Of a stretch of 64,000 nucleotides of DNA, positions 1 through 64,000 are shown in pieces. The stretch comes from Ruania suaedae (lineage in GTDB: Bacteria > Actinomycetota > Actinomycetes > Actinomycetales > Beutenbergiaceae): positions 868,001-932,000 of the forward strand of contig NZ_CP088018.1 of assembly GCF_021049265.1 (NCBI RefSeq). The letters run 5' to 3'. The position numbers and the translations under genes are program-made. Position 1 is the first letter of the stretch; every line of letters starts with the position of its first letter. The notes beneath the pieces are model-generated. The model made no database searches, had not been told where the DNA came from, and saw nothing but the letters and a program-made list of their open reading frames with translations.

Positions 1-144
1 GGGCACGAGGCCAATGTGGCCGACTTCGTCACCCAGGTCCGCAGCGGAGCCTCGACCGAGCGTGGCCAGGTCGGCCTGCTGCGCACGCATGTGATCGACG
101 CCTGCTATGCCTCGGCCGAGCAGGGTGGTGAGGTGCTGCTGTAG
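1..144 (+). CDS. Gfo/Idh/MocA-family oxidoreductase, C-terminal fragment
   Basis: The frame is open from the window edge and ends in TAG after 47 codons. The visible tail (ending HVIDACYASAEQGGEVLL) has the C-terminal helix pattern of Gfo/Idh/MocA sugar dehydrogenases, in which a short 'iealyrSaetGkeV' element closes the protein. The NAD(P)-binding Rossmann part lies outside the window. It sits 63 nt upstream of a LacI regulator and a beta-galactosidase, consistent with sugar oxidation. The family call rests on a short tail, so it is moderate. Confidence 0.6.
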   Translation, partial: GHEANVADFVTQVRSGASTERGQVGLLRTHVIDACYASAEQGGEVLL

Positions 145-194
145 GGAGTGCGCGATGAAAGAGATCAGGGTTGACCAAATGAGGGGAACCCGGT

Positions 195-228
195 TGACTG
201 CGTAGTCATGAAGGTGACTGCGCAGTCA
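195..228. promoter_or_regulatory. Tandem LacI-type operators upstream of/overlapping the LacI gene start
   Basis: Two copies of TGACTGCGYAGTCA lie at 195-208 (one central mismatch to perfect symmetry) and 215-228 (perfect 14-bp palindrome), with centres 20 bp apart, about two helical turns. The central CG step and flanking TGA/TCA match the known LacI-family operator pattern. The first copy overlaps the upstream candidate start codon of the LacI gene. Autoregulation is inferred. Confidence 0.65.
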
Positions 229-1263
229 GCCGGGGGCGAGGACGCCCCCGGCCCGGCCCGCCCGGTCATGACCGACGTCGCCCGTCTCGCCGGTGTCTCG
301 CAGAAGACGGTCTCGCGGGTGGTGCGGGGAGAGGCGAACGTGAGCCCCGCCGTCCGTGATCGAGTTCACGCGGCAATCGCCGAGCTCGGTTTCCGCCCGA
401 ATACCGCAGCGCGCGCCCTGGCCAGCGGGCGCCATCGCACGCTGGGGATCGTCACCGATGGCTCGGCGCTGTACGGGCCCTCGGCCCAGCTGGTCAATCT
501 CGAGCACGCCGCCTGGAAGGCGGGGTATGCCGTGATGATCGCCGCAGCGCCCGGCGGGGACCGGGACGCCTTCTCCCGGGCCATCCAGCGACTGGTCGAC
601 GGCGGTGTGGACGGGGTGCTCGTCGGCCGCTCCGTGCTGGCCGACGCCGTGACAGCGGCGGACCTGCAGGGACTGGTGACGATCGCCGTCGGCGATCCGC
701 CCCCGCCGGGGGCACGCATCCCCGCGGTGGTCACCGACCAGCAGACGGGAGCGCGACTAGCGGTCGAGCACCTCCTCGGGCTGGGGCACGCGACCGTGCA
801 CCATCTGTCCGGGCCTATGAGCTGGCACTCCGCTCAGGGCCGGGCGCAGGGCTGGGCCGAGGCGCTCGAGGGCGCGGGCGCCGACGTGCCCGCGCCGGTC
901 GCCGGGGACTGGACCTCCCGCTCGGGCTATGAGCGTGGCCGCGAGCTCGCGGCCACGGACGCCACGGCGATCTTCGCCGCCAACGACCAGATGGCGATCG
1001 GCCTCACGCGTGCACTGACCGAGGCCGGGCGCCGGGTGCCCGAGGACGTCTCGGTGGTCGGCTTCGACGACATCCCCGACGCCGCCTATCTGCCCGTACC
1101 GCTGACGACGGTGCGCCAGGAGTTCGCCGAGCTCGCGGCCCTCGCCGTCGACCTGTTCGCGCGGGAGAGCGCCACCGCTGCCCGCAGCAGCGACGCGCAA
1201 GTGACCGTCACCCCGGAGCTGATCGTGCGGGACAGCACAGCGCCACCACCCGACTCACCCTGA
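208..1263 (+). CDS. LacI-family transcriptional regulator
   Basis: 351-aa repressor. An N-terminal LacI helix-turn-helix (about residues 21-45, core [16 protein letters not shown]) is followed by the hinge region ([13 protein letters not shown]) and a periplasmic-binding-protein-like effector domain containing [10 protein letters not shown] and [12 protein letters not shown]. The downstream GH42 gene begins 21 nt after the stop, so the pair is probably a local galactoside regulon. ATG 208 gives a 20-residue Pro/Ala/Gly leader. ATG 268 would start directly at MTDVARLAG and leave both operators and the 229-252 hairpin in the 5' region. Neither start has a clear ribosome-binding site. The effector sugar is unknown. 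Confidence 0.9.
229..252 (+). other. Strong GC hairpin in the LacI leader or first codons
   Basis: GCCGGGGGCG (229-238) and CGCCCCCGGC (243-252) form a perfect 10-bp stem closed by an AGGA loop. It lies between the tandem operators and the alternative start at 268. If translation starts at 268 it is a 5'-UTR stem; if at 208 it lies in codons 8-15. Confidence 0.5.
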
Positions 1264-1284
1264 GACCCCGACCGAGGAGAACCC

Positions 1285-3393
1285 GTGCCCGACCAGACCG
1301 CCGACGTCCACGACCGCGTGCGCTTCGGTGCCGCCTACTACTACGAGTACCACTCCTCCCACACGGGCCGGGACCTGGAGCGAGACCTGGACCTGATGGC
1401 CGAGGCCGGCTTCAGCGTGATCCGGGTGGGGGAGTCCACCTGGTCCACCTGGGAGCCGGAGGACGGCCGCTTCGAGCTGGACTGGCTCCAGCCGGTGCTC
1501 GACGGTGCTCACGCCCGGGGCATCGACGTCATCCTCGGCACCCCCACCTACGCGGTGCCGCCGTGGCTGGCCCGGACGTACCCGGAGATCGCCGGCGAGA
1601 GGCGCACGGGGCAGCGCAACCACTGGGGTGCGCGCCAGGAGATGGATCTCACCCACGCCGCGTACAAGTTCTACAGCGAACGGGTGATCCGGGCCGTCGT
1701 CGGGCGCTATGCCGAGCACCCCGCCGTGATCGGGTTCCAGGTGGACAACGAGCCGGGCCTGCAGCTGCTGCACAACGAGAACGTCTTCCAGGCGTTCGTC
1801 GATCACCTCCGCCGTGAGTACGGGGACGTGAAGACCCTCAATCGTGAGTGGGGGCTGGTGTACTGGTCCCACCGGCTCAGCACCTGGGCGGACCTGTGGC
1901 GGCCCGACGGCAACGCCCAGCCGCAGTACGACCTGGCGTGGCGCCGCTTCCAGACGCAGCTGGTGACCGACTTCATCGCCTGGCAGGCCGGCATCGTGCG
2001 TGAGATCGCCCCGGCCGGGACGTTCGTGACGACGTGTATCGCCTACGCCCGCCCGGGCGTGGACGATCCGGAGCTGACGGCGGCGCTGGACGTGACGGCC
2101 GGAAATCCGTACTACACGATGCAGGACGGCCTCGCGCTGCCCTCGGCCGAGAACGTCACGCAGAGCTGGACCACCACGGGCACCTGGACGATCTTCCACT
2201 CCGCCGACCGGATGTACTCCTCCAAGCAGGCGCCGTTCCTGGTGACGGAGACCAATGCTGGAGCCATCGGGGGGCCCGCCACGAACGTGCCTGCCTTCGA
2301 CGGGCAGTGGCGGCAGGTGGCGTGGGCGATGATCGCCCGGGGCGCGCGGATGATCGAGTACTGGCACTGGCACACGCTGCACTACGGCACCGAGACGTAT
2401 TGGATCGGGGTGCTCCCGCACGATGAGCAGCCGGGCCGGGTGTACGCCCAGCTGGCCGAGCTGGGGGCGGAGATCAAGGCGGCCGAGCCGCACCTACGCG
2501 GGGTGGTGCCCGACGCCGAGGTAGCCCTGCTGTGGTCGAACGAGTCCAAGCGTGGCCTGATGGGGCAGCCCTCGCTCGCGCGAGCGGACGGATCCGGTGA
2601 TCCGGGTTCCTACGAGAAGATCGTGCACGCCTTCTACCGGGGGGCGTTCGAGGCGGGGGCGCCCGTGCGGATCGTGCACGACAGCCAGGTGGCCGCGCGC
2701 GAGCCGGGCGAGGTGGCGAGTGAGCTGCCGGTGCTGCTCGTGCCGGCGCTGTACGTCGCCTCGGACGAGATGCTCGACTGGCTGCGCGCCTATGCCGAGG
2801 CCGGTGGCCACCTTGTGCTCGGGCCGCGCACCGGATACGCCGACGCCGAGGCTCGGGCCCGGCTCGAGGTGAAGCCCGGCCGGCTGGCCGAGGTGGCCGG
2901 GGTCGACTACCAGGAGTTCGCCAACCTGTCCGCGCCGGTGGGCGTGCGGGGGAGCGGGCTGGAGGTTCCTGAGGGCGCCACCGCGACGGCGTGGGCCGAC
3001 TACCTGCGCGTGTCCGGATCCGCTGAGGTGCTGGCCGAGTACGACCACCGGGCGCTCGGTGCCTACCCGGCGGTGACCACTGCGGTCGCCGGGGCGGGGC
3101 GCGTGACGATGGTGGGGACCGTGCCCGACCCGGCGCTCGCGGTCGCGCTGATGCGGTGGGTGGCACCGGGGGAGGGTGATGCCTGGCGGGGGCTCACCGG
3201 TGGCTCGGTCACGATGACCTCGGCGACGAACAGCGAGGGTCGCCGTCTGCGGGTGCTGCACAACTGGTCGTGGGAGCCGGCGGCGGTCACGTTGCCGGCG
3301 GCGGTGACGGACGTGCTGGGTGAGGAGCGGCTCGCCGGGGGGGCCACGCTCGAGCTGGGGGCGTGGGACGTGCGGGTGCTGGTCGAGGACTGA
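1285..3393 (+). CDS. GH42 beta-galactosidase, cytoplasmic
   Basis: 702-aa protein of normal GH42 length with no signal peptide. It has the TIM-barrel start (RFGAAYYYEYHSSHTGRDLERD), the acid/base region GFQVDNEPG with Glu at about residue 156, the nucleophile region LVTETNAG with Glu at about 322, then a trimerisation-like middle domain and a C-terminal beta domain. The family hydrolyses terminal beta-galactosides taken up as oligosaccharides. GTG 1285 is chosen because GAGGAGA precedes it at good spacing. The LacI gene just upstream is the likely regulator. Specificity (lactose, galactan or arabinogalactan oligomers) cannot be read from sequence. Confidence 0.92.
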   Translation: MPDQTADVHDRVRFGAAYYYEYHSSHTGRDLERDLDLMAEAGFSVIRVGESTWSTWEPEDGRFELDWLQPVLDGAHARGIDVILGTPTYAVPPWLARTYPEIAGERRTGQRNHWGARQEMDLTHAAYKFYSERVIRAVVGRYAEHPAVIGFQVDNEPGLQLLHNENVFQAFVDHLRREYGDVKTLNREWGLVYWSHRLSTWADLWRPDGNAQPQYDLAWRRFQTQLVTDFIAWQAGIVREIAPAGTFVTTCIAYARPGVDDPELTAALDVTAGNPYYTMQDGLALPSAENVTQSWTTTGTWTIFHSADRMYSSKQAPFLVTETNAGAIGGPATNVPAFDGQWRQVAWAMIARGARMIEYWHWHTLHYGTETYWIGVLPHDEQPGRVYAQLAELGAEIKAAEPHLRGVVPDAEVALLWSNESKRGLMGQPSLARADGSGDPGSYEKIVHAFYRGAFEAGAPVRIVHDSQVAAREPGEVASELPVLLVPALYVASDEMLDWLRAYAEAGGHLVLGPRTGYADAEARARLEVKPGRLAEVAGVDYQEFANLSAPVGVRGSGLEVPEGATATAWADYLRVSGSAEVLAEYDHRALGAYPAVTTAVAGAGRVTMVGTVPDPALAVALMRWVAPGEGDAWRGLTGGSVTMTSATNSEGRRLRVLHNWSWEPAAVTLPAAVTDVLGEERLAGGATLELGAWDVRVLVED

Positions 3394-3396
3394 ACG

Positions 3397-3459
3397 CAAC
3401 AGACGGCCCTCAGCGCATCCGTGCCACTGTGGCGCGGAGTAGCTGAGGGCCGTCGGTTG
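3397..3459. terminator. Bidirectional nested-hairpin terminator
   Basis: Arms 3397-3414 and 3442-3459 pair over 18 positions with one mismatch (core GACGGCCCTCAGC / GCTGAGGGCCGTC). The loop holds a second stem, CCGTGCCA (3419-3426) with TGGCGCGG (3430-3437). It sits between the convergent GH42 gene and the gene ending at 3469, so it probably stops transcription from both sides. There is no long T-run. Confidence 0.75.
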
Positions 3460-3468
3460 TGTTCGCCC

Positions 3469-4158
3469 CTACTGCTGATCCCAGGTCCCGCACCGCGAGG
3501 ACTCGAAGTCCTGCCCCTCGCGCAGCGTGACGGTCGGGCGACCACCGGAGACGATGTCGTTCTGGATGATGTCGTCCTTGTTGGTCCCGGAGCGGAAGAT
3601 CCCCCAGTAGCAGGTGCCACTCACCGCGTCGGTCGTGCGGTAGGTCCCCGGTGCGATATCCACCCCGACGGTCCAGGTGCCGTTGGTGATGCGGGTCTCG
3701 GCCTGGCGCCGCTCGGCCCCCGCCAGCTCCTCCTCCCGCTCGTCGAGCGCGCTCGCCCGTTCGTCGAGCTCGATCTCGCGCTCGTCCAGCCCGGCCAGCC
3801 GGTCCTCGGCGGCAGACTCGACGTCCTCAGCGCGCCGCTGGGCTCGGGCCACCTGGGACTCGGCGGTGTCCGCGCGATCGGCGGCCGTGTCGCGTTCATC
3901 GGTCCGGTCCGCCAGGTCCGCGGACAACGACTCGATCTCGGACTCGAGGCCGGCCGAGTGCTCGACCCAGAGGCTGTTGGCATAGGCGACGCTGATGCCG
4001 TAGGCGAGCGCTGCGACCAGGCAGGCGCTGAGACCGAGCGTGAGGCGATGCCGGCGCAGCCAGGCCGTCGGCTGCTGGATGGATCCGGGCTTGTCGCTGA
4101 GTCCGTCACCGGATTCGCCGTCGGGGTCGTCGATGGGCTCGGGCCGCGGAAGGGACAT
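3469..4158 (-). CDS. Single-pass membrane protein with coiled coil and extracytoplasmic C-terminal domain
   Basis: About 229 aa. A short cytoplasmic N-terminus is followed by one membrane segment (LTLGLSACLVAALAYGISVAYA), a long Asp/Glu/Arg-rich coiled coil (about residues 65-165), and a small domain containing GTWTVGVDIAPGTYRT, GTCYWGIF and a second Cys near the end, which could form a disulfide. The 'vG.diapGtYr' domain recurs in actinobacterial lipoproteins and envelope proteins; its function is unknown. ATG 4158 (MSLPRPEP) is preferred over the codon 15 nt upstream because AGG lies 9 nt before it. It lies 38 nt downstream of the DUF4352 gene on the same strand, a likely operon. Confidence 0.7.
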   Translation of the reverse strand: MSLPRPEPIDDPDGESGDGLSDKPGSIQQPTAWLRRHRLTLGLSACLVAALAYGISVAYANSLWVEHSAGLESEIESLSADLADRTDERDTAADRADTAESQVARAQRRAEDVESAAEDRLAGLDEREIELDERASALDEREEELAGAERRQAETRITNGTWTVGVDIAPGTYRTTDAVSGTCYWGIFRSGTNKDDIIQNDIVSGGRPTVTLREGQDFESSRCGTWDQQ

Positions 4159-4196
4159 CGGAGTACCTATCATGAGTCGGAGTTGCCGGCTGCCGG

Positions 4197-4973
4197 CTAC
4201 TGCACGGTGACAGTGACGCCGCCGGAGAAGGCGGAGTCGTGCAGCTCGAGCGCGGCGGGGGTGGCATCGGCCGGGATGTCGAAGACGAGCGCGCCCTCGA
4301 GCGTGTTGCCGGGGTTGATCTCGCTGATGAATGTCTCGTTGTCCTCCAGGTAGATCCCTGCTTCGGTATCGGCGGAGTGTTCGCGGCCCTCGGTGTCGAA
4401 CAAGGACTGCTCGCTGTCGAATAGGAACTGCGGGTCGTCACCGATGTTGGTCACGCTCATGTGGACCAGCACGAACTGGCCCTGCGGCTCGGTGCTGAGG
4501 AACTCGTTGCCGATGCCCTCGACGCCGGTCTCGATCTCGCTGACCACGAACTCGAACTGCCCGTCGCGGGCGGCGTCGCCGAGCCCTGGCGCATCCGGCT
4601 CCGGCTCCGGCTCGCTCGTCTCCGCCGGAGCCTCCTCATCCGCCGGGGCCCCCTCTCCTGCTGCACCCTCCTCGGCCTGGTCCGCGCTACCGCCGCCTGC
4701 CTCCGGATCTTCGGATCCGCCGCCACCGAGGACGTTGGCCAGGATCACCACCAGCACGATGGCACCGAGCACGGTGAGGATCTTGTGCCGGGCGAACCAG
4801 CTCTTCTTCTTCACCGGCGCCGCCGGCGGCTGCGGGGGGTACCCGCCGGGCTGGGCTGGATACCCGCTCGGCTGGGGCGGGTATCCGCCGGCCGGGCTCT
4901 GGTAGGCGCCGGGGCCCTGCGGGACGTACGGCTGGTTCGGGTACTGGCCATCGGGGCCGGGCTGCTGGGACAT
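4197..4973 (-). CDS. DUF4352 membrane-anchored protein
   Basis: 258 aa. The cytoplasmic N-terminus has Gly-Tyr-Pro-Pro-Gln repeats (residues 1-50), then a KKKSWFARHK stop-transfer motif and one membrane helix (ILTVLGAIVLVVILANVL). An acidic Glu/Pro/Ala linker follows, and then a DUF4352 immunoglobulin-like domain (from about residue 135, QFEFVVSEIETG to GGVTVTVQ). These domains are usually exposed outside the membrane. GAGGAGG at ideal spacing fixes ATG 4973. It is transcribed divergently from the sensor kinase at 5128, with a 154-nt region between carrying two palindromes. Confidence 0.8.
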   Translation of the reverse strand: MSQQPGPDGQYPNQPYVPQGPGAYQSPAGGYPPQPSGYPAQPGGYPPQPPAAPVKKKSWFARHKILTVLGAIVLVVILANVLGGGGSEDPEAGGGSADQAEEGAAGEGAPADEEAPAETSEPEPEPDAPGLGDAARDGQFEFVVSEIETGVEGIGNEFLSTEPQGQFVLVHMSVTNIGDDPQFLFDSEQSLFDTEGREHSADTEAGIYLEDNETFISEINPGNTLEGALVFDIPADATPAALELHDSAFSGGVTVTVQ

Positions 4974-5030
4974 GGTGCCTCCTCGGATCGGGAATGCCCC
5001 CAGCACACCGCCACGGCCACCCTCGTGACT

Positions 5031-5068
5031 TCCCCCGATCGGCTGGACCTGCCCACCCGATCGGGGGA
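5031..5068. promoter_or_regulatory. Paired CCGATCGG palindromes in divergent promoter region
   Basis: TCCCCCGATCGG (5031-5042) is repeated inverted as CCGATCGGGGGA (5057-5068). Each half contains the 8-bp palindrome CCGATCGG, with centres 22 bp apart. The pair lies between the DUF4352 gene and the sensor kinase, upstream of the kinase -10 element. It is a candidate site for a dimeric regulator, possibly the adjacent NarL-type regulator; this is inference. Confidence 0.45.
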
Positions 5069-5114
5069 GGGAGCGCGACCCGTTCGGGCGGTACTGCCCG
5101 TCGGTGCCTGGCCC

Positions 5115-5120
5115 TACGGT
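5115..5120 (+). promoter_or_regulatory. -10 element (TACGGT) of leaderless sensor-kinase promoter
   Basis: TACGGT is followed by 7 nt and then ATG 5128, with no Shine-Dalgarno sequence. This is the spacing expected when transcription begins at the start codon. Confidence 0.55.
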
Positions 5121-5127
5121 GCTCTGT

Positions 5128-6345
5128 ATGACCGCAGCCGACACCGCTCCCCGCCGCCCGCCGTGGTGGCGCACCGTGCTGCTGGTGCCCGCCTGCATGT
5201 TCTTCACCGTCTCCAGTGGTGTCTTCTCGGAGGTGGGTCAGAACACCGAGGGGCCCGGGGCGGTCCTGTTGCTCCCGTTGCTGCTGGGGATGGTCGCCGT
5301 TCCGCTGGCGCTGCTGTGGCGCCATCGCGCGCCGCTGGTGATCACCTGGGTGGCGGTCGCTGCCGGGGTGGTGCTGCCGTTGGGCCCCTCGACCGCCCTG
5401 GTGGCCCTGGCATGCCTCATCGTCCGACGGCGCGGCCCGGCCGTGTGGTGGGCCGCCGCCGGCGTCGCCGTGACGACCGCGCTCGCCATGGTGCGTGATG
5501 TGCTCGCCCCCTCGGCGGCGGCCTCGCTGCTGCAGTTCTTCGCCTTGCCACCGGGGACGTCCTCGGAGGCCTCGGTGGAGCTGGGGTGGCGGCTGCCGAC
5601 GATCCTGGCTCTCGTGCTCATGGGCCTGTCGGTCGGTACCGGGTTGCTGATGCGAGCCAGGCGCAGCAGCAGGTCGGCCGAGACCGTCGCCCGGGCCGCC
5701 GGCCGTGAGCAGGACCGGCTCGGGGAGGCCCTGGCCCGGCAGATCGAGCGCGAACGCATCGCCCGGGAGGTGCACGACTCACTCGGTCACCGGCTGTCGT
5801 TGCTGTCGCTGCACGCAGGAGCCCTGCAGGCGAACACCCCCGCGGGCACGGAGCTGCGGGAGAGCGCCGAGCTGGTGCGCGAGGGAGCCGGCAAGGCGAT
5901 GGACGATCTGCGCTCGCTGCTCTCGGTGCTGCGGCAGCACCCGGACGACGCCGCACCAGAGCTCTCGCTGGCCGACCTGCGCGCGGTCCTCGACGACGAG
6001 GTCGCCACCGGTGAGCCGGTGAGCTCGACGGTCTATCTGGAGCAGGCCGAGTCGGCGGATCCGGCGCTGGCACGTGCGGTCTACCGCATCGTGCAGGAGA
6101 TGTTGACCAACGCGCGCAAGCACGCCCCGGGCGCGCCGGTCCGGCTCAGCGTCACCGGCGGACCGGCCGAGGGGATCTGTATCGATGCCAGGAACCCCTA
6201 CCTCGGCAGCAGTGCCTCGTCAGGCTCGCGCAGCGGACTGCAGGGCGTGGCCGAGCGGGCCGAGCTGCTCGGCGGGCGCATCGCCTACGGCCTCGATGAC
6301 CACGACCGTACCTTCCGGGTCACCGTCACGCTGCCGTGGCGCTGA
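5128..6345 (+). CDS. NarL-type sensor histidine kinase
   Basis: 405 aa. Five to six hydrophobic segments fill residues about 12-180, with no large extracytoplasmic sensor loop. A HisKA_3 dimerisation region follows (ERIAREVHDSLGHRLSLLS, phospho-acceptor His about 216), then a HATPase_c domain with YRIVQEMLTNARKHA (N box) and SGLQGVAERAELLGG (G box). It should phosphorylate the response regulator encoded 79 nt downstream. ATG 5128 is chosen over GTG 5104 because of the leaderless -10 at 5115. The stimulus is unknown; intramembrane sensing of envelope or drug stress is typical of this architecture. Confidence 0.9.
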   Translation: MTAADTAPRRPPWWRTVLLVPACMFFTVSSGVFSEVGQNTEGPGAVLLLPLLLGMVAVPLALLWRHRAPLVITWVAVAAGVVLPLGPSTALVALACLIVRRRGPAVWWAAAGVAVTTALAMVRDVLAPSAAASLLQFFALPPGTSSEASVELGWRLPTILALVLMGLSVGTGLLMRARRSSRSAETVARAAGREQDRLGEALARQIERERIAREVHDSLGHRLSLLSLHAGALQANTPAGTELRESAELVREGAGKAMDDLRSLLSVLRQHPDDAAPELSLADLRAVLDDEVATGEPVSSTVYLEQAESADPALARAVYRIVQEMLTNARKHAPGAPVRLSVTGGPAEGICIDARNPYLGSSASSGSRSGLQGVAERAELLGGRIAYGLDDHDRTFRVTVTLPWR

Positions 6346-6411
6346 CCTCCCGGACACGGCCATGGCCTGCCGATGACGCACCCGGTTCCAGGCTGTGTCG
6401 CCCGCCCCCTC

Positions 6412-6417
6412 TACGAT
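6412..6417 (+). promoter_or_regulatory. -10 element (TACGAT) of leaderless response-regulator promoter
   Basis: TACGAT is followed by 7 nt and ATG 6425 with no ribosome-binding site, so the regulator may have its own promoter besides read-through from the kinase gene. Confidence 0.5.
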
Positions 6418-6424
6418 CGCGGGT

Positions 6425-7090
6425 ATGACCAGACCGCACCGCGTGCTCCTCGTCGATGACGACCCCCTGGCGCGCTCGGGACTGCGGCTGCTGCTGCGCA
6501 GCGCCGGGGACATCGAGGTCGTCGCCGAGGCTGCGGACGGCGACGAGGTCGTCCCAGCCGTGCAGGCGCACCACCCGGACGTGATCCTGATGGACCTGGG
6601 CATGGCACGGATGAACGGGATCGAGGCCACCGCGCAGGTGCGGGCACTGCCGAACCCACCACACGTCGTCGCCCTGACCACCTGGGACGTCAGCGACGCG
6701 GTCATGCGCTGCATCGACGCCGGGGCGGCCGGCTACCTGCTCAAGTCCGACGGCCCGGATGTGATCGTCAAGGCGGTGCGGGACGTGGTGGCCGGTGATG
6801 CGGTGCTGTCCCCGCGCAGCACTCGCCAGCTGCTCGAACGGTTCCGCAACCAGCCCGGCGACGCCGAGCGGGTGCGGGCCCGGGAGCTGGTGGCCACGCT
6901 CTCCGAGCGTGAGCTCGAGGTGGCACGGCGGGTCGGGCGCGGGCTGTCGAATGCGACAGTCGCCGGTCAGTTGTACGTCTCGGAGGCGACCGTGAAGACC
7001 CACCTCAGTGCCGTGCAGGCGAAGTTGGGAGCCCGCAACCGCGTCGAGGTGGCCGTGGTGGCCGAGCGGGCGGGACTGCTCGCCCAGTGA
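6425..7090 (+). CDS. NarL/LuxR-family response regulator
   Basis: 221 aa. The receiver domain has the acidic pocket DDD (11-13), phospho-acceptor Asp57 (VILMDLGM), the conserved Thr/Lys switch residues (ALTTW and LLKSDGP) and a short linker. A C-terminal LuxR helix-turn-helix follows (LSERELEVARRVGRGLSNATVAG and SEATVKTHLSAVQAKL). It pairs with the kinase at 5128. The paired CCGATCGG sites at 5031-5068 are a possible target. Start ATG 6425 fits both the domain boundary and the -10 at 6412. Confidence 0.92.
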   Translation: MTRPHRVLLVDDDPLARSGLRLLLRSAGDIEVVAEAADGDEVVPAVQAHHPDVILMDLGMARMNGIEATAQVRALPNPPHVVALTTWDVSDAVMRCIDAGAAGYLLKSDGPDVIVKAVRDVVAGDAVLSPRSTRQLLERFRNQPGDAERVRARELVATLSERELEVARRVGRGLSNATVAGQLYVSEATVKTHLSAVQAKLGARNRVEVAVVAERAGLLAQ

Positions 7091-7100
7091 TCCGGCGAGG

Positions 7101-7676
7101 TCAGTCCCCGGACTGCTCCAGCCGTACCCCCGCTGCGGCCATCGCCTCGCGCGCCGCCGCGCCCAGCTCCTCGCTCACCGGTGCTGTCAGATCCATCAGC
7201 ACGCGGGCGCCCAGGCCGTGCCGGACCGCGTCCAGTGCGGTGTCCTTCACGCAGTGCGACTCGGCCAGGCCGACGACATCGACGGAGTCGATCTGCGCCT
7301 CGGCGAGGATCGTGGCCAGCGGGTGGCCGTCGTCGTCGTGGCCCTCGAAGCCGGAGTAGGCCGCCGCGTAGGCGCCCTTCTTCACCGACGCCTCAGGAGT
7401 GAGATCGGCCAGTGCCGGGTGCAGCTCGGCCTCGGAGGTCCCGGCCACCCCGTGCGGGGGCCAGGTGTCCACGAAGTCGGGATTCTCGGAGAAGTGATCG
7501 CCGGGATCGATGTGCCAGTCCTGGGTGGTCACCACCAGGTCGTAGTCGTCGCGGTGGCCCGCGGCATATGCCGCAACGCGCTCGGCGACGACGTTGCCCC
7601 CCTCGACGGCGAGGGCGCCGCCCTCGCAGAAGGTCGGTTGCACGTCGACCACGAGCAGTGCGCGGTGGGTGGCCAT
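7101..7676 (-). CDS. pncA: Nicotinamidase (isochorismatase-like hydrolase)
   Basis: 191 aa, normal for PncA, which hydrolyses nicotinamide to nicotinate and ammonia for NAD salvage. Catalytic Asp11 (LLVVDVQPTF), Lys100 (VKKGAYAAAYSGFEG) and Cys142 (GLAESHCVKDTALDA) are present, as are the metal ligands Asp53, His55 and His61 (TTQDWHIDPGDHF). The start is fixed by GGGAG upstream of ATG 7676. It is divergent from a nucleoside hydrolase gene, which suggests a shared salvage role. The response-regulator gene ends 10 bp away, convergently. Confidence 0.92.
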   Translation of the reverse strand: MATHRALLVVDVQPTFCEGGALAVEGGNVVAERVAAYAAGHRDDYDLVVTTQDWHIDPGDHFSENPDFVDTWPPHGVAGTSEAELHPALADLTPEASVKKGAYAAAYSGFEGHDDDGHPLATILAEAQIDSVDVVGLAESHCVKDTALDAVRHGLGARVLMDLTAPVSEELGAAAREAMAAAGVRLEQSGD

Positions 7677-7793
7677 GGGTTGCTCCCTTCTCGGCGGTCC
7701 TGATCCCACTGTGCACCGTGCGCCGGCGTCGTGGCGAGACCCTCGCCGCGAGGTGGATATACAGTCACTGATGAATCTCGACGAAGGAGTCCC

Positions 7794-8717
7794 GTGTCCC
7801 GCACCGCTGCACGCCACCGTGCCCTCATCAACACCGATGCCAAGAACGAGGCGGACGATCAGTTCGCGATCGTGCACGCCCTGCTCTCGCCCACCATCGA
7901 CATCCGCGGCCTGATCGCCGCGCACTTCGGTACCCGTCGCTCGCAGCAGAGCATGCTGGACTCCCGGGCGGAGATCGACCTCCTGCTGGAGATGCTCGGA
8001 CGTGAGGCGCCCGTGACCAATGGTGCGCCGCACGCGATCGGTGAGCCGGGTACACGCGTCGATCAGGCACAGCCCGTGGACTCCGAGGGGGCCCGGATGA
8101 TCATCGAGGAGGCCCACCGCGGCGGTGACGGCGAGGGCACACTGTACGTGGCCTTCCTCGGACCGCTGACCGACATGGCGAGTGCCTTGCTCCTCGATCC
8201 GAGCATCCAGGACACCGACACGGTGGTGATCTGGATCGGCGGCCACCACTACTACGACCCCATCTACCCCGTACGGCCCAAGGTCGAGTTCAACCTCGCC
8301 AACGACATCGCGGCGGCGAACGTCGTCATGGCCTCCCGGCTGCCGGTATGGCAGGTTCCCAGCTCCGTCTACACCCAGGTCTCGGTCGGCTATGCCGAGC
8401 TGGAGGCCCGCGTCGCACCCCACGGCAGGCTCGGCCGCTACCTGGTCGACCAGCTCCACGCCTGGAACGAGCGATACCACGACGGTCCGATCGAGCACCG
8501 CTCCCTCGGGGACTCCCCGGCGGTCGGATTGATCATGAACCCGCAGAGCGCCCACTTCTCCACCCGGCCCGCGCCCGTCTTCGCCGCGGACGGCACGACC
8601 TCCCCGGTGGGCGAGGGCACGCGTGAGGTGCTGGTCGCGGAGTCCTACGACACCCGGTGGCTGCTCGAGGACATGTTCCACAAGCTCGCGGCGCACGGCC
8701 GCGGCGCCGCACGGTAG
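7794..8717 (+). CDS. Nucleoside hydrolase-like protein
   Basis: 307 aa. The N-terminal strand carries NTDAKNEADDQFAIVHALLS, an altered form of the DxDxxxDD calcium/ribose motif of inosine-uridine nucleoside hydrolases. The first Asp of the usual DTD is Asn and extra residues lie before DD. Later elements (LYVAFLGPLTDMASALL, VVIWIGGHHYYDP, EFNLANDIAAANVV) follow the family fold. GTG 7794 is chosen because AAGGAG lies just upstream. A TATACAG-like -10 lies around 7758. Divergence from pncA suggests release of nicotinamide or a base from nucleosides; the substrate is not determined. Confidence 0.8.
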   Translation: MSRTAARHRALINTDAKNEADDQFAIVHALLSPTIDIRGLIAAHFGTRRSQQSMLDSRAEIDLLLEMLGREAPVTNGAPHAIGEPGTRVDQAQPVDSEGARMIIEEAHRGGDGEGTLYVAFLGPLTDMASALLLDPSIQDTDTVVIWIGGHHYYDPIYPVRPKVEFNLANDIAAANVVMASRLPVWQVPSSVYTQVSVGYAELEARVAPHGRLGRYLVDQLHAWNERYHDGPIEHRSLGDSPAVGLIMNPQSAHFSTRPAPVFAADGTTSPVGEGTREVLVAESYDTRWLLEDMFHKLAAHGRGAAR

Positions 8718-8743
8718 ACACAGCACCCGGGCGATCCACGCGC

Positions 8744-8768
8744 GATCGACGCAGTCTGCCCGTCGATC
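8744..8768 (+). terminator. Hairpin after nucleoside hydrolase gene
   Basis: GATCGACG (8744-8751) pairs perfectly with CGTCGATC (8761-8768) across a 9-nt loop and is followed by an A/T-richer stretch. It lies 27 nt after the stop codon at 8717. Confidence 0.6.
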
Positions 8769-8776
8769 AAGAATCT

Positions 8777-8828
8777 TTGCGGTCATGAATGCTCATTCGC
8801 AAGTGCCGGTTTCTGTTGCGATAGCAAC
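8777..8828. promoter_or_regulatory. TTGCG/CGCAA repeats upstream of sugar importer
   Basis: TTGCG (8777-8781) faces CGCAA (8798-8802) around an inner inverted repeat GAATG-CT-CATTC (8787-8798). A further inverted repeat, GTTGC-GATA-GCAAC, lies at 8815-8828. This A/T-richer 100-bp block, upstream of the importer promoter at 8903-8931, has the look of operator DNA for a LacI-type regulator, but none is encoded next to it. The rest of 8718-9066 shows no gene. Confidence 0.35.
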
Positions 8829-8902
8829 GTTTATGGCTCAACAGGCCGCTGGACACCCTGCGCGGAGTGCGCAGTATGAGGGGTCAATATTGCGTGTTTC
8901 GC

Positions 8903-8931
8903 TAGACATAGGCCACGCGCCGCCCTACAGT
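8903..8931 (+). promoter_or_regulatory. Sigma70-type promoter of sugar ABC importer
   Basis: TAGACA (8903-8908) and TACAGT (8926-8931) are separated by exactly 17 bp. This gives a leader of about 130 nt before the binding-protein gene at 9067. Confidence 0.6.
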
Positions 8932-9066
8932 GGCGGCACGACGCATCGCTCAACGACGAGGGCCTTGCGACCGGGCGGCAGATCGACGTCGCGCGGCCGG
9001 GGGAGTCTCGGCGGACAGCCGATGACGGTCCGCACCTGTCCCCCATGCGCACAACCAGGGAGTGTC

Positions 9067-10620
9067 ATGTTTCGACGCAGGATCACCGCGACGGTCGCCG
9101 GAGCCGTCGCGCTAGGACTGTTCGCCACGGCGTGCAGCGGTCCGGAGGAATCGACCGGTGGTGACGGCGACGGCGAGGCCGGCGCGTTCACCTACCGGAT
9201 GCCCGGTCGCTTCGCCGACTGGCTCAACGACCTGAACCAGTTCCCCGTGCTCCAGGAGGAAGCGGGCGTGGAGGTCGAGCTGGTCGACGGGGGTGGCTCG
9301 GAGAACTACTACCAGCAGATCGACCTCGACCTCACCAGCGAGGGCCTCGGTGACGCGGCCATCGTCAACCTCGCGCAGATGCAGGTCTACGGTCCCCAGG
9401 GCGCACTGGTCGACCTCGCGCCGCTGCTGGAGGAGCAGGCGCCGAACGTCGCCGCCTACCTCGCCGAGAACGAGGAGTTCCGTCAGCTCGTCACCAATGA
9501 GGACGGGCAGATCTTCGGCCTCATCGCCGAACGTCCGAGCATCGGGACGCTGCCCTTCTACCGTGCCGACATGTTCGCCGAGGCCGGCATCGACGAGCCC
9601 CCGAACACCGTCGAGGAGTTCGCCGACGCGCTGCGTGCGCTGAAGGAGACCTATGGCGAGGACTCGAACTACTACCCGATGACCGGCCGGGACTTCTTCA
9701 TCAACATGTTCTACGCCTTCGAGGCGGGCTTCTCGATCGACGACCAGGGCACGCTGCACGGGGCCTACGACGAGTCCACCGGGCTCTCGTTCGACCTCCA
9801 CGCCCCCCGCTTCGAGGAGATGATCGCCTGGTACAAGGACCTCTACGACGAGGGCCTGATCGACCCCATCTGGGTGCAGGGCAGTGCGAGCGAGGAGGAC
9901 TGGCAGGCTCAGCTCCTCAACGGGCAGGCGTCGGTCTCGCGCGACTTCTTCACCCGGCCGTCCTGGTTCATGCAGAACGGTGGCCCGGAGAACGACCCGG
10001 ACTTCCAGATGGATGTGCTCCCGGCCTTCGAGACCCCCGACGGCGAGCAGCTCACCATGACCTCCAACGCCCTCTTCGACTCCTCCCGGGTCTTCGCCAT
10101 CGATGCGCGGTCGGAGAACGTCGAGGAGGTGCTCGGCTTCCTCGATTACCTCTACAGCGACGAGGGCCAGCGCCTGCTGCACTACGGCGTCGAGGGGGAG
10201 TCCTACGAGATGGCCGACGGCGAACCGCAGTACCTCGTCGAGTTCGAGGACGTCGCCGCCTCCCCGGTGGGCACGCCCGTCTGGGCCTTCCACCAGGACC
10301 GCCTCACGTTCCCGGCACCGGTCGACAACGCCGCGTACTACGACTTCCTCGACGACTTCACCAGCTCCTTCGCCCAGGAGCACTTCTCCGAGAACGCCGA
10401 GCCGCACCCGGTCATCAAGTACTCCCCGGACCAGCTCGAGGAGCGGCTCGAGCTCAAGGCCTCGATGCAGCCGGCGATGGTGGCAGGGCTGACGGCCTTC
10501 GTCACCGGAGACCGCCCGCTGTCGGAGTGGTCGGCCTTCGTGACCGAGATGGATGAGATCGGCCGCGAGCGGATGGCCGAGATCGACCAGGAGGCCTACG
10601 ACGCCATGCAGAACCTCTGA
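9067..10620 (+). CDS. ABC importer sugar-binding lipoprotein (CUT1, LplA-like)
   Basis: 517 aa. A lipoprotein signal (RRR, hydrophobic core, lipobox ATAC with Cys23) is followed by a Gly/Asp-rich tether and an extracellular solute-binding domain. Its large size is typical of oligosaccharide binders paired with LplB/YtcP permeases. AGGGAG precedes ATG 9067. It heads the unit SBP-permease-permease-DUF624 and is separated from the permeases by a strong hairpin that may raise its relative dose. No ATPase is encoded here, so a shared MsmK/UgpC-type ATPase elsewhere probably energises it. The sugar is unknown. Confidence 0.9.
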   Translation: MFRRRITATVAGAVALGLFATACSGPEESTGGDGDGEAGAFTYRMPGRFADWLNDLNQFPVLQEEAGVEVELVDGGGSENYYQQIDLDLTSEGLGDAAIVNLAQMQVYGPQGALVDLAPLLEEQAPNVAAYLAENEEFRQLVTNEDGQIFGLIAERPSIGTLPFYRADMFAEAGIDEPPNTVEEFADALRALKETYGEDSNYYPMTGRDFFINMFYAFEAGFSIDDQGTLHGAYDESTGLSFDLHAPRFEEMIAWYKDLYDEGLIDPIWVQGSASEEDWQAQLLNGQASVSRDFFTRPSWFMQNGGPENDPDFQMDVLPAFETPDGEQLTMTSNALFDSSRVFAIDARSENVEEVLGFLDYLYSDEGQRLLHYGVEGESYEMADGEPQYLVEFEDVAASPVGTPVWAFHQDRLTFPAPVDNAAYYDFLDDFTSSFAQEHFSENAEPHPVIKYSPDQLEERLELKASMQPAMVAGLTAFVTGDRPLSEWSAFVTEMDEIGRERMAEIDQEAYDAMQNL

Positions 10621-10635
10621 GTCCACTGAAGTCGA

Positions 10636-10667
10636 GGGCCCCGGCCGGCCACCGCCGGCCGGGGCCC
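10636..10667 (+). terminator. Attenuator-like hairpin between binding protein and permease genes
   Basis: GGGCCCCGGCCGGC (10636-10649) pairs perfectly over 14 bp with 10654-10667 around a CACC loop. There is no T-tract, and the next gene's ribosome-binding site begins 6 nt later. It probably stabilises the upstream message or causes partial termination, giving excess binding protein over permease. Confidence 0.65.
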
Positions 10668-10687
10668 CATCCGAGGAAGGGGCGTTC

Positions 10688-11674
10688 GTGGCCACGATCA
10701 CCAGCCAGCCGCAGCAGACGCGGGCCGCCGGGCCGCCGTCGCGGCGGCCGACCTCGCGCGGAGCGCGCATCCGTCGCCAGTTCCACCGCAACTGGCTGCT
10801 CTACGTGATGCTCATCCCGGGCATCGTGCACCTGGCGATCTTCAAGATCGGCCCCATCGGTGCCCTGGTCATCGCCTTCCAGGACTACAGCACCTTCCTC
10901 GGCATCACCGGCAGCGAGTGGGTGGGACTGGACAACTTCGCCCGCTTCCTCAGCGACCCGTTGCTGTTCCGATTGCTGCGCAACACCGTGGTGCTGGCGA
11001 TCGCCTCGCTGGCGGTCGGCTTCCCGGTGCCGATCCTGTTCGCGCTCTTCCTCAACGAGGTCCGCAACCAGGTGATGCGACGCAGCATCCAGACGGCCTC
11101 GTTCCTGCCCTACTTCATCTCGACCGCCGTCATCGTCTCGATCATGTTCACGATGCTGAACCCGCGCACGGGTCTGGTGAACACGATCATCGAGGCGCTC
11201 GGCGGGGACGCGATCTTCTTCTTCGCCGAGTCCGAGTGGTTCCGGCCGCTGTACGTGTTCATGAACACGTGGCAGGGCTTCGGGTACTCGACGGTGATCT
11301 ACCTCGCGGCCATGGCCGCGATCGACCCCACGCTCTACGAGGCCGCGCACATCGACGGCGCCAACCGGTGGCGCCGGATGTGGCACGTCACGCTGCCCTC
11401 CATCGCGCCGATGATCATCGTGATGCTGATCCTCAACATCGGGCAGATCCTCGCGGTCGACATGGACCGGATCCTGCTGATGTACCGGCCGGCGACCTAT
11501 GAGACGGCGGACGTGATCCAGACCTATGTCTATCGCCTGGCCTTCTCGCCCGAAGGCTTCCCGAACTACAGCTACGGCGCCGCCGTCGGGCTCGTCCAGG
11601 GCGTGCTCGCCCTCGTGCTCATCGTGCTCGCCAACCGCGCCGCGAAGAAGTTCTCCGACTCGAGGGTGTTCTGA
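10688..11674 (+). CDS. ABC sugar importer permease (LplB-like)
   Basis: 328 aa. A basic cytoplasmic N-terminus leads to six membrane segments, starting LLYVMLIPGIVHLAIF. The EAA loop that contacts the ATPase is EAAHIDGANRWRRMWHVTLPSI (about residues 220-240). GTG 10688 is chosen because GAGGAAGG lies 7 nt upstream. It overlaps the next permease gene by 1 nt (TGATG). Membership of the MalF/LplB class of CUT1 permeases is clear; the substrate is not. Confidence 0.92.
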   Translation: MATITSQPQQTRAAGPPSRRPTSRGARIRRQFHRNWLLYVMLIPGIVHLAIFKIGPIGALVIAFQDYSTFLGITGSEWVGLDNFARFLSDPLLFRLLRNTVVLAIASLAVGFPVPILFALFLNEVRNQVMRRSIQTASFLPYFISTAVIVSIMFTMLNPRTGLVNTIIEALGGDAIFFFAESEWFRPLYVFMNTWQGFGYSTVIYLAAMAAIDPTLYEAAHIDGANRWRRMWHVTLPSIAPMIIVMLILNIGQILAVDMDRILLMYRPATYETADVIQTYVYRLAFSPEGFPNYSYGAAVGLVQGVLALVLIVLANRAAKKFSDSRVF

Positions 11675-12570
11675 TGGCCCGCCGTTCCTCCTCCACCGCC
11701 GAGAAGTCCCGGGCCTTCGTGGCCGTCAACACCGCGGTGCTGCTGCTGATCGCCGTCGGGTGCCTGTACCCGTTCGTGTACGTGCTGGCCGTCTCGCTCT
11801 CCGACGCCGACGCCGTCAACACGGGCGGGATCTGGCTCTGGCCCGAGGGCTTCAACTTCTACACCTACCAGCACGTGTTCACCACGCCGCGCCTGGGGGT
11901 CCTGCGCGCGCTGATGAACTCGATCCTGTACACCTTCGTCTCCACCGTGGTCTCGGTGGCACTGACGTACCTGACGGGATACGCGCTCTCGCGGCGCAAG
12001 CTGCCCAGCCGGCACGCGATCATGTTCGTCTTCATCGCGACCTGGATCTTCGACGCCGGCATCGTCCCGGCGTACCTGGTCAACGAGCGGCTCGGGTTCG
12101 TCAACAACTGGCTCGTCATGGTGATCCCGCCCGCCGTCAGCACGTTCCTGCTCATCATCACCCGCTCCTTCCTGCAGGCGATTCCGAATGAGCTCGAGGA
12201 GGCGGCCGGTATCGACGGGGCCAACGACTGGCAGATCATGTCGCGGGTGTTCTTCCCGCTCTCCAAGCCCGTGCTGGCCACGATCGGCATCTTCTATGCG
12301 GTGCAGACCTGGAACTCGTTCCTGCTCCCCCTGATCTACCTGCGGGACGAGGCATTGCGGCCGATCCAGCTCGTGCTCTACGAGTTGCTGGTCGCCGACG
12401 ACCCCAGCTCGACCAACTTCGAGCAGATCGTGATCAACGGCGTGGAGCTCGCTCCGGAGAGCATCCGGGCAGCGATCATGGTGCTCGCGATGGTGCCCAT
12501 CGTCGCGATGTATCCCTACGCCCAGCGCTACTTCGCCAAGGGCATGCTGATCGGATCGGTCAAGGGATGA
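11674..12570 (+). CDS. ABC sugar importer permease (YtcP/MalG-like)
   Basis: 298 aa with six membrane segments. The EAA loop is EEAAGIDGANDWQIMSRVFFPLSKP. The C-terminus ends MYPYAQRYFAKGMLIGSVKG, the signature of YtcP-type carbohydrate permeases. It is translationally coupled at both ends: ATG 11674 lies in the stop of the first permease, and its own stop overlaps the DUF624 start by 4 nt. It should form the heterodimeric channel with the product of the preceding gene. Confidence 0.92.
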   Translation: MARRSSSTAEKSRAFVAVNTAVLLLIAVGCLYPFVYVLAVSLSDADAVNTGGIWLWPEGFNFYTYQHVFTTPRLGVLRALMNSILYTFVSTVVSVALTYLTGYALSRRKLPSRHAIMFVFIATWIFDAGIVPAYLVNERLGFVNNWLVMVIPPAVSTFLLIITRSFLQAIPNELEEAAGIDGANDWQIMSRVFFPLSKPVLATIGIFYAVQTWNSFLLPLIYLRDEALRPIQLVLYELLVADDPSSTNFEQIVINGVELAPESIRAAIMVLAMVPIVAMYPYAQRYFAKGMLIGSVKG

Positions 12571-13205
12571 CCTCCCTGCAGGCAGCGCTCGTCCGGTTCC
12601 TCGAGGGCGCCTACCGGATCGTCACGCTGCACCTGCTCTGGCTGGCCGGGGTGCTGCTGGGGGCGGTCGTGCTCGGTGCCGGGCCGGCCACCGCCGCCGC
12701 CTACGCCACCCTGCGAACGCTCCAGCGGGAGCCGGACTTCTCCGCCCGCCGCGCGGCAGTGCGGTTCGCCCATCACTACCGCCGGAGCTTCTGGCGCGCG
12801 AACGCCTACACCTGGGTGGTCGCCGTCGTCGGTGCGGTGCTCCTGGCCTCCCAGCTGCTCGCAGCGCAGCTCCCCGGACCGGCGGGCGCGGTGAGCCGCG
12901 CCGCCTCCATCAGTGGACTGCTGGCATGGGTCATCATGCTCGTCCACCTGCCGGCGGTGACCACCGCTCGCGCTCCGCGTGGGCTCGTCGAGGACCTGCG
13001 GGCGGCCCTGCTCTACGGGATCGCAGCGTTCCCGGTCACGCTGATGCTGCTCGTGGCGGTCGGGGCGATGGTGCTCGCCGTCGCGACCATGCCTGCGCTC
13101 GTGCTCGTCCTCGGCCCGGCCCTGACGGCGGAGGCCAGCATCCGTGGCGAGCGGGTGCTGCGCCGTCGCCGGGCCGTGACGAGCCGCCGGCTCGCCGTCC
13201 GCTGA
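12567..13205 (+). CDS. DUF624 (YesL-like) membrane protein
   Basis: 212 aa with four to five hydrophobic segments (for example TLHLLWLAGVLLGAVVLGAGPATAAAYA and AFPVTLMLLVAVGAMVLAV) and a basic C-terminus. DUF624/YesL proteins regularly accompany CUT1 importers for plant oligosaccharides, as in the Bacillus yes rhamnogalacturonan cluster, but their activity is not established. ATG 12567 overlaps the permease stop by 4 nt, so it is the fourth gene of the importer operon. Its stop lies 35 bp from the convergent pdxA2-like gene. Confidence 0.8.
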   Translation: MTSLQAALVRFLEGAYRIVTLHLLWLAGVLLGAVVLGAGPATAAAYATLRTLQREPDFSARRAAVRFAHHYRRSFWRANAYTWVVAVVGAVLLASQLLAAQLPGPAGAVSRAASISGLLAWVIMLVHLPAVTTARAPRGLVEDLRAALLYGIAAFPVTLMLLVAVGAMVLAVATMPALVLVLGPALTAEASIRGERVLRRRRAVTSRRLAVR

Positions 13206-13212
13206 GGCGCCT

Positions 13213-13227
13213 CACCGCACTCCGGTG
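13213..13227. terminator. Short hairpin between convergent genes
   Basis: CACCG (13213-13217) and CGGTG (13223-13227) enclose a 5-nt loop inside the 35-bp gap between the DUF624 and pdxA2-like stops. The stem is modest. Confidence 0.4.
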
Positions 13228-13240
13228 GGCCCCGTCAACC

Positions 13241-14281
13241 TCAGGCAGAGGCGGCCTCGGCCGCGATCCGCCCCCGGTCGGCGAGCTGAGCGGCCTGGCG
13301 CAACGCCTCGGACATGCTCTCGGTGGTGACCGCGCCGGTGCCGGCGATGTCGAAGGCCGTCCCGTGGTCCACCGAGGTGCGGATGACCGGCAGCCCCACG
13401 GTGATGTTGACGCCGTCGTCGATACCGAGGACCTTGACGGGCCCGTGGCCCTGGTCGTGGTACATCGCCACAATCAGGTCGAAATCGCCGCGGCTGGCGA
13501 GGAAGAACGCCGTGTCGGCGGGGAGGGGACCGTGCACGTCATGGCCTGCTGCGGTCAGCCGCGCCAGGGCCGGTTCGATCTTCTCCGCTTCCTCGCCCCG
13601 GCCGAACAGTCCGTTCTCGCCCGCGTGGGGGTTGATGCCGCAGACACCGATCCGCGGCCGCTCGATCCCCGCGCGCCGCAGGGCATCGATGCCGCGTTCG
13701 ATCGTGCGCTGCACCAGCGGGGGATCGATCATCGCGATGGCGTCGATGAGCCCGATGTGGGTGGTCACGTGGATGACCTTCAGCTTGGGGGTGCTGAGCA
13801 TCATCGAGACCTCGGGCACGCCGGTCAGGTGGGCGAGCAGCTCGGTGTGCCCGGGGTAGGGGTGGCCGGCGGCGTGCAGGGCCGCCTTGTTGATCGGGGC
13901 GGTGGCGATGGCGGCCACCTCGTGCGCGCGCGCATGGTGGGCGGCGCGCTCGATGTAGCGGTACGCGGCCTCGCCTGCCGCAGGGGCGACCTGCCCGAAC
14001 GGCAGATCCGCCTCAAGGGTGCCGACCTGGATCACGGAAATCCGGTGAGGTCCGGGCACGGCATCGGAGGGCTGCTCGATCGGGTCGATCACGGCGTCCA
14101 CGCCCATGATTCGGGCGGCGTGACGCATCCGCTCGACATCCCCGAGGAGCACCGGACGGCAGACCGCGAGCACCGAGGCGTCGATCAGCGCGCGGGCACA
14201 GACCTCGGGCCCGACGCCGGCCGGGTCGCCCATCGTCACCGCGACGATCGGCAGCGTGGAGGTGGCGGGGGTGGTATCCAT
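13241..14281 (-). CDS. pdxA2: PdxA2-type 4-phospho-acid-sugar dehydrogenase
   Basis: 346 aa of the PdxA fold. N-terminal VTMGDPAGVGPEV, metal-binding/substrate elements (TAPINKAALHAAGHPYPGHTELLA; VCGINPHAGENGLFG; YHDQGHGPVKVLG) and the C-terminal DHGTAFDIAGTGAV are all present. PdxA itself oxidises 4-phosphohydroxythreonine. PdxA2 paralogues linked to DUF1537 kinases oxidise 4-phospho-threonate or -erythronate and decarboxylate it to DHAP. The kinase gene lies 16 nt upstream and no other vitamin B6 gene is nearby, so the catabolic role is preferred. AAGGAG upstream supports ATG 14281. Confidence 0.85.
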   Translation of the reverse strand: MDTTPATSTLPIVAVTMGDPAGVGPEVCARALIDASVLAVCRPVLLGDVERMRHAARIMGVDAVIDPIEQPSDAVPGPHRISVIQVGTLEADLPFGQVAPAAGEAAYRYIERAAHHARAHEVAAIATAPINKAALHAAGHPYPGHTELLAHLTGVPEVSMMLSTPKLKVIHVTTHIGLIDAIAMIDPPLVQRTIERGIDALRRAGIERPRIGVCGINPHAGENGLFGRGEEAEKIEPALARLTAAGHDVHGPLPADTAFFLASRGDFDLIVAMYHDQGHGPVKVLGIDDGVNITVGLPVIRTSVDHGTAFDIAGTGAVTTESMSEALRQAAQLADRGRIAAEAASA

Positions 14282-14297
14282 GGGACTCCTTCGTCGG

Positions 14298-15428
14298 TCA
14301 GCGCAACGGGCTGGCTGAGGCGGTGGTGAGGACGAGGTCGTGCAGCAGGGCTCGTGCGCCGTAGCTGCCGGGCTTGGTGATGACGTCGCGGCCCGCCGGC
14401 GTGCGCAGATGCGCCAGGGCCTGGCTGGCGGCGCCGGTCGTGCTGAGGTGGTCGATCCCGGCGCGTTCGAGCACCCGCCGGGCCGTGTGCCCGCCGCTGA
14501 GAAGCAGCGTCGTCCGGGCCGGGGCCCGGTCGAGGGTGGCCTCAGCGATCGCCAGCAGCCGGTCCCACGCTGCCTCCAACTCACCAGGCGCGCCGACCTC
14601 GGCCGGCAGGTGCACCACCGCGTGGTCGCCGCGCTCGAGCGCGGCGAGCAGAGCGGCGATCGCGGAGGAGACGTCGGCCGTGGGGCCGGCGGTGAGCACC
14701 ACGGTCTCGCCACCCTCGCGCAGCGCGTCCAGCTGACCCGCCGTGACGGCGTCGTGGGTGCCGAGGACGGCGAAGAGCTGGATGGGATCCGGCACGAGGT
14801 CGTCCGTCGCGGCCTCGGCAGGCTCGCTGCCGGCGAGGACCTCGGCGAGGAACTCGGCCGATCCGGCGGTGATGATGGCCGGATCACTCCGGCAGTACGT
14901 GGCCAGGCCCGCCAGGGCGGTCACCGAGGTGACGTCGGCGGTGATCAGCGCGGGCAGGCCGCGCGCCGACAGCTCGTTCACCCGCGCATGGTCCTCGCCG
15001 ACATGGTGGTGGTCCAGGCCGGCGAACACGGCCCCGAGCGATCGCGGCCGGGCGCCGGGCACGCGCTGCACCCCGCCCTCGGTGATCCGGCCGAGCGCCG
15101 GATGCGCGGCGCACAGCACGACCGGCCGGCCACTGCCGAGCAGCGCCTCGGCATAGTCGCGCACCGGTCCGCGCAGCTGGGAGTCGAGTTTGAGAGCGAG
15201 CCGGGCAGAGCCCGCGCCGGCCATGAGGGTGGAGAGCCGGCGGGTGAGCGTTTCGCCGCGCAGGTGCCGGATGTCGAGATCCCAGACCGCACGCCCTGCC
15301 TCGGCCCCCGGCTCGGTCGCGGCTTCTGCGAGGCGCACGTCCACCAGGACCTGGGCGCGGCGACTCCAGGCCTGCGCCAGCTCCGCGGCCCCGCTGAGGT
15401 CGTCGGACCAGACCTGCGCCCAGCTCAC
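14298..15428 (-). CDS. DUF1537 four-carbon acid-sugar kinase (DtnK/OtnK-like)
   Basis: 376 aa. The N-terminal substrate domain starts VWSDDLSGAAELAQAW, matching the family 'aDDlTGAae' motif, with LALKLDSQLRGPVRDY following. The C-terminal nucleotide domain has LLLSGGHTARRVLERAGI and ITKPGSYGA, close to the usual 'sGGeTa' and 'KpGgfG' motifs. Members phosphorylate D-threonate, L-threonate or D-erythronate with ATP. GTG 15428 overlaps the DeoR stop by 4 nt (GTGA), so deoR-kinase-pdxA2 form one minus-strand operon. Which acid sugar is used is not visible. Confidence 0.85.
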   Translation of the reverse strand: MSWAQVWSDDLSGAAELAQAWSRRAQVLVDVRLAEAATEPGAEAGRAVWDLDIRHLRGETLTRRLSTLMAGAGSARLALKLDSQLRGPVRDYAEALLGSGRPVVLCAAHPALGRITEGGVQRVPGARPRSLGAVFAGLDHHHVGEDHARVNELSARGLPALITADVTSVTALAGLATYCRSDPAIITAGSAEFLAEVLAGSEPAEAATDDLVPDPIQLFAVLGTHDAVTAGQLDALREGGETVVLTAGPTADVSSAIAALLAALERGDHAVVHLPAEVGAPGELEAAWDRLLAIAEATLDRAPARTTLLLSGGHTARRVLERAGIDHLSTTGAASQALAHLRTPAGRDVITKPGSYGARALLHDLVLTTASASPLR

Positions 15429-16201
15429 GCGGGCCGGTCCACGACGACGGCCTCGCGCCCGCCGGAGCGGAACTGCGCGATGAAGTCGGGATCGGCGCCG
15501 TCGTCGGTGACGAGGGTCCAGGGCTTGTCGATACGCGCCCAGCTGTCGAAGGGGGCGCGGCCGAGCTTCGAGGAGTGGGCCAGCACGTAGACCGCACGCG
15601 AGCGGCGGGCCATCAGTTCCTTGAGGCGGGTCTGGTCGAGCTCGGCCTCGCAGATCGACCCGTCCGAGGCCACGCCATCGGTGCCGAGGAACAGTCGGTC
15701 GAAGGTGAGCCGCTCCAGATTCATCTCGGTCAGCGGGCCCACGAAGGCCGCCGAGAGCTCGCGCAGCCGTCCGCCCAGGCTGGTGAGGGAGATCTCGGGC
15801 CGCGAGCGCAGCAGGTTGACCACCGGCACGCTGGCCGTGGTCACCGCCAGACCCTCGACGGCGGGGATCCGCCGTGCCAGCAGCGCCACGGTCGAGCCGG
15901 CATCGAGCAGCAGGGACTCGCCGTCACCGATCTGCTCGGCGGCCCACCGGGCGATCACGGACTTGGCGTCGAAGCCTTCCTGCTCGCGCTGGAGGAGCGA
16001 GGTCTCGGTGTGCTCGCCCGGAGCAATGGCGCCGCCGTAGGTCCGCGCGAGCTGGCCGGTCCGGCTGAGCAGCGCGAGGTCGCGGCGGATCGTCGATGCG
16101 GTGACATTGAAGCGGGCGGCCAGATCCTCGACGCTGGCCAGGCCCATCTCGGATGCCCGCGCGACGATCTCCTCGCGCCGCCGCTCCGTCTTCCCTGCCA
16201 T
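15425..16201 (-). CDS. DeoR-family transcriptional repressor
   Basis: 258 aa. An N-terminal DeoR helix-turn-helix (ERRREEIVARASEMGLASVEDLAARF then TASTIRRDLALLSRTGQLARTYGG) is followed by the sugar-phosphate sensor domain, with LLLDAGSTVALLARR, VTTASVPVVNLL, LFLGTDGVASDGSICEAEL and LAHSSKLGRAPF. ATG 16201 is chosen because AAGGGG sits 7 nt upstream; GTG 16214-16216 lacks spacing. It heads the operon with the acid-sugar kinase and PdxA2 and is divergent from the sialidase-like gene. The 22-bp palindrome at 16239-16260 is its likely operator, so both directions are probably repressed until a phosphorylated sugar binds. Confidence 0.9.
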   Translation of the reverse strand: MAGKTERRREEIVARASEMGLASVEDLAARFNVTASTIRRDLALLSRTGQLARTYGGAIAPGEHTETSLLQREQEGFDAKSVIARWAAEQIGDGESLLLDAGSTVALLARRIPAVEGLAVTTASVPVVNLLRSRPEISLTSLGGRLRELSAAFVGPLTEMNLERLTFDRLFLGTDGVASDGSICEAELDQTRLKELMARRSRAVYVLAHSSKLGRAPFDSWARIDKPWTLVTDDGADPDFIAQFRSGGREAVVVDRPA

Positions 16202-16231
16202 GGTCTGCCCCTTCACTCCGTCTCGGCCTCC

Positions 16232-16266
16232 ATCATACGCACAGAATGCGCATTCTGTGCTACTTT
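16232..16266. promoter_or_regulatory. Divergent promoters sharing a 22-bp perfect palindromic operator
   Basis: The palindrome at 16239-16260 has the half-site GCACAGAATGC followed by its exact reverse complement. It is flanked by a minus-strand -10 TATGAT (complement of 16232-16237) and a plus-strand -10 TACTTT (16261-16266), so it covers the -35 regions of both promoters. Downstream, CGCGCG-TTT-CGCGCG (16270-16284) can form a small stem in the plus-strand leader. Positioning between two -10 elements is seen directly; control by the adjacent DeoR protein is inferred. Confidence 0.75.
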
Positions 16267-16301
16267 GATCGCGCGTTTCGCGCGCTTTCGAGGAGGAAAC
16301 T

Positions 16302-17477
16302 ATGGATGATCTGCACTTCGACTCGGTCCTGGCACCGGATCCACGACCCGACCGCGGCGGTGTGCGTTCCGCCTATCTCGAGCCACCGGGCGCCGAGAAC
16401 CACGCGTCCTTCCTGCACTGTCTACCCGACGGCGCGCTCGCCTGCGCGTGGTTCAGCGGGGTGCGCGAGGCACGCCCGGACGCGAGCATCCACGTGGCCC
16501 GCCTGGAACCGGGCGCGACCGTCTGGTCCCCCTCGGTCCAGGCCTCCGACGATCCGGAACGCTCGGAGCAGAACCCGGTCCTGACCGCCCTGCCCGACGG
16601 CCGGCTCTGGCTGCTCTACACGGCGCAGGAGTTCGGCGCCCAGGACACCGCCATCGTCCGTCAGCAGTTCTCCCACGACGGCGGCCGCAGCTGGTCGGCG
16701 GCCGAACCGTTCTCCGACGAGGAGGGGATGTTCATCCGGCAGCCGGTCGTGCTGCTCGACGAGCGCCGCTGGTTGCTGCCCGTCTTCTACTGCCGCGCCC
16801 TGCCCGGGCGCGTCTGGCACGGGGACGCCGACCACAGCGCGGTGCTGCTCACCGACGACGCCGGCGCGACCTGGCGGCGCGTGGACGTGCCCGCCAGCAT
16901 CGGTGCCGTCCACATGCACGTGGTGGCCATGGCCGACGGCGAGCTCGTCGCCTTCTACCGCAGCAGGTGGGGCGACCACGTCTACCGGTCGGTCTCCACC
17001 GACTCCGGCGAGAGCTGGACCGAGCCCGCACCGCTGGAGATCCCCAACGGCAACTCCTCCATCCAGGTCGCTCGCACCGAGCACGACGGCGAGGAGGTGC
17101 TGCTCCTGGCCTCCAACCCGGTCCGGGGGGAGGAGGGCAGCCACCTCGGTGACCGCGAGGAGATGGAGGATCCGCACAAGCGCCGGGCGCCGGGCGAGCC
17201 GCAGCCCCTGACCCGCCACTCCAGCGGGGCGAAGGAGCGGCTGCCGCTGACGGTGGCGGTCTCCACCGATCGCGGCCTGACGTGGCGCCACGTCTACACG
17301 CTCGAGGACGAGGAGAGCATCCACCCCTCGCTCGAGCACACCCCCGGGCGCAAGAAGCGGGAGTTCTCCTACCCGAGCATCGTCGTCGACTCCGGCCTCG
17401 TGCACGTGAGCTACTCCTACGCCCGCCGCACGATCAAGCACGTCGCGCTGCCGCTCGAACTGGTCCTGGGCACCTGA
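16302..17477 (+). CDS. Sialidase-fold (BNR repeat) glycosidase-like protein
   Basis: 391 aa, with no signal peptide. Four Asp-box (BNR) motifs of form S/T-x-D-x-G-x-x-W are visible: SHDGGRSW, TDDAGATW, STDSGESW and STDRGLTW. These indicate a six-bladed propeller of the BNR_2 sialidase superfamily. True sialidase activity is not implied, because many such proteins act on uronate or rhamnose oligomers or have unknown activity. GAGGAGG precedes ATG 16302. It is the first gene of the plus-strand unit controlled by the palindrome at 16239-16260, and the aldo/keto reductase start overlaps its stop. Confidence 0.8.
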   Translation: MDDLHFDSVLAPDPRPDRGGVRSAYLEPPGAENHASFLHCLPDGALACAWFSGVREARPDASIHVARLEPGATVWSPSVQASDDPERSEQNPVLTALPDGRLWLLYTAQEFGAQDTAIVRQQFSHDGGRSWSAAEPFSDEEGMFIRQPVVLLDERRWLLPVFYCRALPGRVWHGDADHSAVLLTDDAGATWRRVDVPASIGAVHMHVVAMADGELVAFYRSRWGDHVYRSVSTDSGESWTEPAPLEIPNGNSSIQVARTEHDGEEVLLLASNPVRGEEGSHLGDREEMEDPHKRRAPGEPQPLTRHSSGAKERLPLTVAVSTDRGLTWRHVYTLEDEESIHPSLEHTPGRKKREFSYPSIVVDSGLVHVSYSYARRTIKHVALPLELVLGT

Positions 17478-18415
17478 TGGCTGCCTCCGGACCCAGCCTG
17501 ATCCTGGGCACCATGCCCTTCGGCGACACGGTCGGCGAGAGCGCGGCGCGCGCGATCGTCGAGGAGGCCCTCGAGCTCGGAGTCGCCGAGCTGGACACCG
17601 CGAACACCTACGCCGGCGGTGCGAGCGAGGAGATCCTCGGCCGCGTCGCGCCGGTCGGGATCCCGATCTCGTCCAAGGTGGGGATGCAGCCGGCAGCGGA
17701 AGGCCGCGGGCCGCTCGCGCCCGAGGCGATCCTGGCTCAGGCGCGCCTGAGCACCGATCGGCTCGGACGCGGCCTGGACACCCTCTACCTCCACCAGCCC
17801 GACCGGAGCACCCCGATCGCCGACACCCTGGCGGGAGTCCTCGAGGTGCTTGACCAAGGCTTGGCCTCGCGACTGGGCCTGTCGAACTACTCGGCCTGGG
17901 AGACGGTCGAGATCACCCACGCGTGCGAGCGGCTCGGCCTCAGCCCACCGCTGCGGGCCCAGCAGCTCTACAACCCGCTGGCGCGGCGTCTGGAGCTGGA
18001 GTTCCTGCCCTTCGCCCGGGCCCGAGGCGTGGAGACCGTGGCCTACAACCCGCTCGCGGGCGGTCTGCTCACCGGACGCCACCGGTTCGAGAGTCTGCCC
18101 ACCGACGGTCGCTACGGGGACTCACGGCTGGCGGTGATGTACCGGGACCGGTACTGGACCCGCGAGCGGTTCGCCGTCATCGACCAGCTGCGCGAGGTTG
18201 CGGACGGGGCCGGGATGCCGCTGGTGGAGATGTGCCTGCGCTGGACCTGCGGCCACGAGGGTGTCACAGCGATGCTCGTCGGCGGTTCGCGACCGGAGCA
18301 GATCCGCGAGAACATCGCTGCCGCCGGCCGCGGACCGCTCCCGGACGCGGTGCACCGGCGCATCGATGACCTGACCAGCCCACTCATCGGCGACGCACCG
18401 CACTACGCGCGCTGA
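17477..18415 (+). CDS. Aldo/keto reductase
   Basis: 312 aa. The catalytic tetrad of the AKR barrel is visible: Asp40 and Tyr45 (AELDTANTYAGG), Lys67 (ISSKVGM) and His106 (LYLHQPD). NADPH-site elements follow (GLSNYSAWE; VAYNPLAGGLLTGRH; MLVGGSRPEQIRENI). It probably reduces or oxidises a sugar or sugar-derived aldehyde in the cytoplasm. ATG 17477 overlaps the sialidase-like stop (TGATG), showing tight coupling. The substrate is inferred only from the acid-sugar context. Confidence 0.88.
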   Translation: MAASGPSLILGTMPFGDTVGESAARAIVEEALELGVAELDTANTYAGGASEEILGRVAPVGIPISSKVGMQPAAEGRGPLAPEAILAQARLSTDRLGRGLDTLYLHQPDRSTPIADTLAGVLEVLDQGLASRLGLSNYSAWETVEITHACERLGLSPPLRAQQLYNPLARRLELEFLPFARARGVETVAYNPLAGGLLTGRHRFESLPTDGRYGDSRLAVMYRDRYWTRERFAVIDQLREVADGAGMPLVEMCLRWTCGHEGVTAMLVGGSRPEQIRENIAAAGRGPLPDAVHRRIDDLTSPLIGDAPHYAR

Positions 18416-18431
18416 CCATGAAGGAGACACC

Positions 18432-19229
18432 ATGGATCTGAAACAACGACTGCGATCGGGCGAGCAGGTGCTCGGCTACTGGGTCGTGATGGACGCCCCC
18501 GTGGCGACCGAGCGGGTGGCGCGGGCGGGCTACGACTACGTCTGCATGGACGCCCAGCACGGCCTCATGGACCACATGGGCATCATCCGCGCGCTCACGG
18601 CGGTGGACGCCGGGGGCGTCTGGGCCCGCCGCGCCGACCGGCCCGCTCCGGCGGGGATGGTCCGGGTGCGGGAGAACTCCCCGGGCGCGATCTCCCAGGC
18701 GCTGGACGCAGGAGCATCGGGCGTCATCGTGCCGATGATCGAGACCGCCGAGCAGGCCGCCCGAGCCGTCGCGGCGGTGCGCTACCCGCCACAGGGCGAG
18801 CGCTCCTACGGGCCGATGCGGGCGATCCTGCGGGTGGGCACCGACATCGCCGAGATCAACGACGGGCTGCTCTGTCTGGTGATGATCGAGACCGCCGAGG
18901 GGCTGGCGAACGTGGACGAGATCGCCCGCACACCCGGGATCGACGGTCTCTACATCGGACCCTCGGACCTGACGCTCGCCCTGGGCGGCCGCTCGAGCTC
19001 GGACACCGGCGTGCTGGCCGAGTTCGACGAGGCGCTGACCCGCGTGCGCGCCGCTGCCGCCGCGGCAGGGATCTGGACGGGCATCCACACCCCGGACGGC
19101 GGTACGGCCCGGACCCGGCTGAGCCAGGGCTTCGACCTGGTCACGGTGGCCTCGGACCTGAACCATCTGGACGCCGCCGCCGCCGGCCATCTCAGCGCTG
19201 CCCGGGCCACTGACGAGCCCGCTTCCTGA
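18432..19229 (+). CDS. HpcH/HpaI-family 2-keto-3-deoxy-acid aldolase
   Basis: 265 aa class II pyruvate aldolase. Active-site motifs are YVCMDAQHGLMD (base His), MVRVRENSPG (substrate Arg), VIVPMIETAEQA, the metal ligand Glu in CLVMIETAEG and the ligand Asp in GLYIGPSDLTLALG. The family splits 2-keto-3-deoxy sugar acids (glucarate, rhamnonate or similar) to pyruvate plus an aldehyde. The aldehyde could feed the neighbouring reductase. AAGGAG precedes ATG 18432, 16 nt after the reductase stop. Exact chain length is not inferable. Confidence 0.88.
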   Translation: MDLKQRLRSGEQVLGYWVVMDAPVATERVARAGYDYVCMDAQHGLMDHMGIIRALTAVDAGGVWARRADRPAPAGMVRVRENSPGAISQALDAGASGVIVPMIETAEQAARAVAAVRYPPQGERSYGPMRAILRVGTDIAEINDGLLCLVMIETAEGLANVDEIARTPGIDGLYIGPSDLTLALGGRSSSDTGVLAEFDEALTRVRAAAAAAGIWTGIHTPDGGTARTRLSQGFDLVTVASDLNHLDAAAAGHLSAARATDEPAS

Positions 19230-19245
19230 CCTGCTCCCACCTGAT

Positions 19246-21327
19246 ATGGACATCGACGCCGCCCTCATCGGACCCCTCCGCGGGCTGCGGACCCGCCCGG
19301 GCACGCTGCTGCTCGGTCCGGTGGGCCGGCGGCTGTGGGTGGACTATCTCGAGGACCGGCCCGGGTTCAGCGGCCGGATCGACTACATCCACAAATTGAA
19401 CGTCCCGCTGCTGTTCACCGTGGGCCCCGACGACGATCCGGCCCCCGCCCGCAGCACCGGCGAGTGGCTGCCCTCGCACCTGCGCACCCGGCAGCGCCTG
19501 GGCGACCTGAGCCTCGCCGAGACCCGGTTCCTCACCGACGACGACCGCGCCGTCTCGATCCAGCACTGGCGGAACGAGGGCGAGGAGCCGCTGCGGATCG
19601 CCGCGCGGTACGACGAGGAGTGGCTCCGTGCCGGGCCGGATGGCCCGGCGGGTGCGCGCCCGGTCGAGCACGGGTTCACCCTGCACCTGCGCCTGGACTC
19701 CAGCGACCCCCGGATCTGGGATGGGGTCCGGCTCGACCCGGGGGAGGCCTACGACCTGACCATCGTGGCCACGGCCCGCCATGACGAGCAGGCCCCCGCG
19801 GCCGACCTCACCGATCCGGCCGGTCTGCTGCGCGAGCACCGACGCACCTACGCTGCCTGGTTCGAGAGCGTCCCCGAGCTGCGCTGCGACGACGACCTGG
19901 TCGAACGGCTGTGGGCCTACCGCTGGTACATCCTGCGCACCGCGATGGCCGAACCCGGCCTAGGCGCCCTGCCCGGCCGGGTGATGTACGAGGGCCGTTC
20001 GCACAAGATGCGCAAGGACCCCTGGCGCCCCACCGGCTGGGAGTTCAGCAAGGTGATCCCGCTGTCCACGCCGCTGCACCTGATGGATCTGCGCTGGCGC
20101 GCCGATCCGGACGAGGCCGAGGCGGTGATGCGCTCCATCCCGCCGCTGCAGGGCGAGGACGGCCAGCTGCACGCGCACACCATCGGGCGGCGGATGAACC
20201 CCTACGCCAACTGCTTCGGCTGGTCCCTGGCGCAGGTGGCGCAGGTGCACGGCCCGTGGACGGTCCCCGCCGAGGCGCTCGCGGCGGCCAAGGCGCAGGT
20301 GCGCGGGGAGGCGCGCTGGCTGGCGGGCCCGGACGGCCTGCCGGTGCAGCACGATCACCGGCTCACCGGCAAGGAGTACCAGCCCAGCTACTGGTACTTC
20401 CACGACTACCCCGCCGATCCCAAGGACCCGGCCACCTACACCCCGCTGAAGCGGGTCGACCGGGCGGTCTACCAGCACCTCAACGCGGCCGGGGTCGCGC
20501 GCCTGTGCGCCCAGCGCGAGGACCCGGACGAGGCCGAGTTCGCGGCCCTCGCCGCCGATGTCGCCCGGTCGGTGCTGTCCAAGCAGTGGGACCCCGACTC
20601 GGCGTTCTTCTACGACCTGCACCACCGCACCGACGAGCGCGCGCTGGTGCGCAACGTCGTCGGCTTCTACCCGTGGTGGGCCGGGATCACCGGCCCCGCT
20701 CACGCCCACGGCCTGGTCCGCGCCCTCGGCGGGGACCACTTCGGCACCGAGCACCCCTACCCGTCGGTCGCCCGGGACTGCCCGGCCTTCCGCGCCGAGG
20801 GCGGATGGCTGGGCCAGTTCCTCAAGGGCCGCAACGGGTGCATGTGGAACGGCCCGAGCTGGCCGTACACGAGCGCGATCGCCCTGGACGCGATCGGCCG
20901 CCACTGCGAGGGCAGCGCGGAGCTGCGGCGCGAGTTCGCACGAGGTCTGCGAGCGCTGGCCCGGATGCACTTCCGGGACGCCGACCCCGCGCAGCCGGCG
21001 CTGGTCGAGCACTACGACTCCCTCACCGGCGAACCGCTCAGCGACGAGATGGACTACAACCACTCCTACGTCATCGATCTCCTGGTCCGCTACGTCGCGG
21101 GGTTGCAGGTGAGGGGCGACTCCCTCGCCCTACGGCCCATCGACGTGGGCCTGGGCCGGCTCGACCTCGGCGAGGTGAGCGTGGCCGGTCACCGCCTGAG
21201 CATCAGTCTCATCGGCCGTGGCGGGCGTCGCCACGCGCTCGTGCGCTGCCAGGGGCAGGTGGTGTTCGAGGGGCCGATCTGCGAGGGCGGCGAGGGCGTC
21301 ATCCTGCCCGCGTGCACGCACCCCTGA
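19246..21327 (+). CDS. MGH1-like / GH63-related (alpha/alpha)6 glycosidase
   Basis: 693 aa, with no signal peptide. An N-terminal beta-sandwich resembling glycogen-debranching N domains (to about residue 190) is followed by an (alpha/alpha)6 barrel. Motifs include GWEFSKVIPLSTPLHL, NCFGWSLAQVAQVH, SYWYFHDY, GFYPWWAGIT, CMWNGPSWPY and DEMDYNHSYVIDLL, the last fitting the catalytic-base region of MGH1/GH63-type enzymes. It probably hydrolyses an alpha-linked oligosaccharide or glycoside. It is the last gene of the divergent unit. No convincing ribosome-binding site precedes ATG 19246; its closeness to the aldolase stop suggests coupling. Confidence 0.75.
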   Translation: MDIDAALIGPLRGLRTRPGTLLLGPVGRRLWVDYLEDRPGFSGRIDYIHKLNVPLLFTVGPDDDPAPARSTGEWLPSHLRTRQRLGDLSLAETRFLTDDDRAVSIQHWRNEGEEPLRIAARYDEEWLRAGPDGPAGARPVEHGFTLHLRLDSSDPRIWDGVRLDPGEAYDLTIVATARHDEQAPAADLTDPAGLLREHRRTYAAWFESVPELRCDDDLVERLWAYRWYILRTAMAEPGLGALPGRVMYEGRSHKMRKDPWRPTGWEFSKVIPLSTPLHLMDLRWRADPDEAEAVMRSIPPLQGEDGQLHAHTIGRRMNPYANCFGWSLAQVAQVHGPWTVPAEALAAAKAQVRGEARWLAGPDGLPVQHDHRLTGKEYQPSYWYFHDYPADPKDPATYTPLKRVDRAVYQHLNAAGVARLCAQREDPDEAEFAALAADVARSVLSKQWDPDSAFFYDLHHRTDERALVRNVVGFYPWWAGITGPAHAHGLVRALGGDHFGTEHPYPSVARDCPAFRAEGGWLGQFLKGRNGCMWNGPSWPYTSAIALDAIGRHCEGSAELRREFARGLRALARMHFRDADPAQPALVEHYDSLTGEPLSDEMDYNHSYVIDLLVRYVAGLQVRGDSLALRPIDVGLGRLDLGEVSVAGHRLSISLIGRGGRRHALVRCQGQVVFEGPICEGGEGVILPACTHP

Positions 21328-21334
21328 GCCGCAC

Positions 21335-23077
21335 TCAGTCCTGGGTGTCCGACCGCCCGGGCACGTCACCGGTGGGGTCGCGCCCGAACTCGGGATCCTT
21401 CGCCGGGCCCCACCACCGATCGTAGCTGTGGTCGGCCTCCACCACGGACTTCGGGTCGCCATCGACGATCCGCCCCAGGTTGTACAACGACTCGCTGTCG
21501 TGGTCGTAGTAGGTGCTGTGCTGCCCGAAGTCGTAGGTCCAGCCGCGGCCACTGGACTCCGCCTCGAACCGGGTGGCGCCGAAGTCGTCGGAGGAGGGGT
21601 CGATCCCCAGCCCGCCCGGGTTGTGATACCAGCCCTCGTCGCCGAAGAGGGCCACCGGATCGCGGCTGTTGCGCCCCACGTAGACGTTCTCGGCGCCCAC
21701 GCTGAAGTCGTCCGCCGTCGTAGCCGGGCCCGCGCCCGGGCTGCCGACCAGTGCGACGCCGTCGGCGGCGAGGTCGTGCTCGGTCGCGGCGTAGGAGGTG
21801 GTGGTCGAGCCGTAGCTGTGCCCGATCACCGTCAGGTGCGCGGTGTCCTCACGGGAGGCACGCAGACCGTCGATGGCATCGGCCAGGCGGGCCCCGCCGT
21901 CCTCGGCCCGCCCCCGGGTGATGGTGTCGATGTCGAGGGCTCCCTCCGGGGTGTCGTACCCGAGCCAGAACATGCTCGCCACGCTCGAGCCGTCGCCGCC
22001 GTAGCGCGCCGACTCGTACAGGGCCTCCGCCTTCGTGGCGTACCCGGGCACGTCGCTCATCTCGGTGGTGATGCCGGGCACCTGCACCGCCACGTCCGCG
22101 GCCGTGTCGAGATCCCCCACCGCGACGGCGACCCTCCCGTCTCCCGAGAAGGCGTCCGGATCGTAGAGCCACAGGGTGCCACCGGGCTTGTCCCCGGAGA
22201 GGGGGTCGGTGAAGTCGTCCAGCTGGGCCAGGGCCTGGAGGGTCGCGCGGGCATTGGCGAGCGTCGTCGCCTCGGCGCCGGTCAGGGTCCCCTGCCGCTC
22301 CTTCGCCGAGAGTGCCTCCAGGTCGCGCTCGAGCAGGAGGCGGTTGGCGGCGTCGCGGGCCGCGGCGGGGAGCCCGTCGCCACTGCCGACCAGCTCCGGC
22401 ATCGCCTCGATCGCGGCCTGCCGCTCGGCGGGGGAGAGGTCGCGCCACCAGTCCGCCCTGGCCTGCGGGGACACCGGCTCCGGTAGCGCCAGATCGACCA
22501 GTCGCGCGAGGAAGCTCAGCTCCTGCCCGCGCTCGTCGTCGAAGTCGGCGGCCTCCAGCGCGGCAGCGAGATCCGCCTCGCTCTCGGCCACCCGCTGCTC
22601 GAACGCGGCCTGCGCCGCGGCGAGCCCGGCGTAACCGGCCCCGAGGGTGGTGGCCCGGACCCGCAGGTCGTCCAGCTCGTCGTCGCCGGCCTGATCCGAT
22701 ACGGCCACGTCCTCCATCAGTTGCGCGCGCAGGGCGTCGAGGCTGGCGCCGGACTCGGCCAGCTCCTGCCATTCGGCCAGGTGGGCGCGGCGCTGACCGG
22801 CGAAGGCCTCGACGGCGTCGGCCACCCCGCGCAGCACCTGCGCCGCCCCGGCATGGGCGTGGGCGGCGTCGGTGATGCGCTGCCGGTAGGTCAGGAAGGC
22901 CAGCCCGATCCACGAGCCGCCCAGGTCGGAGAGGCGAGTGGCCGTCTCGGCCGCGGACTCGCACCGGTCCGCCTGGTGACCCAGGTCGGCGGCGACCTGC
23001 TCGCACCGGCCGGGGTCGCCGTCCGGCTCGGGCAGGAGGGGCGCCGGCCCGGGCACCTGCGGTCCCGCCGCCCTCAT
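21335..23077 (-). CDS. DUF1023 alpha/beta hydrolase with N-terminal helical domain
   Basis: 580 aa. Residues about 20-280 form Ala/Glu/Arg-rich helices resembling the WXG/EspA-like N-terminal region of actinobacterial DUF1023 proteins. The C-terminal hydrolase has the nucleophile elbow VIGHSYGSTT, then ALVGSPGAG, an acidic residue region NSRDPVA and His in FGQHSTYYDHDS, giving a plausible Ser-Asp-His triad. No signal peptide is evident, so any export would be through a specialised route. ATG 23077 overlaps the stop of the upstream small gene by 4 nt. The substrate is unknown. Confidence 0.78.
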   Translation of the reverse strand: MRAAGPQVPGPAPLLPEPDGDPGRCEQVAADLGHQADRCESAAETATRLSDLGGSWIGLAFLTYRQRITDAAHAHAGAAQVLRGVADAVEAFAGQRRAHLAEWQELAESGASLDALRAQLMEDVAVSDQAGDDELDDLRVRATTLGAGYAGLAAAQAAFEQRVAESEADLAAALEAADFDDERGQELSFLARLVDLALPEPVSPQARADWWRDLSPAERQAAIEAMPELVGSGDGLPAAARDAANRLLLERDLEALSAKERQGTLTGAEATTLANARATLQALAQLDDFTDPLSGDKPGGTLWLYDPDAFSGDGRVAVAVGDLDTAADVAVQVPGITTEMSDVPGYATKAEALYESARYGGDGSSVASMFWLGYDTPEGALDIDTITRGRAEDGGARLADAIDGLRASREDTAHLTVIGHSYGSTTTSYAATEHDLAADGVALVGSPGAGPATTADDFSVGAENVYVGRNSRDPVALFGDEGWYHNPGGLGIDPSSDDFGATRFEAESSGRGWTYDFGQHSTYYDHDSESLYNLGRIVDGDPKSVVEADHSYDRWWGPAKDPEFGRDPTGDVPGRSDTQD

Positions 23078-23541
23078 CCGGAGCCCTCGGCGCTGCGTAG
23101 GCGCATCACCAGCCGGTGATCGGTCGCGGCGTACACGAGCGCCACCGTGGCGCCGTCCCGGTCGGCCAGCACGCGTGCCAGGCCCGTCCGGGGGACCAGC
23201 ACGTGCCACCCGGTGCTGCGCAACGTCGCAGCCGCGGCGTGCAGGATCTGCTGCGGATCGGGAGTCTGCGCGGTCAGCGCCAGTGTGCTCTCCCGCCGCC
23301 GGGTCGTACCCTCGCCGACCCAGCGGTGCGCCTTCTCAGGAGAGGTTCCCGGAACGAGGCTCGTCCAGAGGTCGAGGGGATCCGGGCCGGCCTCGAGATC
23401 CTCGCCCCGCTCACGATCGCCGCCCCGGTGGTGATCCTCGCCCAGCAGGACGATGTCGAGGTCGCGGTGCCGTGCTCGCACCTGCGCCCAGAACGGATCG
23501 CCGGACAGGTGCGGGTCCGGCTCGGGCTGCGGCGTGCTCAT
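23074..23541 (-). CDS. Hypothetical protein, partner of DUF1023 hydrolase
   Basis: 155 aa with an Asp/Glu/Arg-rich composition, no membrane segment and no recognised domain. It has a two-part appearance: an N-terminal acidic part (MSTPQPEPDPHLSGDPFWAQVRARH) and a C-terminal alpha/beta part (ILHAAAATLRSTGWHVLVPRTGLARVLADRDGATVALVYAATDHRLVMRLRSAEG). The start is set by GGGAGAG before ATG 23541. The 4-nt ATGA overlap with the hydrolase gene suggests a stoichiometric partner such as a chaperone or immunity-type protein, which is conjecture. Confidence 0.6.
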   Translation of the reverse strand: MSTPQPEPDPHLSGDPFWAQVRARHRDLDIVLLGEDHHRGGDRERGEDLEAGPDPLDLWTSLVPGTSPEKAHRWVGEGTTRRRESTLALTAQTPDPQQILHAAAATLRSTGWHVLVPRTGLARVLADRDGATVALVYAATDHRLVMRLRSAEGSG

Positions 23542-23655
23542 GAACTCTCCCGGGTCGACCTCTCCAGGCTCGCAGAGCATGGGCGCAGCAGGCATGGTGC
23601 GAACCCCCCATCCAGCGCCGGGTTCCCCACGGCGGCGGGTGCTGCCCGGCGCACA

Positions 23656-23669
23656 TGAGAGCACTCTCA
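23656..23669. promoter_or_regulatory. Palindrome in the divergent region before the glycan operon
   Basis: TGAGAG-CA-CTCTCA is an interrupted perfect palindrome. Downstream, GTCACCTGCSGG occurs twice as a direct repeat (23677-23688 and 23710-23721). Both lie in the 217-nt space between the small hypothetical gene and the first glycosyltransferase. No confident -35/-10 pair was found there. Confidence 0.35.
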
Positions 23670-23758
23670 CGCTCCCGTCACCTGCGGCTCACCAGCCGGG
23701 ACCAGCGTGGTCACCTGCCGGACATCACCGTCCGCGCCGACCGAGGAGGGGGACCCAT

Positions 23759-24970
23759 ATGGGCACGCAGCGCAGCGGGAGACGGGTGGCGCTCTACTCC
23801 CACGACACCCAGGGCCTGGGACACATCCGCCGCAACATCGAGATCGCGGCGGCGCTCGCGACCGCCGAACCCGACACCGACGTGCTCCTGCTCACCGGCG
23901 CCCCGGAGGCGACCGCCCTCGCGCTGCCGCCGCGCACCGAGGTGCTTACCCTGCCCGCCGTCGGCAAGGACGCCGAGGGCAGGTACGCGGCCAGGACCTT
24001 CGCCCTCGACCTGCCGGAGCTGTTGCACATGCGCAGCAAGGTGATCTGGGCCGCGGTGCGGACCTTTGCCCCGGACCTGCTCGTGGTGGACAAGGTCCCA
24101 CGCGGGCTCGGCGGTGAGCTCGAACGCACGCTGCGCAAGCTCGCCACGAACCCTCGCCGCCGCACGCGCACGGTGCTCGGCCTGCGGGACGTGCTCGACA
24201 CCCCGGCGATCGCTCGGCGCGAGTGGCACGAGCAGGAGTCCACAGCCGCGGTGACCGGCTGGTACGACCAGGTCTGGATCTACGGTGACCCGCGCATCTA
24301 CGATCCCGTCCTCGAGTACGGCCTCCCACCCGGCGTCGCTCGTCGCAGCCGGTTCACCGGCTACCTGGCGCAGGGCCGCGGCAGCGGCCTGCAGGCGCCG
24401 GACAACAGCCGCACGACCCGGCCCCGGATCCCGGACGCCTCGGTGCTGTGCCTGGTCGGCGGCGGGCAGGACGGCGCGGACCTTGCCCGGGCATTCGTGC
24501 GTGCACCGATGCCCGAGGGGTACCGCGGTGTGCTCGTGACCGGCCCCTATCTGCCGGCGCCGGCGCGTGCCGAGATCGAGCGACTGGCCGCCAACCGGCC
24601 CGTCACCGTCCACTCGTTCGTCGCCAACCTCGCGGACCTGATCGCCCACGCGGGCGCGATCGTGTCCATGGGCGGATACAACACCGTCTGCGAGCTGCTC
24701 TCCTCCCGGCGTCCGACGCTGCTGGTGCCGCGGGAACGGCCCCGCGCCGAGCAGGCCGTCCGCGCGCAGCGGCTGCGCCGTGCCGGAGCGGTGGACGTGC
24801 TCGCCCCCGCCGCTGCCGACCCGCTCGCCCTCGGGGACTGGCTCGCCGGCGCGGTCCGCGACGATGCGCGGCCGCGGGGCGCATCGATCGACCTGGACGG
24901 CCTGGCGCGGATCCCCGACCTGGCCCACGACCTCCTCATCACACCGGAGCTGACCGATGTCTCTGCCTGA
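23759..24970 (+). CDS. GT-B glycosyltransferase, MurG-like
   Basis: 403 aa. The N-terminal half opens VALYSHDTQGLGHIRRNIEIAAALA, the Gly-rich acceptor-domain loop of GT28/MurG-type enzymes. The C-terminal half has LCLVGGGQDGADLA, TVHSFVANLADLIAHAGAIVSMGGYNTVCELLSSRRPTLLVPR, a classic UDP-sugar binding block. It is cytoplasmic, acting at the inner membrane face. GAGGAGGGG precedes ATG 23759. It is the first gene of a six-gene operon, and its stop overlaps the next start by 14 nt. Donor and acceptor are unknown. Confidence 0.85.
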   Translation: MGTQRSGRRVALYSHDTQGLGHIRRNIEIAAALATAEPDTDVLLLTGAPEATALALPPRTEVLTLPAVGKDAEGRYAARTFALDLPELLHMRSKVIWAAVRTFAPDLLVVDKVPRGLGGELERTLRKLATNPRRRTRTVLGLRDVLDTPAIARREWHEQESTAAVTGWYDQVWIYGDPRIYDPVLEYGLPPGVARRSRFTGYLAQGRGSGLQAPDNSRTTRPRIPDASVLCLVGGGQDGADLARAFVRAPMPEGYRGVLVTGPYLPAPARAEIERLAANRPVTVHSFVANLADLIAHAGAIVSMGGYNTVCELLSSRRPTLLVPRERPRAEQAVRAQRLRRAGAVDVLAPAAADPLALGDWLAGAVRDDARPRGASIDLDGLARIPDLAHDLLITPELTDVSA

Positions 24971-26279
24971 TGCCCGCGACGCCCAGCTGCCGCCGCGGAC
25001 CGGGCCGGCCCCGCGGATCGGCTACGTGCTGAAGATGTATCCGCGCTTCTCCGAGACCTTCATCCTCAGCGAGATGCTCGCCCTGGAGGCCCAGGGCGCC
25101 GATCTCGAGATCTTCTCGCTGCGCCCTCCCGCCGACGGGCGCTTCCACGACGCGCTCGCCCGGGTCCGGGCCCCGGTCACCTACCTTCCGCACCACCTGC
25201 GCACCACCGAGTTGTGGCGCGTCCTCGCTCAGGCGAGCACGGCGGTGCCCGACCTGTGCTGGCACCTGGACGATCTGCTGGAGGTCAGCCCCGACGAGGC
25301 AGCGGCCGCGGTCGAGATCGCAGTGGCCGTGCGCCGCAGCGGGATCACCCATCTGCACGCTCACTTCGGCTCCGTCGCGGCCACGGTGGCTCGCCTGGCC
25401 GCGCGGATCAGTGGCACCGGCTACAGCTTCACCGCCCACGCCAAGGACATCTTCCACGACGACGTCGACCAGGCGGACCTGCGCCGCAAGCTCGCCGATG
25501 CCCGTTTCGTGGTGACGGTCTCGGACTACAACCTGCGCTACCTGCGCGATCGTTTCGGCACCGCCGCGGACCGCGTCGTCCGGGTCTACAACGGTCTCGA
25601 CCTGGACGCCTTCGGGTACCGGCCACGTCAGGATCCGCCCCCGACGGTCACGGCGGTGGGACGGCTGGTGGAGAAGAAAGGCTTCGTCCATCTCATCGAC
25701 GCGATGGCGCTGCTGGCCGGGCGAGGGCGTCGTGCCCGCCTGGAGATCGTCGGTGCGGGGCCACAGGAGGAGGAGCTGCGCCGCCGGGTCGACGGGCACG
25801 GGCTTGCCGCATCGGTGACCTTCCACGGTCCGTTGCCTCAGCGGCAGATGGCGGAGGTGCTCGCCCGTTCGGCGGTCTTCGCGGCCCCCTGCGTGATCGG
25901 CGCCGATGGCAACCGCGACGGTCTGCCGACCGTGGTGCTGGAGGCGCTCGCGCTCGGCACCCCGTGTGTGGCCACACCCGTCACCGGGATGGCCGAGGCG
26001 GTCAAGCACGAGCAGACCGGTCTGCTGGTCCCCGAGGCGGATCCGGTGGCGCTGGCGGCCGCGATCGAACAACTGCTGACCGACCGTGCCACTGCCCGCC
26101 GGCTCAGCGACGCAGGCCGGGAGCTGGTGGAGTCCACCTTCGACATCCGGCGCAACGCCACTCGGCTGCACCGGCTGCTGACCGAGGCCGCCCGGGATGC
26201 GCACGCCGCCATCGACAGCCCCACGACTGTCGCCGAGGCCGCTGACCCGGTGCCCGGCACGGCGGAGGTCGCGCGATGA
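24957..26279 (+). CDS. GT4-family glycosyltransferase
   Basis: 440 aa. The N-terminal region resembles colanic-acid-type GT4 enzymes (YVLKMYPRFSETFILSEMLALEAQG, ITHLHAHFGSVAATVA, YSFTAHAKDIFHDDVD). The donor domain has VYNGLDLDAFG, AVGRLVEKKGFVHLIDAMALL and the E-x7-E block GLPTVVLEALALGTPCVATPVTGMAEAV. It is cytoplasmic or peripheral to the membrane and retaining by family. It overlaps the preceding gene by 14 nt and the next by 4 nt, so expression is coupled. Confidence 0.88.
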   Translation: MSLPDARDAQLPPRTGPAPRIGYVLKMYPRFSETFILSEMLALEAQGADLEIFSLRPPADGRFHDALARVRAPVTYLPHHLRTTELWRVLAQASTAVPDLCWHLDDLLEVSPDEAAAAVEIAVAVRRSGITHLHAHFGSVAATVARLAARISGTGYSFTAHAKDIFHDDVDQADLRRKLADARFVVTVSDYNLRYLRDRFGTAADRVVRVYNGLDLDAFGYRPRQDPPPTVTAVGRLVEKKGFVHLIDAMALLAGRGRRARLEIVGAGPQEEELRRRVDGHGLAASVTFHGPLPQRQMAEVLARSAVFAAPCVIGADGNRDGLPTVVLEALALGTPCVATPVTGMAEAVKHEQTGLLVPEADPVALAAAIEQLLTDRATARRLSDAGRELVESTFDIRRNATRLHRLLTEAARDAHAAIDSPTTVAEAADPVPGTAEVAR

Positions 26280-27472
26280 GGCGGGTGGCCTACGTCTGCA
26301 CGGACCCCGGGATACCGGTGTTCGGCCGCAAAGGCGCGTCGGCACACGTGCGTGCCGTGCTGCGGCGGTTGGTCGCAGCCGGGTGGGAGGTGCATCTGCT
26401 CGCCCCGCGCACCGGTGGCCCGGCGCCCTCGGATCTGGCCGGGGTGCGGTGGCACCGGCTCCCGGAGGTCGTGGGGGCTCGGGGCGTCGAGCGCGAGCGC
26501 TCCGCCCAGGCCAGTGACGGCGCCGTCCCGGCGCTGCTGGACCGGATCGCCGCCGAGGCACCGCTCGACCTCGTCTACGAGCGGTACGCCCTCTGGGGGC
26601 GCAGCGCCACCAGCTGGGCCCTCGCCCGCGGTGTACCCAGCCTGCTCGAGGTGAACGCCCCGCTCGTGGACGAACACGACGAGCACCGCGGTCTCGTCGA
26701 TCGCCGGCAGGCCGAGAGCACGGCCCGGCTGGCCCTCGGCCGGGCACGCGCCGTCGTCTGCGTGAGTGAATCCGTCGCCCGATGGGCCCGCACGCACGCG
26801 GGGCACATCGGACACATCCATGTGATCGGCAACGGCGTGGACACCACCCGCATCACCCCCGCCACCCACCCGCCGGTGGCCCCGGACGCCGCCCGGTTCA
26901 CCGTGGGCTTCGTGGGCACGCTCAAGCCCTGGCACGGGGTCGAGGTGCTGGTGGACGCGATGGCCCGGCTCGTGCCCGCCGACCCGAGCTACCGGCTACG
27001 GCTGATCGGGGACGGCCCGCTGGCGGACGATCTGCACGCGCGGGCACAGGAGCACGGCATCGACGGATCGGTCGAGCTCGTCGGTGCGGTCGACCCCGAC
27101 GAGATCGGTGCCCAGCTGCGCGAGCTGGACCTGGCCGCCGCTCCCTACCCCCCGATGCGGGACTGCTACTTCTCCCCGTTGAAAGTGCGCGAATACCTCG
27201 CGGCCGGCCTGCCGGTGGTGGCCAGCAGGATCGGCGTGCTGCCCGCGCTGCTCGAGCACGGACGCCTCGGTGAGCTGGTCACCCCCGGCGACCCGACCGA
27301 GCTCGCCGCCGCGATCGCCGCGCTGCGCGCCGACCGGCTGCGCCGCACCCGGCTGCGCGAGGCGGGGGTCCGGGCCGCGGCCCGGCACGACTGGGCCCGG
27401 GTGGTCACCGAGTCGCTGGAACTCGTGGGCCTGCGGCTGCCGCAGCCGGAGGTCAGCCGTGGGATCGGCTGA
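26276..27472 (+). CDS. GT4-family glycosyltransferase
   Basis: 398 aa. GT-B fold with an N-terminal acceptor domain (CTDPGIPVFGRKGASAHVRAVLRRL), a conserved VICVSESVARW-type loop, IGNGVDTTRI, then the donor domain GFVGTLKPWHGVEVLVDAMARL, VELVGAVDPDEIGAQLREL and YFSPLKVREYLAAGLPVVASRIGVLPALL. The late Glu in the last block is the usual phosphate-binding residue. ATG 26276 overlaps the previous stop (ATGA). The following ABC exporter start lies 14 nt inside this gene. Confidence 0.88.
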   Translation: MRRVAYVCTDPGIPVFGRKGASAHVRAVLRRLVAAGWEVHLLAPRTGGPAPSDLAGVRWHRLPEVVGARGVERERSAQASDGAVPALLDRIAAEAPLDLVYERYALWGRSATSWALARGVPSLLEVNAPLVDEHDEHRGLVDRRQAESTARLALGRARAVVCVSESVARWARTHAGHIGHIHVIGNGVDTTRITPATHPPVAPDAARFTVGFVGTLKPWHGVEVLVDAMARLVPADPSYRLRLIGDGPLADDLHARAQEHGIDGSVELVGAVDPDEIGAQLRELDLAAAPYPPMRDCYFSPLKVREYLAAGLPVVASRIGVLPALLEHGRLGELVTPGDPTELAAAIAALRADRLRRTRLREAGVRAAARHDWARVVTESLELVGLRLPQPEVSRGIG

Positions 27473-29285
27473 GCGCCGGAGCCTGCGCCGGTCACTGCCA
27501 GGCCTGCGCCGCACCGGCCGGCACCTCGCCCCGCACCTGCGTCAGGAGCGCCGGCTGCTGCTGGCCGGGTCGGCGGCGCTGTTCGCCGAGGTCGGGATGC
27601 GATTGCTCGAGCCGTGGCCACTGAAGTTCGTGCTCGACGGCGTCATCGCCGCCAGCGGTGGGCGCATCGGTGTGGACGCCCCGGAGAACCTCACCACCGT
27701 GCTGCTGCTGGCCGCCGTCGGGCTGCTGGTGGTCGTGGTCCTGCGCGCCGTGTGTGCCTATCTGATGACGCTGTGCTTCGCGCTCGCCGGGACCCGCCTG
27801 CTGACGGCGGTGCGCGCGCGTGCCTACGCGCACCTGCAGTCGTTGTCGATGTCCTTCCACGACAACGCCCGCACCGGGGACCTGGTCACCCGGGTGACCT
27901 CCGACGTCGGCAGGCTCAAGGAGGTCGCCGTCACCGCCGCCCTGCCGCTGATCGGCAACGTGATCACGATGGTCGCGATGCTGGCGGTGGTGGCCGTGCT
28001 CGACTGGCAGCTGGCACTGGTGATGGTGGTGGTGCTGCCGTTGTTCGTCCTCCTCGGAACCCGCCTCTCCCGCAAGATCAACGGTGTCTCACGCGAGCAG
28101 CGCAAGGCCGAGGGGGCGCTGGCCTCGCTCGCCACCGAGGCGCTCTCGGCGATGCGCGTGGTGCAGTCGTACTCGCTCGAGAGCCGCATGCAGGACACCT
28201 TCGCCGGCAGCAACGACAAGACGATGAAGGACAGCGTCAAGGCCAAGAAGCTCTCCGCCGGGCTGGAGCGCCGCACCGACGTGCTCGTGGGTCTGGCCAC
28301 CGCCGGCGTGCTCTACCTCGGTGCCACGCGCGTGCTGGCCGGTGCCCTGACCCCCGGGGAGCTCGTCGTCTTCATCACCTACCTCAAGGCCGCGTTGAAG
28401 CCGATGCGCGACCTCGCCAAGTACACCGGCCGGATCGCGCAGGCGGCGGCCTCCGGCGAGCGGCTGGTGGACCTGCTCGAGGAGCGGCCCCAGGTGGTCA
28501 ACGACTCGATGGCGCGCCCGGCACGCCGGTTCCACGGTGATGTGCGGATGAGCGACGTCTGGCTGTCCTACACCCCGGGCCATCACGTGCTGCGCGGGCT
28601 GAACCTCAGCGTGCGGCCCGGGGAGCGGGTCGCGGTGGTGGGCCCCTCCGGGGCGGGCAAGTCCAGCGTGGCGATGCTCATCTCGCGGCTGCGCGATCCC
28701 GACTCCGGGCACGTCCGCATCGACGGGCACGATCTGCGCGATCTGACCCTGGAGTCGGTGCGCCCCCAGGTCGCGATCGTGCTGCAGGAGAGCCTGCTGT
28801 TCGCCACCTCCATCCGGGAGAACATCGCCTACGGCAACCCGGATGCGGGGGAGGCCGAGATCGAGTCCGCGGCCCGCCTCGCCGGGGCCCACGAGTTCAT
28901 CACCGCGTTGCCCGAGGGCTACGACACCGTGGTCGGCGAGCGGGGCACCACGCTCTCCGGCGGGCAACGCCAACGCATCGCGATCGCCCGCGCGGCCGTG
29001 CGCGACGCGCCAATCATCATCCTCGACGAGGCCATGACGGGGCTGGACAAGGCCACCGAGGAGGAGGTGCTCGCCGCTCTGGACCGGCTCACCCGCGCAC
29101 GCACCACCATCATCATCACCCACGACCTGGTCGCGGCCCGGGCGGCTGACCGGGTCATCTGGGTCGAGCGTGGCGTGGTCACCGACACCGGCAGACCCGA
29201 GGAGGTGCTCGCCCGGCACGCCGACGCCGACGGTGTGGTGGGGGCGGCTCGGGAGGAGGAGGGCCATCGTGCTGGGCGAGGCTGA
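27459..29285 (+). CDS. ABC exporter, fused membrane and ATPase domains
   Basis: 608-aa half-transporter. Residues 1-345 hold about six membrane segments of the type I exporter fold, with coupling-helix region LVTRVTSDVGRLKE. The ATPase follows: Walker A VVGPSGAGKSSVAML, Q-loop VLQESLLFA, signature LSGGQRQRIAIARA, Walker B IIILDEAMTGLD and H-loop IITHDLVAA. It should work as a homodimer. GTG 27459 is chosen because GGAGG lies 6 nt before it inside the preceding gene. Between three glycosyltransferases and two kinases, it probably flips a lipid-linked or small glycoside; the substrate is unknown. Confidence 0.9.
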   Translation: MGSAERRSLRRSLPGLRRTGRHLAPHLRQERRLLLAGSAALFAEVGMRLLEPWPLKFVLDGVIAASGGRIGVDAPENLTTVLLLAAVGLLVVVVLRAVCAYLMTLCFALAGTRLLTAVRARAYAHLQSLSMSFHDNARTGDLVTRVTSDVGRLKEVAVTAALPLIGNVITMVAMLAVVAVLDWQLALVMVVVLPLFVLLGTRLSRKINGVSREQRKAEGALASLATEALSAMRVVQSYSLESRMQDTFAGSNDKTMKDSVKAKKLSAGLERRTDVLVGLATAGVLYLGATRVLAGALTPGELVVFITYLKAALKPMRDLAKYTGRIAQAAASGERLVDLLEERPQVVNDSMARPARRFHGDVRMSDVWLSYTPGHHVLRGLNLSVRPGERVAVVGPSGAGKSSVAMLISRLRDPDSGHVRIDGHDLRDLTLESVRPQVAIVLQESLLFATSIRENIAYGNPDAGEAEIESAARLAGAHEFITALPEGYDTVVGERGTTLSGGQRQRIAIARAAVRDAPIIILDEAMTGLDKATEEEVLAALDRLTRARTTIIITHDLVAARAADRVIWVERGVVTDTGRPEEVLARHADADGVVGAAREEEGHRAGRG

Positions 29286-30510
29286 CCGCGCGCTGGCCGA
29301 GCGCGACCCGGCCCTGCCGGCGCTGCCGGTGCTGCTCGATGACCACGCCCTGCAGCAATGGCTGGCCGAGCATCTCTCGACGCCGCTGATCGCCCGGACC
29401 CGGTACCTGCGCTACAAGCCCGGCACCAGCTGCGTGCTCGGGGTCGAGGTCTGCATCGGTGAGGAGCAGTCCGCGCGAACGATCGTGGTGACGGCCCTGA
29501 CGCCCGGGGAGGTCGGCAAGCTCGTCAAGACGGCCGAGCGTGCGCCGTCGGCCTCCGTGCTGGCCATGGACCACTCCGGCGCGATGTTGGTGACCACCCC
29601 TGCCGCCGATCGTGATCTGCCGGCGCTGGCTTCGCTGGCCGTGCCGCGCCGCCGCGAGGCGATGCTGCAGCGCGCCCTGCCGCTCGCCTGGGGCGATCGA
29701 GGGGGACCCGTGCGAGAGCTCGCCTACAAGCCCCAGCGCCGCTGGGTCGGCCGGGCGGACCTGAGGTCGGGGACGGTGCTGCTGCGTGCTTACCGGCCCG
29801 CCGACCTCGCCGCGGCGGCTGCGCGGATCCGCGCCCTGCGGGCGGAGGGCCCGCGGACCCCGGTGCTGCTCGGCATCGACCGGCGTCGCGGCCTCGCCGC
29901 CGTCGAGTTCCTACCCGGCTCCGCGCTGACGGCGCCGGGAGCCGCTGAACTCAGGTCGCTCGGCGTGGCGCTGTCCACACTGCACCGCAGCGGCGCCGCG
30001 CTGCCGACGGCGCAGCCAGGGGACCACCGCGAGGCGGTCCTCGCCGCGGCGGACCAGCTCGCCCTGCTGCTGCCGGCGGTGGGGCCGGTGGCGCGCCGCA
30101 TCGCCGCCGCGGCCACGGCGGCCGGCGGTGGCCAGGGGTGGGCGCAGGTCCCCGTGCACGGCGACCTCTCGCTCGACCAAGCGATCCTGGGACCCGACGG
30201 CGAGATCGCGCTGATCGACCTCGACCGTGCGGCTCGCGGGCCGGCGGAGACCGATCTCGCGAGCTTCACCGCCGAGGCGCATCTGCGGGGTAAGGACGCC
30301 GCCGCCATGCTGGCCGACGTGCGCGCCGGCTACCGGCTCCCGGTGGACCGCGAGCGGCTGCGGCTGCTCACCGCCGGGCAGCTGCTGCTGCGCGCGGCCG
30401 AGCCGTTCCGGTGCCGGCGCCCGGACTGGGCCGAGTCGACCGCGGCACTCGTGGCGGCGGCCGACCGGGTCCTCACCGGTGGGCTCGAGCGACTGGAGCC
30501 GATCGGGTGA
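29269..30510 (+). CDS. APH-fold phosphotransferase, first of a pair
   Basis: 413 aa of the aminoglycoside-phosphotransferase/choline-kinase fold. The N-lobe has RTRYLRYKPGTSCVLGVEV, a Lys-bearing ATP-binding strand. The catalytic loop is VHGDLSLDQAIL (His297, Asp299) and the metal-binding segment is ALIDLDRAARGPAETDLA. The loop has Gln304 where HGDxxxxN kinases have Asn. GTG 29269 follows a GGAGGAGGAGGG run and overlaps the exporter stop by 17 nt. Antibiotic resistance is unlikely given the operon; phosphorylation of a glycan or its precursor is more plausible. Confidence 0.8.
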   Translation: MLGEADRALAERDPALPALPVLLDDHALQQWLAEHLSTPLIARTRYLRYKPGTSCVLGVEVCIGEEQSARTIVVTALTPGEVGKLVKTAERAPSASVLAMDHSGAMLVTTPAADRDLPALASLAVPRRREAMLQRALPLAWGDRGGPVRELAYKPQRRWVGRADLRSGTVLLRAYRPADLAAAAARIRALRAEGPRTPVLLGIDRRRGLAAVEFLPGSALTAPGAAELRSLGVALSTLHRSGAALPTAQPGDHREAVLAAADQLALLLPAVGPVARRIAAAATAAGGGQGWAQVPVHGDLSLDQAILGPDGEIALIDLDRAARGPAETDLASFTAEAHLRGKDAAAMLADVRAGYRLPVDRERLRLLTAGQLLLRAAEPFRCRRPDWAESTAALVAAADRVLTGGLERLEPIG

Positions 30511-31643
30511 GCGGCCGGATCGAGACGTCCCGGCTGTGGCCGGTCCTGTCCGACCTCCCGTCCGGTGCCAGGTTGCTGCGGGTGATGCCGCGTGACGGTG
30601 ACCATGCGCTGCTGGAGGTGCGCGACCGTGACGGCCGGCGTGTCGCGGGGCAGGCCTTCACCGACCCGGCCCGTGCTGCGCACGTCCGCCGCCGCACCGC
30701 CTCGATCGGCACGGTCCACGCCGACGGCGCCCACGTGGTGCTACAGCGCGAGGGTGCCGACCGCCGCCTGCCCGCGCTGGCCGAGCTCGTCCGGCGCCCG
30801 GGTGTGCGGCTCGTGGCGCATCGGCCCGAGCGTCGTGGGGTGGTGGAGCAGACCCAGTCCGGCGGCGTGGTGTTCACCAAGGTGCTCCGCCCTGGTCGCT
30901 CCGCCGGTGCCGCGCAGCTCTCGCAGGAGCTACGAGCCGCCGGGGTGCGCCTACCGCGGGTGCTCGCGCAGGAGGCCGGAGCCGTCACCACCGCGGCCCT
31001 GCCCGGCCGCACGCTGCACCAACGACTCGGTGAGAGCTCGCAGGAGACCACGGGTGAGGCCTACCGCGCCGGGGTCGGCGTCGGGCGGGCCGTGCGGATC
31101 CTGCACGAGGCGCCCCGGCTGGGCGGCGTGCCGGCCACGGGCCACGACGGCGCTGCCGAGCTCGCGCTGACCCGCCGCTGGCTGGGCCTGGCCCAGGCCT
31201 ACGGCGTGCTCGCCGAGGCGCCGGTGGCGTCCCGCATGCTGGAGCGCGCGACGATGCTGCTGGAGCCCTGTCGGGCGCCGGCCCTGATTCACCGGGACCT
31301 GCATGACAAGCAGATGCTGGTCGACGGTGACCGGGTCGGGCTGCTCGACCTGGACCTACTGGCCACCGGTGATCCTGCACTGGATCTGGCGAACTTGCTC
31401 GTGCACCTGGAGCTGCGTGTGCGGCAGGGCCACACCGGTGCCGCTCACGCGCGCAGCTGCGCCGCCGGTGTGCTGGACGGGTACCGCCCGACGCGGGCGG
31501 TGCAGCACGCTCTGCCCGGGTACGGGCTGCTCACCCAGTTGCGCCTCCTCGCCGTCTACGCCTTCCGGCCGCCCGGCGCGGCTGCCGCCCGCACCTTCCT
31601 CACCGACCCCTGGGAGATCTCGGTAGCACCCCACCCCCACTGA
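30507..31643 (+). CDS. APH-fold phosphotransferase, second of a pair
   Basis: 378 aa. The catalytic loop is LIHRDLHDKQMLV (His262, Asp264, Gln269) followed by GLLDLDLLATGDPALDLANLL, matching APH kinases with Gln in place of the metal-binding Asn, as in its neighbour. The N-lobe is less conserved (VVFTKVLRPGRSAGAA supplies a candidate ATP-binding Lys). GTG 30507 overlaps the previous stop (GTGA), so the two kinases are made together and may form a heteromer or act in sequence. It is the last gene of the six-gene operon; the aminotransferase promoter follows within 30 nt. Confidence 0.8.
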   Translation: MSGRIETSRLWPVLSDLPSGARLLRVMPRDGDHALLEVRDRDGRRVAGQAFTDPARAAHVRRRTASIGTVHADGAHVVLQREGADRRLPALAELVRRPGVRLVAHRPERRGVVEQTQSGGVVFTKVLRPGRSAGAAQLSQELRAAGVRLPRVLAQEAGAVTTAALPGRTLHQRLGESSQETTGEAYRAGVGVGRAVRILHEAPRLGGVPATGHDGAAELALTRRWLGLAQAYGVLAEAPVASRMLERATMLLEPCRAPALIHRDLHDKQMLVDGDRVGLLDLDLLATGDPALDLANLLVHLELRVRQGHTGAAHARSCAAGVLDGYRPTRAVQHALPGYGLLTQLRLLAVYAFRPPGAAAARTFLTDPWEISVAPHPH

Positions 31644-31660
31644 TCTGCGGTCATCCGCAG

Positions 31661-31666
31661 TAGCGT
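31661..31666 (+). promoter_or_regulatory. -10 element (TAGCGT) of leaderless aminotransferase promoter
   Basis: TAGCGT is followed by 6 nt and ATG 31673, with no Shine-Dalgarno sequence. Confidence 0.5.
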
Positions 31667-31672
31667 AGCGCC

Positions 31673-32863
31673 ATGGACTTCCGCCGCATCGAGGGACTGC
31701 CCCCGTACGTCTTCACGATCATCGACTCCCTCAAACTCGAGGCACGTCGGGCCGGTCGGGACGTGGTGGACCTCGGCTTCGGCAACCCGGATCTGCCCAG
31801 CCCCCAGGTCGCCGTCGAGAAGCTGGCCGAGGCGGCCCAGAACACGCGTAACCACCGCTACTCCTCCTCCCGCGGTATCCCGAACCTGCGGCTGGCGGTG
31901 GCGAATCACTACACGCGGCGATTCGGCGTCACGCTCGACCCGGAGACCGAGGTGCTGACCACGATCGGCGCCAAGGAGGGGTTCAGCCACCTGATGTGGG
32001 TGCTGCTGCAGCCCGGTGATGCCGCGATCGTGCCCACCCCCAGCTACCCCATCCACATCTGGGGCCCCTACTTCGCGGGGGCCGATGCCCGGCAGGTGCC
32101 GATCGGGGACGGCAGCGACGGCGCCGGCTATATCGACCGGGTGATGGAGGCCTGGGAACTCGGCTGGCCCAAGCCCCGGGTGATCGTGCTCTCCTTCCCG
32201 CACAACCCCACCACCTCCACCGTCGAGCTGGCGGATCTGCAGCGGCTGGTGGACTGGGCGCGGGAGCGGGACGTGGTGCTCGTGCACGATCTCGCCTACG
32301 CCGACATGTGCTTCGACGGGTGGCAACCGCCCTCGCTGATGCAGTGTGAGGGCGGCAAGGAGGTGGGCGTCGAGCTGTACTCGATGACGAAGTCGTATTC
32401 GATGGCCGGCTGGCGGGTGGCGTTCCTGGTGGGCCGCCCCGATGTGATCAAGGCGCTCGTGCAGCTCAAGAGCTACCTCGACTACGGCACCTTCCAGCCG
32501 ATCCAGATCGCGGCGACCGTCACCCTGAACGAGGCCACCGAGTATCCGGCCGAGCTGAGCGGGATCTACCAGTCCCGCCGCGACTGCCTCTACGACGGGC
32601 TGCAGCGGGTGGGTTGGGACATCCTCAAGCCGAAGGGCACGATGTTCGCCTGGGCGCGCATCCCCGAGCCCTACCGGGAGATGGACTCCATCGAGTTCGC
32701 CCGCCACCTGGTCACCGAGTGCGATGTGGCGGTCTCACCCGGGGTCGGGTTCGGCCCGGGTGGGGAGGGGTACGTGCGGTTCGCGCTCATCGAGAACGAG
32801 CAGCGGATCGGGCAGGCGGTGCGCAACATCCGGCGCGGGCTGACGAGGCTGACCACCGGGTAG
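31673..32863 (+). CDS. alaC: AlaC-type alanine aminotransferase (class I/II)
   Basis: 396 aa, PLP-dependent fold type I. It follows E. coli AlaC closely: RRIEGLPPYVFTIIDSLK at the start, YSSSRGIPNLR, TIGAKEGFSHLM, PTPSYPIHIWGPY, VHDLAYADMCFDGW, the PLP-lysine motif YSMTKSYSMAGWRVAF (Lys240) and SPGVGFGPGGEGYVRFALIENEQRI. AlaC interconverts glutamate + pyruvate and 2-oxoglutarate + alanine. The leaderless -10 at 31661 supports ATG 31673. It is probably a monocistronic unit. Confidence 0.9.
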   Translation: MDFRRIEGLPPYVFTIIDSLKLEARRAGRDVVDLGFGNPDLPSPQVAVEKLAEAAQNTRNHRYSSSRGIPNLRLAVANHYTRRFGVTLDPETEVLTTIGAKEGFSHLMWVLLQPGDAAIVPTPSYPIHIWGPYFAGADARQVPIGDGSDGAGYIDRVMEAWELGWPKPRVIVLSFPHNPTTSTVELADLQRLVDWARERDVVLVHDLAYADMCFDGWQPPSLMQCEGGKEVGVELYSMTKSYSMAGWRVAFLVGRPDVIKALVQLKSYLDYGTFQPIQIAATVTLNEATEYPAELSGIYQSRRDCLYDGLQRVGWDILKPKGTMFAWARIPEPYREMDSIEFARHLVTECDVAVSPGVGFGPGGEGYVRFALIENEQRIGQAVRNIRRGLTRLTTG

Positions 32864-32871
32864 GTGCCGCG

Positions 32872-32877
32872 TACGCT
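32872..32877 (+). promoter_or_regulatory. -10 element (TACGCT) of leaderless SDR promoter
   Basis: TACGCT is followed by 6 nt and ATG 32884. It lies in the 20-nt space after the aminotransferase stop. Confidence 0.5.
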
Positions 32878-32883
32878 CGTGCC

Positions 32884-33654
32884 ATGCCTACCGCGCTCGT
32901 CACCGGAGCCTCCTCCGGTATCGGACTGACCTTCGCCCGCCACCTCGCCCAGCGCCGCCTGCGGCTCGTGCTCGTGGCCCGTAGCGCCGGCCGGCTGGAG
33001 GAGGTCGCCTCGGAGTGCCGCGCGCTCGGCGCACCCGAGGTGGAGGTGCTGGCGGCCGACCTGGGCACCGAGGCCGGGATCGCCGCCGTGTCCGAGCGCC
33101 TGCGCGCCGAGGACGTGCACACCCTGGTCAACAACGCCGGGCTCTCGGTCGGGGCGCCGTTCGCCGAGGCGACCGAGGACGCACTGGTCCACCAGCTGAC
33201 CGTCAACGTCGAGGCTGTGCTGCGCCTGACCCGCGCCGCCACCCCCGGCCTGATCGAGCGCGGCGCGGGCGCGATCATCAACGTCGCCTCCATCGCCGCG
33301 CTGCTGCCGGGCCGCGGCAGTACCTACTCGGCGTCGAAGTCGTGGGTGCTGCAGTTCACCGAGGGCCTGGCGATGAACCTCGCCGGCACCGGGGTGCGGG
33401 TCCAGGCGCTCTGCCCGGGCTTCGTGCGCACCGAGTTCCACGACGCCGCCGGCATCGACATGAGCCGCACCCCCGACTGGATGTACGTCGACGCCGACCA
33501 CCTGGTGGCCGTCTCGCTGCGCGACCTCGCCCGGGGCAAGGTCGTCAGCGTCCCCGGCGCCCTCTACGCCGGCCTCGCCGCCGTCACCAAGCTCGCACCC
33601 CGCTCGCTCGTGCGCCGGCTCGCGGCCGGTATCAAGTCCCGCGGGCGGGACTGA
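32884..33654 (+). CDS. Short-chain dehydrogenase/reductase
   Basis: 256 aa classical SDR. The cofactor loop is TGASSGIG (residues 6-13), with NNAG, catalytic Ser in INVASIAA and the YxxxK pair in TYSASKSWVLQF. Arg residues after strand 2 (LVARSAGRLEEV) favour NADP(H). Its C-terminal extension (LYAGLAAVTKLAPRSLVRRLA) is amphipathic and could touch membranes. The stop overlaps the folP-like start by 1 nt (TGATG), so the two are cotranscribed. The substrate is unknown. Confidence 0.88.
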   Translation: MPTALVTGASSGIGLTFARHLAQRRLRLVLVARSAGRLEEVASECRALGAPEVEVLAADLGTEAGIAAVSERLRAEDVHTLVNNAGLSVGAPFAEATEDALVHQLTVNVEAVLRLTRAATPGLIERGAGAIINVASIAALLPGRGSTYSASKSWVLQFTEGLAMNLAGTGVRVQALCPGFVRTEFHDAAGIDMSRTPDWMYVDADHLVAVSLRDLARGKVVSVPGALYAGLAAVTKLAPRSLVRRLAAGIKSRGRD

Positions 33655-34619
33655 TGGCCGACGGCGCAGCCCCGGCGGGCGTCGACCTCACCGAGGCCCC
33701 AGGCCTGCGCCAGGCGCGCGGGGCCCGCCACGCACGGGACGCCGTCGGGACTCTCTTGCCGCGCCGGATCGGGGCGCGCACCTTCGACTTCGCCCGCCGC
33801 ACCGCGGTGATGGCGATCGTGAACCGCACCCCGGACTCCTTCTACGACGGCGGCCGCACGTTCGCACTGCAGGCGGCGGTGGACTCCTGCCTGCGCGCCG
33901 TCGCCGAGGGTGCGGACTGGGTGGACATCGGCGGGATGGCCTTCTCCCCGGACACCCCCGAGGTGAGCCCGGCCGAGGAGCTGGACCGCGTGCTCGGGGT
34001 GATCGAGGCGGTCCGCGCGGCCAGCGATGTGGTGATCTCGATCGACACCCAGCGCCCCGAGGTGGCCCGCGCCTGCGTGCGCGCCGGGGCCGACGTGGTC
34101 AACGACACCACCGGGCTGCGGGCCGAGGGCATGGCAGCGGCGGTGGCCGAGAGCGGGGCGAGCGTGGTGATCGCGCACTCGATCGCCCCGCCGCACCGGC
34201 ATCTGCGGCGGCCGGAGTACGGCGATGTGGTCGCCGAGGTGGCCGACTTCCTCGCCGCCCAGGTGCAGCTGGCACTCGATGCGGGCGTGCCGGGTGACCG
34301 GATCGTCATCGACCCTGGGCACGACCTGAACAAGAACACCCGCCACTCCCTGGAGCTGGTGCGCCGGCTCGGCGAGATCACCGCGCTCGGGTATCCCACC
34401 CTGGTGGCCCTCTCCAACAAGGACTTCGTGGGGGAGACGCTCGACCGCGATCGCCCCGACCGGCTGTGGGGGACCCTCGCGGCGACCGTCATGTGCCTCG
34501 AGCGCGGTGCCCGGATCGTCCGTGCGCACGAGGTGGCCGCCACGGTGGATGCGGTGCGGATGGCCGAGTCGGTGCTGGGTCTGCGGGAGCCGGCGTACCT
34601 GCGGCACAACATGTCATGA
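33654..34619 (+). CDS. folP2: Dihydropteroate synthase-like protein, FolP2 type
   Basis: 321 aa TIM barrel. MAIVNRTPDSFYDGG, VDIGGMAFSP, VISIDTQRPEVARACV, DVVNDTTGL, IVIDPGHDLNKNTRHSLEL and ALSNKDFVGETL align with the pterin-binding fold, but the wording MAIVNRTPDSFYD and SNKDFVGETL is that of mycobacterial FolP2 rather than FolP1. Mycobacterial FolP2 has been reported to lack normal DHPS activity. No folK, folB or folE lies beside it; instead a pyrimidine-reductase-like gene overlaps by 4 nt. A true folP1 is therefore expected elsewhere. Confidence 0.8.
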   Translation: MADGAAPAGVDLTEAPGLRQARGARHARDAVGTLLPRRIGARTFDFARRTAVMAIVNRTPDSFYDGGRTFALQAAVDSCLRAVAEGADWVDIGGMAFSPDTPEVSPAEELDRVLGVIEAVRAASDVVISIDTQRPEVARACVRAGADVVNDTTGLRAEGMAAAVAESGASVVIAHSIAPPHRHLRRPEYGDVVAEVADFLAAQVQLALDAGVPGDRIVIDPGHDLNKNTRHSLELVRRLGEITALGYPTLVALSNKDFVGETLDRDRPDRLWGTLAATVMCLERGARIVRAHEVAATVDAVRMAESVLGLREPAYLRHNMS

Positions 34620-35323
34620 GCGTCTTCATCGAGGACGAGCTGCTGGCCGCCTACGCGCTGGCTGATCGGGGCGAGGCGTACCTGCGGGCCAACATGATCA
34701 CCAGTATCGACGGCGCCGCCACCCACGCGGGGGTGTCCTCCGGGCTGAACAGTCCCGCGGACAAGCAGGTGTTCGATCTGCTGCGGCGCCTGGCCGACGT
34801 GGTGATCGTCGGGGCCGGGACACTGCGCGCCGAGGGGTACGGCGGGCTGCGGCTCGGTGAGGCGGACGTGGCCTGGCGCCGTGGGCACGGGCTCGCCGAT
34901 CACCCGGTGCTGGCGATCGTCTCGTCCCGGATCGCGCTGGAGCCCGGCGCGGCGCTCTTCGCCGACGCACCGCGCCGGCCGCTGCTGCTCACCCATGCCC
35001 GCAGCCCGCAGCGGCAGCGCGAGGCGCTCGCGGAGGTCGCGGAGGTGGTGGTGTGCGGGCAGGACGCCGTGGACCCGGAGCTGCTGCGGTCGGAGCTGAT
35101 CGCCCGTGGGCTGGCGCAGATGCTGTGCGAGGGCGGTCCGCACCTGCTCGGGACGCTCGCAGCGGCGGACGTGCTGGACGAGCTGTGCCTGACGGTGAGC
35201 CCGCTGCTGGAGGGCGGGGACGGCCTGCGGATCACCCGGGACACCCCGCTCGTGCACCGGCCGATGCGGCTGGCCGGGCTGTTGCGAGCCCAGGACATGC
35301 TGTTCCTGCGGTACCGGCGCTGA
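34616..35323 (+). CDS. RibD C-terminal-like pyrimidine reductase
   Basis: 235 aa of the dihydrofolate-reductase/RibD-C fold. Motifs are RANMITSIDGAATHAG, VIVGAGTLRAEGYGGLR, LCEGGPHLLGTLAAADVLDELCLTVSPLL and a short C-terminal strand MLFLRYRR. RibD C domains reduce the ribosylamino-pyrimidine of riboflavin synthesis, but the deaminase half is absent and no rib genes are near. ATGA overlap with the FolP2-like gene implies a joint pathway, perhaps in pterin or deazaflavin-like metabolism; this is inference. Confidence 0.82.
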   Translation: MSVFIEDELLAAYALADRGEAYLRANMITSIDGAATHAGVSSGLNSPADKQVFDLLRRLADVVIVGAGTLRAEGYGGLRLGEADVAWRRGHGLADHPVLAIVSSRIALEPGAALFADAPRRPLLLTHARSPQRQREALAEVAEVVVCGQDAVDPELLRSELIARGLAQMLCEGGPHLLGTLAAADVLDELCLTVSPLLEGGDGLRITRDTPLVHRPMRLAGLLRAQDMLFLRYRR

Positions 35324-35341
35324 GCCGCGGTGAGCTCACGA

Positions 35342-35367
35342 CACCGAGCCTGACGGCGGTCTCGGTG
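35342..35367 (+). terminator. Hairpin after the SDR-folP2-reductase unit
   Basis: CACCGAG (35342-35348) pairs with CTCGGTG (35361-35367) across 12 nt, 18 nt after the reductase stop. Confidence 0.5.
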
Positions 35368-35413
35368 CCGCCGGATTGAACACCGAAGCCGCGCTCATGT
35401 CGGATCCGCCTGC

Positions 35414-35419
35414 CATCCT
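35414..35419 (+). promoter_or_regulatory. -10-like element (CATCCT) before vapB-like gene
   Basis: CATCCT lies 7 nt before ATG 35427. It deviates from TANNNT at the first base, and no ribosome-binding site is present. Confidence 0.35.
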
Positions 35420-35426
35420 GGGTGTC

Positions 35427-35675
35427 ATGACCTTTTGCATCACGGATCCGGAGACCGAACGGCTGGCTCGCGAGCTCGCCGGGCGCATGGGCGTGTCCGT
35501 GACTGCTGCGCTCACGGCGGCGCTCACCGATTGCTTGGGGCGCACGGACCGCGAGCGTGACGTGGCCTATGGGGACGTGATCGCCGTGGGACTGCGGGGA
35601 CGCTCCCGGCCCATGCTGGATCAGAGGTCGTCCGAGCAGATCGCCGGCTACGGAGATCACGGCCTCCCGGTCTGA
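35427..35675 (+). CDS. VapB-family antitoxin without adjacent VapC
   Basis: 82 aa. The N-terminus (MTFCITDPETERLARELAGRMGVSVTAALTAAL) is the ribbon-helix-helix/dimer helix pattern of Rv0623-type VapB antitoxins, whose members start 'l.I..pe.d.lar.la..tG.s.teAv..AL'. The tail (EQIAGYGDHGLPV) matches the usual C-terminal 'ilgYde.GLP'. A VapC toxin normally follows within a few bases, but the next gene (35696) is on the other strand. The upstream codons ATG 35397 and TTG 35376 would add a non-homologous leader. Confidence 0.7.
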   Translation: MTFCITDPETERLARELAGRMGVSVTAALTAALTDCLGRTDRERDVAYGDVIAVGLRGRSRPMLDQRSSEQIAGYGDHGLPV

Positions 35676-35695
35676 TCTCTCGTCGCCGGCGCTGC

Positions 35696-36634
35696 TCACG
35701 CCAGCGGTGACCCGCTCCCCACTCCGGCGCGCTCGTCGTGCAGCTGCACGATCTGCCGCTCGATCCCGGTCGCGCCCGGACCTGTCTCGGAGACGAGCTC
35801 ACACGCGGCGTGGCCGCGGCAGGCCGAGGCGTAGGCGCGCAACCACGGATCGACGATGTGGGAGAAGCGGTCGTAGGGGTAGTCCACGATCAGCGCGCGG
35901 TGGCCCACCCGCCATGGCTTGGGGGTGAGCCGGGCGCGGTAGGTCTCGTGCGTGGCGCACAGCCGCACGTAGAGCGGGTCCGAGTCCAGTTCGCGCAGCA
36001 GATACTCGGCCTCGGCGCTGCCCGGCGCCAGTCCTGAGCCTGTGACGATCACCCGCAGGCCCGCAGCCGTGCGGTAGACGCGGAACCCCCAGCGGGTGTT
36101 CGCACCCGCGACGGCCGCGATCCGGGAGAGGTGAGCTGCGCCGTCGCCGGAGGTGGGTGCCTGCGGCGGCATGTCCACGCCTGAGGGCGGGGGAGCGAGG
36201 AGGTCGCTGGTGCTGCGGCGGCCGACCAGGCGGCGGAACAGGCCGGCGAGCGGCCCGGATCCGGAGCGCCGCGGCGATCGGCGGGTGCGCGCCGGCTGCG
36301 GCAGGTCGACGTCGGCGATCAGTACCGCATCGGTGTTGAGCACCTCCGCGCCGTAGCGGTTGCGGGTGATCGCCGCCGTCAGGGTGCCGTCGGGAGCGTG
36401 GATCTCCTGCAGGACCTCCTCGCGCAACGGGATCCGGGGGTAGTACCACTGCGTGTGCAGCTCCCGGCCCGCGCGCACCGCGGCCGCCACCTGGGCCCAG
36501 CGCTGCTGGGCGACCTGGGCGGCGTGCGCCAGCGACGTCGTGGACCAGCCGTAGAGGGTGAGCGAGAACTCCTTGCCCTCGGGGGAGTGGGCGTCACCGA
36601 CCGCATCGGTCCAGAACCGGGGCAGCGGCTTCAT
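35696..36634 (-). CDS. Conserved protein of unknown function
   Basis: 312 aa, soluble. Two conserved blocks are split by a Pro/Arg/Ser-rich linker (about residues 125-160): an N-terminal block with WSTTSLAHAAQVAQQRWAQV, HTQWYYPRIP and TDAVLIADVDLP, and a C-terminal block with WGFRVYRTAAGLRVIVTG, LLRELDSDPLYVRLCATHETYRARLTPKPWR, ALIVDYPYDRFSHIVDPWL. The pattern of an acidic hhhDhD strand, a Gly-rich strand and a later hhhD strand is loosely like primase-polymerase folds, but this is not secure. ATG 36634 overlaps the stop of the membrane-protein gene upstream (ATGA). Confidence 0.65.
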   Translation of the reverse strand: MKPLPRFWTDAVGDAHSPEGKEFSLTLYGWSTTSLAHAAQVAQQRWAQVAAAVRAGRELHTQWYYPRIPLREEVLQEIHAPDGTLTAAITRNRYGAEVLNTDAVLIADVDLPQPARTRRSPRRSGSGPLAGLFRRLVGRRSTSDLLAPPPSGVDMPPQAPTSGDGAAHLSRIAAVAGANTRWGFRVYRTAAGLRVIVTGSGLAPGSAEAEYLLRELDSDPLYVRLCATHETYRARLTPKPWRVGHRALIVDYPYDRFSHIVDPWLRAYASACRGHAACELVSETGPGATGIERQIVQLHDERAGVGSGSPLA

Positions 36635-37284
36635 GAGTGCGGCTCCCGCTCGCGGGTGCGGCCCAGCCTTCGATCGGCGAACCAGACCGCCACGAACAAC
36701 GCCGCGAAGAGGACCAGAATCCCCAGGCAGGTGACCACCACCGCGGGCCACCCCTCCTCACGGAAGTTGACGAAGGGATAGGGGAACCAGTCCGTGGCCC
36801 CGCCCACGGCCAGCGTCGCCGCCAGCCACAGCACCGGCCAGAGGGTGGCGCCGGCGATCGCCGTGGCGTCGATCCGGGAGCGCGGGCCCGCCACCAGCCA
36901 CCCGGTCACGCACAGCACCGGCACCACCACGTGCAACAGCGTGTCGACCACCGCCGACCAGCCGGTCAGGTCCAGCAGCGGCCGGAGCAGGAAAAAGTGC
37001 ACCAGCCCGGTCACGGTGATGCCCACGAGCCCCGCCAGCCGCACGATGCGGAACACCTGCCCGTCCCGCTGGGGATCCCGCGCGAGCATCACGGTGGAGA
37101 CGGCCACGAGGATGTTGCTCTGGATGGTGAAGTAGGAGACCAGCCGCCACAGCCGGGTGCCCAGCGAGGGCATCTCCTCGGTGAGCAGCACCGCCGCCCC
37201 CGAGACCGAGAGCACCAGCTGCAGCAGCAGGGCCGCCAGGGTCACCACAGCGGTGATCAGATGGAACGCACGGGCAGGCGTCAT
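36631..37284 (-). CDS. Pr6Pr family six-helix membrane protein
   Basis: 217 aa with six predicted membrane segments. Family features are visible: [53 protein letters not shown] and [20 protein letters not shown], the last being the conserved YPF(V/L)N block. The function is unknown. GAGGAG upstream supports ATG 37284. It is divergent from metG and coupled by 4-nt overlap to the unknown protein at 35696-36634. Confidence 0.82.
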
Positions 37285-37357
37285 GGGTGGATTCTCCTCG
37301 CCGGAGCGTGGTCTGCGTGCCCCGTGCACGGCCGGGATCGGAGTGCTGGGCGACCAC

Positions 37358-37363
37358 TAGGAT
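37358..37363 (+). promoter_or_regulatory. -10 element (TAGGAT) of leaderless metG promoter
   Basis: TAGGAT is followed by 7 nt and ATG 37371, with no Shine-Dalgarno sequence. Confidence 0.6.
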
Positions 37364-37370
37364 CGATCCT

Positions 37371-39167
37371 ATGACCCACATCCTCTCGGCCGTGGCGTGG
37401 CCCTACGCCAACGGCCCCCGGCACATCGGTCACGTCGCAGGGTTCGGCGTCCCCTCGGACGTCTTCAGCCGGCACATGCGGATGGCGGGTCACGACGTGC
37501 TGATGATCTCCGGCACCGACGAGCACGGCACCCCGATCCTGGTGCAGGCCGAGCAGGAGGGCGTCTCCCCGCAGGAGCTCGCCGACCGCTACAACCGGGT
37601 GATCGTGCAGGACCTGGCGAACCTGGGCCTGTCCTACGACCTGTTCACCCGCACCACCACGCGTAACCACTACGCCGTCGTGCAGGAGATGTTCCGCACG
37701 GTGCACAAGAACGGGTACATGGTGGAGAAGACCACCATGGGCGCGATCTCGCCGTCGACCGGGCGGACGCTGCCGGACCGCTTCATCGAGGGCACCTGCC
37801 CCATCTGCGGCTACGACGGCGCCCGCGGGGACCAGTGCGACAACTGCGGGAACCAGCTCGACCCGATCGACCTGAAGAACCCCCGCAGCCGCATCAACGG
37901 CGAGGCCCCGAAGTTCGTCGAGTCCAACCACTTCTTCCTCGACCTGCCCGCGCTGGTGGACACCCTCGCCTCCTGGCTGGAGACCCGCAGCGGGTGGCGC
38001 CCGAACGTGCTGAACTTCAGCCGCAACCTGCTCGATGACGTGCGCCCCCGGGCCATGACGCGCGACATCGACTGGGGCATTCCGGTGCCGCTGCCGGGCT
38101 GGGAGGACAACCCCAGCAAGCGGCTGTACGTGTGGTTCGACGCCGTCATCGGTTACCTGTCCTCCTCCATCGAGTGGGCCCGCCGCCAGGGCACCCCGGA
38201 GGCCTGGCGCGACTGGTGGACCGACCCCGACGCCCGCTCGTACTACTTCATGGGCAAGGACAACATCACCTTCCACTCCCAGATCTGGCCGGCCGAGCTG
38301 CTGGCCTACGACGGCGGAGGCTCGCGCGGGGGAGCCCCCGGTGCGTTCGGGTCGCTGCAGCTGCCGACCGAGGTGGTCAGCTCGGAGTTCCTCAACGTGG
38401 AGGGGCAGAAGTTCTCCTCCTCCCGCGGGGTGGTCATCTACGTGCGCGACATGCTCGCCCGTTACCAGCCCGACGCGTTCCGCTACTACGTGGCGGCCGC
38501 CGGGCCGGAGAACCAGGACGTCGACTTCACGTGGGAGTCCTTCCTGAGCCGCACCAACGACGAGCTGGTGGCCGGCTGGGGGAACCTGGTCAACCGCACC
38601 GCGTCCATGGTGGCGAAGAACTTCGGCGAGATCCCCGCGGCGGGTGAGCTCGCCGACGTGGACAGGGACATCCTCGCCATCACGAACACGGCGTTCTCGA
38701 CGGTCGGCTCCGCGATCGAGGCCAACCGGCAGCGGCATGCGATCTCCGAGGCGATGCGTGCCGTGAGCGAGGTGAATCGCTACGTCTCCGAGACCCAGCC
38801 GTGGAAGCTGAAGACCGACCCGGAACGGCTCGCCACGGTGCTGCACACCACCACTCAGGCCGTCAGCGACTGCAACACCATCCTCGCGCCGTTCCTGCCG
38901 CACTCGGCACAGGACGTGCACACCACCTTCGGCGGGACGGGCACCTTCGCCCCGCAGCCGCGGATCGAGGAGGTCACCGACCTCGACGACGACACCCGCC
39001 ACTACCCGGTCATCACCGGCGACTACAGCCAGGTCCCGTCCTGGCAGTCGCGCCCGGTCACCCCCGGCACCCCGATCGGCAAGCCCACCCCGGTGTTCAC
39101 CAAGCTCGACGACTCCATCGTCACCGAGGAGCTGGAGCGGCTGCGCGAGAAGGCCGATGGCGCGTAA
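37371..39167 (+). CDS. metG: Methionyl-tRNA synthetase
   Basis: 598-aa class I synthetase charging tRNA-Met. The HIGH-type signature is PRHIGHVAG (near residue 18), the zinc knuckle is [18 protein letters not shown] (about 142-163), the synthetase core shows [15 protein letters not shown] and [18 protein letters not shown], and the KMSKS loop is GQKFSSSRG (about 346). The anticodon-binding helices follow ([27 protein letters not shown]). No C-terminal tRNA-binding EMAP domain is present. tatD starts 11 nt inside its 3' end, the usual actinobacterial metG-tatD-rpf order. Confidence 0.97.
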
Positions 39168-40065
39168 GCGCGAGCAGGGGTTCCCCCCTGCGCCCGAGCC
39201 GCTGCCGGTCGCGATCGTCGACAACCACACCCACCTGGAGTCGATCGCCGAGGTGCTGGCCGACGGCGTGGCCGACCCCGGTCTGACCGGCCACCTCGAG
39301 CAGGCGCGCGCCGTGGGCGTGGAGGCGATGGTCCAGATCGGCTGCGACCTGGACTCGGCCCGATGGAGCGTGCAGGCGGCGCAGGACCACCCCGAGCTGG
39401 TGGCCGGGGTGGCCATCCACCCGAACGAGGCGGTCCTGCATGCCGGCGTGCGCGAGATCGCACCCGACGGGTTGGAGCCGGACCCACGGCCGCGCCACGA
39501 GGTCGGCCTGGACGAGGCCATCGCCCAGATCGCCGCGCTGGCGCGCTCGCCGCGGGTGCGCACCGTGGGGGAGAGCGGCTTGGACCACTTCCGGGCTGGG
39601 GAGCAGGGCCGGATCGCCCAGCGCGAGGCGTTCCGTGCCCACATCGCCCTGGCCAAGGAGCTGGACCTGCCGCTGCAGATCCACGACCGGGAGGCGCACG
39701 CCGAGGTGCTCGAGGTGCTTGCCCAGGACGGCGCCCCCGAGCGCACGGTCTTCCACTGCTTCTCCGGTGACGCCGCGATGGCGGCCGAGTGCGTCCGCCG
39801 CGGCTACTACCTCTCCTTCGCCGGGACCGTCACCTTCAAGGCGGCCGAGGAGTCACGCCGGGCCGCGCTGCTGGTGCCGGCCGGGCAGCTGCTGGTCGAG
39901 ACCGATGCGCCCTACCTGACCCCCCATCCCTACCGCGGTCGCCCCAACGCTCCCTATCTGGCAGCCCACACCGCCGGGGTCCTCGCGCAGGTCCGTGGGG
40001 ACGACCTCGCCGAGTTGTGCACCGCGATCCGGGCCACGTCCGAGCGGCTCTACGGGCCCTGGTGA
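39157..40065 (+). CDS. tatD: TatD-family metal-dependent deoxyribonuclease
   Basis: 302-aa amidohydrolase-like barrel. Metal ligands are His-x-His in [10 protein letters not shown], Glu in GESGLDHF, His in LQIHDREAH, His in FHCFSGDA and Asp in [19 protein letters not shown]. TatD enzymes are 3'-5' exonucleases implicated in DNA repair and quality control. ATG 39157 overlaps metG by 11 nt. It precedes the two Rpf-type genes as in many actinobacteria. Confidence 0.93.
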
Positions 40066-40132
40066 GCCGCTGGCAGGGCGCGTGAGAGCGCCCACCAGGA
40101 CAGCACCGCACACGTGTGGCCTGGCGCATCAG

Positions 40133-40151
40133 GTCACAGATCGGTTACGGT
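40133..40151 (+). promoter_or_regulatory. GTCAC-N6-GTTAC motif and -10 (TACGGT) upstream of G5/lysozyme-like gene
   Basis: GTCAC (40133-40137) and GTTAC (40144-40148) are spaced by 6 nt (AGATCG). The second half-site overlaps a possible -10 TACGGT (40146-40151). The same arrangement occurs before rpfB (41414-41432). It resembles the tandem GTNAC sites reported for MtrA at cell-wall hydrolase genes; that assignment is from memory and inferred. Confidence 0.5.
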
Positions 40152-40203
40152 CGTACGGCGTCCCATCCCTCCTGGGCCGCTGAAGCAAGAACAGGAATCC
40201 CCC

Positions 40204-41298
40204 GTGCCCCATCCCAGTACGCCGTCACGCCACCGTGCGGACGCCCCCGTCACCACCTCCCTGCCGCGACCCGTGCGCCGTGCCCTCGGCGCCGCGGGCC
40301 TGGCCGTCGTCCTCGGCGGTTCGCTGGCGTTCGGCGCCAGCCAGCGCACCGACGGCGCTCCCGATCAGCAGGCCGATCTCGCCGGTGCCAGTGCGTACAG
40401 CGTCGAGCGCACCGACTACTGGAACCAGGTCTCCCGTGGCGGCGACAGTGCCCGCGAGGCACTCGACGAGGCGGGCGAGCCCGTCACCTTCTCCGTGACC
40501 GTGGACGACCGCGAGGTCGAGATCACCTCGAACGCGGCCCGGCTGGCCGATGCGCTCATCGAGAACGGGATCGTGGTCGGACTCGACGACAACGTCTCCG
40601 CTCCCATGAACAGCCGGCCGAGCGAGGGCATGGACGTCCGGATCGAGCGCGTGGGAACCGTCTTCGGCACCGAGAGCGAGACGCTCGAGTACGAGACGAT
40701 CGAGCGGGAGACCGCGGACCTGGTACGCGGCGAGACCCGCGTGGAGACCGAGGGGCAGGAAGGCTCCCGGGTGCTTGCCTACACGGCGGTGCACGAGGGC
40801 GGCGAGGAGGTCTCGCGCACCACGACGGCCGAGATCCTCGTCTCGGAGCCGGTGGACGAAGTGGTCCTCGTGGGCACGGCCGAGCCGCAGCCCGCTGCGA
40901 GCCCCTCCGGTTCCTCGAGCTCCTCCGGTTCCTCGGGCTCTTCGAGCTCTGGTTCCTCGTCGTCGCAGCCCTCGGCCCCGACCGAGAGCTACTCGGGCAG
41001 CGACCCGCGCTCGATCGCCCGCCAGATGGTCCAGGCACGTGGCTGGGGCGCCGACCAGTGGAGCTGCCTCGACTCGCTGTGGCAGCGCGAGAGCAACTGG
41101 AACCCCCACGCCCAGAACCCGAGCTCGGGCGCCTACGGCATCCCGCAGTCGCTGCCCGGGAACAAGATGGCCTCGGTCGCCTCGGACTGGCGCACCAACC
41201 CGGTCACCCAGATCACGTGGGGCCTGAACTACATCTCCGGGCGCTATGGCAGCCCGTGCGGCGCCTGGGGTCACTCGGAGTCGGTCGGCTGGTACTGA
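40204..41298 (+). CDS. Secreted G5-domain protein with lysozyme/transglycosylase-like domain
   Basis: 364 aa. An N-terminal signal/anchor (VRRALGAAGLAVVLGGSLAFGA) is followed by a DUF348-like segment (TVDDREVEITSNAARLADALIENGIVV), a G5 domain (about residues 155-225, EYETIERETADLVRGETRV), a Ser-rich linker, and a C-terminal goose-lysozyme-like domain with WSCLDSLWQRESNWNPHAQNPSSGAYGIPQ, whose Glu is the likely catalytic acid. It acts on peptidoglycan outside the cell. GTG 40204 with AGGA upstream is preferred. It is adjacent to the RpfB gene and shares its upstream motif. Confidence 0.87.
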   Translation: MPHPSTPSRHRADAPVTTSLPRPVRRALGAAGLAVVLGGSLAFGASQRTDGAPDQQADLAGASAYSVERTDYWNQVSRGGDSAREALDEAGEPVTFSVTVDDREVEITSNAARLADALIENGIVVGLDDNVSAPMNSRPSEGMDVRIERVGTVFGTESETLEYETIERETADLVRGETRVETEGQEGSRVLAYTAVHEGGEEVSRTTTAEILVSEPVDEVVLVGTAEPQPAASPSGSSSSSGSSGSSSSGSSSSQPSAPTESYSGSDPRSIARQMVQARGWGADQWSCLDSLWQRESNWNPHAQNPSSGAYGIPQSLPGNKMASVASDWRTNPVTQITWGLNYISGRYGSPCGAWGHSESVGWY

Positions 41299-41324
41299 GT
41301 CGCTGAACCGGTGAGCGATTGACC

Positions 41325-41375
41325 CACTGGGCCGCTGACCCAGTGAGCCAGCGCGGCCGGCAGCCTGCCGGCCGC
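41325..41375 (+). terminator. Two consecutive hairpins between the Rpf-type genes
   Basis: CACTGGG (41325-41331) pairs with CCCAGTG (41339-41345), followed by GCGGCCGGCA (41353-41362) pairing perfectly with 41366-41375 around a GCC loop. They lie 27 and 55 nt past the stop and would separate the two transcripts. Confidence 0.6.
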
Positions 41376-41413
41376 ACGTGCGCAGCCTCACAGCCGTTCG
41401 TCTCGACGCTTCG

Positions 41414-41432
41414 GTAACGATCGGGTTACATT
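41414..41432 (+). promoter_or_regulatory. GTAAC-N6-GTTAC motif and -10 (TACATT) upstream of rpfB
   Basis: GTAAC (41414-41418) and GTTAC (41425-41429) are spaced by 6 nt (GATCGG), overlapping a possible -10 TACATT (41427-41432). The geometry is identical to the motif at 40133-40151. The leader to TTG 41520 is about 80 nt, too short for a ydaO-type riboswitch. Confidence 0.5.
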
Positions 41433-41519
41433 CGACGGGTCGAGGCCGGTGAGGCGCTGTTCTGCGCTCGTTCCGCTGCTGCCCGGCACATCCCCCTCCC
41501 CCGCTTCCGAGGATGACTC

Positions 41520-42758
<1,239 letters not shown>

Positions 42759-42777
42759 GGACAGCACCAGCCCGCGT

Positions 42778-42839
42778 GGACCCGGTTTCCGGGCGCTGAC
42801 CCGAGCTCCCGCTTCGGTCGGTGCCTGGAAGCCGGGTCC
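42778..42839 (+). terminator. Long-loop hairpin after rpfB
   Basis: GGACCCGGTTTCC (42778-42790) pairs over 13 bp with GGAAGCCGGGTCC (42827-42839), with one G-T pair. The 36-nt loop is GC-rich. Confidence 0.5.
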
Positions 42840-42889
42840 GTCAGGGCCTGGGCCGGGTGGGCCCGGTCGGCCCGCTCGGCCCGCTCGCC

Positions 42890-42895
42890 TAGGCT
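42890..42895 (+). promoter_or_regulatory. -10 element (TAGGCT) of leaderless rsmA promoter
   Basis: TAGGCT is followed by 6 nt and GTG 42902, with no ribosome-binding site at useful spacing. Confidence 0.5.
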
Positions 42896-42901
42896 CTGAG
42901 G

Positions 42902-43789
42902 GTGAGCACCCCCGACACCGCCGATGAGACCGTCCGGCTGCTGACCGCCACCGACGTCCGGCGGCTCGCCACCGGGCTCGGGATCCGGCCGACCAAGACC
43001 CTCGGTCAGAACTTCGTGATCGACGGTGGCACGGTGCGCCGGATCGTGCGGACCTCCGGTGTGAGCGACTCGGACACGGTGCTCGAGGTCGGACCCGGCC
43101 TCGGCTCGCTCACCCTGGGCCTGCTGGAGACCGGGGCGCACGTGATCGCCGTCGAGATCGACCCCACGCTCGCCCGCGCGCTGCCGGGCACGGTGGCCGA
43201 ACACGCTCCCGCCGCTGTTGACCGGCTCACGGTGGTGCCGGCCGACGCGATGCGGGTGGAGGAGCTGCCCACACCGCCCACCCGGCTGGTCGCCAACCTG
43301 CCCTACAACGTCGCCGTGCCGGTGCTGCTGCACCTGCTCGAGCGGTTCGACTCGATCGCCGAGGTGCTGGTGATGGTGCAGGCCGAGGTGGCCGACCGTC
43401 TCGCCGCCGGCCCCGGGTCACGCACCTACGGGGTGCCCTCGGCCAAGGCCGCCTGGTACGCGAGCGCCACCCGCGCCGGCTCGATCGGCCGCAACGTCTT
43501 CTGGCCGGCCCCGAACGTGGACTCCGCGCTGGTGCGCCTGGTCCGCCGGGACGCCCCGGCGGTCGAGGTCAGCCGGGAGGCCACCTTCGCGTGCATCGAC
43601 GCCGCCTTCTCCCAGCGGCGCAAGACGCTACGCTCGGCGCTGTCAGGGTGGGCGGGGTCGGCAACGCTCGCCGAGCAGACATTGCGGGAGGCAGGCGTGG
43701 ATCCGAGCACGCGAGGCGAACGCCTCGACATCACGCAGTTCGCCGCGGTCGCGGCCGCGCGCGCAGCCCTGCGCGGGGCCGAGCAGTGA
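42902..43789 (+). CDS. rsmA: 16S rRNA dimethyladenosine transferase
   Basis: 295 aa. KsgA/RsmA dimethylates the two adjacent adenines near the 3' end of 16S rRNA. Hallmarks are [11 protein letters not shown], the SAM loop [27 protein letters not shown], the catalytic NLPYN motif in [14 protein letters not shown] and the C-terminal [14 protein letters not shown]. It shares a GTGA 4-nt overlap with ispE, a conserved actinobacterial pairing. Confidence 0.96.
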
Positions 43790-44742
43790 GCGAACCCGTC
43801 GGCGAGAGCGCGGCAGCGGGAGCGGTGCACGTGCGGGCACCGGGCAAGATCAACCTCGTGCTCAAGGTCGGGCCGGTCTCCGAGGACGGCTACCACCCGC
43901 TCGCCACCGTCTTCCAGGCCGTCTCGCTGTACGAGGACGTCATCGCCACTCCGGCCGAGGAGATCGAGATCTCGGTCACCGGCCGGCAGGCGCGGCAGGT
44001 ACCGACGGATGAGTCCAACCTCGCCCACCGGGCCGCGGCGCTGCTGGCCGAGGCCACCGGCATCTCCCGCGGCGTGCACCTGCAGATCACCAAGAACGTC
44101 CCCACCGCCGGGGGTATGGGCGGCGGGTCGGCCGATGCCGCGGCGGCACTGCTCGCATGCGATCTGCTGTGGGAGACCGGGCTGGCGCGAGAGGAGCTCG
44201 GTCACCTGGCAGCCGAGCTCGGCGCCGACGTTCCGTTCGCACTCACCGGCCAGACGGCGCTCGGGCGCGGCCGCGGGGACGAGCTCACCCCGGCGCTGGC
44301 CAGGGGCCGGTTCCACTGGGTGCTGGCCCTGTCGGAGGAGGGTCTGTCCACCCCGGAGGTGTTCGCCGCGTGGGACGCGTTGCCGGCCGCCGGGCCCGAG
44401 GACGTCCCCGCCCCGCTGGAGGTGGGGGAGGACGTCATGCAGGCCCTCGTCTCCGGCGATCCACACCGGCTGGCCGGCGTGCTGGTCAACGATCTCGCCG
44501 CCGCGGCGGAGCAGCTGCGGCCGGCGGTGGGGACCATGCTGGCGGACGCCGTCGACGTCGGGGCGCTCGCCGCCGTGGTCTCCGGATCCGGTCCGACCGT
44601 GGCGGCACTGGCGCCCGACCACGCCGCCGCCCTGGAGATCGCCGGCGCGCTGCGCGCCAAGCAGTGCGCCGACGAGGTGCTCGTGGTCACCAGCCCGGCA
44701 CCGGGGGCCAGGCTCGTGGAACCGGTGCGCGAGAGCAGCTGA
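43786..44742 (+). CDS. ispE: 4-diphosphocytidyl-2-C-methyl-D-erythritol kinase
   Basis: 318-aa GHMP kinase of the non-mevalonate isoprenoid pathway, using ATP to phosphorylate [21 protein letters not shown] with catalytic Lys, [13 protein letters not shown] with catalytic-pocket Asp, the ATP loop [16 protein letters not shown] and the C-terminal [11 protein letters not shown] are present. GTG 43786 overlaps the rsmA stop (GTGA). It converges on the ABC-F gene with a 29-bp gap. Confidence 0.95.
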
Positions 44743-44771
44743 GAGTCCCGCCGTGCCGCCCGTCCGGCGCG

Positions 44772-46568
44772 TCAGACCTGCTCGCTGAGCTCCAGCCATT
44801 CCTCCTCGAGCGCCGTCTGCTCGGCCTGCAGCGCGCGGATTCCCGCCATCGCCGCGGCCAGGCCCTCGAAATCGGACTGGTCGTGGTCGGCGAGCGCGGT
44901 CTGGCGCCGTTCGATCTCCCCGCCGGTCTTCTCCATCCGCCGCTCGAGCGAGGTCAGCTGCTTCTTGACCGCCCGCAGCTCGGCTCCGCTGGGCCCGGCC
45001 GGCGGCGAGGGAGCGGTGCCGGAGGCCCGTGAACCGGACGGGGCGGAGCGGGCCTGCTCCCGGCGCAGCCGCAGGTACTCGTCCACACCGCCGGGCAGGT
45101 GGCGCAGCCCGCCGTCGAGGATGGCGTACTGCTGGTCGGTGACGCGCTCGAGGAAGTAGCGGTCGTGGGAGACCACGATCAGCGTCCCGGCCCAGGAGTC
45201 CAGCAGGTCCTCCATGGCCGCCAGCATGTCGGTGTCCAGGTCGTTGGTCGGCTCGTCCAGGATCAGCACGTTCGGCTGGTCGAGCAGGATCAGCAGCAGC
45301 TGCAACCGTCGCTGCTGGCCGCCGGAGAGGTCCTTGACCGGCGTGGACAGCTGCGCCGAGGAGAATCCCATCCGCTCCAGCAGCTGGCCCGGGGTGAGCT
45401 CGGTCGCCTTCGAGCCGCTGCCGATGGTGTAGCTGGTGCGCAGCCGGGAGATGACCGTGCGCACCGGATCGCCCAGGTGCTCGTCGAGCTCGTCCATCCG
45501 CTGGGTCAGGGTGGCGACCTTCACCGTCTTGCCGCGCTTGACCCGCCCGGAGGAGGCCTCCACCGTGCCGGCCACGAGGCCGAGCAGCGTGGACTTGCCG
45601 GCGCCGTTGACCCCGAGGATGCCGGTCCGCTCACCCGGGGCGATGCGCCACTCCACCTCGCGCAGGACCTCGTGCTCGCCGTAGGAGACCGAGACGTCCA
45701 GCAGGTCCACCACATCCTTGCCCAGGCGGGCCACCGCGAGGGACTGCAGGGTGGTCGGGTCGCGGATCTCGGGCACGTCGGCGATGAGCTCGTTCGCGGC
45801 ATCGATGCGGAACTTCGGCTTCGCCGTGCGCGCCGGCGCGCCCCGTCGCAACCAGGCGAGCTCCTTGCGCGCCAGGTTCTGGCGCTTGGCCTCCACCGAG
45901 GCCGCCTGCCGGTCCCGCTCCACCCGCTGCAGGATGTAGGCGGCGTACCCGCCGTCGAAGGGTTCGACGATCCGGTCGTGGACCTCCCAGGTCAGCGTGC
46001 AGACCTCGTCGAGGAACCAGCGGTCGTGGGTGACCACCATCAGCCCGCCCGCACTCGGCGCCCACCGGCGCTTGAGGTGCTCGGCCAGCCAGGTGATGGC
46101 CTCGACGTCGAGATGGTTGGTCGGCTCGTCCAGGGCGAGCACGTCGTACTCGCCCGCCAGCAGCTGCGCCAGTGCCACCCGACGGCGCTGCCCGCCCGAG
46201 AGGTCGCCCACGCGCCCGTGCCAGGGCACGTCCGTGAGCAGGCCCCCGACGACGTCGCGGACCTTCGGGTCGCGGGCCCACTCGTGCTCGGGGCCGTCGC
46301 CGACCACGGTGGTCGAGACGATGCCGTCGGGGTCGAGGGTGTCGGCCTGGTCGAGCACGCCGATCGTGACCCCGCCGCGGACGGTCACCCGGCCCGCGTC
46401 CGGTTCGAGCCGTCCGGCGAGCATCGCCATCAGCGAGGACTTGCCGTCGCCGTTGCGTCCGACGATCCCGATCCGGTCGCCCTCGTTGATGCCGAGGGAG
46501 ACCGAGTCGAAGACGGTCTTGGTGGGGAAGTCGAGGTGCAGGGCTTCAGCCCCGAGAAGATGCGCCAT
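44772..46568 (-). CDS. ABC-F family ribosome-associated ATPase
   Basis: 598 aa, two ATPase domains in one chain with no membrane segments. Domain 1: GIVGRNGDGKSS, LSGGQRRRVALAQ, ALDEPTNHLD. Domain 2: GILGVNGAGKST, LSGGQQRRLQLL, ILDEPTNDLD. An ABC-F linker lies between them, and a C-terminal Uup-like coiled coil (LRAVKKQLTSLERRMEKTGGE) ends the protein. ABC-F proteins act on the ribosomal E site in translation control or antibiotic protection. ATG 46568 lacks a clear ribosome-binding site; a TACCCT (complement of 46579-46584) lies 10 nt upstream, suggesting a very short leader. Confidence 0.93.
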   Translation of the reverse strand: MAHLLGAEALHLDFPTKTVFDSVSLGINEGDRIGIVGRNGDGKSSLMAMLAGRLEPDAGRVTVRGGVTIGVLDQADTLDPDGIVSTTVVGDGPEHEWARDPKVRDVVGGLLTDVPWHGRVGDLSGGQRRRVALAQLLAGEYDVLALDEPTNHLDVEAITWLAEHLKRRWAPSAGGLMVVTHDRWFLDEVCTLTWEVHDRIVEPFDGGYAAYILQRVERDRQAASVEAKRQNLARKELAWLRRGAPARTAKPKFRIDAANELIADVPEIRDPTTLQSLAVARLGKDVVDLLDVSVSYGEHEVLREVEWRIAPGERTGILGVNGAGKSTLLGLVAGTVEASSGRVKRGKTVKVATLTQRMDELDEHLGDPVRTVISRLRTSYTIGSGSKATELTPGQLLERMGFSSAQLSTPVKDLSGGQQRRLQLLLILLDQPNVLILDEPTNDLDTDMLAAMEDLLDSWAGTLIVVSHDRYFLERVTDQQYAILDGGLRHLPGGVDEYLRLRREQARSAPSGSRASGTAPSPPAGPSGAELRAVKKQLTSLERRMEKTGGEIERRQTALADHDQSDFEGLAAAMAGIRALQAEQTALEEEWLELSEQV

Positions 46569-46627
46569 ATCGTCACCCAGGGTACCGGCGCCGGCCGAAT
46601 CGCCAGGCGGGCGTCCCACCGGGGGTC

Positions 46628-46633
46628 TACCGT
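46628..46633 (+). promoter_or_regulatory. -10 element (TACCGT) of alpha/beta hydrolase gene
   Basis: TACCGT lies 23 nt before ATG 46657, leaving a short leader that contains AGGAGG at 46647-46652. Confidence 0.45.
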
Positions 46634-46656
46634 GCGATCAACGACAGGAGGATCGC

Positions 46657-47343
46657 ATGGACATCATTCTGATCGCCGGGCTGTGGCTGCCGAGCTCGGT
46701 CTGGGACGACACCGCCGCCGAACTGCGCGCGCTCGGCCACCGCCCCCTCGCTCCCGAGCTGCCCGGGGTCGAGGACGGCGACCGCGGGGCCACCCTGGAG
46801 GACCAGCTCTCCGCCGTGCTGGCGGCGGTCGACTCCGCGAGTGAACCCCTCGTGGTCGGGCACTCCGCGGCCTCGACCCTGGCGTGGCTGGCGGCGGACC
46901 GCCGGCCCGAGACCGTCTCCGGCGTGGTGCTGATCGGCGGCTTCCCCGCCACCCAGGAGTCCGCCTACGCGGACTTCTTCCCCGTGGCCGACGGCGTCAT
47001 GGCCTTCCCGGGGTGGGGGCCCTTCGAGGGCCCGGACTCCGCCGATCTCGACGACGCAGCACGCGCCCGGCTCGAACAGCTCGCCCTCCCTGTGCCCGCC
47101 GCGGTGGCCCGGGCCGAGGTCCGCTGGCACGACAAGCGGCGCTTCGACGTCCCGGTGGTCGAGATCTGCCCCGAGTTCAGCCCGCAGGACCTGCGCGACT
47201 GGGTCGGCTCCGGCGACGTGCCCGAGCTGGCGAACGCCCATCACCTGGAGGCGGTCGACATCGACTCCGGGCACTGGCCGATGGTGAGCAGACCTCGCGA
47301 GCTGGCCCGGATGATCGCCGCGGTCAGTCCTCGATCTGGGTGA
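46657..47343 (+). CDS. Alpha/beta hydrolase
   Basis: 228 aa. The oxyanion region is IILIAGLWLPSSVWDD, the nucleophile elbow is VVGHSAASTLAW (Ser), and the late His is in DSGHWPMVSRPRELARMIA. This fits small alpha/beta-fold esterases of the MhpC type. AGGAGG at 46647 fixes ATG 46657. Its 3' end overlaps the convergent MarR gene by 20 bp. The substrate is unknown. Confidence 0.85.
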   Translation: MDIILIAGLWLPSSVWDDTAAELRALGHRPLAPELPGVEDGDRGATLEDQLSAVLAAVDSASEPLVVGHSAASTLAWLAADRRPETVSGVVLIGGFPATQESAYADFFPVADGVMAFPGWGPFEGPDSADLDDAARARLEQLALPVPAAVARAEVRWHDKRRFDVPVVEICPEFSPQDLRDWVGSGDVPELANAHHLEAVDIDSGHWPMVSRPRELARMIAAVSPRSG

Positions 47344-47818
47344 GCAGGCTGCGCAGGATCCGGGCGAGATCCTCGTCCTCGCCCTCCGCCAGGGCACTGA
47401 GGAGCTCGGCCTCGCGGGCCAGCAGGTCCTCCATGGCGGCGTCGACGACGTCACGCCCCTGATCGGTCAGCCGCACCCGGACCACCCGCCGGTCGGTCGC
47501 ATCGGCGGTGCGCACCACCAGCGAGTGCAGCACGAGCCGGTCGATCCGGTTGGTCATGGTGCCGGAGGAGACCAGCATCTGGCCGATCAGGTTGCCGGGG
47601 GTGAGCTCGTACGGAGGCCCCGACCGGCGCAGCGCCGAGAGCACGTCGAACTCCCACACCTCCAGCCCGTGCCGGCTGAAGGCCGACCGCCGCGCCAGAT
47701 CGAGCAGCCGGGACAGGCGCGAGATGCGGGAGAAGATCCGCAGCGGCGCGATGTCGAGATCGGGGCGCTCGCGGACCCACGCCTCGACGATCCGGTCGAC
47801 TTCATCCACCGCGGCCAT
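47324..47818 (-). CDS. MarR-family transcriptional regulator
   Basis: 164 aa winged helix-turn-helix: LEVWEFDVLSALRRSGPPYELTPGNL, recognition helix SSGTMTNRIDRLVLHSLVVR and wing DATDRRVVRVRLTDQGRDVV, as in MarR/MgrA proteins. ATG 47818 is preferred because TAATCT (complement of 47826-47831) sits 7 nt before it; ATG 47839 is the alternative. The TetR gene ends 10 nt upstream, and the 3' end overlaps the convergent hydrolase by 20 bp. Confidence 0.9.
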   Translation of the reverse strand: MAAVDEVDRIVEAWVRERPDLDIAPLRIFSRISRLSRLLDLARRSAFSRHGLEVWEFDVLSALRRSGPPYELTPGNLIGQMLVSSGTMTNRIDRLVLHSLVVRTADATDRRVVRVRLTDQGRDVVDAAMEDLLAREAELLSALAEGEDEDLARILRSLLTQIED

Positions 47819-47825
47819 GCCCCCG

Positions 47826-47831
47826 AGATTA
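47826..47831 (-). promoter_or_regulatory. -10 element (TAATCT) of leaderless marR-like promoter
   Basis: TAATCT on the minus strand ends 7 nt before ATG 47818 and overlaps the stop codon of the TetR gene. Confidence 0.45.
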
Positions 47832-48527
47832 CTCGACATCGAGAGACCGGGTCCGGTCGCCTTCCGTGGTCCGGGCGGAACCGGCGTGCGGGCGCATCGC
47901 GGCCCGGGTGAGCCGGGGCTCGGACTCCAGCGAGCGCAGCCCGTTCCACGACAGGTTGACCAGGTGGGCGGCCACCTCGTGCTTGCCGGGTGCGCGCGTC
48001 TCCAGCCACCACTGGCCGGTCAGCGCGATCATCCCGACGAGCATCTGGGCGTACATCGGGGCGGTGGCAGGATCGAAGCCCTGGCGCTCGAACTGCGGCG
48101 CGAGGACCTCCTCGACCTGCGTCGCGACGTCGCCGATCAGGGAGGAGAACGTGCCCGTGGCCTGGGCCACGGGGGAGTCGCGCACGAGGATGCGGAAGCC
48201 GTCGGTGTGGCTCTCGATGTACTCCAGCAGCGCCAGGGCGGTGCGTTCGACGATCACACGCGGGTGGCCGCCTTCGCGGAGCGACCCGGTGAGTGCCGTC
48301 AGCAGGATGGCCACCTCGCGGTCCACGATGACCGCGTAGATCCCTTCCTTCCCGCCGAAGTGCTCGTAGACGACCGGCTTGGACACCCCGCCCCGGGCGG
48401 CGATCTCCTCGACGCTGGTGCCCTCGAAGCCCTTCTCGGCGAACAGTGGCCGCGAGACGGCCAGCAGTTGCTCACGGCGCTCGTGGCCGGTCATCCGGGT
48501 CCTGGGGCGTCGTGCGGGTTCGCTCAC
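47829..48527 (-). CDS. TetR-family transcriptional regulator
   Basis: 232 aa. The N-terminal DNA-binding domain is GHERREQLLAVSRPLFAEKGFEGTSVEEIAARGGVSKPVVYEHFGGKEGIYAVIVDRE. The helical ligand domain carries GMIALTGQWWLETRAPGKHEVAAHLVNLSWNGL, a pattern common in actinobacterial TetR proteins. GTG 48527 has a CATGAT element 6 nt upstream and no ribosome-binding site. The target is not evident; the marR-like gene follows in the same direction. Confidence 0.9.
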   Translation of the reverse strand: MSEPARRPRTRMTGHERREQLLAVSRPLFAEKGFEGTSVEEIAARGGVSKPVVYEHFGGKEGIYAVIVDREVAILLTALTGSLREGGHPRVIVERTALALLEYIESHTDGFRILVRDSPVAQATGTFSSLIGDVATQVEEVLAPQFERQGFDPATAPMYAQMLVGMIALTGQWWLETRAPGKHEVAAHLVNLSWNGLRSLESEPRLTRAAMRPHAGSARTTEGDRTRSLDVE

Positions 48528-48533
48528 CCGTCC

Positions 48534-48539
48534 ATCATG
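48534..48539 (-). promoter_or_regulatory. -10-like element (CATGAT) of tetR-like gene
   Basis: CATGAT on the minus strand ends 6 nt before GTG 48527. Confidence 0.4.
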
Positions 48540-48590
48540 CCCTGCCGGCTCGGCCAGCGGCCGCGGGCGGCCGGGGCCGACGCACGCAGG

Positions 48591-48596
48591 TATGCT
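48591..48596 (+). promoter_or_regulatory. -10 element (TATGCT) of tRNA-Gln gene
   Basis: TATGCT lies 35 nt before the mature tRNA 5' end, a normal position for a tRNA promoter. The -35 region is GC-rich and poorly defined. Confidence 0.45.
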
Positions 48597-48631
48597 CTCT
48601 GCCGGGTCCGTGCACCGGCGCGCGCGGACGG

Positions 48632-48703
48632 TCCGCCCTGGTGTAATGGCAGCACGCCGGCCTTTGGTGCCGTGTGGTCCGGGTTCGAATCCTGGGGGCG
48701 GAG
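48632..48703 (+). tRNA. tRNA-Gln (anticodon UUG)
   Basis: The 72-nt cloverleaf folds cleanly: acceptor TCCGCCC/GGGCGGA with discriminator G, D arm GTG...CAC containing TAATGGCAG, anticodon loop CTTTGGT giving anticodon TTG, and T arm CCGGG-TTCGAAT-CCTGG with one G-T pair. The outermost anticodon-stem pair (position 27-43) is a C-T mismatch. CCA is not encoded. It lies upstream of glmU, as in other actinobacteria. Confidence 0.95.
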
Positions 48704-48768
48704 CCCGGCCCCGGGCGGGCGGTCGGAGCGTGCTCCTTCGACCGCGCGGCGGGCCCAGGATGAGCCGT

Positions 48769-48774
48769 TAGAGT
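48769..48774 (+). promoter_or_regulatory. -10 element (TAGAGT) of leaderless glmU promoter
   Basis: TAGAGT is followed by 7 nt and GTG 48782, with no ribosome-binding site. Confidence 0.55.
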
Positions 48775-48781
48775 GGTCGGC

Positions 48782-50332
48782 GTGAGCCTGACGCCACCCG
48801 CTGCCGTGATCATCCTCGCCGCAGGCCAGGGCACCCGGATGAAGTCCGCGACGCCGAAGGTCCTGCATCGCCTGGCCGGCCGGTCCCTCCTCGGGCACGT
48901 GCTCCACGCGGCGACCTCGCTACGTCCGGAGCGGATCGCCGTCGTGGTCCGCCACGAGCGTGAGCAGGTGGCCTCCCACGCCCGCGAGCTGGAGTCCGCG
49001 GTGCTGATCGCGGACCAGGACGAGGTGCCCGGCACCGGCCGGGCCGTCGAGTGCGCGCTGCACACGCTGGACGCGGCCGTGCAGTCCTCGCAGCTGGCCG
49101 GGGGCGAGACGGCGCCTGCCGCCGACGGGATCAGCGGGCCCGTGGTCATCCTCGCCGGTGACGTGCCGCTGCTCGACGGTGAGACCCTCGGGCGCCTGGT
49201 GGCGGCGCACGCAGCCGAGAGCAACGCGATCACGGTCCTGACCACCATCCTGGCCGACCCCACCGGGTACGGCCGGGTGGTGCGCGACGACGAGGGCCAG
49301 ATCGCCAGGATCGTCGAGCACCGCGATGCCACCGCCGAGGAGCTGGCCATCAAGGAGATGAACTCCGGCGTCTACGTGATGGACTCCGGTGTGCTGCGCG
49401 CCGCGCTGGCCGAGGTCGACCGCGACAACGACCAGGGCGAGGTCTACCTGACCGATGTGATCGCACTGGCGCGCCGGCAGGGCGGCAACGTGCGCGCCAT
49501 GGTCACCGAGGACCCGATGCTGGTCGAGGGGGTCAACGACCGGGTTCAGCTGGCCACCCTGGGAGCCGAGCTCAACCGCCGGATCGTTCATGACTGGATG
49601 CGTGCCGGGGTCACGGTGGTCGATCCGGCCACCACCTGGATCGACGGCGACGTCCGCCTCAGCGCCGATGTCACGATCCTGCCGGGTACCCAGCTGCACG
49701 GCAGCACCGCCGTGGGCACGGGCAGCGTCATCGGCCCCGACACCACCCTCACCGACGTCGAGATCGGCGAGAACGCGACGGTGACCCGCACGCACGGTTC
49801 CGGCGGCCGCATCGGCCACGACGCCACGGTCGGGCCGTACACCTATGTCCGCCCCGGCCTCGAGCTGGGGGAGCGCGGCAAGCTCGGAGCGTTCGTGGAG
49901 GTGAAGAACGCCCAGATCGGGGCCGGATCGAAGGTGCCGCACCTGTCCTACATCGGCGATGCCACGATCGGCGAGGAGACCAACGTCGGCGCGGCGAGCG
50001 TCACCGTCAACTACGACGGCGTGGCCAAGCACCGGACGGTGATCGGTTCCTTCGCCCGCACCGGCGCCGACAACATGTTCGTCGCACCCGTGCGCGTCGG
50101 GGACGGTGCTTACACCGGCGCCGGGACGGTCGTGCGCCGGGACATCCCGCCGGGCGCGCTGGCTGTCACCACCGGCAGCCAGCGCAACATCGAGGGGTGG
50201 ACCATCGACCGGCGCCCCGGTACCCCCGCCGCCGAGGCGGCCGAGCGCGCGCTCGGAGAGCAGTACTCCGCGCAGGCGCAGGCCGAGGAGCGACGCCGGC
50301 ATGCACACTCCGACACCACCGACCCGAGCTGA
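48782..50332 (+). CDS. glmU: Bifunctional UDP-GlcNAc pyrophosphorylase / GlcN-1-P acetyltransferase
   Basis: 516 aa. The N-terminal uridyltransferase has ILAAGQGTRMKSATPKVLH, VVILAGDVPLLDG, EMNSGVYVMDSG and NDRVQLATLGAELNRRI. The C-terminal left-handed beta-helix acetyltransferase has repeated hexapeptides and GRIGHDATVGPYTYVRP, VEVKNAQIGAGSKVPHLSYIGDATIG, VNYDGVAKHRTVIG. It makes UDP-GlcNAc for the cell wall. An acidic/basic C-terminal tail of about 40 residues is extra, as is common in actinobacteria. It begins the glmU-prs-rplY-pth-mfd block. Confidence 0.97.
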   Translation: MSLTPPAAVIILAAGQGTRMKSATPKVLHRLAGRSLLGHVLHAATSLRPERIAVVVRHEREQVASHARELESAVLIADQDEVPGTGRAVECALHTLDAAVQSSQLAGGETAPAADGISGPVVILAGDVPLLDGETLGRLVAAHAAESNAITVLTTILADPTGYGRVVRDDEGQIARIVEHRDATAEELAIKEMNSGVYVMDSGVLRAALAEVDRDNDQGEVYLTDVIALARRQGGNVRAMVTEDPMLVEGVNDRVQLATLGAELNRRIVHDWMRAGVTVVDPATTWIDGDVRLSADVTILPGTQLHGSTAVGTGSVIGPDTTLTDVEIGENATVTRTHGSGGRIGHDATVGPYTYVRPGLELGERGKLGAFVEVKNAQIGAGSKVPHLSYIGDATIGEETNVGAASVTVNYDGVAKHRTVIGSFARTGADNMFVAPVRVGDGAYTGAGTVVRRDIPPGALAVTTGSQRNIEGWTIDRRPGTPAAEAAERALGEQYSAQAQAEERRRHAHSDTTDPS

Positions 50333-50360
50333 GACACCCGCCATGAGGAGCACCCAGACG

Positions 50361-51341
50361 ATGACAGGTATCACCAGCCACGGCGAGAAGCGACTGGTGC
50401 TGGTCTCCGGCCGCGCCCACCCCGAGCTCGCCCAGGCGGTGGCCGACGAGCTGGGTATCGAGGTCGTGCCGACCACCCTCTACGACTTCGCCAACGGTGA
50501 GATCTACGTCCGCTTCGCCGAGAGCGTGCGTGGCGCGGACGCCTTCGTCCTGCAGTCGCACACGGCGCCGATCAACGAGTGGATCATGGAGCAGCTGTTG
50601 ATGGTCGACGCCCTCAAGCGTGCGTCGGTCAAGCAGGTGACGGCCGTCATCCCCTTCTACGGCTACGCCCGCCAGGACAAGAAGCACCGCGGCCGCGAGC
50701 CCATCTCCGCGCGGCTGATGGCGGACATGTTCGCCACCGCCGGGGCCGACCGGCTGATGAGCGTGGACCTGCACGCCGCGCAGACGCAGGGCTTCTTCAA
50801 CGGCCCCGTCGATCACCTGTGGGCCATGCCGATCCTGACCGACTACGTGCGCACCCGGGTGGACCTGGGCAACGCGGCCGTGGTCTCCCCCGACGCCGGC
50901 CGGATCCGCGTGGCCGAGCAGTGGGCCGCCAAGCTCGGCGGGGTGCCGCTGGCGTTCGTGCACAAGACGCGCGACATCACCCGGCCCAACCAGGCGGTCG
51001 CCAACCGGGTGGTGGGTGACGTCGAGGGCCGTGACTGCGTCCTCGTGGACGACCTGATCGACACCGGGGGCACGATCGCCGAGGCGGCGAAGGTGCTGAT
51101 GGCCGCCGGCGCCAAGAGCGTCATCGTCGCGGCCACCCACGGCGTCCTCTCGGACCCGGCGGTGCGCCGGCTGAGCGAGTCCGGAGCCCGCGAGGTGGTG
51201 ATCACGGACACGCTGCCCATCCCGGCCGACAAGCACTTCGAGCAGCTCAAGGTGCTCTCGATCGCCCCGCTGCTCGCGCGCGCGATCCGCGAGGTCTTCG
51301 ACGACGGCTCGGTCACCTCCCTCTTCGACGGCAACGTCTGA
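50361..51341 (+). CDS. prs: Ribose-phosphate pyrophosphokinase
   Basis: 326 aa, the standard class I length. It makes PRPP from ribose 5-phosphate and ATP for nucleotide, His, Trp and NAD synthesis. Motifs are TTLYDFANGEIYVRFAESVRG, the flexible loop YGYARQDKKHRGREPIS, metal-binding VDLHAAQTQGFF and the PRPP-binding VLVDDLIDTGGT. ATG 50361 is chosen on length and because GAGGAG lies 10 nt upstream; ATG 50343 is 18 nt earlier. Confidence 0.96.
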   Translation: MTGITSHGEKRLVLVSGRAHPELAQAVADELGIEVVPTTLYDFANGEIYVRFAESVRGADAFVLQSHTAPINEWIMEQLLMVDALKRASVKQVTAVIPFYGYARQDKKHRGREPISARLMADMFATAGADRLMSVDLHAAQTQGFFNGPVDHLWAMPILTDYVRTRVDLGNAAVVSPDAGRIRVAEQWAAKLGGVPLAFVHKTRDITRPNQAVANRVVGDVEGRDCVLVDDLIDTGGTIAEAAKVLMAAGAKSVIVAATHGVLSDPAVRRLSESGAREVVITDTLPIPADKHFEQLKVLSIAPLLARAIREVFDDGSVTSLFDGNV

Positions 51342-51374
51342 GGCCGGCGGTTCCCCACCGCGGGGATGTTCCGG

Positions 51375-51458
51375 TAGTCTGTGGCGGTTGCCTCGGCGAG
51401 GGGTGGGAAGTCTCCCACCCGTGATCGACGCGGCGGATCCCCGACGGGCCAGACCCGT
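51375..51458 (+). promoter_or_regulatory. rplY promoter and structured leader
   Basis: A -10 TAGTCT (51375-51380) begins a leader of about 137 nt. It contains an 8-bp perfect stem, GGGTGGGA (51401-51408) with TCCCACCC (51413-51420), around an AGTC tetraloop, and a second stem ACGGG (51444-51448) with CCCGT (51454-51458). Such a long, folded leader before a ribosomal-protein gene suggests autoregulation by protein L25; that is inference. Confidence 0.5.
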
Positions 51459-51523
51459 GAGGTGCGTTCGCTGGCTGTCGTCCGCCCGGCGTGCCCACCC
51501 ACCACCGTCTGCGAGAGAGATCC

Positions 51524-52153
51524 ATGGCTAGCAACGAGAACCGCGTCTCGGCGTCCGTCCGCTCCGACTTCGGCAAGGGCGCGGCCCGCCGCACCCGCCG
51601 CCAGGGCCTGACCCCGGCCGTGCTCTACGGTCACGGCACCGACCCGGTGCACCTGTCCCTGCCCACGCACGAGACCTGGCTGATCCTCAAGGACAACCCG
51701 AACGCCCTGCTCACGCTGCAGATCGACGGCGACACCGAGCTGGCGCTGCCGCGTGACATCCAGCGTCACCCGGTGCGCTGGACCCTCGAGCACGTCGACC
51801 TCATCCTCGTGCGCCGCGGCGAGAAGGTCGTCGTCGACGTGGCCGTGCACGCCGAGGGCGAGACCGCCTCGGGCACCAGCTACGTCCTCGAGGCCTCCAC
51901 GATCAGCCTCGAGGCCGAGGCCACGCACCTGCCCGAGTACGTCTCGGTCTCCGTCGAGGGGCTCGAGGACGGCGACATCGTCCGCGCCGGTGACCTCACC
52001 CTGCCCGAGGGCAGCACGCTCGAGACCGACCCGGAGACCCCGGTCGTGGTCGTCTACGTGCCGCGTGAGGAGCCCAGCGAGGACGAGGAGTCCGAGGAGG
52101 GCGCCACCGAGGCTGCTGCCGAGGAGAGCGCGGAGCCCTCGGACGAGTCCTGA
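51524..52153 (+). CDS. rplY: 50S ribosomal protein L25/general stress protein Ctc
   Basis: 209 aa, the long Ctc (TL5) form. The N-terminal 5S-rRNA-binding domain has RSDFGKGAARRTRRQGLTPAVLYG and the C-terminal beta domain has HLPEYVSVSVEGLEDGDIVRAGDLTLPEG. A strongly acidic C-terminal tail (about 25 residues of Glu/Ser/Ala) ends the protein. GAGAGA precedes ATG 51524. It binds 5S rRNA in the large ribosomal subunit. pth follows 19 nt after the stop. Confidence 0.95.
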   Translation: MASNENRVSASVRSDFGKGAARRTRRQGLTPAVLYGHGTDPVHLSLPTHETWLILKDNPNALLTLQIDGDTELALPRDIQRHPVRWTLEHVDLILVRRGEKVVVDVAVHAEGETASGTSYVLEASTISLEAEATHLPEYVSVSVEGLEDGDIVRAGDLTLPEGSTLETDPETPVVVVYVPREEPSEDEESEEGATEAAAEESAEPSDES

Positions 52154-52172
52154 GTCCCAGGTCGAGCACGCG

Positions 52173-52775
52173 ATGACCGACGGACCCTGGCTGGTGGTGG
52201 GCCTGGGCAACCCCGGGCCCACCTACGCCGGGAACCGGCACAACGTCGGGCACATGGTGCTCGAGACCCTCGCCCGGGACGTCCCGGGCAGTTTCGTCAC
52301 CCACCGGTCCCGGGCCGCCGTCCTCGACGGCCGGCTCGGGACGGTGGCGTCCGGGGCCCCTGGCCCACGGGTGGTGCTCGCGAAGCCGGCGAGCTACATG
52401 AACGTCTCCGGCAAGCCCGTCGCCGCGCTGATGCGGTTCTATGACGTGGAGCCGGCCCGGTTGCTCGTCGTCCACGACGAGCTGGATCTGCCCCTGTCCA
52501 CCCTGCGACTGAAGCAGGGCGGCGGTGAGGGCGGTCACAACGGCCTGAAGTCGATCTCGCAGGCGCTCGGCACCCGGGACTACCTGCGGCTGCGCGTCGG
52601 GATCGGCCGCCCGCCCGGGCGGATGGACCCGGCCGACTACGTGCTGCGCGACTTCGCCTCGACCGAGCGTGACGACGTGGCACTGACCCTGGTGGACGCG
52701 GCCGACGCCGTCGCCGATCTCGTCGCCCACGGGCTGGAGTACGCGCAGACCCGGTGGCACGCGCCCCGGCCCTGA
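52173..52775 (+). CDS. pth: Peptidyl-tRNA hydrolase
   Basis: 200 aa. It recycles tRNA from prematurely released peptidyl-tRNA. Motifs are VVGLGNPGPTYAGNRHNVGHMVLE with the catalytic His, KPASYMNVSGKPV, VVHDELDLPLSTLRLKQGGGEGGHNGLKSI with the Asp, and YLRLRVGIGRPPG. It is probably cotranscribed with rplY. Confidence 0.96.
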   Translation: MTDGPWLVVGLGNPGPTYAGNRHNVGHMVLETLARDVPGSFVTHRSRAAVLDGRLGTVASGAPGPRVVLAKPASYMNVSGKPVAALMRFYDVEPARLLVVHDELDLPLSTLRLKQGGGEGGHNGLKSISQALGTRDYLRLRVGIGRPPGRMDPADYVLRDFASTERDDVALTLVDAADAVADLVAHGLEYAQTRWHAPRP

Positions 52776-52827
52776 GCTTCTCGGTAACCTGTGCCGTTCG
52801 CCACGCTCCCTACCTCGTCCCGGTGAT

Positions 52828-52843
52828 GGGCGCGCGAGCGCCC
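52828..52843 (+). terminator. Hairpin with GCGA loop after pth
   Basis: GGGCGC (52828-52833) pairs with GCGCCC (52838-52843) around GCGA, a GNRA-type tetraloop, 52 nt past the pth stop. No T-run follows. Confidence 0.45.
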
Positions 52844-52859
52844 TGTCGGCAGGCGAGAG

Positions 52860-52906
52860 TAGAGTGAACCAGCAACCCGCCGCCCGGCTCAGAAGCCGGT
52901 GGCGGG
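52860..52906 (+). promoter_or_regulatory. mfd promoter -10 and 5'-leader hairpin
   Basis: TAGAGT (52860-52865) is a likely -10. The predicted transcript begins a few bases before a stem formed by CCCGCC (52876-52881) with GGCGGG (52901-52906) and CCGGCT (52884-52889) with AGCCGG (52894-52899), loop CAGA. The leader before ATG 52941 is about 70 nt. Confidence 0.45.
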
Positions 52907-52940
52907 CCGTTCGTGCTGCCTGCCTCGGGACCGACCACTC

Positions 52941-55900
52941 ATGACTTTGACCGGCGTGCTCTCCGCCTTCCGTGCCGACGACGGCGTCCGCGAGCTCGTC
53001 GAGGCGGTCTCCACCCGCGGGACCCTCGACATCACTGCTTCCGTGGGCGCCCGCGCCCCGATGCTCGCCGAATTGGCTGCCCGCGGTGGCCGAACCCTCG
53101 TGGTGACCGTCGCGACCGGGCGGGAGGGGGACGAGCTCGCCGCTGCGCTCGGCGCCTATCTCGACCCCGCCGGGGTCGCGGTGTTCCCGGCGTGGGAGAC
53201 CTTGCCCCACGAGCGGCTCTCTCCCCGCAGCGACACGGTCGCGCGCCGCATCGCTGTGCTCCGCCGGCTGGCCCACCCCGACGCCGTCGGTGACCACGCC
53301 GGGGGAGCAGCGGGGTCGGGCGCCCCGATCAGGGTGCTGATCGTTCCCGTGCGCGCGATGCTGCAGCCGGTGGTCGCCGGCCTGGGCGACCTCGAGCCGG
53401 TCGCGCTGCGTCCGGGCGACACGGCTCCGATGGAGGAGGTCGTCGAGCGGCTCGTCGCCGCCGCCTACACCCGGGTGGACATGGTCGAGCGCCGGGGCGA
53501 GTTCGCCGTCCGGGGCGGGCTGCTGGACGTGTTCGCGCCCACCGAGGCCCACCCGCAGCGCATCGAGTTCTGGGGTGATGACGTCGAGGAGATCCGCTGG
53601 TTCTCCGCTGCCGACCAGCGCTCCCTGGAGGTCAGCGAGGACGGTATGTGGGCGCCCCCCACCCGGGAGATCCTGCTGACCGAGGCCGTGCGTGCGCGTG
53701 CCGCTGCGCTGATGCCCACGCTCCCCGGCGCCGCCGAGATGCTGGAGAAGCTCAGCCAGGGCATCGCCGTGGATGGGATGGAATCCCTGGCCCCGGTGCT
53801 GGTCGAGGAGATGGTGCCCTTCCTCGACCTGGTCCCCGACGACGCCCTGCTCATCCTGCACGACCCCGAACGCATCCGCCGCCGCGCGCACGATCTGGTG
53901 GCGACCACCGAGGAGTTCCTCGCCGCCGCCTGGACCTCCGCGGCCGCCGGGGCCAACACCCCGATCGATCTCTCCGGCGCCAGCTTCGCCACCCTGGCCG
54001 ATACCCGCGACATCGCCCGCCGCCGTGGCCTCGGCTGGTGGGCCGTCGGCGGCTTCGCCACCGACGCCGAACTGGCGGAGCTCGCCGAGGCCGCTGATCC
54101 GGCGGGGGAGACCGATGGTGCCGACGACGACGCCGAGGCATCCGTGGTCGTGCGCAGCCGGGACGTCCACGGCTACCGGGGCGAGACCGCACGCGCGGTC
54201 GCCGACCTCAAGGAGCTCACCACCCAGTCCTGGCGCCTCGTGCTCGTCACCGAGGGTGCCGGCCCGGCGCGCCGGATGGTCGAACAGCTCCTCGAGGCCG
54301 ACGTCCCCGCCCGGCTGGTCGCCGAGATCACCCCGGCCGGGCCCGAGGCGAGGGAGGGCGAGGACCCGGACCTTCCGCCGTCGGGCGTGGTGCTGGTGAC
54401 CACGGCCAGCATCGGGCGCGGATTCGTGGCCGAGGAGCTGCGCCTCGCGGTCTTCACCGAGGCGGACCTGACCGGCCGACCCGGCACCTCCACCCGCGAC
54501 ATGCGCACGATGCCCTCCAAGCGCCGCAATGTGGTCGACCCGCTGGCGCTGCGGCCCGGGGACCACGTGGTGCACGAGCAGCACGGAGTGGGCCGGTTCG
54601 TCGAGCTGATCCAGCGCACCGTCGGCGTGGGCAAGTCCGCCGTCACCCGCGAGTACATGGTCATCGAGTACGCCGCCTCCAAGCGGGGGCACCCGGGGGA
54701 CCGGCTGTTCGTCCCCACCGACTCCCTGGACCAGGTCACCAAGTACACCGGTGGCGAGTCGCCCAGCCTGAACAAGATGGGCGGCTCGGACTGGGCCAAG
54801 ACCAAGGGCCGTGCGCGCCGCGCGATCAAGGAGATCGCCGGCGAGCTGATCCGCCTGTACTCGGCGCGGATGGCCACCGAGGGGCACGCCTTCGCCCCCG
54901 ACACCCCGTGGCAGCGCGAGCTCGAGGATGCCTTCGCCTTCGTGGAGACCCCGGACCAGCTCTCCAGCATCGAGGAGGTCAAGGCCGACATGGAGAAGCC
55001 GGTCCCGATGGACCGTCTCATCTCCGGCGACGTCGGCTACGGCAAGACCGAGATCGCGGTGCGCGCCGCGTTCAAGGCCGTGCAGGACGGCAAGCAGGTG
55101 GCCGTGCTGGTGCCCACCACGCTGCTGGTGCAGCAGCACCTGGACACCTTCAGCGAGCGCTACACCGGCTTCCCGGTGACCGTGAAGTCGCTCTCCCGCT
55201 TCCAGAGCGCCGCCGAGGCCGAGGCGGTGCGCGAGGGGGTGCGCACCGGCGCCGTCGACGTGGTGATCGGCACGCACCGGCTCATCACCGGTGAGGTGCG
55301 CTTCAAGAACCTCGGGCTGGTCGTGGTCGACGAGGAGCAGCGCTTCGGCGTCGAGCACAAGGAGACCCTCAAGCAGCTGCGCACCAACGTGGACGTGCTC
55401 GCCATGTCCGCCACGCCCATCCCGCGCACCCTGGAGATGGCGGTCACCGGCATCCGCGAGATGTCCACCCTCGCCACCCCACCGGAGGAGCGGCACCCGG
55501 TCCTGACCTACGTCGGTGCCTACGCCGAGCGGCAGATCACGGCCGCGATCCGGCGCGAGCTGCTGCGTGAGGGCCAGGTGTTCTACGTCCACAACCGCGT
55601 GGAGTCCATCGACCGGGCGGCCGCGCGGCTGCGTGAGCTCGTCCCCGACGCCCGGATCGCGGTGGCGCACGGGAAGATGAACGAGCACGAGCTGGAGCGC
55701 GTGATCGTCGACTTCTGGGAGAAGCGGTTCGACGTGCTGGTGTGCACCACGATCGTCGAGACCGGGCTGGACATCTCCAACGCCAACACCCTGATCGTCG
55801 AACGTGCCGACAACTTCGGTCTGTCCCAGCTGCACCAGCTCCGCGGCCGGGTGGGCCGCGGGCGCGAACGGGCCTACGCCTACTTCCTCTACCCGCCGGA

Positions 55901-56624
55901 GAAGCCGCTCACCGAGACCGCCCACGAGCGGCTGCAGACGATCGCGGCGCACACCGATCTCGGCGCCGGGATCCAGGTGGCGATGAAAGACCTGGAGATT
56001 CGTGGCGCGGGCAACCTGCTGGGCGGGGAGCAGTCCGGCCACATCGCCGGTGTCGGCTTCGACCTGTACGTACGGATGGTCTCCGAGGCCGTCGCCTCGT
56101 ACAAAGGTGAGGAGCCACAGGAGCTGGCCGACCTCAAGGTCGAGCTGCCGATCGATGCCCACGTCCCGCACGACTACATCGCCCACGAACGGCTCCGGCT
56201 GGAGGCCTACACCAAGCTCTCCCAGGCGGGCGACCAGACGGCGATCGACGCCGTCCGCGAGGAGCTGGTGGACCGCTACGGTCCGGTGCCCGAACCGGTG
56301 GAGCGGTTGTTCGCCGTCGCCGGACTGCGGGTGAAGGCCCGCGCCGCGGGCCTGGCCGACATCACCGCCCAGGGCAAGTTCATCCGGTTCGCCCCGGTCG
56401 AGCTCGCCGAGTCGGCCCAGCTGCGGCTCAAGCGGCTGTTCCCGGGCACGGTGCTCAAGCCGGCCGTCCGCACCATCCTCGTGCCCACGCCGATGACCTC
56501 ACGCGTGGGCGGGCAGCCGCTACGCGACCAGGCACTGCTGACCTGGGTGGGCGAACTGATCGATGCGGTGATCGCCCCGGATGCCACCGTCGCCGCCGCG
56601 GCGACGGTGGCGGCACGGTCCTGA
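52941..56624 (+). CDS. mfd: Transcription-repair coupling factor
   Basis: 1227 aa, the usual Mfd length. It releases RNA polymerase stalled at DNA damage and recruits UvrA. UvrB-homology modules (FPAWETLPHERLSPRSDTVARRI; EFWGDDVEEIRWF) are followed by the CarD-like polymerase-binding domain (GDHVVHEQHGVGRFVEL, about 536-600), the SF2 helicase with Walker A SGDVGYGKTEIAVRAA (about 694) and DEEQ box VVVDEEQRFG (about 796), TRG motif region and the C-terminal TRCF domain. No ribosome-binding site is obvious at ATG 52941. Its last codons contain a long palindrome. Confidence 0.97.
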   Translation: MTLTGVLSAFRADDGVRELVEAVSTRGTLDITASVGARAPMLAELAARGGRTLVVTVATGREGDELAAALGAYLDPAGVAVFPAWETLPHERLSPRSDTVARRIAVLRRLAHPDAVGDHAGGAAGSGAPIRVLIVPVRAMLQPVVAGLGDLEPVALRPGDTAPMEEVVERLVAAAYTRVDMVERRGEFAVRGGLLDVFAPTEAHPQRIEFWGDDVEEIRWFSAADQRSLEVSEDGMWAPPTREILLTEAVRARAAALMPTLPGAAEMLEKLSQGIAVDGMESLAPVLVEEMVPFLDLVPDDALLILHDPERIRRRAHDLVATTEEFLAAAWTSAAAGANTPIDLSGASFATLADTRDIARRRGLGWWAVGGFATDAELAELAEAADPAGETDGADDDAEASVVVRSRDVHGYRGETARAVADLKELTTQSWRLVLVTEGAGPARRMVEQLLEADVPARLVAEITPAGPEAREGEDPDLPPSGVVLVTTASIGRGFVAEELRLAVFTEADLTGRPGTSTRDMRTMPSKRRNVVDPLALRPGDHVVHEQHGVGRFVELIQRTVGVGKSAVTREYMVIEYAASKRGHPGDRLFVPTDSLDQVTKYTGGESPSLNKMGGSDWAKTKGRARRAIKEIAGELIRLYSARMATEGHAFAPDTPWQRELEDAFAFVETPDQLSSIEEVKADMEKPVPMDRLISGDVGYGKTEIAVRAAFKAVQDGKQVAVLVPTTLLVQQHLDTFSERYTGFPVTVKSLSRFQSAAEAEAVREGVRTGAVDVVIGTHRLITGEVRFKNLGLVVVDEEQRFGVEHKETLKQLRTNVDVLAMSATPIPRTLEMAVTGIREMSTLATPPEERHPVLTYVGAYAERQITAAIRRELLREGQVFYVHNRVESIDRAAARLRELVPDARIAVAHGKMNEHELERVIVDFWEKRFDVLVCTTIVETGLDISNANTLIVERADNFGLSQLHQLRGRVGRGRERAYAYFLYPPEKPLTETAHERLQTIAAHTDLGAGIQVAMKDLEIRGAGNLLGGEQSGHIAGVGFDLYVRMVSEAVASYKGEEPQELADLKVELPIDAHVPHDYIAHERLRLEAYTKLSQAGDQTAIDAVREELVDRYGPVPEPVERLFAVAGLRVKARAAGLADITAQGKFIRFAPVELAESAQLRLKRLFPGTVLKPAVRTILVPTPMTSRVGGQPLRDQALLTWVGELIDAVIAPDATVAAAATVAARS
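56583..56611. terminator. 14-bp-arm palindrome inside the mfd 3' end
   Basis: GCCACCGTCGCCGC (56583-56596) is followed by one base and its exact reverse complement (56598-56611). It encodes the Ala/Thr/Val-rich C-terminus of Mfd (ATVAAAATVA). The convergent gene ends at 56629, only 4 bp from the mfd stop, leaving no room for an intergenic terminator, so this element may serve both genes. Confidence 0.5.
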
Positions 56625-56628
56625 GGTC

Positions 56629-58272
56629 TCACGTGGTGACCAGGTCGCGACGGCGGAACGCTGCCAGTCCGATCATCGCAAGCACGAGCGCGACGAGGGT
56701 CTGGATGAGCAGCGGGGCCGCGGTGATCGCCGCACCGGGCACGGCCGGGGTGTGATGCCACGGTGAGATCGCCAGCAGCGCCGGCGGCAGGTCCAGCATC
56801 TCGCCGAAGAAGGCAGCCAGCCCGCTGAACGTCACGAGTACGGTCGCCACCGGGAGCAACCGCGGGGACAGGCCGTACAGGGCCGTCACCAGCCCGACGA
56901 CGACCAGCACCGCGGGCGCGCCCACCAGCCCGGCCACGGTCAGCTCGCCCAGCAGCGACCAGTCCCCGGTGCTCGCCGCGGCGGTCACGCCCATCGCCGC
57001 GCACGCCAGCACCAGCAGCAGCACGGACGCGGCGGCGGTGACCACCACGTGCCCGGCCAGCCACATTGGCTTGCTGACCGCGGTGGCCAGGACCGGCTCG
57101 GCGCGCCCGTCCAGCTCCTCGGCCCGCACCCGCAGCAACGACAGCAGCGCGAAGACGGCCACAGCGATCACCATCATCACCGCCAGCGTGTTCAGGTAGC
57201 CGAGCACCGGGTCCGGGCCGGCGGTGAACATCTCGCCCATCGTGCCCGTCATGTCCGCGAAGGAGTCGACGAACGGGCCGGTCGTGCTCCCGTACACCAG
57301 GCCGGCGATCAGCAGGCCGATCGCCCATCCTCGGACGGACCCGCGGTGCAGCCGCAGCGCCAGCGTGAGCGGATTGCTCACCCAGCGCGGGGCCGCTGCC
57401 CGGCCCCGCCGGGAGGCACGGAGCCCGGCGCCGAGGTCGCGCCGGTCGGAGAGCCGGTAGGCGAGCAGGATCAACGCCACCGACACGACGGCGGAGATCG
57501 CCAGCGGCCACCAGCGTTCGTCCACGAACGCCCGGGTCTGCTGCGACCACGCGTACGGGGTCACCCAGGAGAGCGCGTTCCCGTGCTCGCCGGTCATGTC
57601 CCCGACGGCCCGCAGGACGTAGGTGCCGCCGAGGACCGCCCCGGCGATGGCGCTGCTCACCCGGGAGTACTCGCTCACCTGTGCCGAGACGAAGGCCACG
57701 CCGGCGAAGACCATCCCGAAGGCGCCGACCCCGGCGGCCACCAGCAGCGCACCCGAGGCGGGGGCCTCGAAGGCGAGCAGACCGCCCAGCATCACCAGCG
57801 TGACCCCGATGTTGCCGGCCACCGCCATGATCAGGGTGGCGGTGAGCGGGGCGTACCGTCCGACCACGTTGGCCCGGATCAGCTCGGCGCGGCCGGTCTG
57901 CTCCTCCACCCGCGTGTGCCGGGAGACGAGCAGGATGTTCATCAGCGCCGCCGCCAGCATGAAGTAGACGACGTAGATCGCCGTGAAGAAGGTGACGTAG
58001 CTCAGGTCCTCACCGAGGCCGTATCCGGGCCCGCCGAGGAGCCCGATCATCGGGCCGGAGGTGAAGGCACTGAGCTCGGCGAGCTCGGCCTCGGAGGGGA
58101 AGAGCGTCTCGAAGGCGGTGAAGAAGTACGGCACGAAGATGCCGATCCCGAGCACCCAGGCGGGTAGCCGGATGCGGTCGCGGCGGAGCATGAAGCGCAG
58201 CAGGGCTGCCGTCCCGGTGAAGGGGCCCGACGGTGCCTGGGTGCGGGTGCTGACTGTGCTCATCGTGGTCAT
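56629..58272 (-). CDS. ABC-2 type efflux permease
   Basis: 547 aa with about 12 membrane segments in two related halves (for example LPAWVLGIGIFVPYFFTAF, FTAIYVVYFMLAAALMNILLV, and later GWAIGLLIAGLVYGS). It resembles actinobacterial permeases annotated as polyketide-antibiotic exporters. It pairs with the ATPase encoded immediately upstream (4-nt ATGA overlap) and is probably controlled by the TetR protein of the same operon. The substrate is unknown. Confidence 0.85.
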   Translation of the reverse strand: MTTMSTVSTRTQAPSGPFTGTAALLRFMLRRDRIRLPAWVLGIGIFVPYFFTAFETLFPSEAELAELSAFTSGPMIGLLGGPGYGLGEDLSYVTFFTAIYVVYFMLAAALMNILLVSRHTRVEEQTGRAELIRANVVGRYAPLTATLIMAVAGNIGVTLVMLGGLLAFEAPASGALLVAAGVGAFGMVFAGVAFVSAQVSEYSRVSSAIAGAVLGGTYVLRAVGDMTGEHGNALSWVTPYAWSQQTRAFVDERWWPLAISAVVSVALILLAYRLSDRRDLGAGLRASRRGRAAAPRWVSNPLTLALRLHRGSVRGWAIGLLIAGLVYGSTTGPFVDSFADMTGTMGEMFTAGPDPVLGYLNTLAVMMVIAVAVFALLSLLRVRAEELDGRAEPVLATAVSKPMWLAGHVVVTAAASVLLLVLACAAMGVTAAASTGDWSLLGELTVAGLVGAPAVLVVVGLVTALYGLSPRLLPVATVLVTFSGLAAFFGEMLDLPPALLAISPWHHTPAVPGAAITAAPLLIQTLVALVLAMIGLAAFRRRDLVTT

Positions 58273-59186
58273 CGCGGGCTCGCCTGCGGGGCCGGGCTGC
58301 TCGCGGCGCTGCCGTAGTGGCGTAGCAGCAGCTGCTCGAGGGTGGGCGGATGCGCCACGATCGAACGCACGCCGAGGGGAGCGAGGTGCTGCAGCACCAC
58401 CGGGACGTGCTCGCCGTCGACCTCGAAGCGGGTCTGGCCGTCCTCGGTGGTGAGGCTGTGCACCCCGGCCAGTCCGGCCAGCCCGTCCGCCGGCTGTTCG
58501 GTGGAGACGGTGACCGAGGTGCGGGTCAGGTGACGCAGCTCGGCGAGGGTGCCGGTCTCGATCGTCCGGCCGGCGCGCACGATGGAGACCCGGTCGGCGA
58601 GCACCTCGACCTGGGCGAGGATGTGGCTGGAGAGCAGCACGGAGGTGCCGGCGGCCTTCGCCTCACTGATGCACTCCTGGAAGACGGCTTCCATGAGGGG
58701 GTCGAGCCCCGCCGTCGGCTCGTCCAGGACGAGCAGGTCGACCCGGCTGGCGAGGGCGGCCACGAGCGCCACCTTCTGCCGGTTGCCCTTGGAGTAGGTG
58801 CGTCCTTTCTTGCGTAGGTCGAGGTCGAAGCGGTCGGCCAGGGACTCCACCAGGCGGCGGTCGGCGCCGCCTCGTAGCCGGGTGAAGACGTCGATCGCCT
58901 CGCCGCCGGTGAGGGTGGGCCACAGCTCCACGTCACCGGGCACGTAGGCCAGGCGGCGGTGCAGGGCGACAGCGTCGGCCGCCGGGTCCTGCCCGAACAG
59001 CCGCGCCGTGCCCGAGGTGGGGCGCAGCAGGCCCAGCAGGATGCGGATCGTGGTCGTCTTGCCGGCACCGTTGGGGCCGAGCAGCCCGTGCACCTCGCCG
59101 GGTGCGACGGACAGGTCCAGGCCGTCGAGGGCACGGACGCGGCCGTAGCTCTTGACGAGATTGTCGATGGTGATGACGTCGGTCAT
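58269..59186 (-). CDS. ABC efflux ATPase (DrrA-like)
   Basis: 305 aa. Walker A GLLGPNGAGKTTTIRIL, Q-loop region LAYVPGDVELWP, Walker B LLVLDEPTAGLDPLME and H-loop LLSSHILAQ are present. The signature appears as YSKGNRQKVALVAALA rather than LSGGQ, as is common in DrrA/ABC-2 efflux ATPases. A C-terminal domain (SVTVSTEQPADGLAGL...) follows. GGAGG upstream fixes ATG 59186. It is coupled to the permease and lies 55 nt after the TetR gene. Confidence 0.92.
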   Translation of the reverse strand: MTDVITIDNLVKSYGRVRALDGLDLSVAPGEVHGLLGPNGAGKTTTIRILLGLLRPTSGTARLFGQDPAADAVALHRRLAYVPGDVELWPTLTGGEAIDVFTRLRGGADRRLVESLADRFDLDLRKKGRTYSKGNRQKVALVAALASRVDLLVLDEPTAGLDPLMEAVFQECISEAKAAGTSVLLSSHILAQVEVLADRVSIVRAGRTIETGTLAELRHLTRTSVTVSTEQPADGLAGLAGVHSLTTEDGQTRFEVDGEHVPVVLQHLAPLGVRSIVAHPPTLEQLLLRHYGSAASSPAPQASPR

Positions 59187-59241
59187 CGCGGGCCTCCAGG
59201 GAAGGGTGGGAACGAGGTGGGCTGTGGCGCGCCGGGGCGCC

Positions 59242-59937
59242 TCAGTCGTCCTCGGGTGGGTCCGGGGCCACGTCGTGCGGCGGCGTGCTCTGCCCGCCCT
59301 CGCCGGTGCCGTAGCCGGCACCGAGGACGGCCTCGAGGATCCGGCTGTCGGCGAAGACGCCGTGGGTGTAGAGCTCCAGGGCGGGCAGCATCGCCTCGTC
59401 CATGAACGCGCGCATGGTCGCGACCGGGTCACGGGGCCCGCCCTCGTCCGCGAGCCGGATGCGCAGCAGCAATGCCCCCAGCCCGGCGTGCGTGAGGTAG
59501 CGGGCCCGGGCCTGCGGGTCGCGGCTGGGCCGGATCATCCCGGTGCGCTCGCCCTCGGCCAGGTAGTCGATTGCGTCCGCGACCATGTGATCGATCAGCT
59601 GCCGGGCGAGGGTGCCGCCGTCGATGAGGCTGGCGACCACGTAGCCGGTGAGCGGGGCGTACTCGTCCATGTGGGCGAGCTGCTCGAGCAGGCTGCGGTT
59701 GTCGGCGGCCACGGCGGTGAGCTTGATGCGGCGGATCTCGGCGAGCACGTGCTCGTCGCACGCCGCCCGGAGAGCGTCCTTCGAGCCGTAGTGCCGGATC
59801 ACCAGGGCGGCGCTGACTCCGGCCTCGGCGCCGATCTCGCGCAGGCCCACGGTGAACCCGTCGATGCCGAACCGGCGCACGGCAGCGGCGAGGATCCGCT
59901 CGGGCGTCGTGCCCGGGTCCGTCCCGTCGGTGTCCAT
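59242..59937 (-). CDS. TetR-family repressor of ABC efflux operon
   Basis: 231 aa. The DNA-binding domain is TPERILAAAVRRFGIDGFTVGLREIGAEAGVSAALVIRHYGSKDALRAACDEHV, followed by a helical ligand domain and an acidic Pro-rich tail. It is the first gene of the operon with the efflux ATPase and permease. ATG 59937 is preceded at 7 nt by -10 TACGCT, which overlaps the palindrome at 59948-59963, so tight autorepression relieved by an exported drug is likely. No ribosome-binding site is present. Confidence 0.9.
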   Translation of the reverse strand: MDTDGTDPGTTPERILAAAVRRFGIDGFTVGLREIGAEAGVSAALVIRHYGSKDALRAACDEHVLAEIRRIKLTAVAADNRSLLEQLAHMDEYAPLTGYVVASLIDGGTLARQLIDHMVADAIDYLAEGERTGMIRPSRDPQARARYLTHAGLGALLLRIRLADEGGPRDPVATMRAFMDEAMLPALELYTHGVFADSRILEAVLGAGYGTGEGGQSTPPHDVAPDPPEDD

Positions 59938-59944
59938 GCTGACC

Positions 59945-59963
59945 AGCGTAAACGTTCGTTTAC
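59945..59963 (-). promoter_or_regulatory. TetR operator overlapping a leaderless -10
   Basis: GTAAACG-TT-CGTTTAC (59948-59963) is a perfect interrupted palindrome. Its downstream half (minus-strand sense) overlaps TACGCT (complement of 59945-59950), the -10 that sits 7 nt before ATG 59937. Confidence 0.65.
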
Positions 59964-59978
59964 ACCTAGGCAAGACCG

Positions 59979-60036
59979 CGCGTTGCCCCGATCTGTCGCT
60001 TCGGCCCGGACTCAGCCGACAGATCGGGGCAACGCG
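59979..60036. repeat. Palindromic repeat copy A at the 3' end of DUF559 gene
   Basis: Arms 59979-59998 and 60017-60036 (starting CGCGTTGCCCCG) pair perfectly over 20 bp around an 18-nt loop. The right arm contains the last codons and stop of the DUF559 gene (ALPRSVG). On the minus strand its sequence aligns with copy B (61073-61132), including loop bases GTCCGG and the following CGAAGCGAC. Confidence 0.75.
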
Positions 60037-60959
60037 GGGCGGCCGGCCGCGTCGCCGGGCCGCCGGCCGCGGCTGCGCAGTGCCCGTCCGACCTGCTCGA
60101 TCACCGACGAGAGCCTGGTTCCGCCGTGCGACCGGTTCACGCGGATGACCAGCCAGCCCGCTTCCGCGAGAGCGTTCAGCCGGTCGATGTCGCGCTCGTA
60201 TTGGCGCCGGTCGGTGCGGTGGTGGTCGCCGTCGTACTCCACGATGACCCGCTCTGCCCGGTAGACGAGGTCGGCACGGGCGAGGAACCGGCCCCGGTCG
60301 TCGAACAGCTCCTTGTTCACCTCCGGCTCGGGCAGCCCCGCCGCGAGGAGGGAGAGTCGCAGTCTGGTCTCCCGTGGCGAATCGGTCCCGGCTCGCACGA
60401 GACGCGCCGCACGAGTCAGAGTCCGATGGCCGCGACGGCCGTGGTGCGCCTCGACGGCCTCGGTCAGTGCCGCGGCGGTGGCCAGCGGTCGCTTGCGGCG
60501 CAGGAGGGCGTCGCCGACGACCACCAGGTCCCACATCGACTGTGTTCCGGCGAGCTGGAGCCACACGCTCAGCGCAGAAGCGACCCGGGCCCCTCGTGCC
60601 ACGCGCACTCGCGTGAGCCGGGGATCGAGTCTGTGCCCCCGGATCCGGCTGCCCCGGGGCGCGCGGGCCGGCGCGATCACCGCCATGTCGAGCCGATCGC
60701 CGCGCGGCCAGGGGGCGGGCAGGCCGTGGAGCGTGGCCGCGGTGTGATGGGAGACGAGGGTGTCCGGCCGTAGCACCTGGTAGGCGAGACATCGTTCGTG
60801 CAGGCTCAGCGCGTCCTTCGCCGGTACGCGCACCCCGGGGAACGGCGCCTCCAGATCGCTGCGGCGGAGACGTTCGGCGCCGACCCCGGCGGCGAGCGCG
60901 CTGCGCACGGTGAACAGTTCGCTGTGCAAGGAGTCCGGGAGCGGCTCGGGTGTGCGCAT
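60012..60959 (-). CDS. DUF559 endonuclease-like protein with AbiEi-type N-terminus
   Basis: 315 aa. The N-terminal part (FTVRSALAAGVGAERLRRSDL, then VLRPDTLVSHHTAATLHGLPAP) resembles the winged-helix and linker region of AbiEi-like proteins. The C-terminal part is a DUF559/VSR-like PD-(D/E)xK nuclease: ARADLVYRAERVIVEYDGDHH with Asp and Glu ligands, then RDIDRLNALAEAGWLVIRVN. Such stand-alone genes are frequent and often multicopy in Micrococcales; their role is unknown. The start ATG 60959 is a choice on domain grounds. The gene is bracketed by two copies of one palindromic element, and its last codons lie in copy A. Confidence 0.8.
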   Translation of the reverse strand: MRTPEPLPDSLHSELFTVRSALAAGVGAERLRRSDLEAPFPGVRVPAKDALSLHERCLAYQVLRPDTLVSHHTAATLHGLPAPWPRGDRLDMAVIAPARAPRGSRIRGHRLDPRLTRVRVARGARVASALSVWLQLAGTQSMWDLVVVGDALLRRKRPLATAAALTEAVEAHHGRRGHRTLTRAARLVRAGTDSPRETRLRLSLLAAGLPEPEVNKELFDDRGRFLARADLVYRAERVIVEYDGDHHRTDRRQYERDIDRLNALAEAGWLVIRVNRSHGGTRLSSVIEQVGRALRSRGRRPGDAAGRPALPRSVG

Positions 60960-61072
60960 GCCCCGAGCGTGGCCGGGGCAGCCGGTGACCAGGCTCTGCG
61001 GGAGCGGGGGCTGTGGAGGGGGCGCCATCCGGGCACCGCCCGTGGACCGGCGCCGCCCGGACCGTGCCTGCC

Positions 61073-61132
61073 GCGAGTTGCCTCGAATCGTCGCTTCGAC
61101 GCCGGACCAAGCGACGATTCGCGGCAACTCGC
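61073..61132. repeat. Palindromic repeat copy B upstream of DUF559 gene
   Basis: Arms 61073-61096 and 61109-61132 pair over 24 bp with one mismatch around a 12-nt loop. It starts 16 bp past the cysteine desulfurase stop and 113 bp before the DUF559 start. Its sequence is related to copy A throughout (GTTGCC, then CGA, GTCGCTTCG in plus sense). It may also act as terminator for the desulfurase gene. Nothing else was seen in 60960-61148. Confidence 0.75.
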
Positions 61133-61148
61133 CGGGCCCGTCAGCGAG

Positions 61149-62339
61149 TTAGCTCCCGACGGCGGCCACCGCCTCGGCCACCAGCGCCGCCACCTGCTCC
61201 AGCTCGGCCGGCGTCACGTCCTGCCCCGCGGTGAAGCGCACGGACGTCTGCGCGACCTCGGCCTCGATCCCGCACGCGAGCAGCACGTGCGAGGCCTCGT
61301 CGGACCCCGCGGCGCAGGCCGACCCGCTCGAGCTGATCACCCCGCGCCGTTCCAGCTCCAGCAGCACCGCCTCGCCCGAGACCCCGGGGAAGCAGAAGGA
61401 GGCATGGTTCGGCAGCCGCCCGACGGCGGAGGTCGCCTCTCGTTGCGAGGCCCCCTGCTGCGAGCCCGCCCGGGCGGGCGGGACGCCGGTGAGCTGCGCC
61501 GTCGGCACCTGCTCGAGAATCTCGGCGGTGAAGGCGGCCATGGCGGGCCCGAGACCGGCCGCCCGCTCGGCCCGCTCGGACTCGACGCGCGCCAGCGCCA
61601 CCCCGAGCGCCACCGCCCCGGCCACGTTCTCAGTACCGGAGCGGCGCTCGCGTTCCTGCCCGCCGCCGTGCAGCACCGGCTCCACGGCGAGGCGTCCACG
61701 CAGGAACACGGCGCCGATGCCCTTGCCGGCACCCACCTTGTGCCCGGAGATCGACAGCGCGTCCACGCCGAGTGCGCTCACGTCGAGGTCGAGCCATCCG
61801 GCGGCCTGCACCGCGTCGGTGTGCACCAGTGCGCCCACCTCGTGGGCGAGGCCGGCCAGGGCGCGGATGTCCTGCACGGTGCCGATCTCGTTGTTCGCCA
61901 GCGCGATGCTCACCAGCGTGGTGTCCGCGCGCAGCACCTCACGCAGCGCCTCGGGTGCCACCACGCCCGCCTCGGTCACCGGCACAAGAGACACCTCGAA
62001 GCCGTGCACGCGCGCCAGGTAGTCGACCGAGGCCAGCACCGCCTCGTGCTCGATCCCCGCCGTCACCACGTGCCGGCCGCGCGGGTTCGCCAGCGCGAGC
62101 CCCTTGATCGCGAGGTTCGCACCCTCGGTCCCACCGGAGGTGAACGTCACCTCGCTCGCCCGGCAGCCCAGCACGCCGGCCACCGATCGCCGCGCCTCCC
62201 GCAGCCCGGCCGCAGCCCGCTCACCGAGGGAGTGCTGGCTGGAGGGATTGCCGAACTCCCCGGTCAGGTAGGGCCACATCGCCTCCAGCGCCTCCCGGCG
62301 CATCGGAGCGGTAGCGGCGGCGTCGAGGTACAGCGCCAC
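61149..62339 (-). CDS. Cysteine desulfurase (IscS/NifS type)
   Basis: 396-aa PLP enzyme moving sulfur from cysteine to a cysteine persulfide for Fe-S assembly. YLDAAATAP, TSGGTEGANLA, GIEHEAVLAS, ANNEIGTVQDI, the PLP-lysine motif SISGHKVGAGKG (Lys201), RSGTENVAG and the catalytic-cysteine loop SSSGSACAAGSD (Cys342) are all present. GTG 62339 starts 1 nt after the nadC stop. Its placement in the nad operon suggests it builds the 4Fe-4S cluster of quinolinate synthase NadA, as reported for nad-linked NifS proteins elsewhere. Confidence 0.93.
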   Translation of the reverse strand: MALYLDAAATAPMRREALEAMWPYLTGEFGNPSSQHSLGERAAAGLREARRSVAGVLGCRASEVTFTSGGTEGANLAIKGLALANPRGRHVVTAGIEHEAVLASVDYLARVHGFEVSLVPVTEAGVVAPEALREVLRADTTLVSIALANNEIGTVQDIRALAGLAHEVGALVHTDAVQAAGWLDLDVSALGVDALSISGHKVGAGKGIGAVFLRGRLAVEPVLHGGGQERERRSGTENVAGAVALGVALARVESERAERAAGLGPAMAAFTAEILEQVPTAQLTGVPPARAGSQQGASQREATSAVGRLPNHASFCFPGVSGEAVLLELERRGVISSSGSACAAGSDEASHVLLACGIEAEVAQTSVRFTAGQDVTPAELEQVAALVAEAVAAVGS

Positions 62340-62340
62340 C

Positions 62341-63210
62341 TCAGACCCCGCCGGCCACGTGCACGTCGAGCCCCAGGTCGAGGGCCGGCGCCGAGTGCGT
62401 CAGCGCCCCCACGCTGATCACGTCCACGCCGGTCCCGGCGATCGCGCGCACGGTCTCCAGCCGCACGGTGCCCGAGGCCTCCACAATCGCCCGCCCGGCC
62501 ACCAGCTCCACGCCGGTGCGCAGGTCGGCGAGGCTGAAGTTGTCCAGCATGATCGTGTCCACGCCCGCGGCCAGAACCGGCTCGATCTGCTCAAGGCGGT
62601 CCACCTCCACCTCCACGTGCACGGTGTGCCCGAGGCGCTGCTTCGCGGCCCGGATGGCCTCGGTCACCCCGAGCCCGGCCTCCCGCGCCACCGCGAGGTG
62701 GTTGTCCTTGACCATCACGGCATCGGAGAGGGAGAAGCGGTGGTTCGACCCGCCGCCGGCCAGCACGGCGTGCTTCTCCAGCGCGCGCAGCCCGGGGGTG
62801 GTCTTGCGGGTGTCGGCGATGCGCACCCCCGTCCCGGCGACGGCGTCCACGAACGCCGCCGTGAGCGTGGCGGTGCCGCACAGGCGCTGCAGGAAGTTCA
62901 GTGCGACCCGCTCGGCCCGCAGCACGGCCCGGGCCGGCCCGCTCGTCTCGGCGAGCACCTCGCCGGCGCGGAAGCGGGCGCCGTCGTGGGTGTGCCAGGT
63001 CAGGGTGGCGCCGGCCTGCGCGAAGGCCTCGGTGGCCACGTCCGCCCCGGCCAGGGTGCCGTCGATGCGGGCGGTGAGCTGCGCCCTCGCGATCGCCGAC
63101 GGCGGGACGAACGCCCCGCCGGTGAGGTCGCCCCAGGGGGCGTCCTCGGCGAGGGCCGCGCGCACGAGCTCGCTCACGTGCGCGGGGTCGAGGGCGGGCA
63201 GCCAGGTCAT
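62341..63210 (-). CDS. nadC: Nicotinate-nucleotide pyrophosphorylase (quinolinate phosphoribosyltransferase)
   Basis: 289 aa. It converts quinolinate and PRPP to nicotinate mononucleotide, CO2 and pyrophosphate. Motifs are EDAPWGDLT, ERVALNFLQRLCGTATLT, DTRKTTPGLRALEKHAVLAGGGSNHRFSLSDAVMVKDNH and EVEVDRLEQ, VDTIMLDNFS, VEASGTVRLETV. ATG 63210 overlaps the nadB stop by 4 nt (ATGA), and the desulfurase gene follows after 1 nt. Confidence 0.97.
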   Translation of the reverse strand: MTWLPALDPAHVSELVRAALAEDAPWGDLTGGAFVPPSAIARAQLTARIDGTLAGADVATEAFAQAGATLTWHTHDGARFRAGEVLAETSGPARAVLRAERVALNFLQRLCGTATLTAAFVDAVAGTGVRIADTRKTTPGLRALEKHAVLAGGGSNHRFSLSDAVMVKDNHLAVAREAGLGVTEAIRAAKQRLGHTVHVEVEVDRLEQIEPVLAAGVDTIMLDNFSLADLRTGVELVAGRAIVEASGTVRLETVRAIAGTGVDVISVGALTHSAPALDLGLDVHVAGGV

Positions 63211-64000
63211 GAGGCGGTCTCCAGGACGCGGGCGTCGTCGGTGCGGAAGTGGGCTCCGGCGGAGCGGGTGCGGGCCCGGGCGGCCCGGGCCATGAGGCGG
63301 GCCGCCAGCAGCAGGTTCGCGGTCTCGTGCTCGGCCACGGTGGCGGGTGCCGGTTCGCCGGACCAGCCGGCCAGTCGGGCCTCGGTCGCGGCGAGGCCGG
63401 CGTCGTCGCGGCCCAGGCCCACGCCCTCCCAGACGGCCTGTTGCAGCTCGTCGCGGGTGCAGCGGGCGGAGGTCGCCCGCACGGTTCGGTCGTTCTGGTC
63501 CTCGACAGGCTTACCGGCGTGCTCGAACGGGCCGTCGCTCAGCGCGAGCGCCGCTCGATGCCCGAACACCGCGCCCTCGAGCAGGGAGTTGGAGGCGAGC
63601 CGGTTCGCGCCGTGCACACCCGTGCGTGCGACCTCCCCGACGGCGTACAGGCCCGGCAGCGAGGTGCGCCCCGCCAGGTCCGTGGCCACCCCGCCCATCC
63701 AGTAGTGCGCGGCCGGGGTGATCGGGACCGGCTCGTGCGCCCAGTCCAGTCCGGCGGCCCGGACGGCGGCGTCGATGCTGGGAAAGCGGGTGGCGAGCCG
63801 GTCACCGAAGGCGGTGGCGTCCAGGAACACCGGCGCACCGGTCTCACGCATCCGGTCGGCCACCCCGCGGGCCACCACGTCGCGCGGGGCGAGCTCGGCG
63901 TCGGGGTGGACCGCGAGCATGAACCGTTCGCCGGTGTGGTCACGCAGCACCGCGCCCTCCCCGCGCACCGCCTCGGAGATGAGGAAGTTCCCGGGCAGGG
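63207..64000 (-). CDS. nadB: L-aspartate oxidase, C-terminal part (cut by window end)
   Basis: The frame is open through the right window edge, beginning in sense FLISEAVRGEGAVLRDHTGERFM, a NadB hallmark. PITPAAHYWMGGVATDLAGRTSLPGLYAVGEVARTGVHGANRLASNSLLEGAVFGHRAA carries the substrate- and FAD-binding residues, followed by the C-terminal three-helix domain. NadB oxidises aspartate to iminoaspartate for quinolinate synthesis. The N-terminal FAD-binding part and any nadA lie beyond the window. Confidence 0.95.
   Translation of the reverse strand, partial: LPGNFLISEAVRGEGAVLRDHTGERFMLAVHPDAELAPRDVVARGVADRMRETGAPVFLDATAFGDRLATRFPSIDAAVRAAGLDWAHEPVPITPAAHYWMGGVATDLAGRTSLPGLYAVGEVARTGVHGANRLASNSLLEGAVFGHRAALALSDGPFEHAGKPVEDQNDRTVRATSARCTRDELQQAVWEGVGLGRDDAGLAATEARLAGWSGEPAPATVAEHETANLLLAARLMARAARARTRSAGAHFRTDDARVLETAS

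Follow-up and report, generated by a model that had tools for sequence, protein, structure and literature searches.

A lone DUF559 nuclease gene in a Ruania genome (G000) lies between two long, mutually similar palindromes, which raises the question of whether gene and palindromes work as a pair. The window, that is, the whole 64-kb stretch of DNA analysed here, comprises bases 868001-932000 of this single-contig 3.56-Mb genome. A scan of the window for stems of 15 or more matched pairs, with few mismatches and a loop of 3-25 bases, yields three strong stems, namely palindrome A, palindrome B and an inverted repeat at 5030-5069. The third stem, with 17-bp arms that carry two mismatches and a 6-bp loop, is unrelated to the A/B element. 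An earlier note on this DNA had claimed that two inverted repeats bracket a single DUF559 gene and that palindrome A supplies its last codons. The coordinates and the gene were confirmed (Table 1), and the stop codon was found midway along palindrome A, from which the final codons (...LPRSVG) are read. The same note had held that the palindromes are no chance hairpins. Consistent with this, single-strand folding of A and B gives z scores of -5.65 and -6.63 relative to shuffled sequences, with 0 of 200 shuffles as good in either case, and the 52-bp unit recurs at nine places in G000 besides A and B. The view that A and B are copies of one element, loop included, holds in part: the half-site/spacer/half-site arrangement is common to both and the unit recurs, but the spacer varies among units, so conservation does not reside in the loops, alike though they are in A and B. 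Rfam returned sub-threshold matches only, the best being F6 TB sRNA on palindrome A (34.6 bits against a gathering score of 46).

Table 1. Coordinates of the palindromes, the nuclease gene with its predicted domains, and the adjoining genes in the window.
Feature	Position	Strand	Description
Palindrome A	59979..60036	.	20-bp perfect arms; overlaps gene end
Palindrome A core, 52 bp	59982-60033		half-site 59982-60001 (+), spacer 60002-60013, half-site 60014-60033 (-)
Nuclease gene (DUF559)	60012..60959	-	ORF; ATG at 60959; 315 aa plus stop
C-terminal nuclease domain, residues 194-299	60063..60380	-	predicted Vsr / EDxHD homing-endonuclease fold
N-terminal region, residues 3-189	60393..60953	-	predicted AbiEi-antitoxin-like fold, presumed DNA-binding and dimerising
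Palindrome B	61073..61132	.	24-bp arms, one mismatch; ~114 bp upstream of ATG
Palindrome B core, 52 bp	61077-61128		half-site 61077-61096 (+), spacer 61097-61108, half-site 61109-61128 (-)
TetR-family regulator (context only)	59242..59937	-	Pfam TetR_N and TetR_C_25
Class-V aminotransferase (context only)	61149..62339	-	Pfam Aminotran_5

The gene product matches Pfam DUF559 in its C-terminal part at 26 bits, exceeding the cut-off of 20.6, and MTES_1575 at 25.4 bits, below that family's own cut-off of 38.2; NCBIfam gives zero matches. According to the window ORFs and a Pfam search of the neighbours, it is the single gene between palindromes A and B and stands alone, and no AbiEii (DUF1814) toxin gene lies between the window palindromes or as an immediate neighbour. 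Homologs within the genus are 45-67% identical to it. The neighbourhood is shared: a TetR homolog adjoins the nuclease gene in G015, G017, G018, G019 and G020 (tblastn 50-76% identity; L037, L038, L039, L040, L043), and a homolog of the class-V aminotransferase, which we take to be cysteine-desulfurase-like, adjoins it in G015, G017, G019 and G020 (76-80% identity; L037, L039, L040, L043). At the orthologous locus, homologs with flanking palindromes are found in G017, G018 and G019. At L039 (G020) and L040 (G015), a ~49% identical gene lies in reversed orientation with the same aminotransferase and TetR homologs around it and with quite different repeats (CGGTAGGTGCCA type). G000 itself has two more DUF559-type genes. 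The second (2535789) is 37% identical to the window gene and is bracketed by a quite different repeat, which has one further half-site match in the rest of the genome; PADLOC reports an AbiEi match on it (E 8e-4) and none on the window gene. The third (3064806) has a weak inverted pair; its score of 31 exceeds the 95% point for mispaired flanks and stays below the 99% point.

The fold of the protein was predicted with AlphaFold2 from an alignment of 53 sequences (mean pLDDT 93.6, pTM 0.89). In the model, residues 3-189 resemble AbiEi of Streptococcus agalactiae (6y8q; VIA-align Z 11.3 over 177 residues, rmsd 5.7), while residues 194-299 resemble the catalytic domain of I-Bth0305I (3r3p; Z 11.9, rmsd 2.6, 96 residues) and Vsr in complex with DNA (1cw0; Z 9.6). 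Foldseek alone gives zero matches at E <= 0.001. The model thus joins an AbiEi-antitoxin-like region to a nuclease of the Vsr/EDxHD homing-endonuclease kind. E197, D230, E241, H247 and D257 are invariant among the 53 proteins. In G019, the homolog (L043, minus strand 1267-1953) is a 229-aa open frame from ATG that keeps the N-terminal region and the flanking palindromes and lacks E197, E241 and H247; judged by these residues, it is a natural nuclease-dead variant.

The bracketing of the gene by a shared repeat extends far beyond the window. A family search found a homolog at E <= 1e-10 in 19 of 24 genomes. After L041 was dropped for a flank that was too short and the partial matches L053, L059 and L061-L064 were left out, 18 of the 23 full-length family loci pass the thresholds for a flank repeat and 5 fail. 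At L025 the flank score is 31, which exceeds the 95% point for mispaired flanks (29) but not the 99% point (46). L038 falls narrowly short of the thresholds, although palindromes are visible by eye on both of its sides. A wider scan of species genomes found at least 557 relatives among at least 593 matching stretches, from which the best 80 were kept; these presumably belong to Micrococcales genera and Jiangella. Five of the 80 were dropped for short flanks. Of the 75 loci left from these best 80 of at least 557 relatives, 60 have a repeat, direct or inverted, common to their two 300-bp flanks that scores beyond the 99% point for mispaired flanks and 15 do not, compared with 0 of 35 neighbouring genes. 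When 36 window genes are scored against the same thresholds, the DUF559 gene has the highest rank, and a single one of the 35 others passes, by a narrow margin; among genes from loci with dispersed copies, 0 of 75 pass. The upstream and downstream palindromes are equal in length in all 14 hand-picked loci, where they measure 46-66 bp.

The type of the repeat differs among these loci, and it does so in step with the protein. Specifically, the upstream flank of one locus was compared with the downstream flank of another across the 75 loci (from the best 80 of at least 557 relatives). Of the 23 locus pairs whose proteins are at least 70% identical, 19 share a repeat, compared with 14 of 2752 pairs below 70%. 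At the level of sequence comparison, the repeat type changes together with the protein.

Units of the window type are dispersed in Ruania genomes. There are 11 units in G000 (A and B included), 11 in G017, 7 in G019 and 4 in G020, the last of which is without a gene of the window type. Matching of a single half-site pattern with up to 3 mismatches gives 14 matches in G000, 21 in G017, 14 in G019, 6 in G018, 6 in G020, 7 in G021, 3 in G015 and 1 in G016, a total of 72, where the reversed pattern gives 5; in the 16 non-Ruania genomes the counts are 14 and 8, respectively. The geometry of the unit is fixed, with a start-to-start half-site distance of 32 bases in the 21 pairs in which both halves match a pattern, and the remaining Ruania units have the same spacing and at least 12 of 20 arm matches. 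Several solo units occupy corresponding positions in different species, as judged by eye from their flanks. The two arms of a Ruania unit match at 15.45 of 20 positions, compared with 15.56 for shuffled arms (33 units; G018_A and G021_935 were left out), indicating that the half-site, and not the pairing, is conserved in the genus. A hairpin-only reading for Ruania is ruled out by the same comparison. The Ruania units probably behave as inverted binding half-sites and not as strictly maintained hairpins.

Larger populations are present in Promicromonospora. The half-site found at the gene of G024, G025 and G026 has 93, 115 and 35 copies in these genomes and 7 in G027, with 0 for the reversed pattern; the half-site at the G027 gene has 98 copies there and 8, 1 and 3 in G024, G025 and G026, again with 0 for the reversed-pattern control. 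The outer 12 bases are common to the two half-site types, and 6 of the inner 10 are different. In these four Promicromonospora genomes, which amount to one contrast and not many since they belong to one genus and two of them are close, the palindrome population, by these counts, matches the flanks of the resident gene. Similarly, the Jiangella half-site type has 11, 16 and 16 copies in Jiangella genomes, 0 in G000 and 1 in G024. Paired units number 42 in G024, with a start-to-start spacing of 39 (32 units) or 40 (10), and 48 in G027, with a spacing of 39 (39 units) or 40 (9). The arms of a unit match at 20.55 of 22 positions in G024 and at 20.92 of 22 in G027, compared with 19.22 and 19.83 for shuffled partners (0 of 5000 shuffles in each case), an excess that subfamilies can inflate. 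At two pairs of orthologous G024/G025 sites, L223/L239 and L236/L286, both arms have changed jointly. Unlike in Ruania, pairing is apparently kept in Promicromonospora.

Comparison of orthologous sites indicates how the palindromes come and go. G024 and G025 are ~94% identical at four compared loci. All 10 G024 sites are occupied in G025, at L228 with an extra gene beside the element, so turnover is slow. Of ten G025 sites sought in G024, seven are occupied, two are without the element (L235, L242) and L233 was not called. At L235 the element is absent from G024 and also from G026, and at L242 another hairpin takes its place in both; L235 and L242 look like gains in G025. Among nine sites with both flanks found in G026, the more distant genome (L228 and L237, with one flank only, and L231, with zero matches, were left out), L238 is occupied, L227, L230, L233 and L235 have no element, L242 has the other hairpin, and L224, L232 and L236 have palindromes of other families. 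Other-family palindromes of G026 (L278, L289, L280) were seen to occupy orthologous intergenic places. The pattern of occupancy suggests that palindrome families replace one another. The nuclease gene was not found in the large insertions at L228 (G025) and L235 (G024), which contain other genes.

The half-sites are the least divergent part of the element. In an ungapped comparison of 12 orthologous G024/G025 sites, 27 of 528 half-site positions differ, compared with 40 of 209 in the spacers and 48 of 192 in the 8-bp flanks (Fisher 2e-8 and 6e-13, respectively). The sites were picked for near-perfect half-sites in one genome, which by our estimate can lower the half-site figure by as much as about twofold. 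With a crude ORF caller, which put some nearest genes at a distance of >1 kb, 43 dispersed sites, among which four G024/G025 pairs represent one place each, were placed as 17 between convergent genes, 14 between tandem genes, 1 between divergent genes, 9 inside an ORF and 2 without class; by this call, 31 of the 32 classified sites lie beside gene 3' ends. At site 983-1043 of L233 (G025), the upstream gene seems to take its stop codon from a dispersed palindrome, just as the nuclease gene does from palindrome A.

We consider it somewhat more likely than not that the locus represents a nuclease paired with cognate palindromes, equivalent in operation to REP/RAYT but built on an unrelated enzyme. 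The pair would have two parts, a resident gene for a DNA-binding nuclease and its cognate palindromes, each made of two inverted ~20-bp half-sites at near-fixed spacing within ~46-66 bp; two palindromes would bracket the gene and other copies would lie elsewhere, mostly between genes by the crude gene call. In such a pair, for which bracketing, dispersal, geometry, co-divergence and low half-site divergence are observed, the AbiEi-like N-terminal region would bind the half-sites as a dimer, the Vsr/EDxHD domain would nick or cut at or beside the palindrome, and host repair of the break would copy palindromes to new places and keep their arms alike. Strand transfer is not part of the chemistry of a hydrolytic nuclease, so copying would require host help. 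Several observations speak against a cognate pair: 15 of 75 and 5 of 23 loci fail the flank test, Ruania arms match no better than shuffled ones, turnover is slow, G020 has units without a gene, the second G000 gene has one further half-site, and the pair at the third is weak.

The earlier note had compared the locus with REP elements and RAYT transposases, with a Vsr-like nuclease in the place of the RAYT, and had suggested that this nuclease might move, cut or protect its own palindromes. The comparison is borne out by the repeats at 60 of 75 loci (best 80 of at least 557 relatives), by a repeat type that follows the protein and by the predicted Vsr/EDxHD fold. The replacement of the RAYT agrees with a search for Y1 transposases (Y1_Tnp, PF01797, E <= 0.001), which finds one in 0 of 5 genomes and in 5 of 14 control genomes including E. 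coli, and with the tracking of repeat type and resident gene in the four Promicromonospora genomes. Two observations that the note had named as counting against its idea were scattered copies without a link to DUF559 genes and palindromes missing from orthologous loci; instead, dispersed copies match the type of the resident gene, and both palindromes are present in G017, G018 and G019.

The strongest rival is that the AbiEi-like domain autoregulates its own gene, the upstream palindrome being its operator and the others a regulon or decoys, while the nuclease has other targets, such as invading DNA. We regard this as unlikely, at a level that still carries weight. AbiEi and Rv2827c are reported to recognise inverted repeats within the promoters of their own genes (PMC7319586), in agreement with the AbiEi fold and with the position of palindrome B between the neighbouring gene and the start codon. 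The little divergence of half-sites would likewise be expected of an operator, as would the G019 gene, in which the N-terminal region is kept without E197, E241 and H247. An operator, however, explains neither the palindrome at the 3' end of the gene nor the 115 half-sites (~58 units) in one genome. The location of 31 of the 32 classified sites (of 43, by the crude gene call) next to gene 3' ends, the absence or replacement of palindromes between ~94%-identical genomes and the covariation from arm to arm are also left unexplained. If operator binding were the whole explanation, the system would no longer be a kind of its own.

Placement beside 3' ends would be natural if the chief role of the palindromes were bidirectional termination of transcription and their spread had another cause, with the nuclease gene occupying one spot between two of them. 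The 17 convergent and 14 tandem placements among the 43 dispersed sites (crude gene call) fit this, as do the strong folding of A and B and the presence of another hairpin at some sites in G026 or G024. Terminators need not match the flanks of one nuclease gene, yet these palindromes do, and among the genes tested the bracketing is specific to the nuclease family. We consider it improbable that termination is their main function; it may be a side role of the palindromes.

Slightly more doubtful still is a mobile cassette, either a transposon or a homing element, whose ends or target are the palindromes and whose empty targets or scars are the solo copies. The flanks are inverted and the nuclease fold is that of homing endonucleases, and the ~49% identical gene of G015 and G020 is reversed between the same neighbours with another repeat. 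Several gene copies with the same ends are not seen in G000, the only other homolog being 37% identical with different flanks; in six Ruania genomes, G000 included, the same TetR homolog adjoins the gene; relatives of the gene number zero in viral contigs or phages, with four weak plasmid matches; and both flanks are intact palindromes, which implies an uninterrupted target. A Vsr-type mismatch-repair nuclease with incidental palindromes is very improbable: the Vsr fold is shared, and a repair role at solitary cytosine methyltransferase motifs was proposed for Caulobacter VsrA, which has a DUF559 domain (PMC12907096), but the AbiEi-like region and the cognate palindromes are left unexplained. 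It is least credible of all that REP-like palindromes moved by another enzyme merely accumulate beside an unrelated gene, for although any enzymatic link is putative and G020 has units without a gene of the window type, 60 of 75 loci (best 80 of at least 557 relatives) compared with 0 of 35, the co-divergence, the reciprocal Promicromonospora match and the 0 of 5 genomes with a Y1 transposase argue otherwise.

The proposed cognate nuclease-palindrome pair shares most of its architecture with REPtrons. In REPtrons, repeats flank the enzyme gene, may overlap its ends and are dispersed mostly downstream of genes, and one genome may hold several repeat types with repeat-specific enzymes (PMC3733652). 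RAYT enzyme and repeat have co-evolved (PMC8266576), the RAYT gene is single-copy and vertically inherited (PMC8049555), and REPs form inverted doublets with a spacer (PMC3116915). Like REPtrons and TIRtrons, the present system has a gene flanked by cognate palindromes at most of the loci scored, and like REPtrons it has dispersed inverted doublets with a spacer (the nine further G000 units, 42 in G024 and 48 in G027). Unlike in REPtrons, the enzyme is predicted to be an AbiEi-like region with a Vsr/EDxHD nuclease and not a HuH/Y1 transposase; the common GTAG or CGTC foot tag is absent from the aligned Ruania units and listed flank repeats on inspection; and both units of a locus are equal in length in the 14 hand-picked loci. 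Because the enzyme that defines REPtrons is different here, we rate the system as a new kind that works like them.

The other relatives resemble single parts of the system. EDxHD homing endonucleases such as I-Bth0305I, and Vsr, share the nuclease fold and conserved acidic and histidine residues, a likeness judged at the level of the fold. I-Bth0305I is reported to act as a dimer on a target of nearly 60 bp, which matches the size of the units here (PMC3943268). Unlike genes of EDxHD homing endonucleases, the present gene is free-standing and its target is uninterrupted, both flanks being complete palindromes, and the AbiEi-like region replaces phage DNA-binding domains. AbiE type IV toxin-antitoxin systems share the N-terminal fold and the binding of inverted repeats by AbiEi (PMC7319586); here, the corresponding region is predicted to be fused to a nuclease, the repeats lie on both sides and genome-wide, and an adjacent AbiEii gene is absent from the window. 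Caulobacter VsrA similarly combines a DUF559 domain with a Vsr-like fold, but its proposed role in mismatch repair is tied to a solitary cytosine methyltransferase, and palindromic repeats are unmentioned in the excerpt of that report (PMC12907096).

How populations of sequences persist in bacterial genomes is an open question, and the REP-kind repeat/enzyme pairs that we found described depend on HuH tyrosine transposases. It is conceivable, at just under an even chance, that the palindromes of these Actinomycetota are genomic replicators of a new class, which a resident AbiEi-EDxHD/Vsr nuclease copies and maintains; such a system would be REPIN-like and based on an unrelated enzyme superfamily. 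In the open-licence PMC literature, no link of DUF559 with palindromic repeats was found, although it may be described elsewhere; the papers there that contain both DUF559 and 'palindrom' concern a DUF559 protein in a prophage together with CRISPR, or DUF5593. A second, unrelated class of enzymes with cognate palindromes would mean that partnerships of this sort have more than one origin, and would assign a function to proteins so far annotated as DUF559 and nothing else. Nuclease specificity and palindrome would then evolve together fast enough to give many genera a code of their own, so natural gene/site pairs would be available in number for reading the specificity of EDxHD nucleases.

Searches of viral contigs and phages gave zero relatives of the gene, which speaks against a viral or phage origin. 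Plasmids give four records with weak matches of 33-38% identity. Zero flank repeats were seen at a Nonomuraea plasmid relative, for which the gene start was guessed. Family genes L298, L300 and L301 lie on large Arthrobacter plasmids, and in each of them the two flanks share a repeat of its own type.
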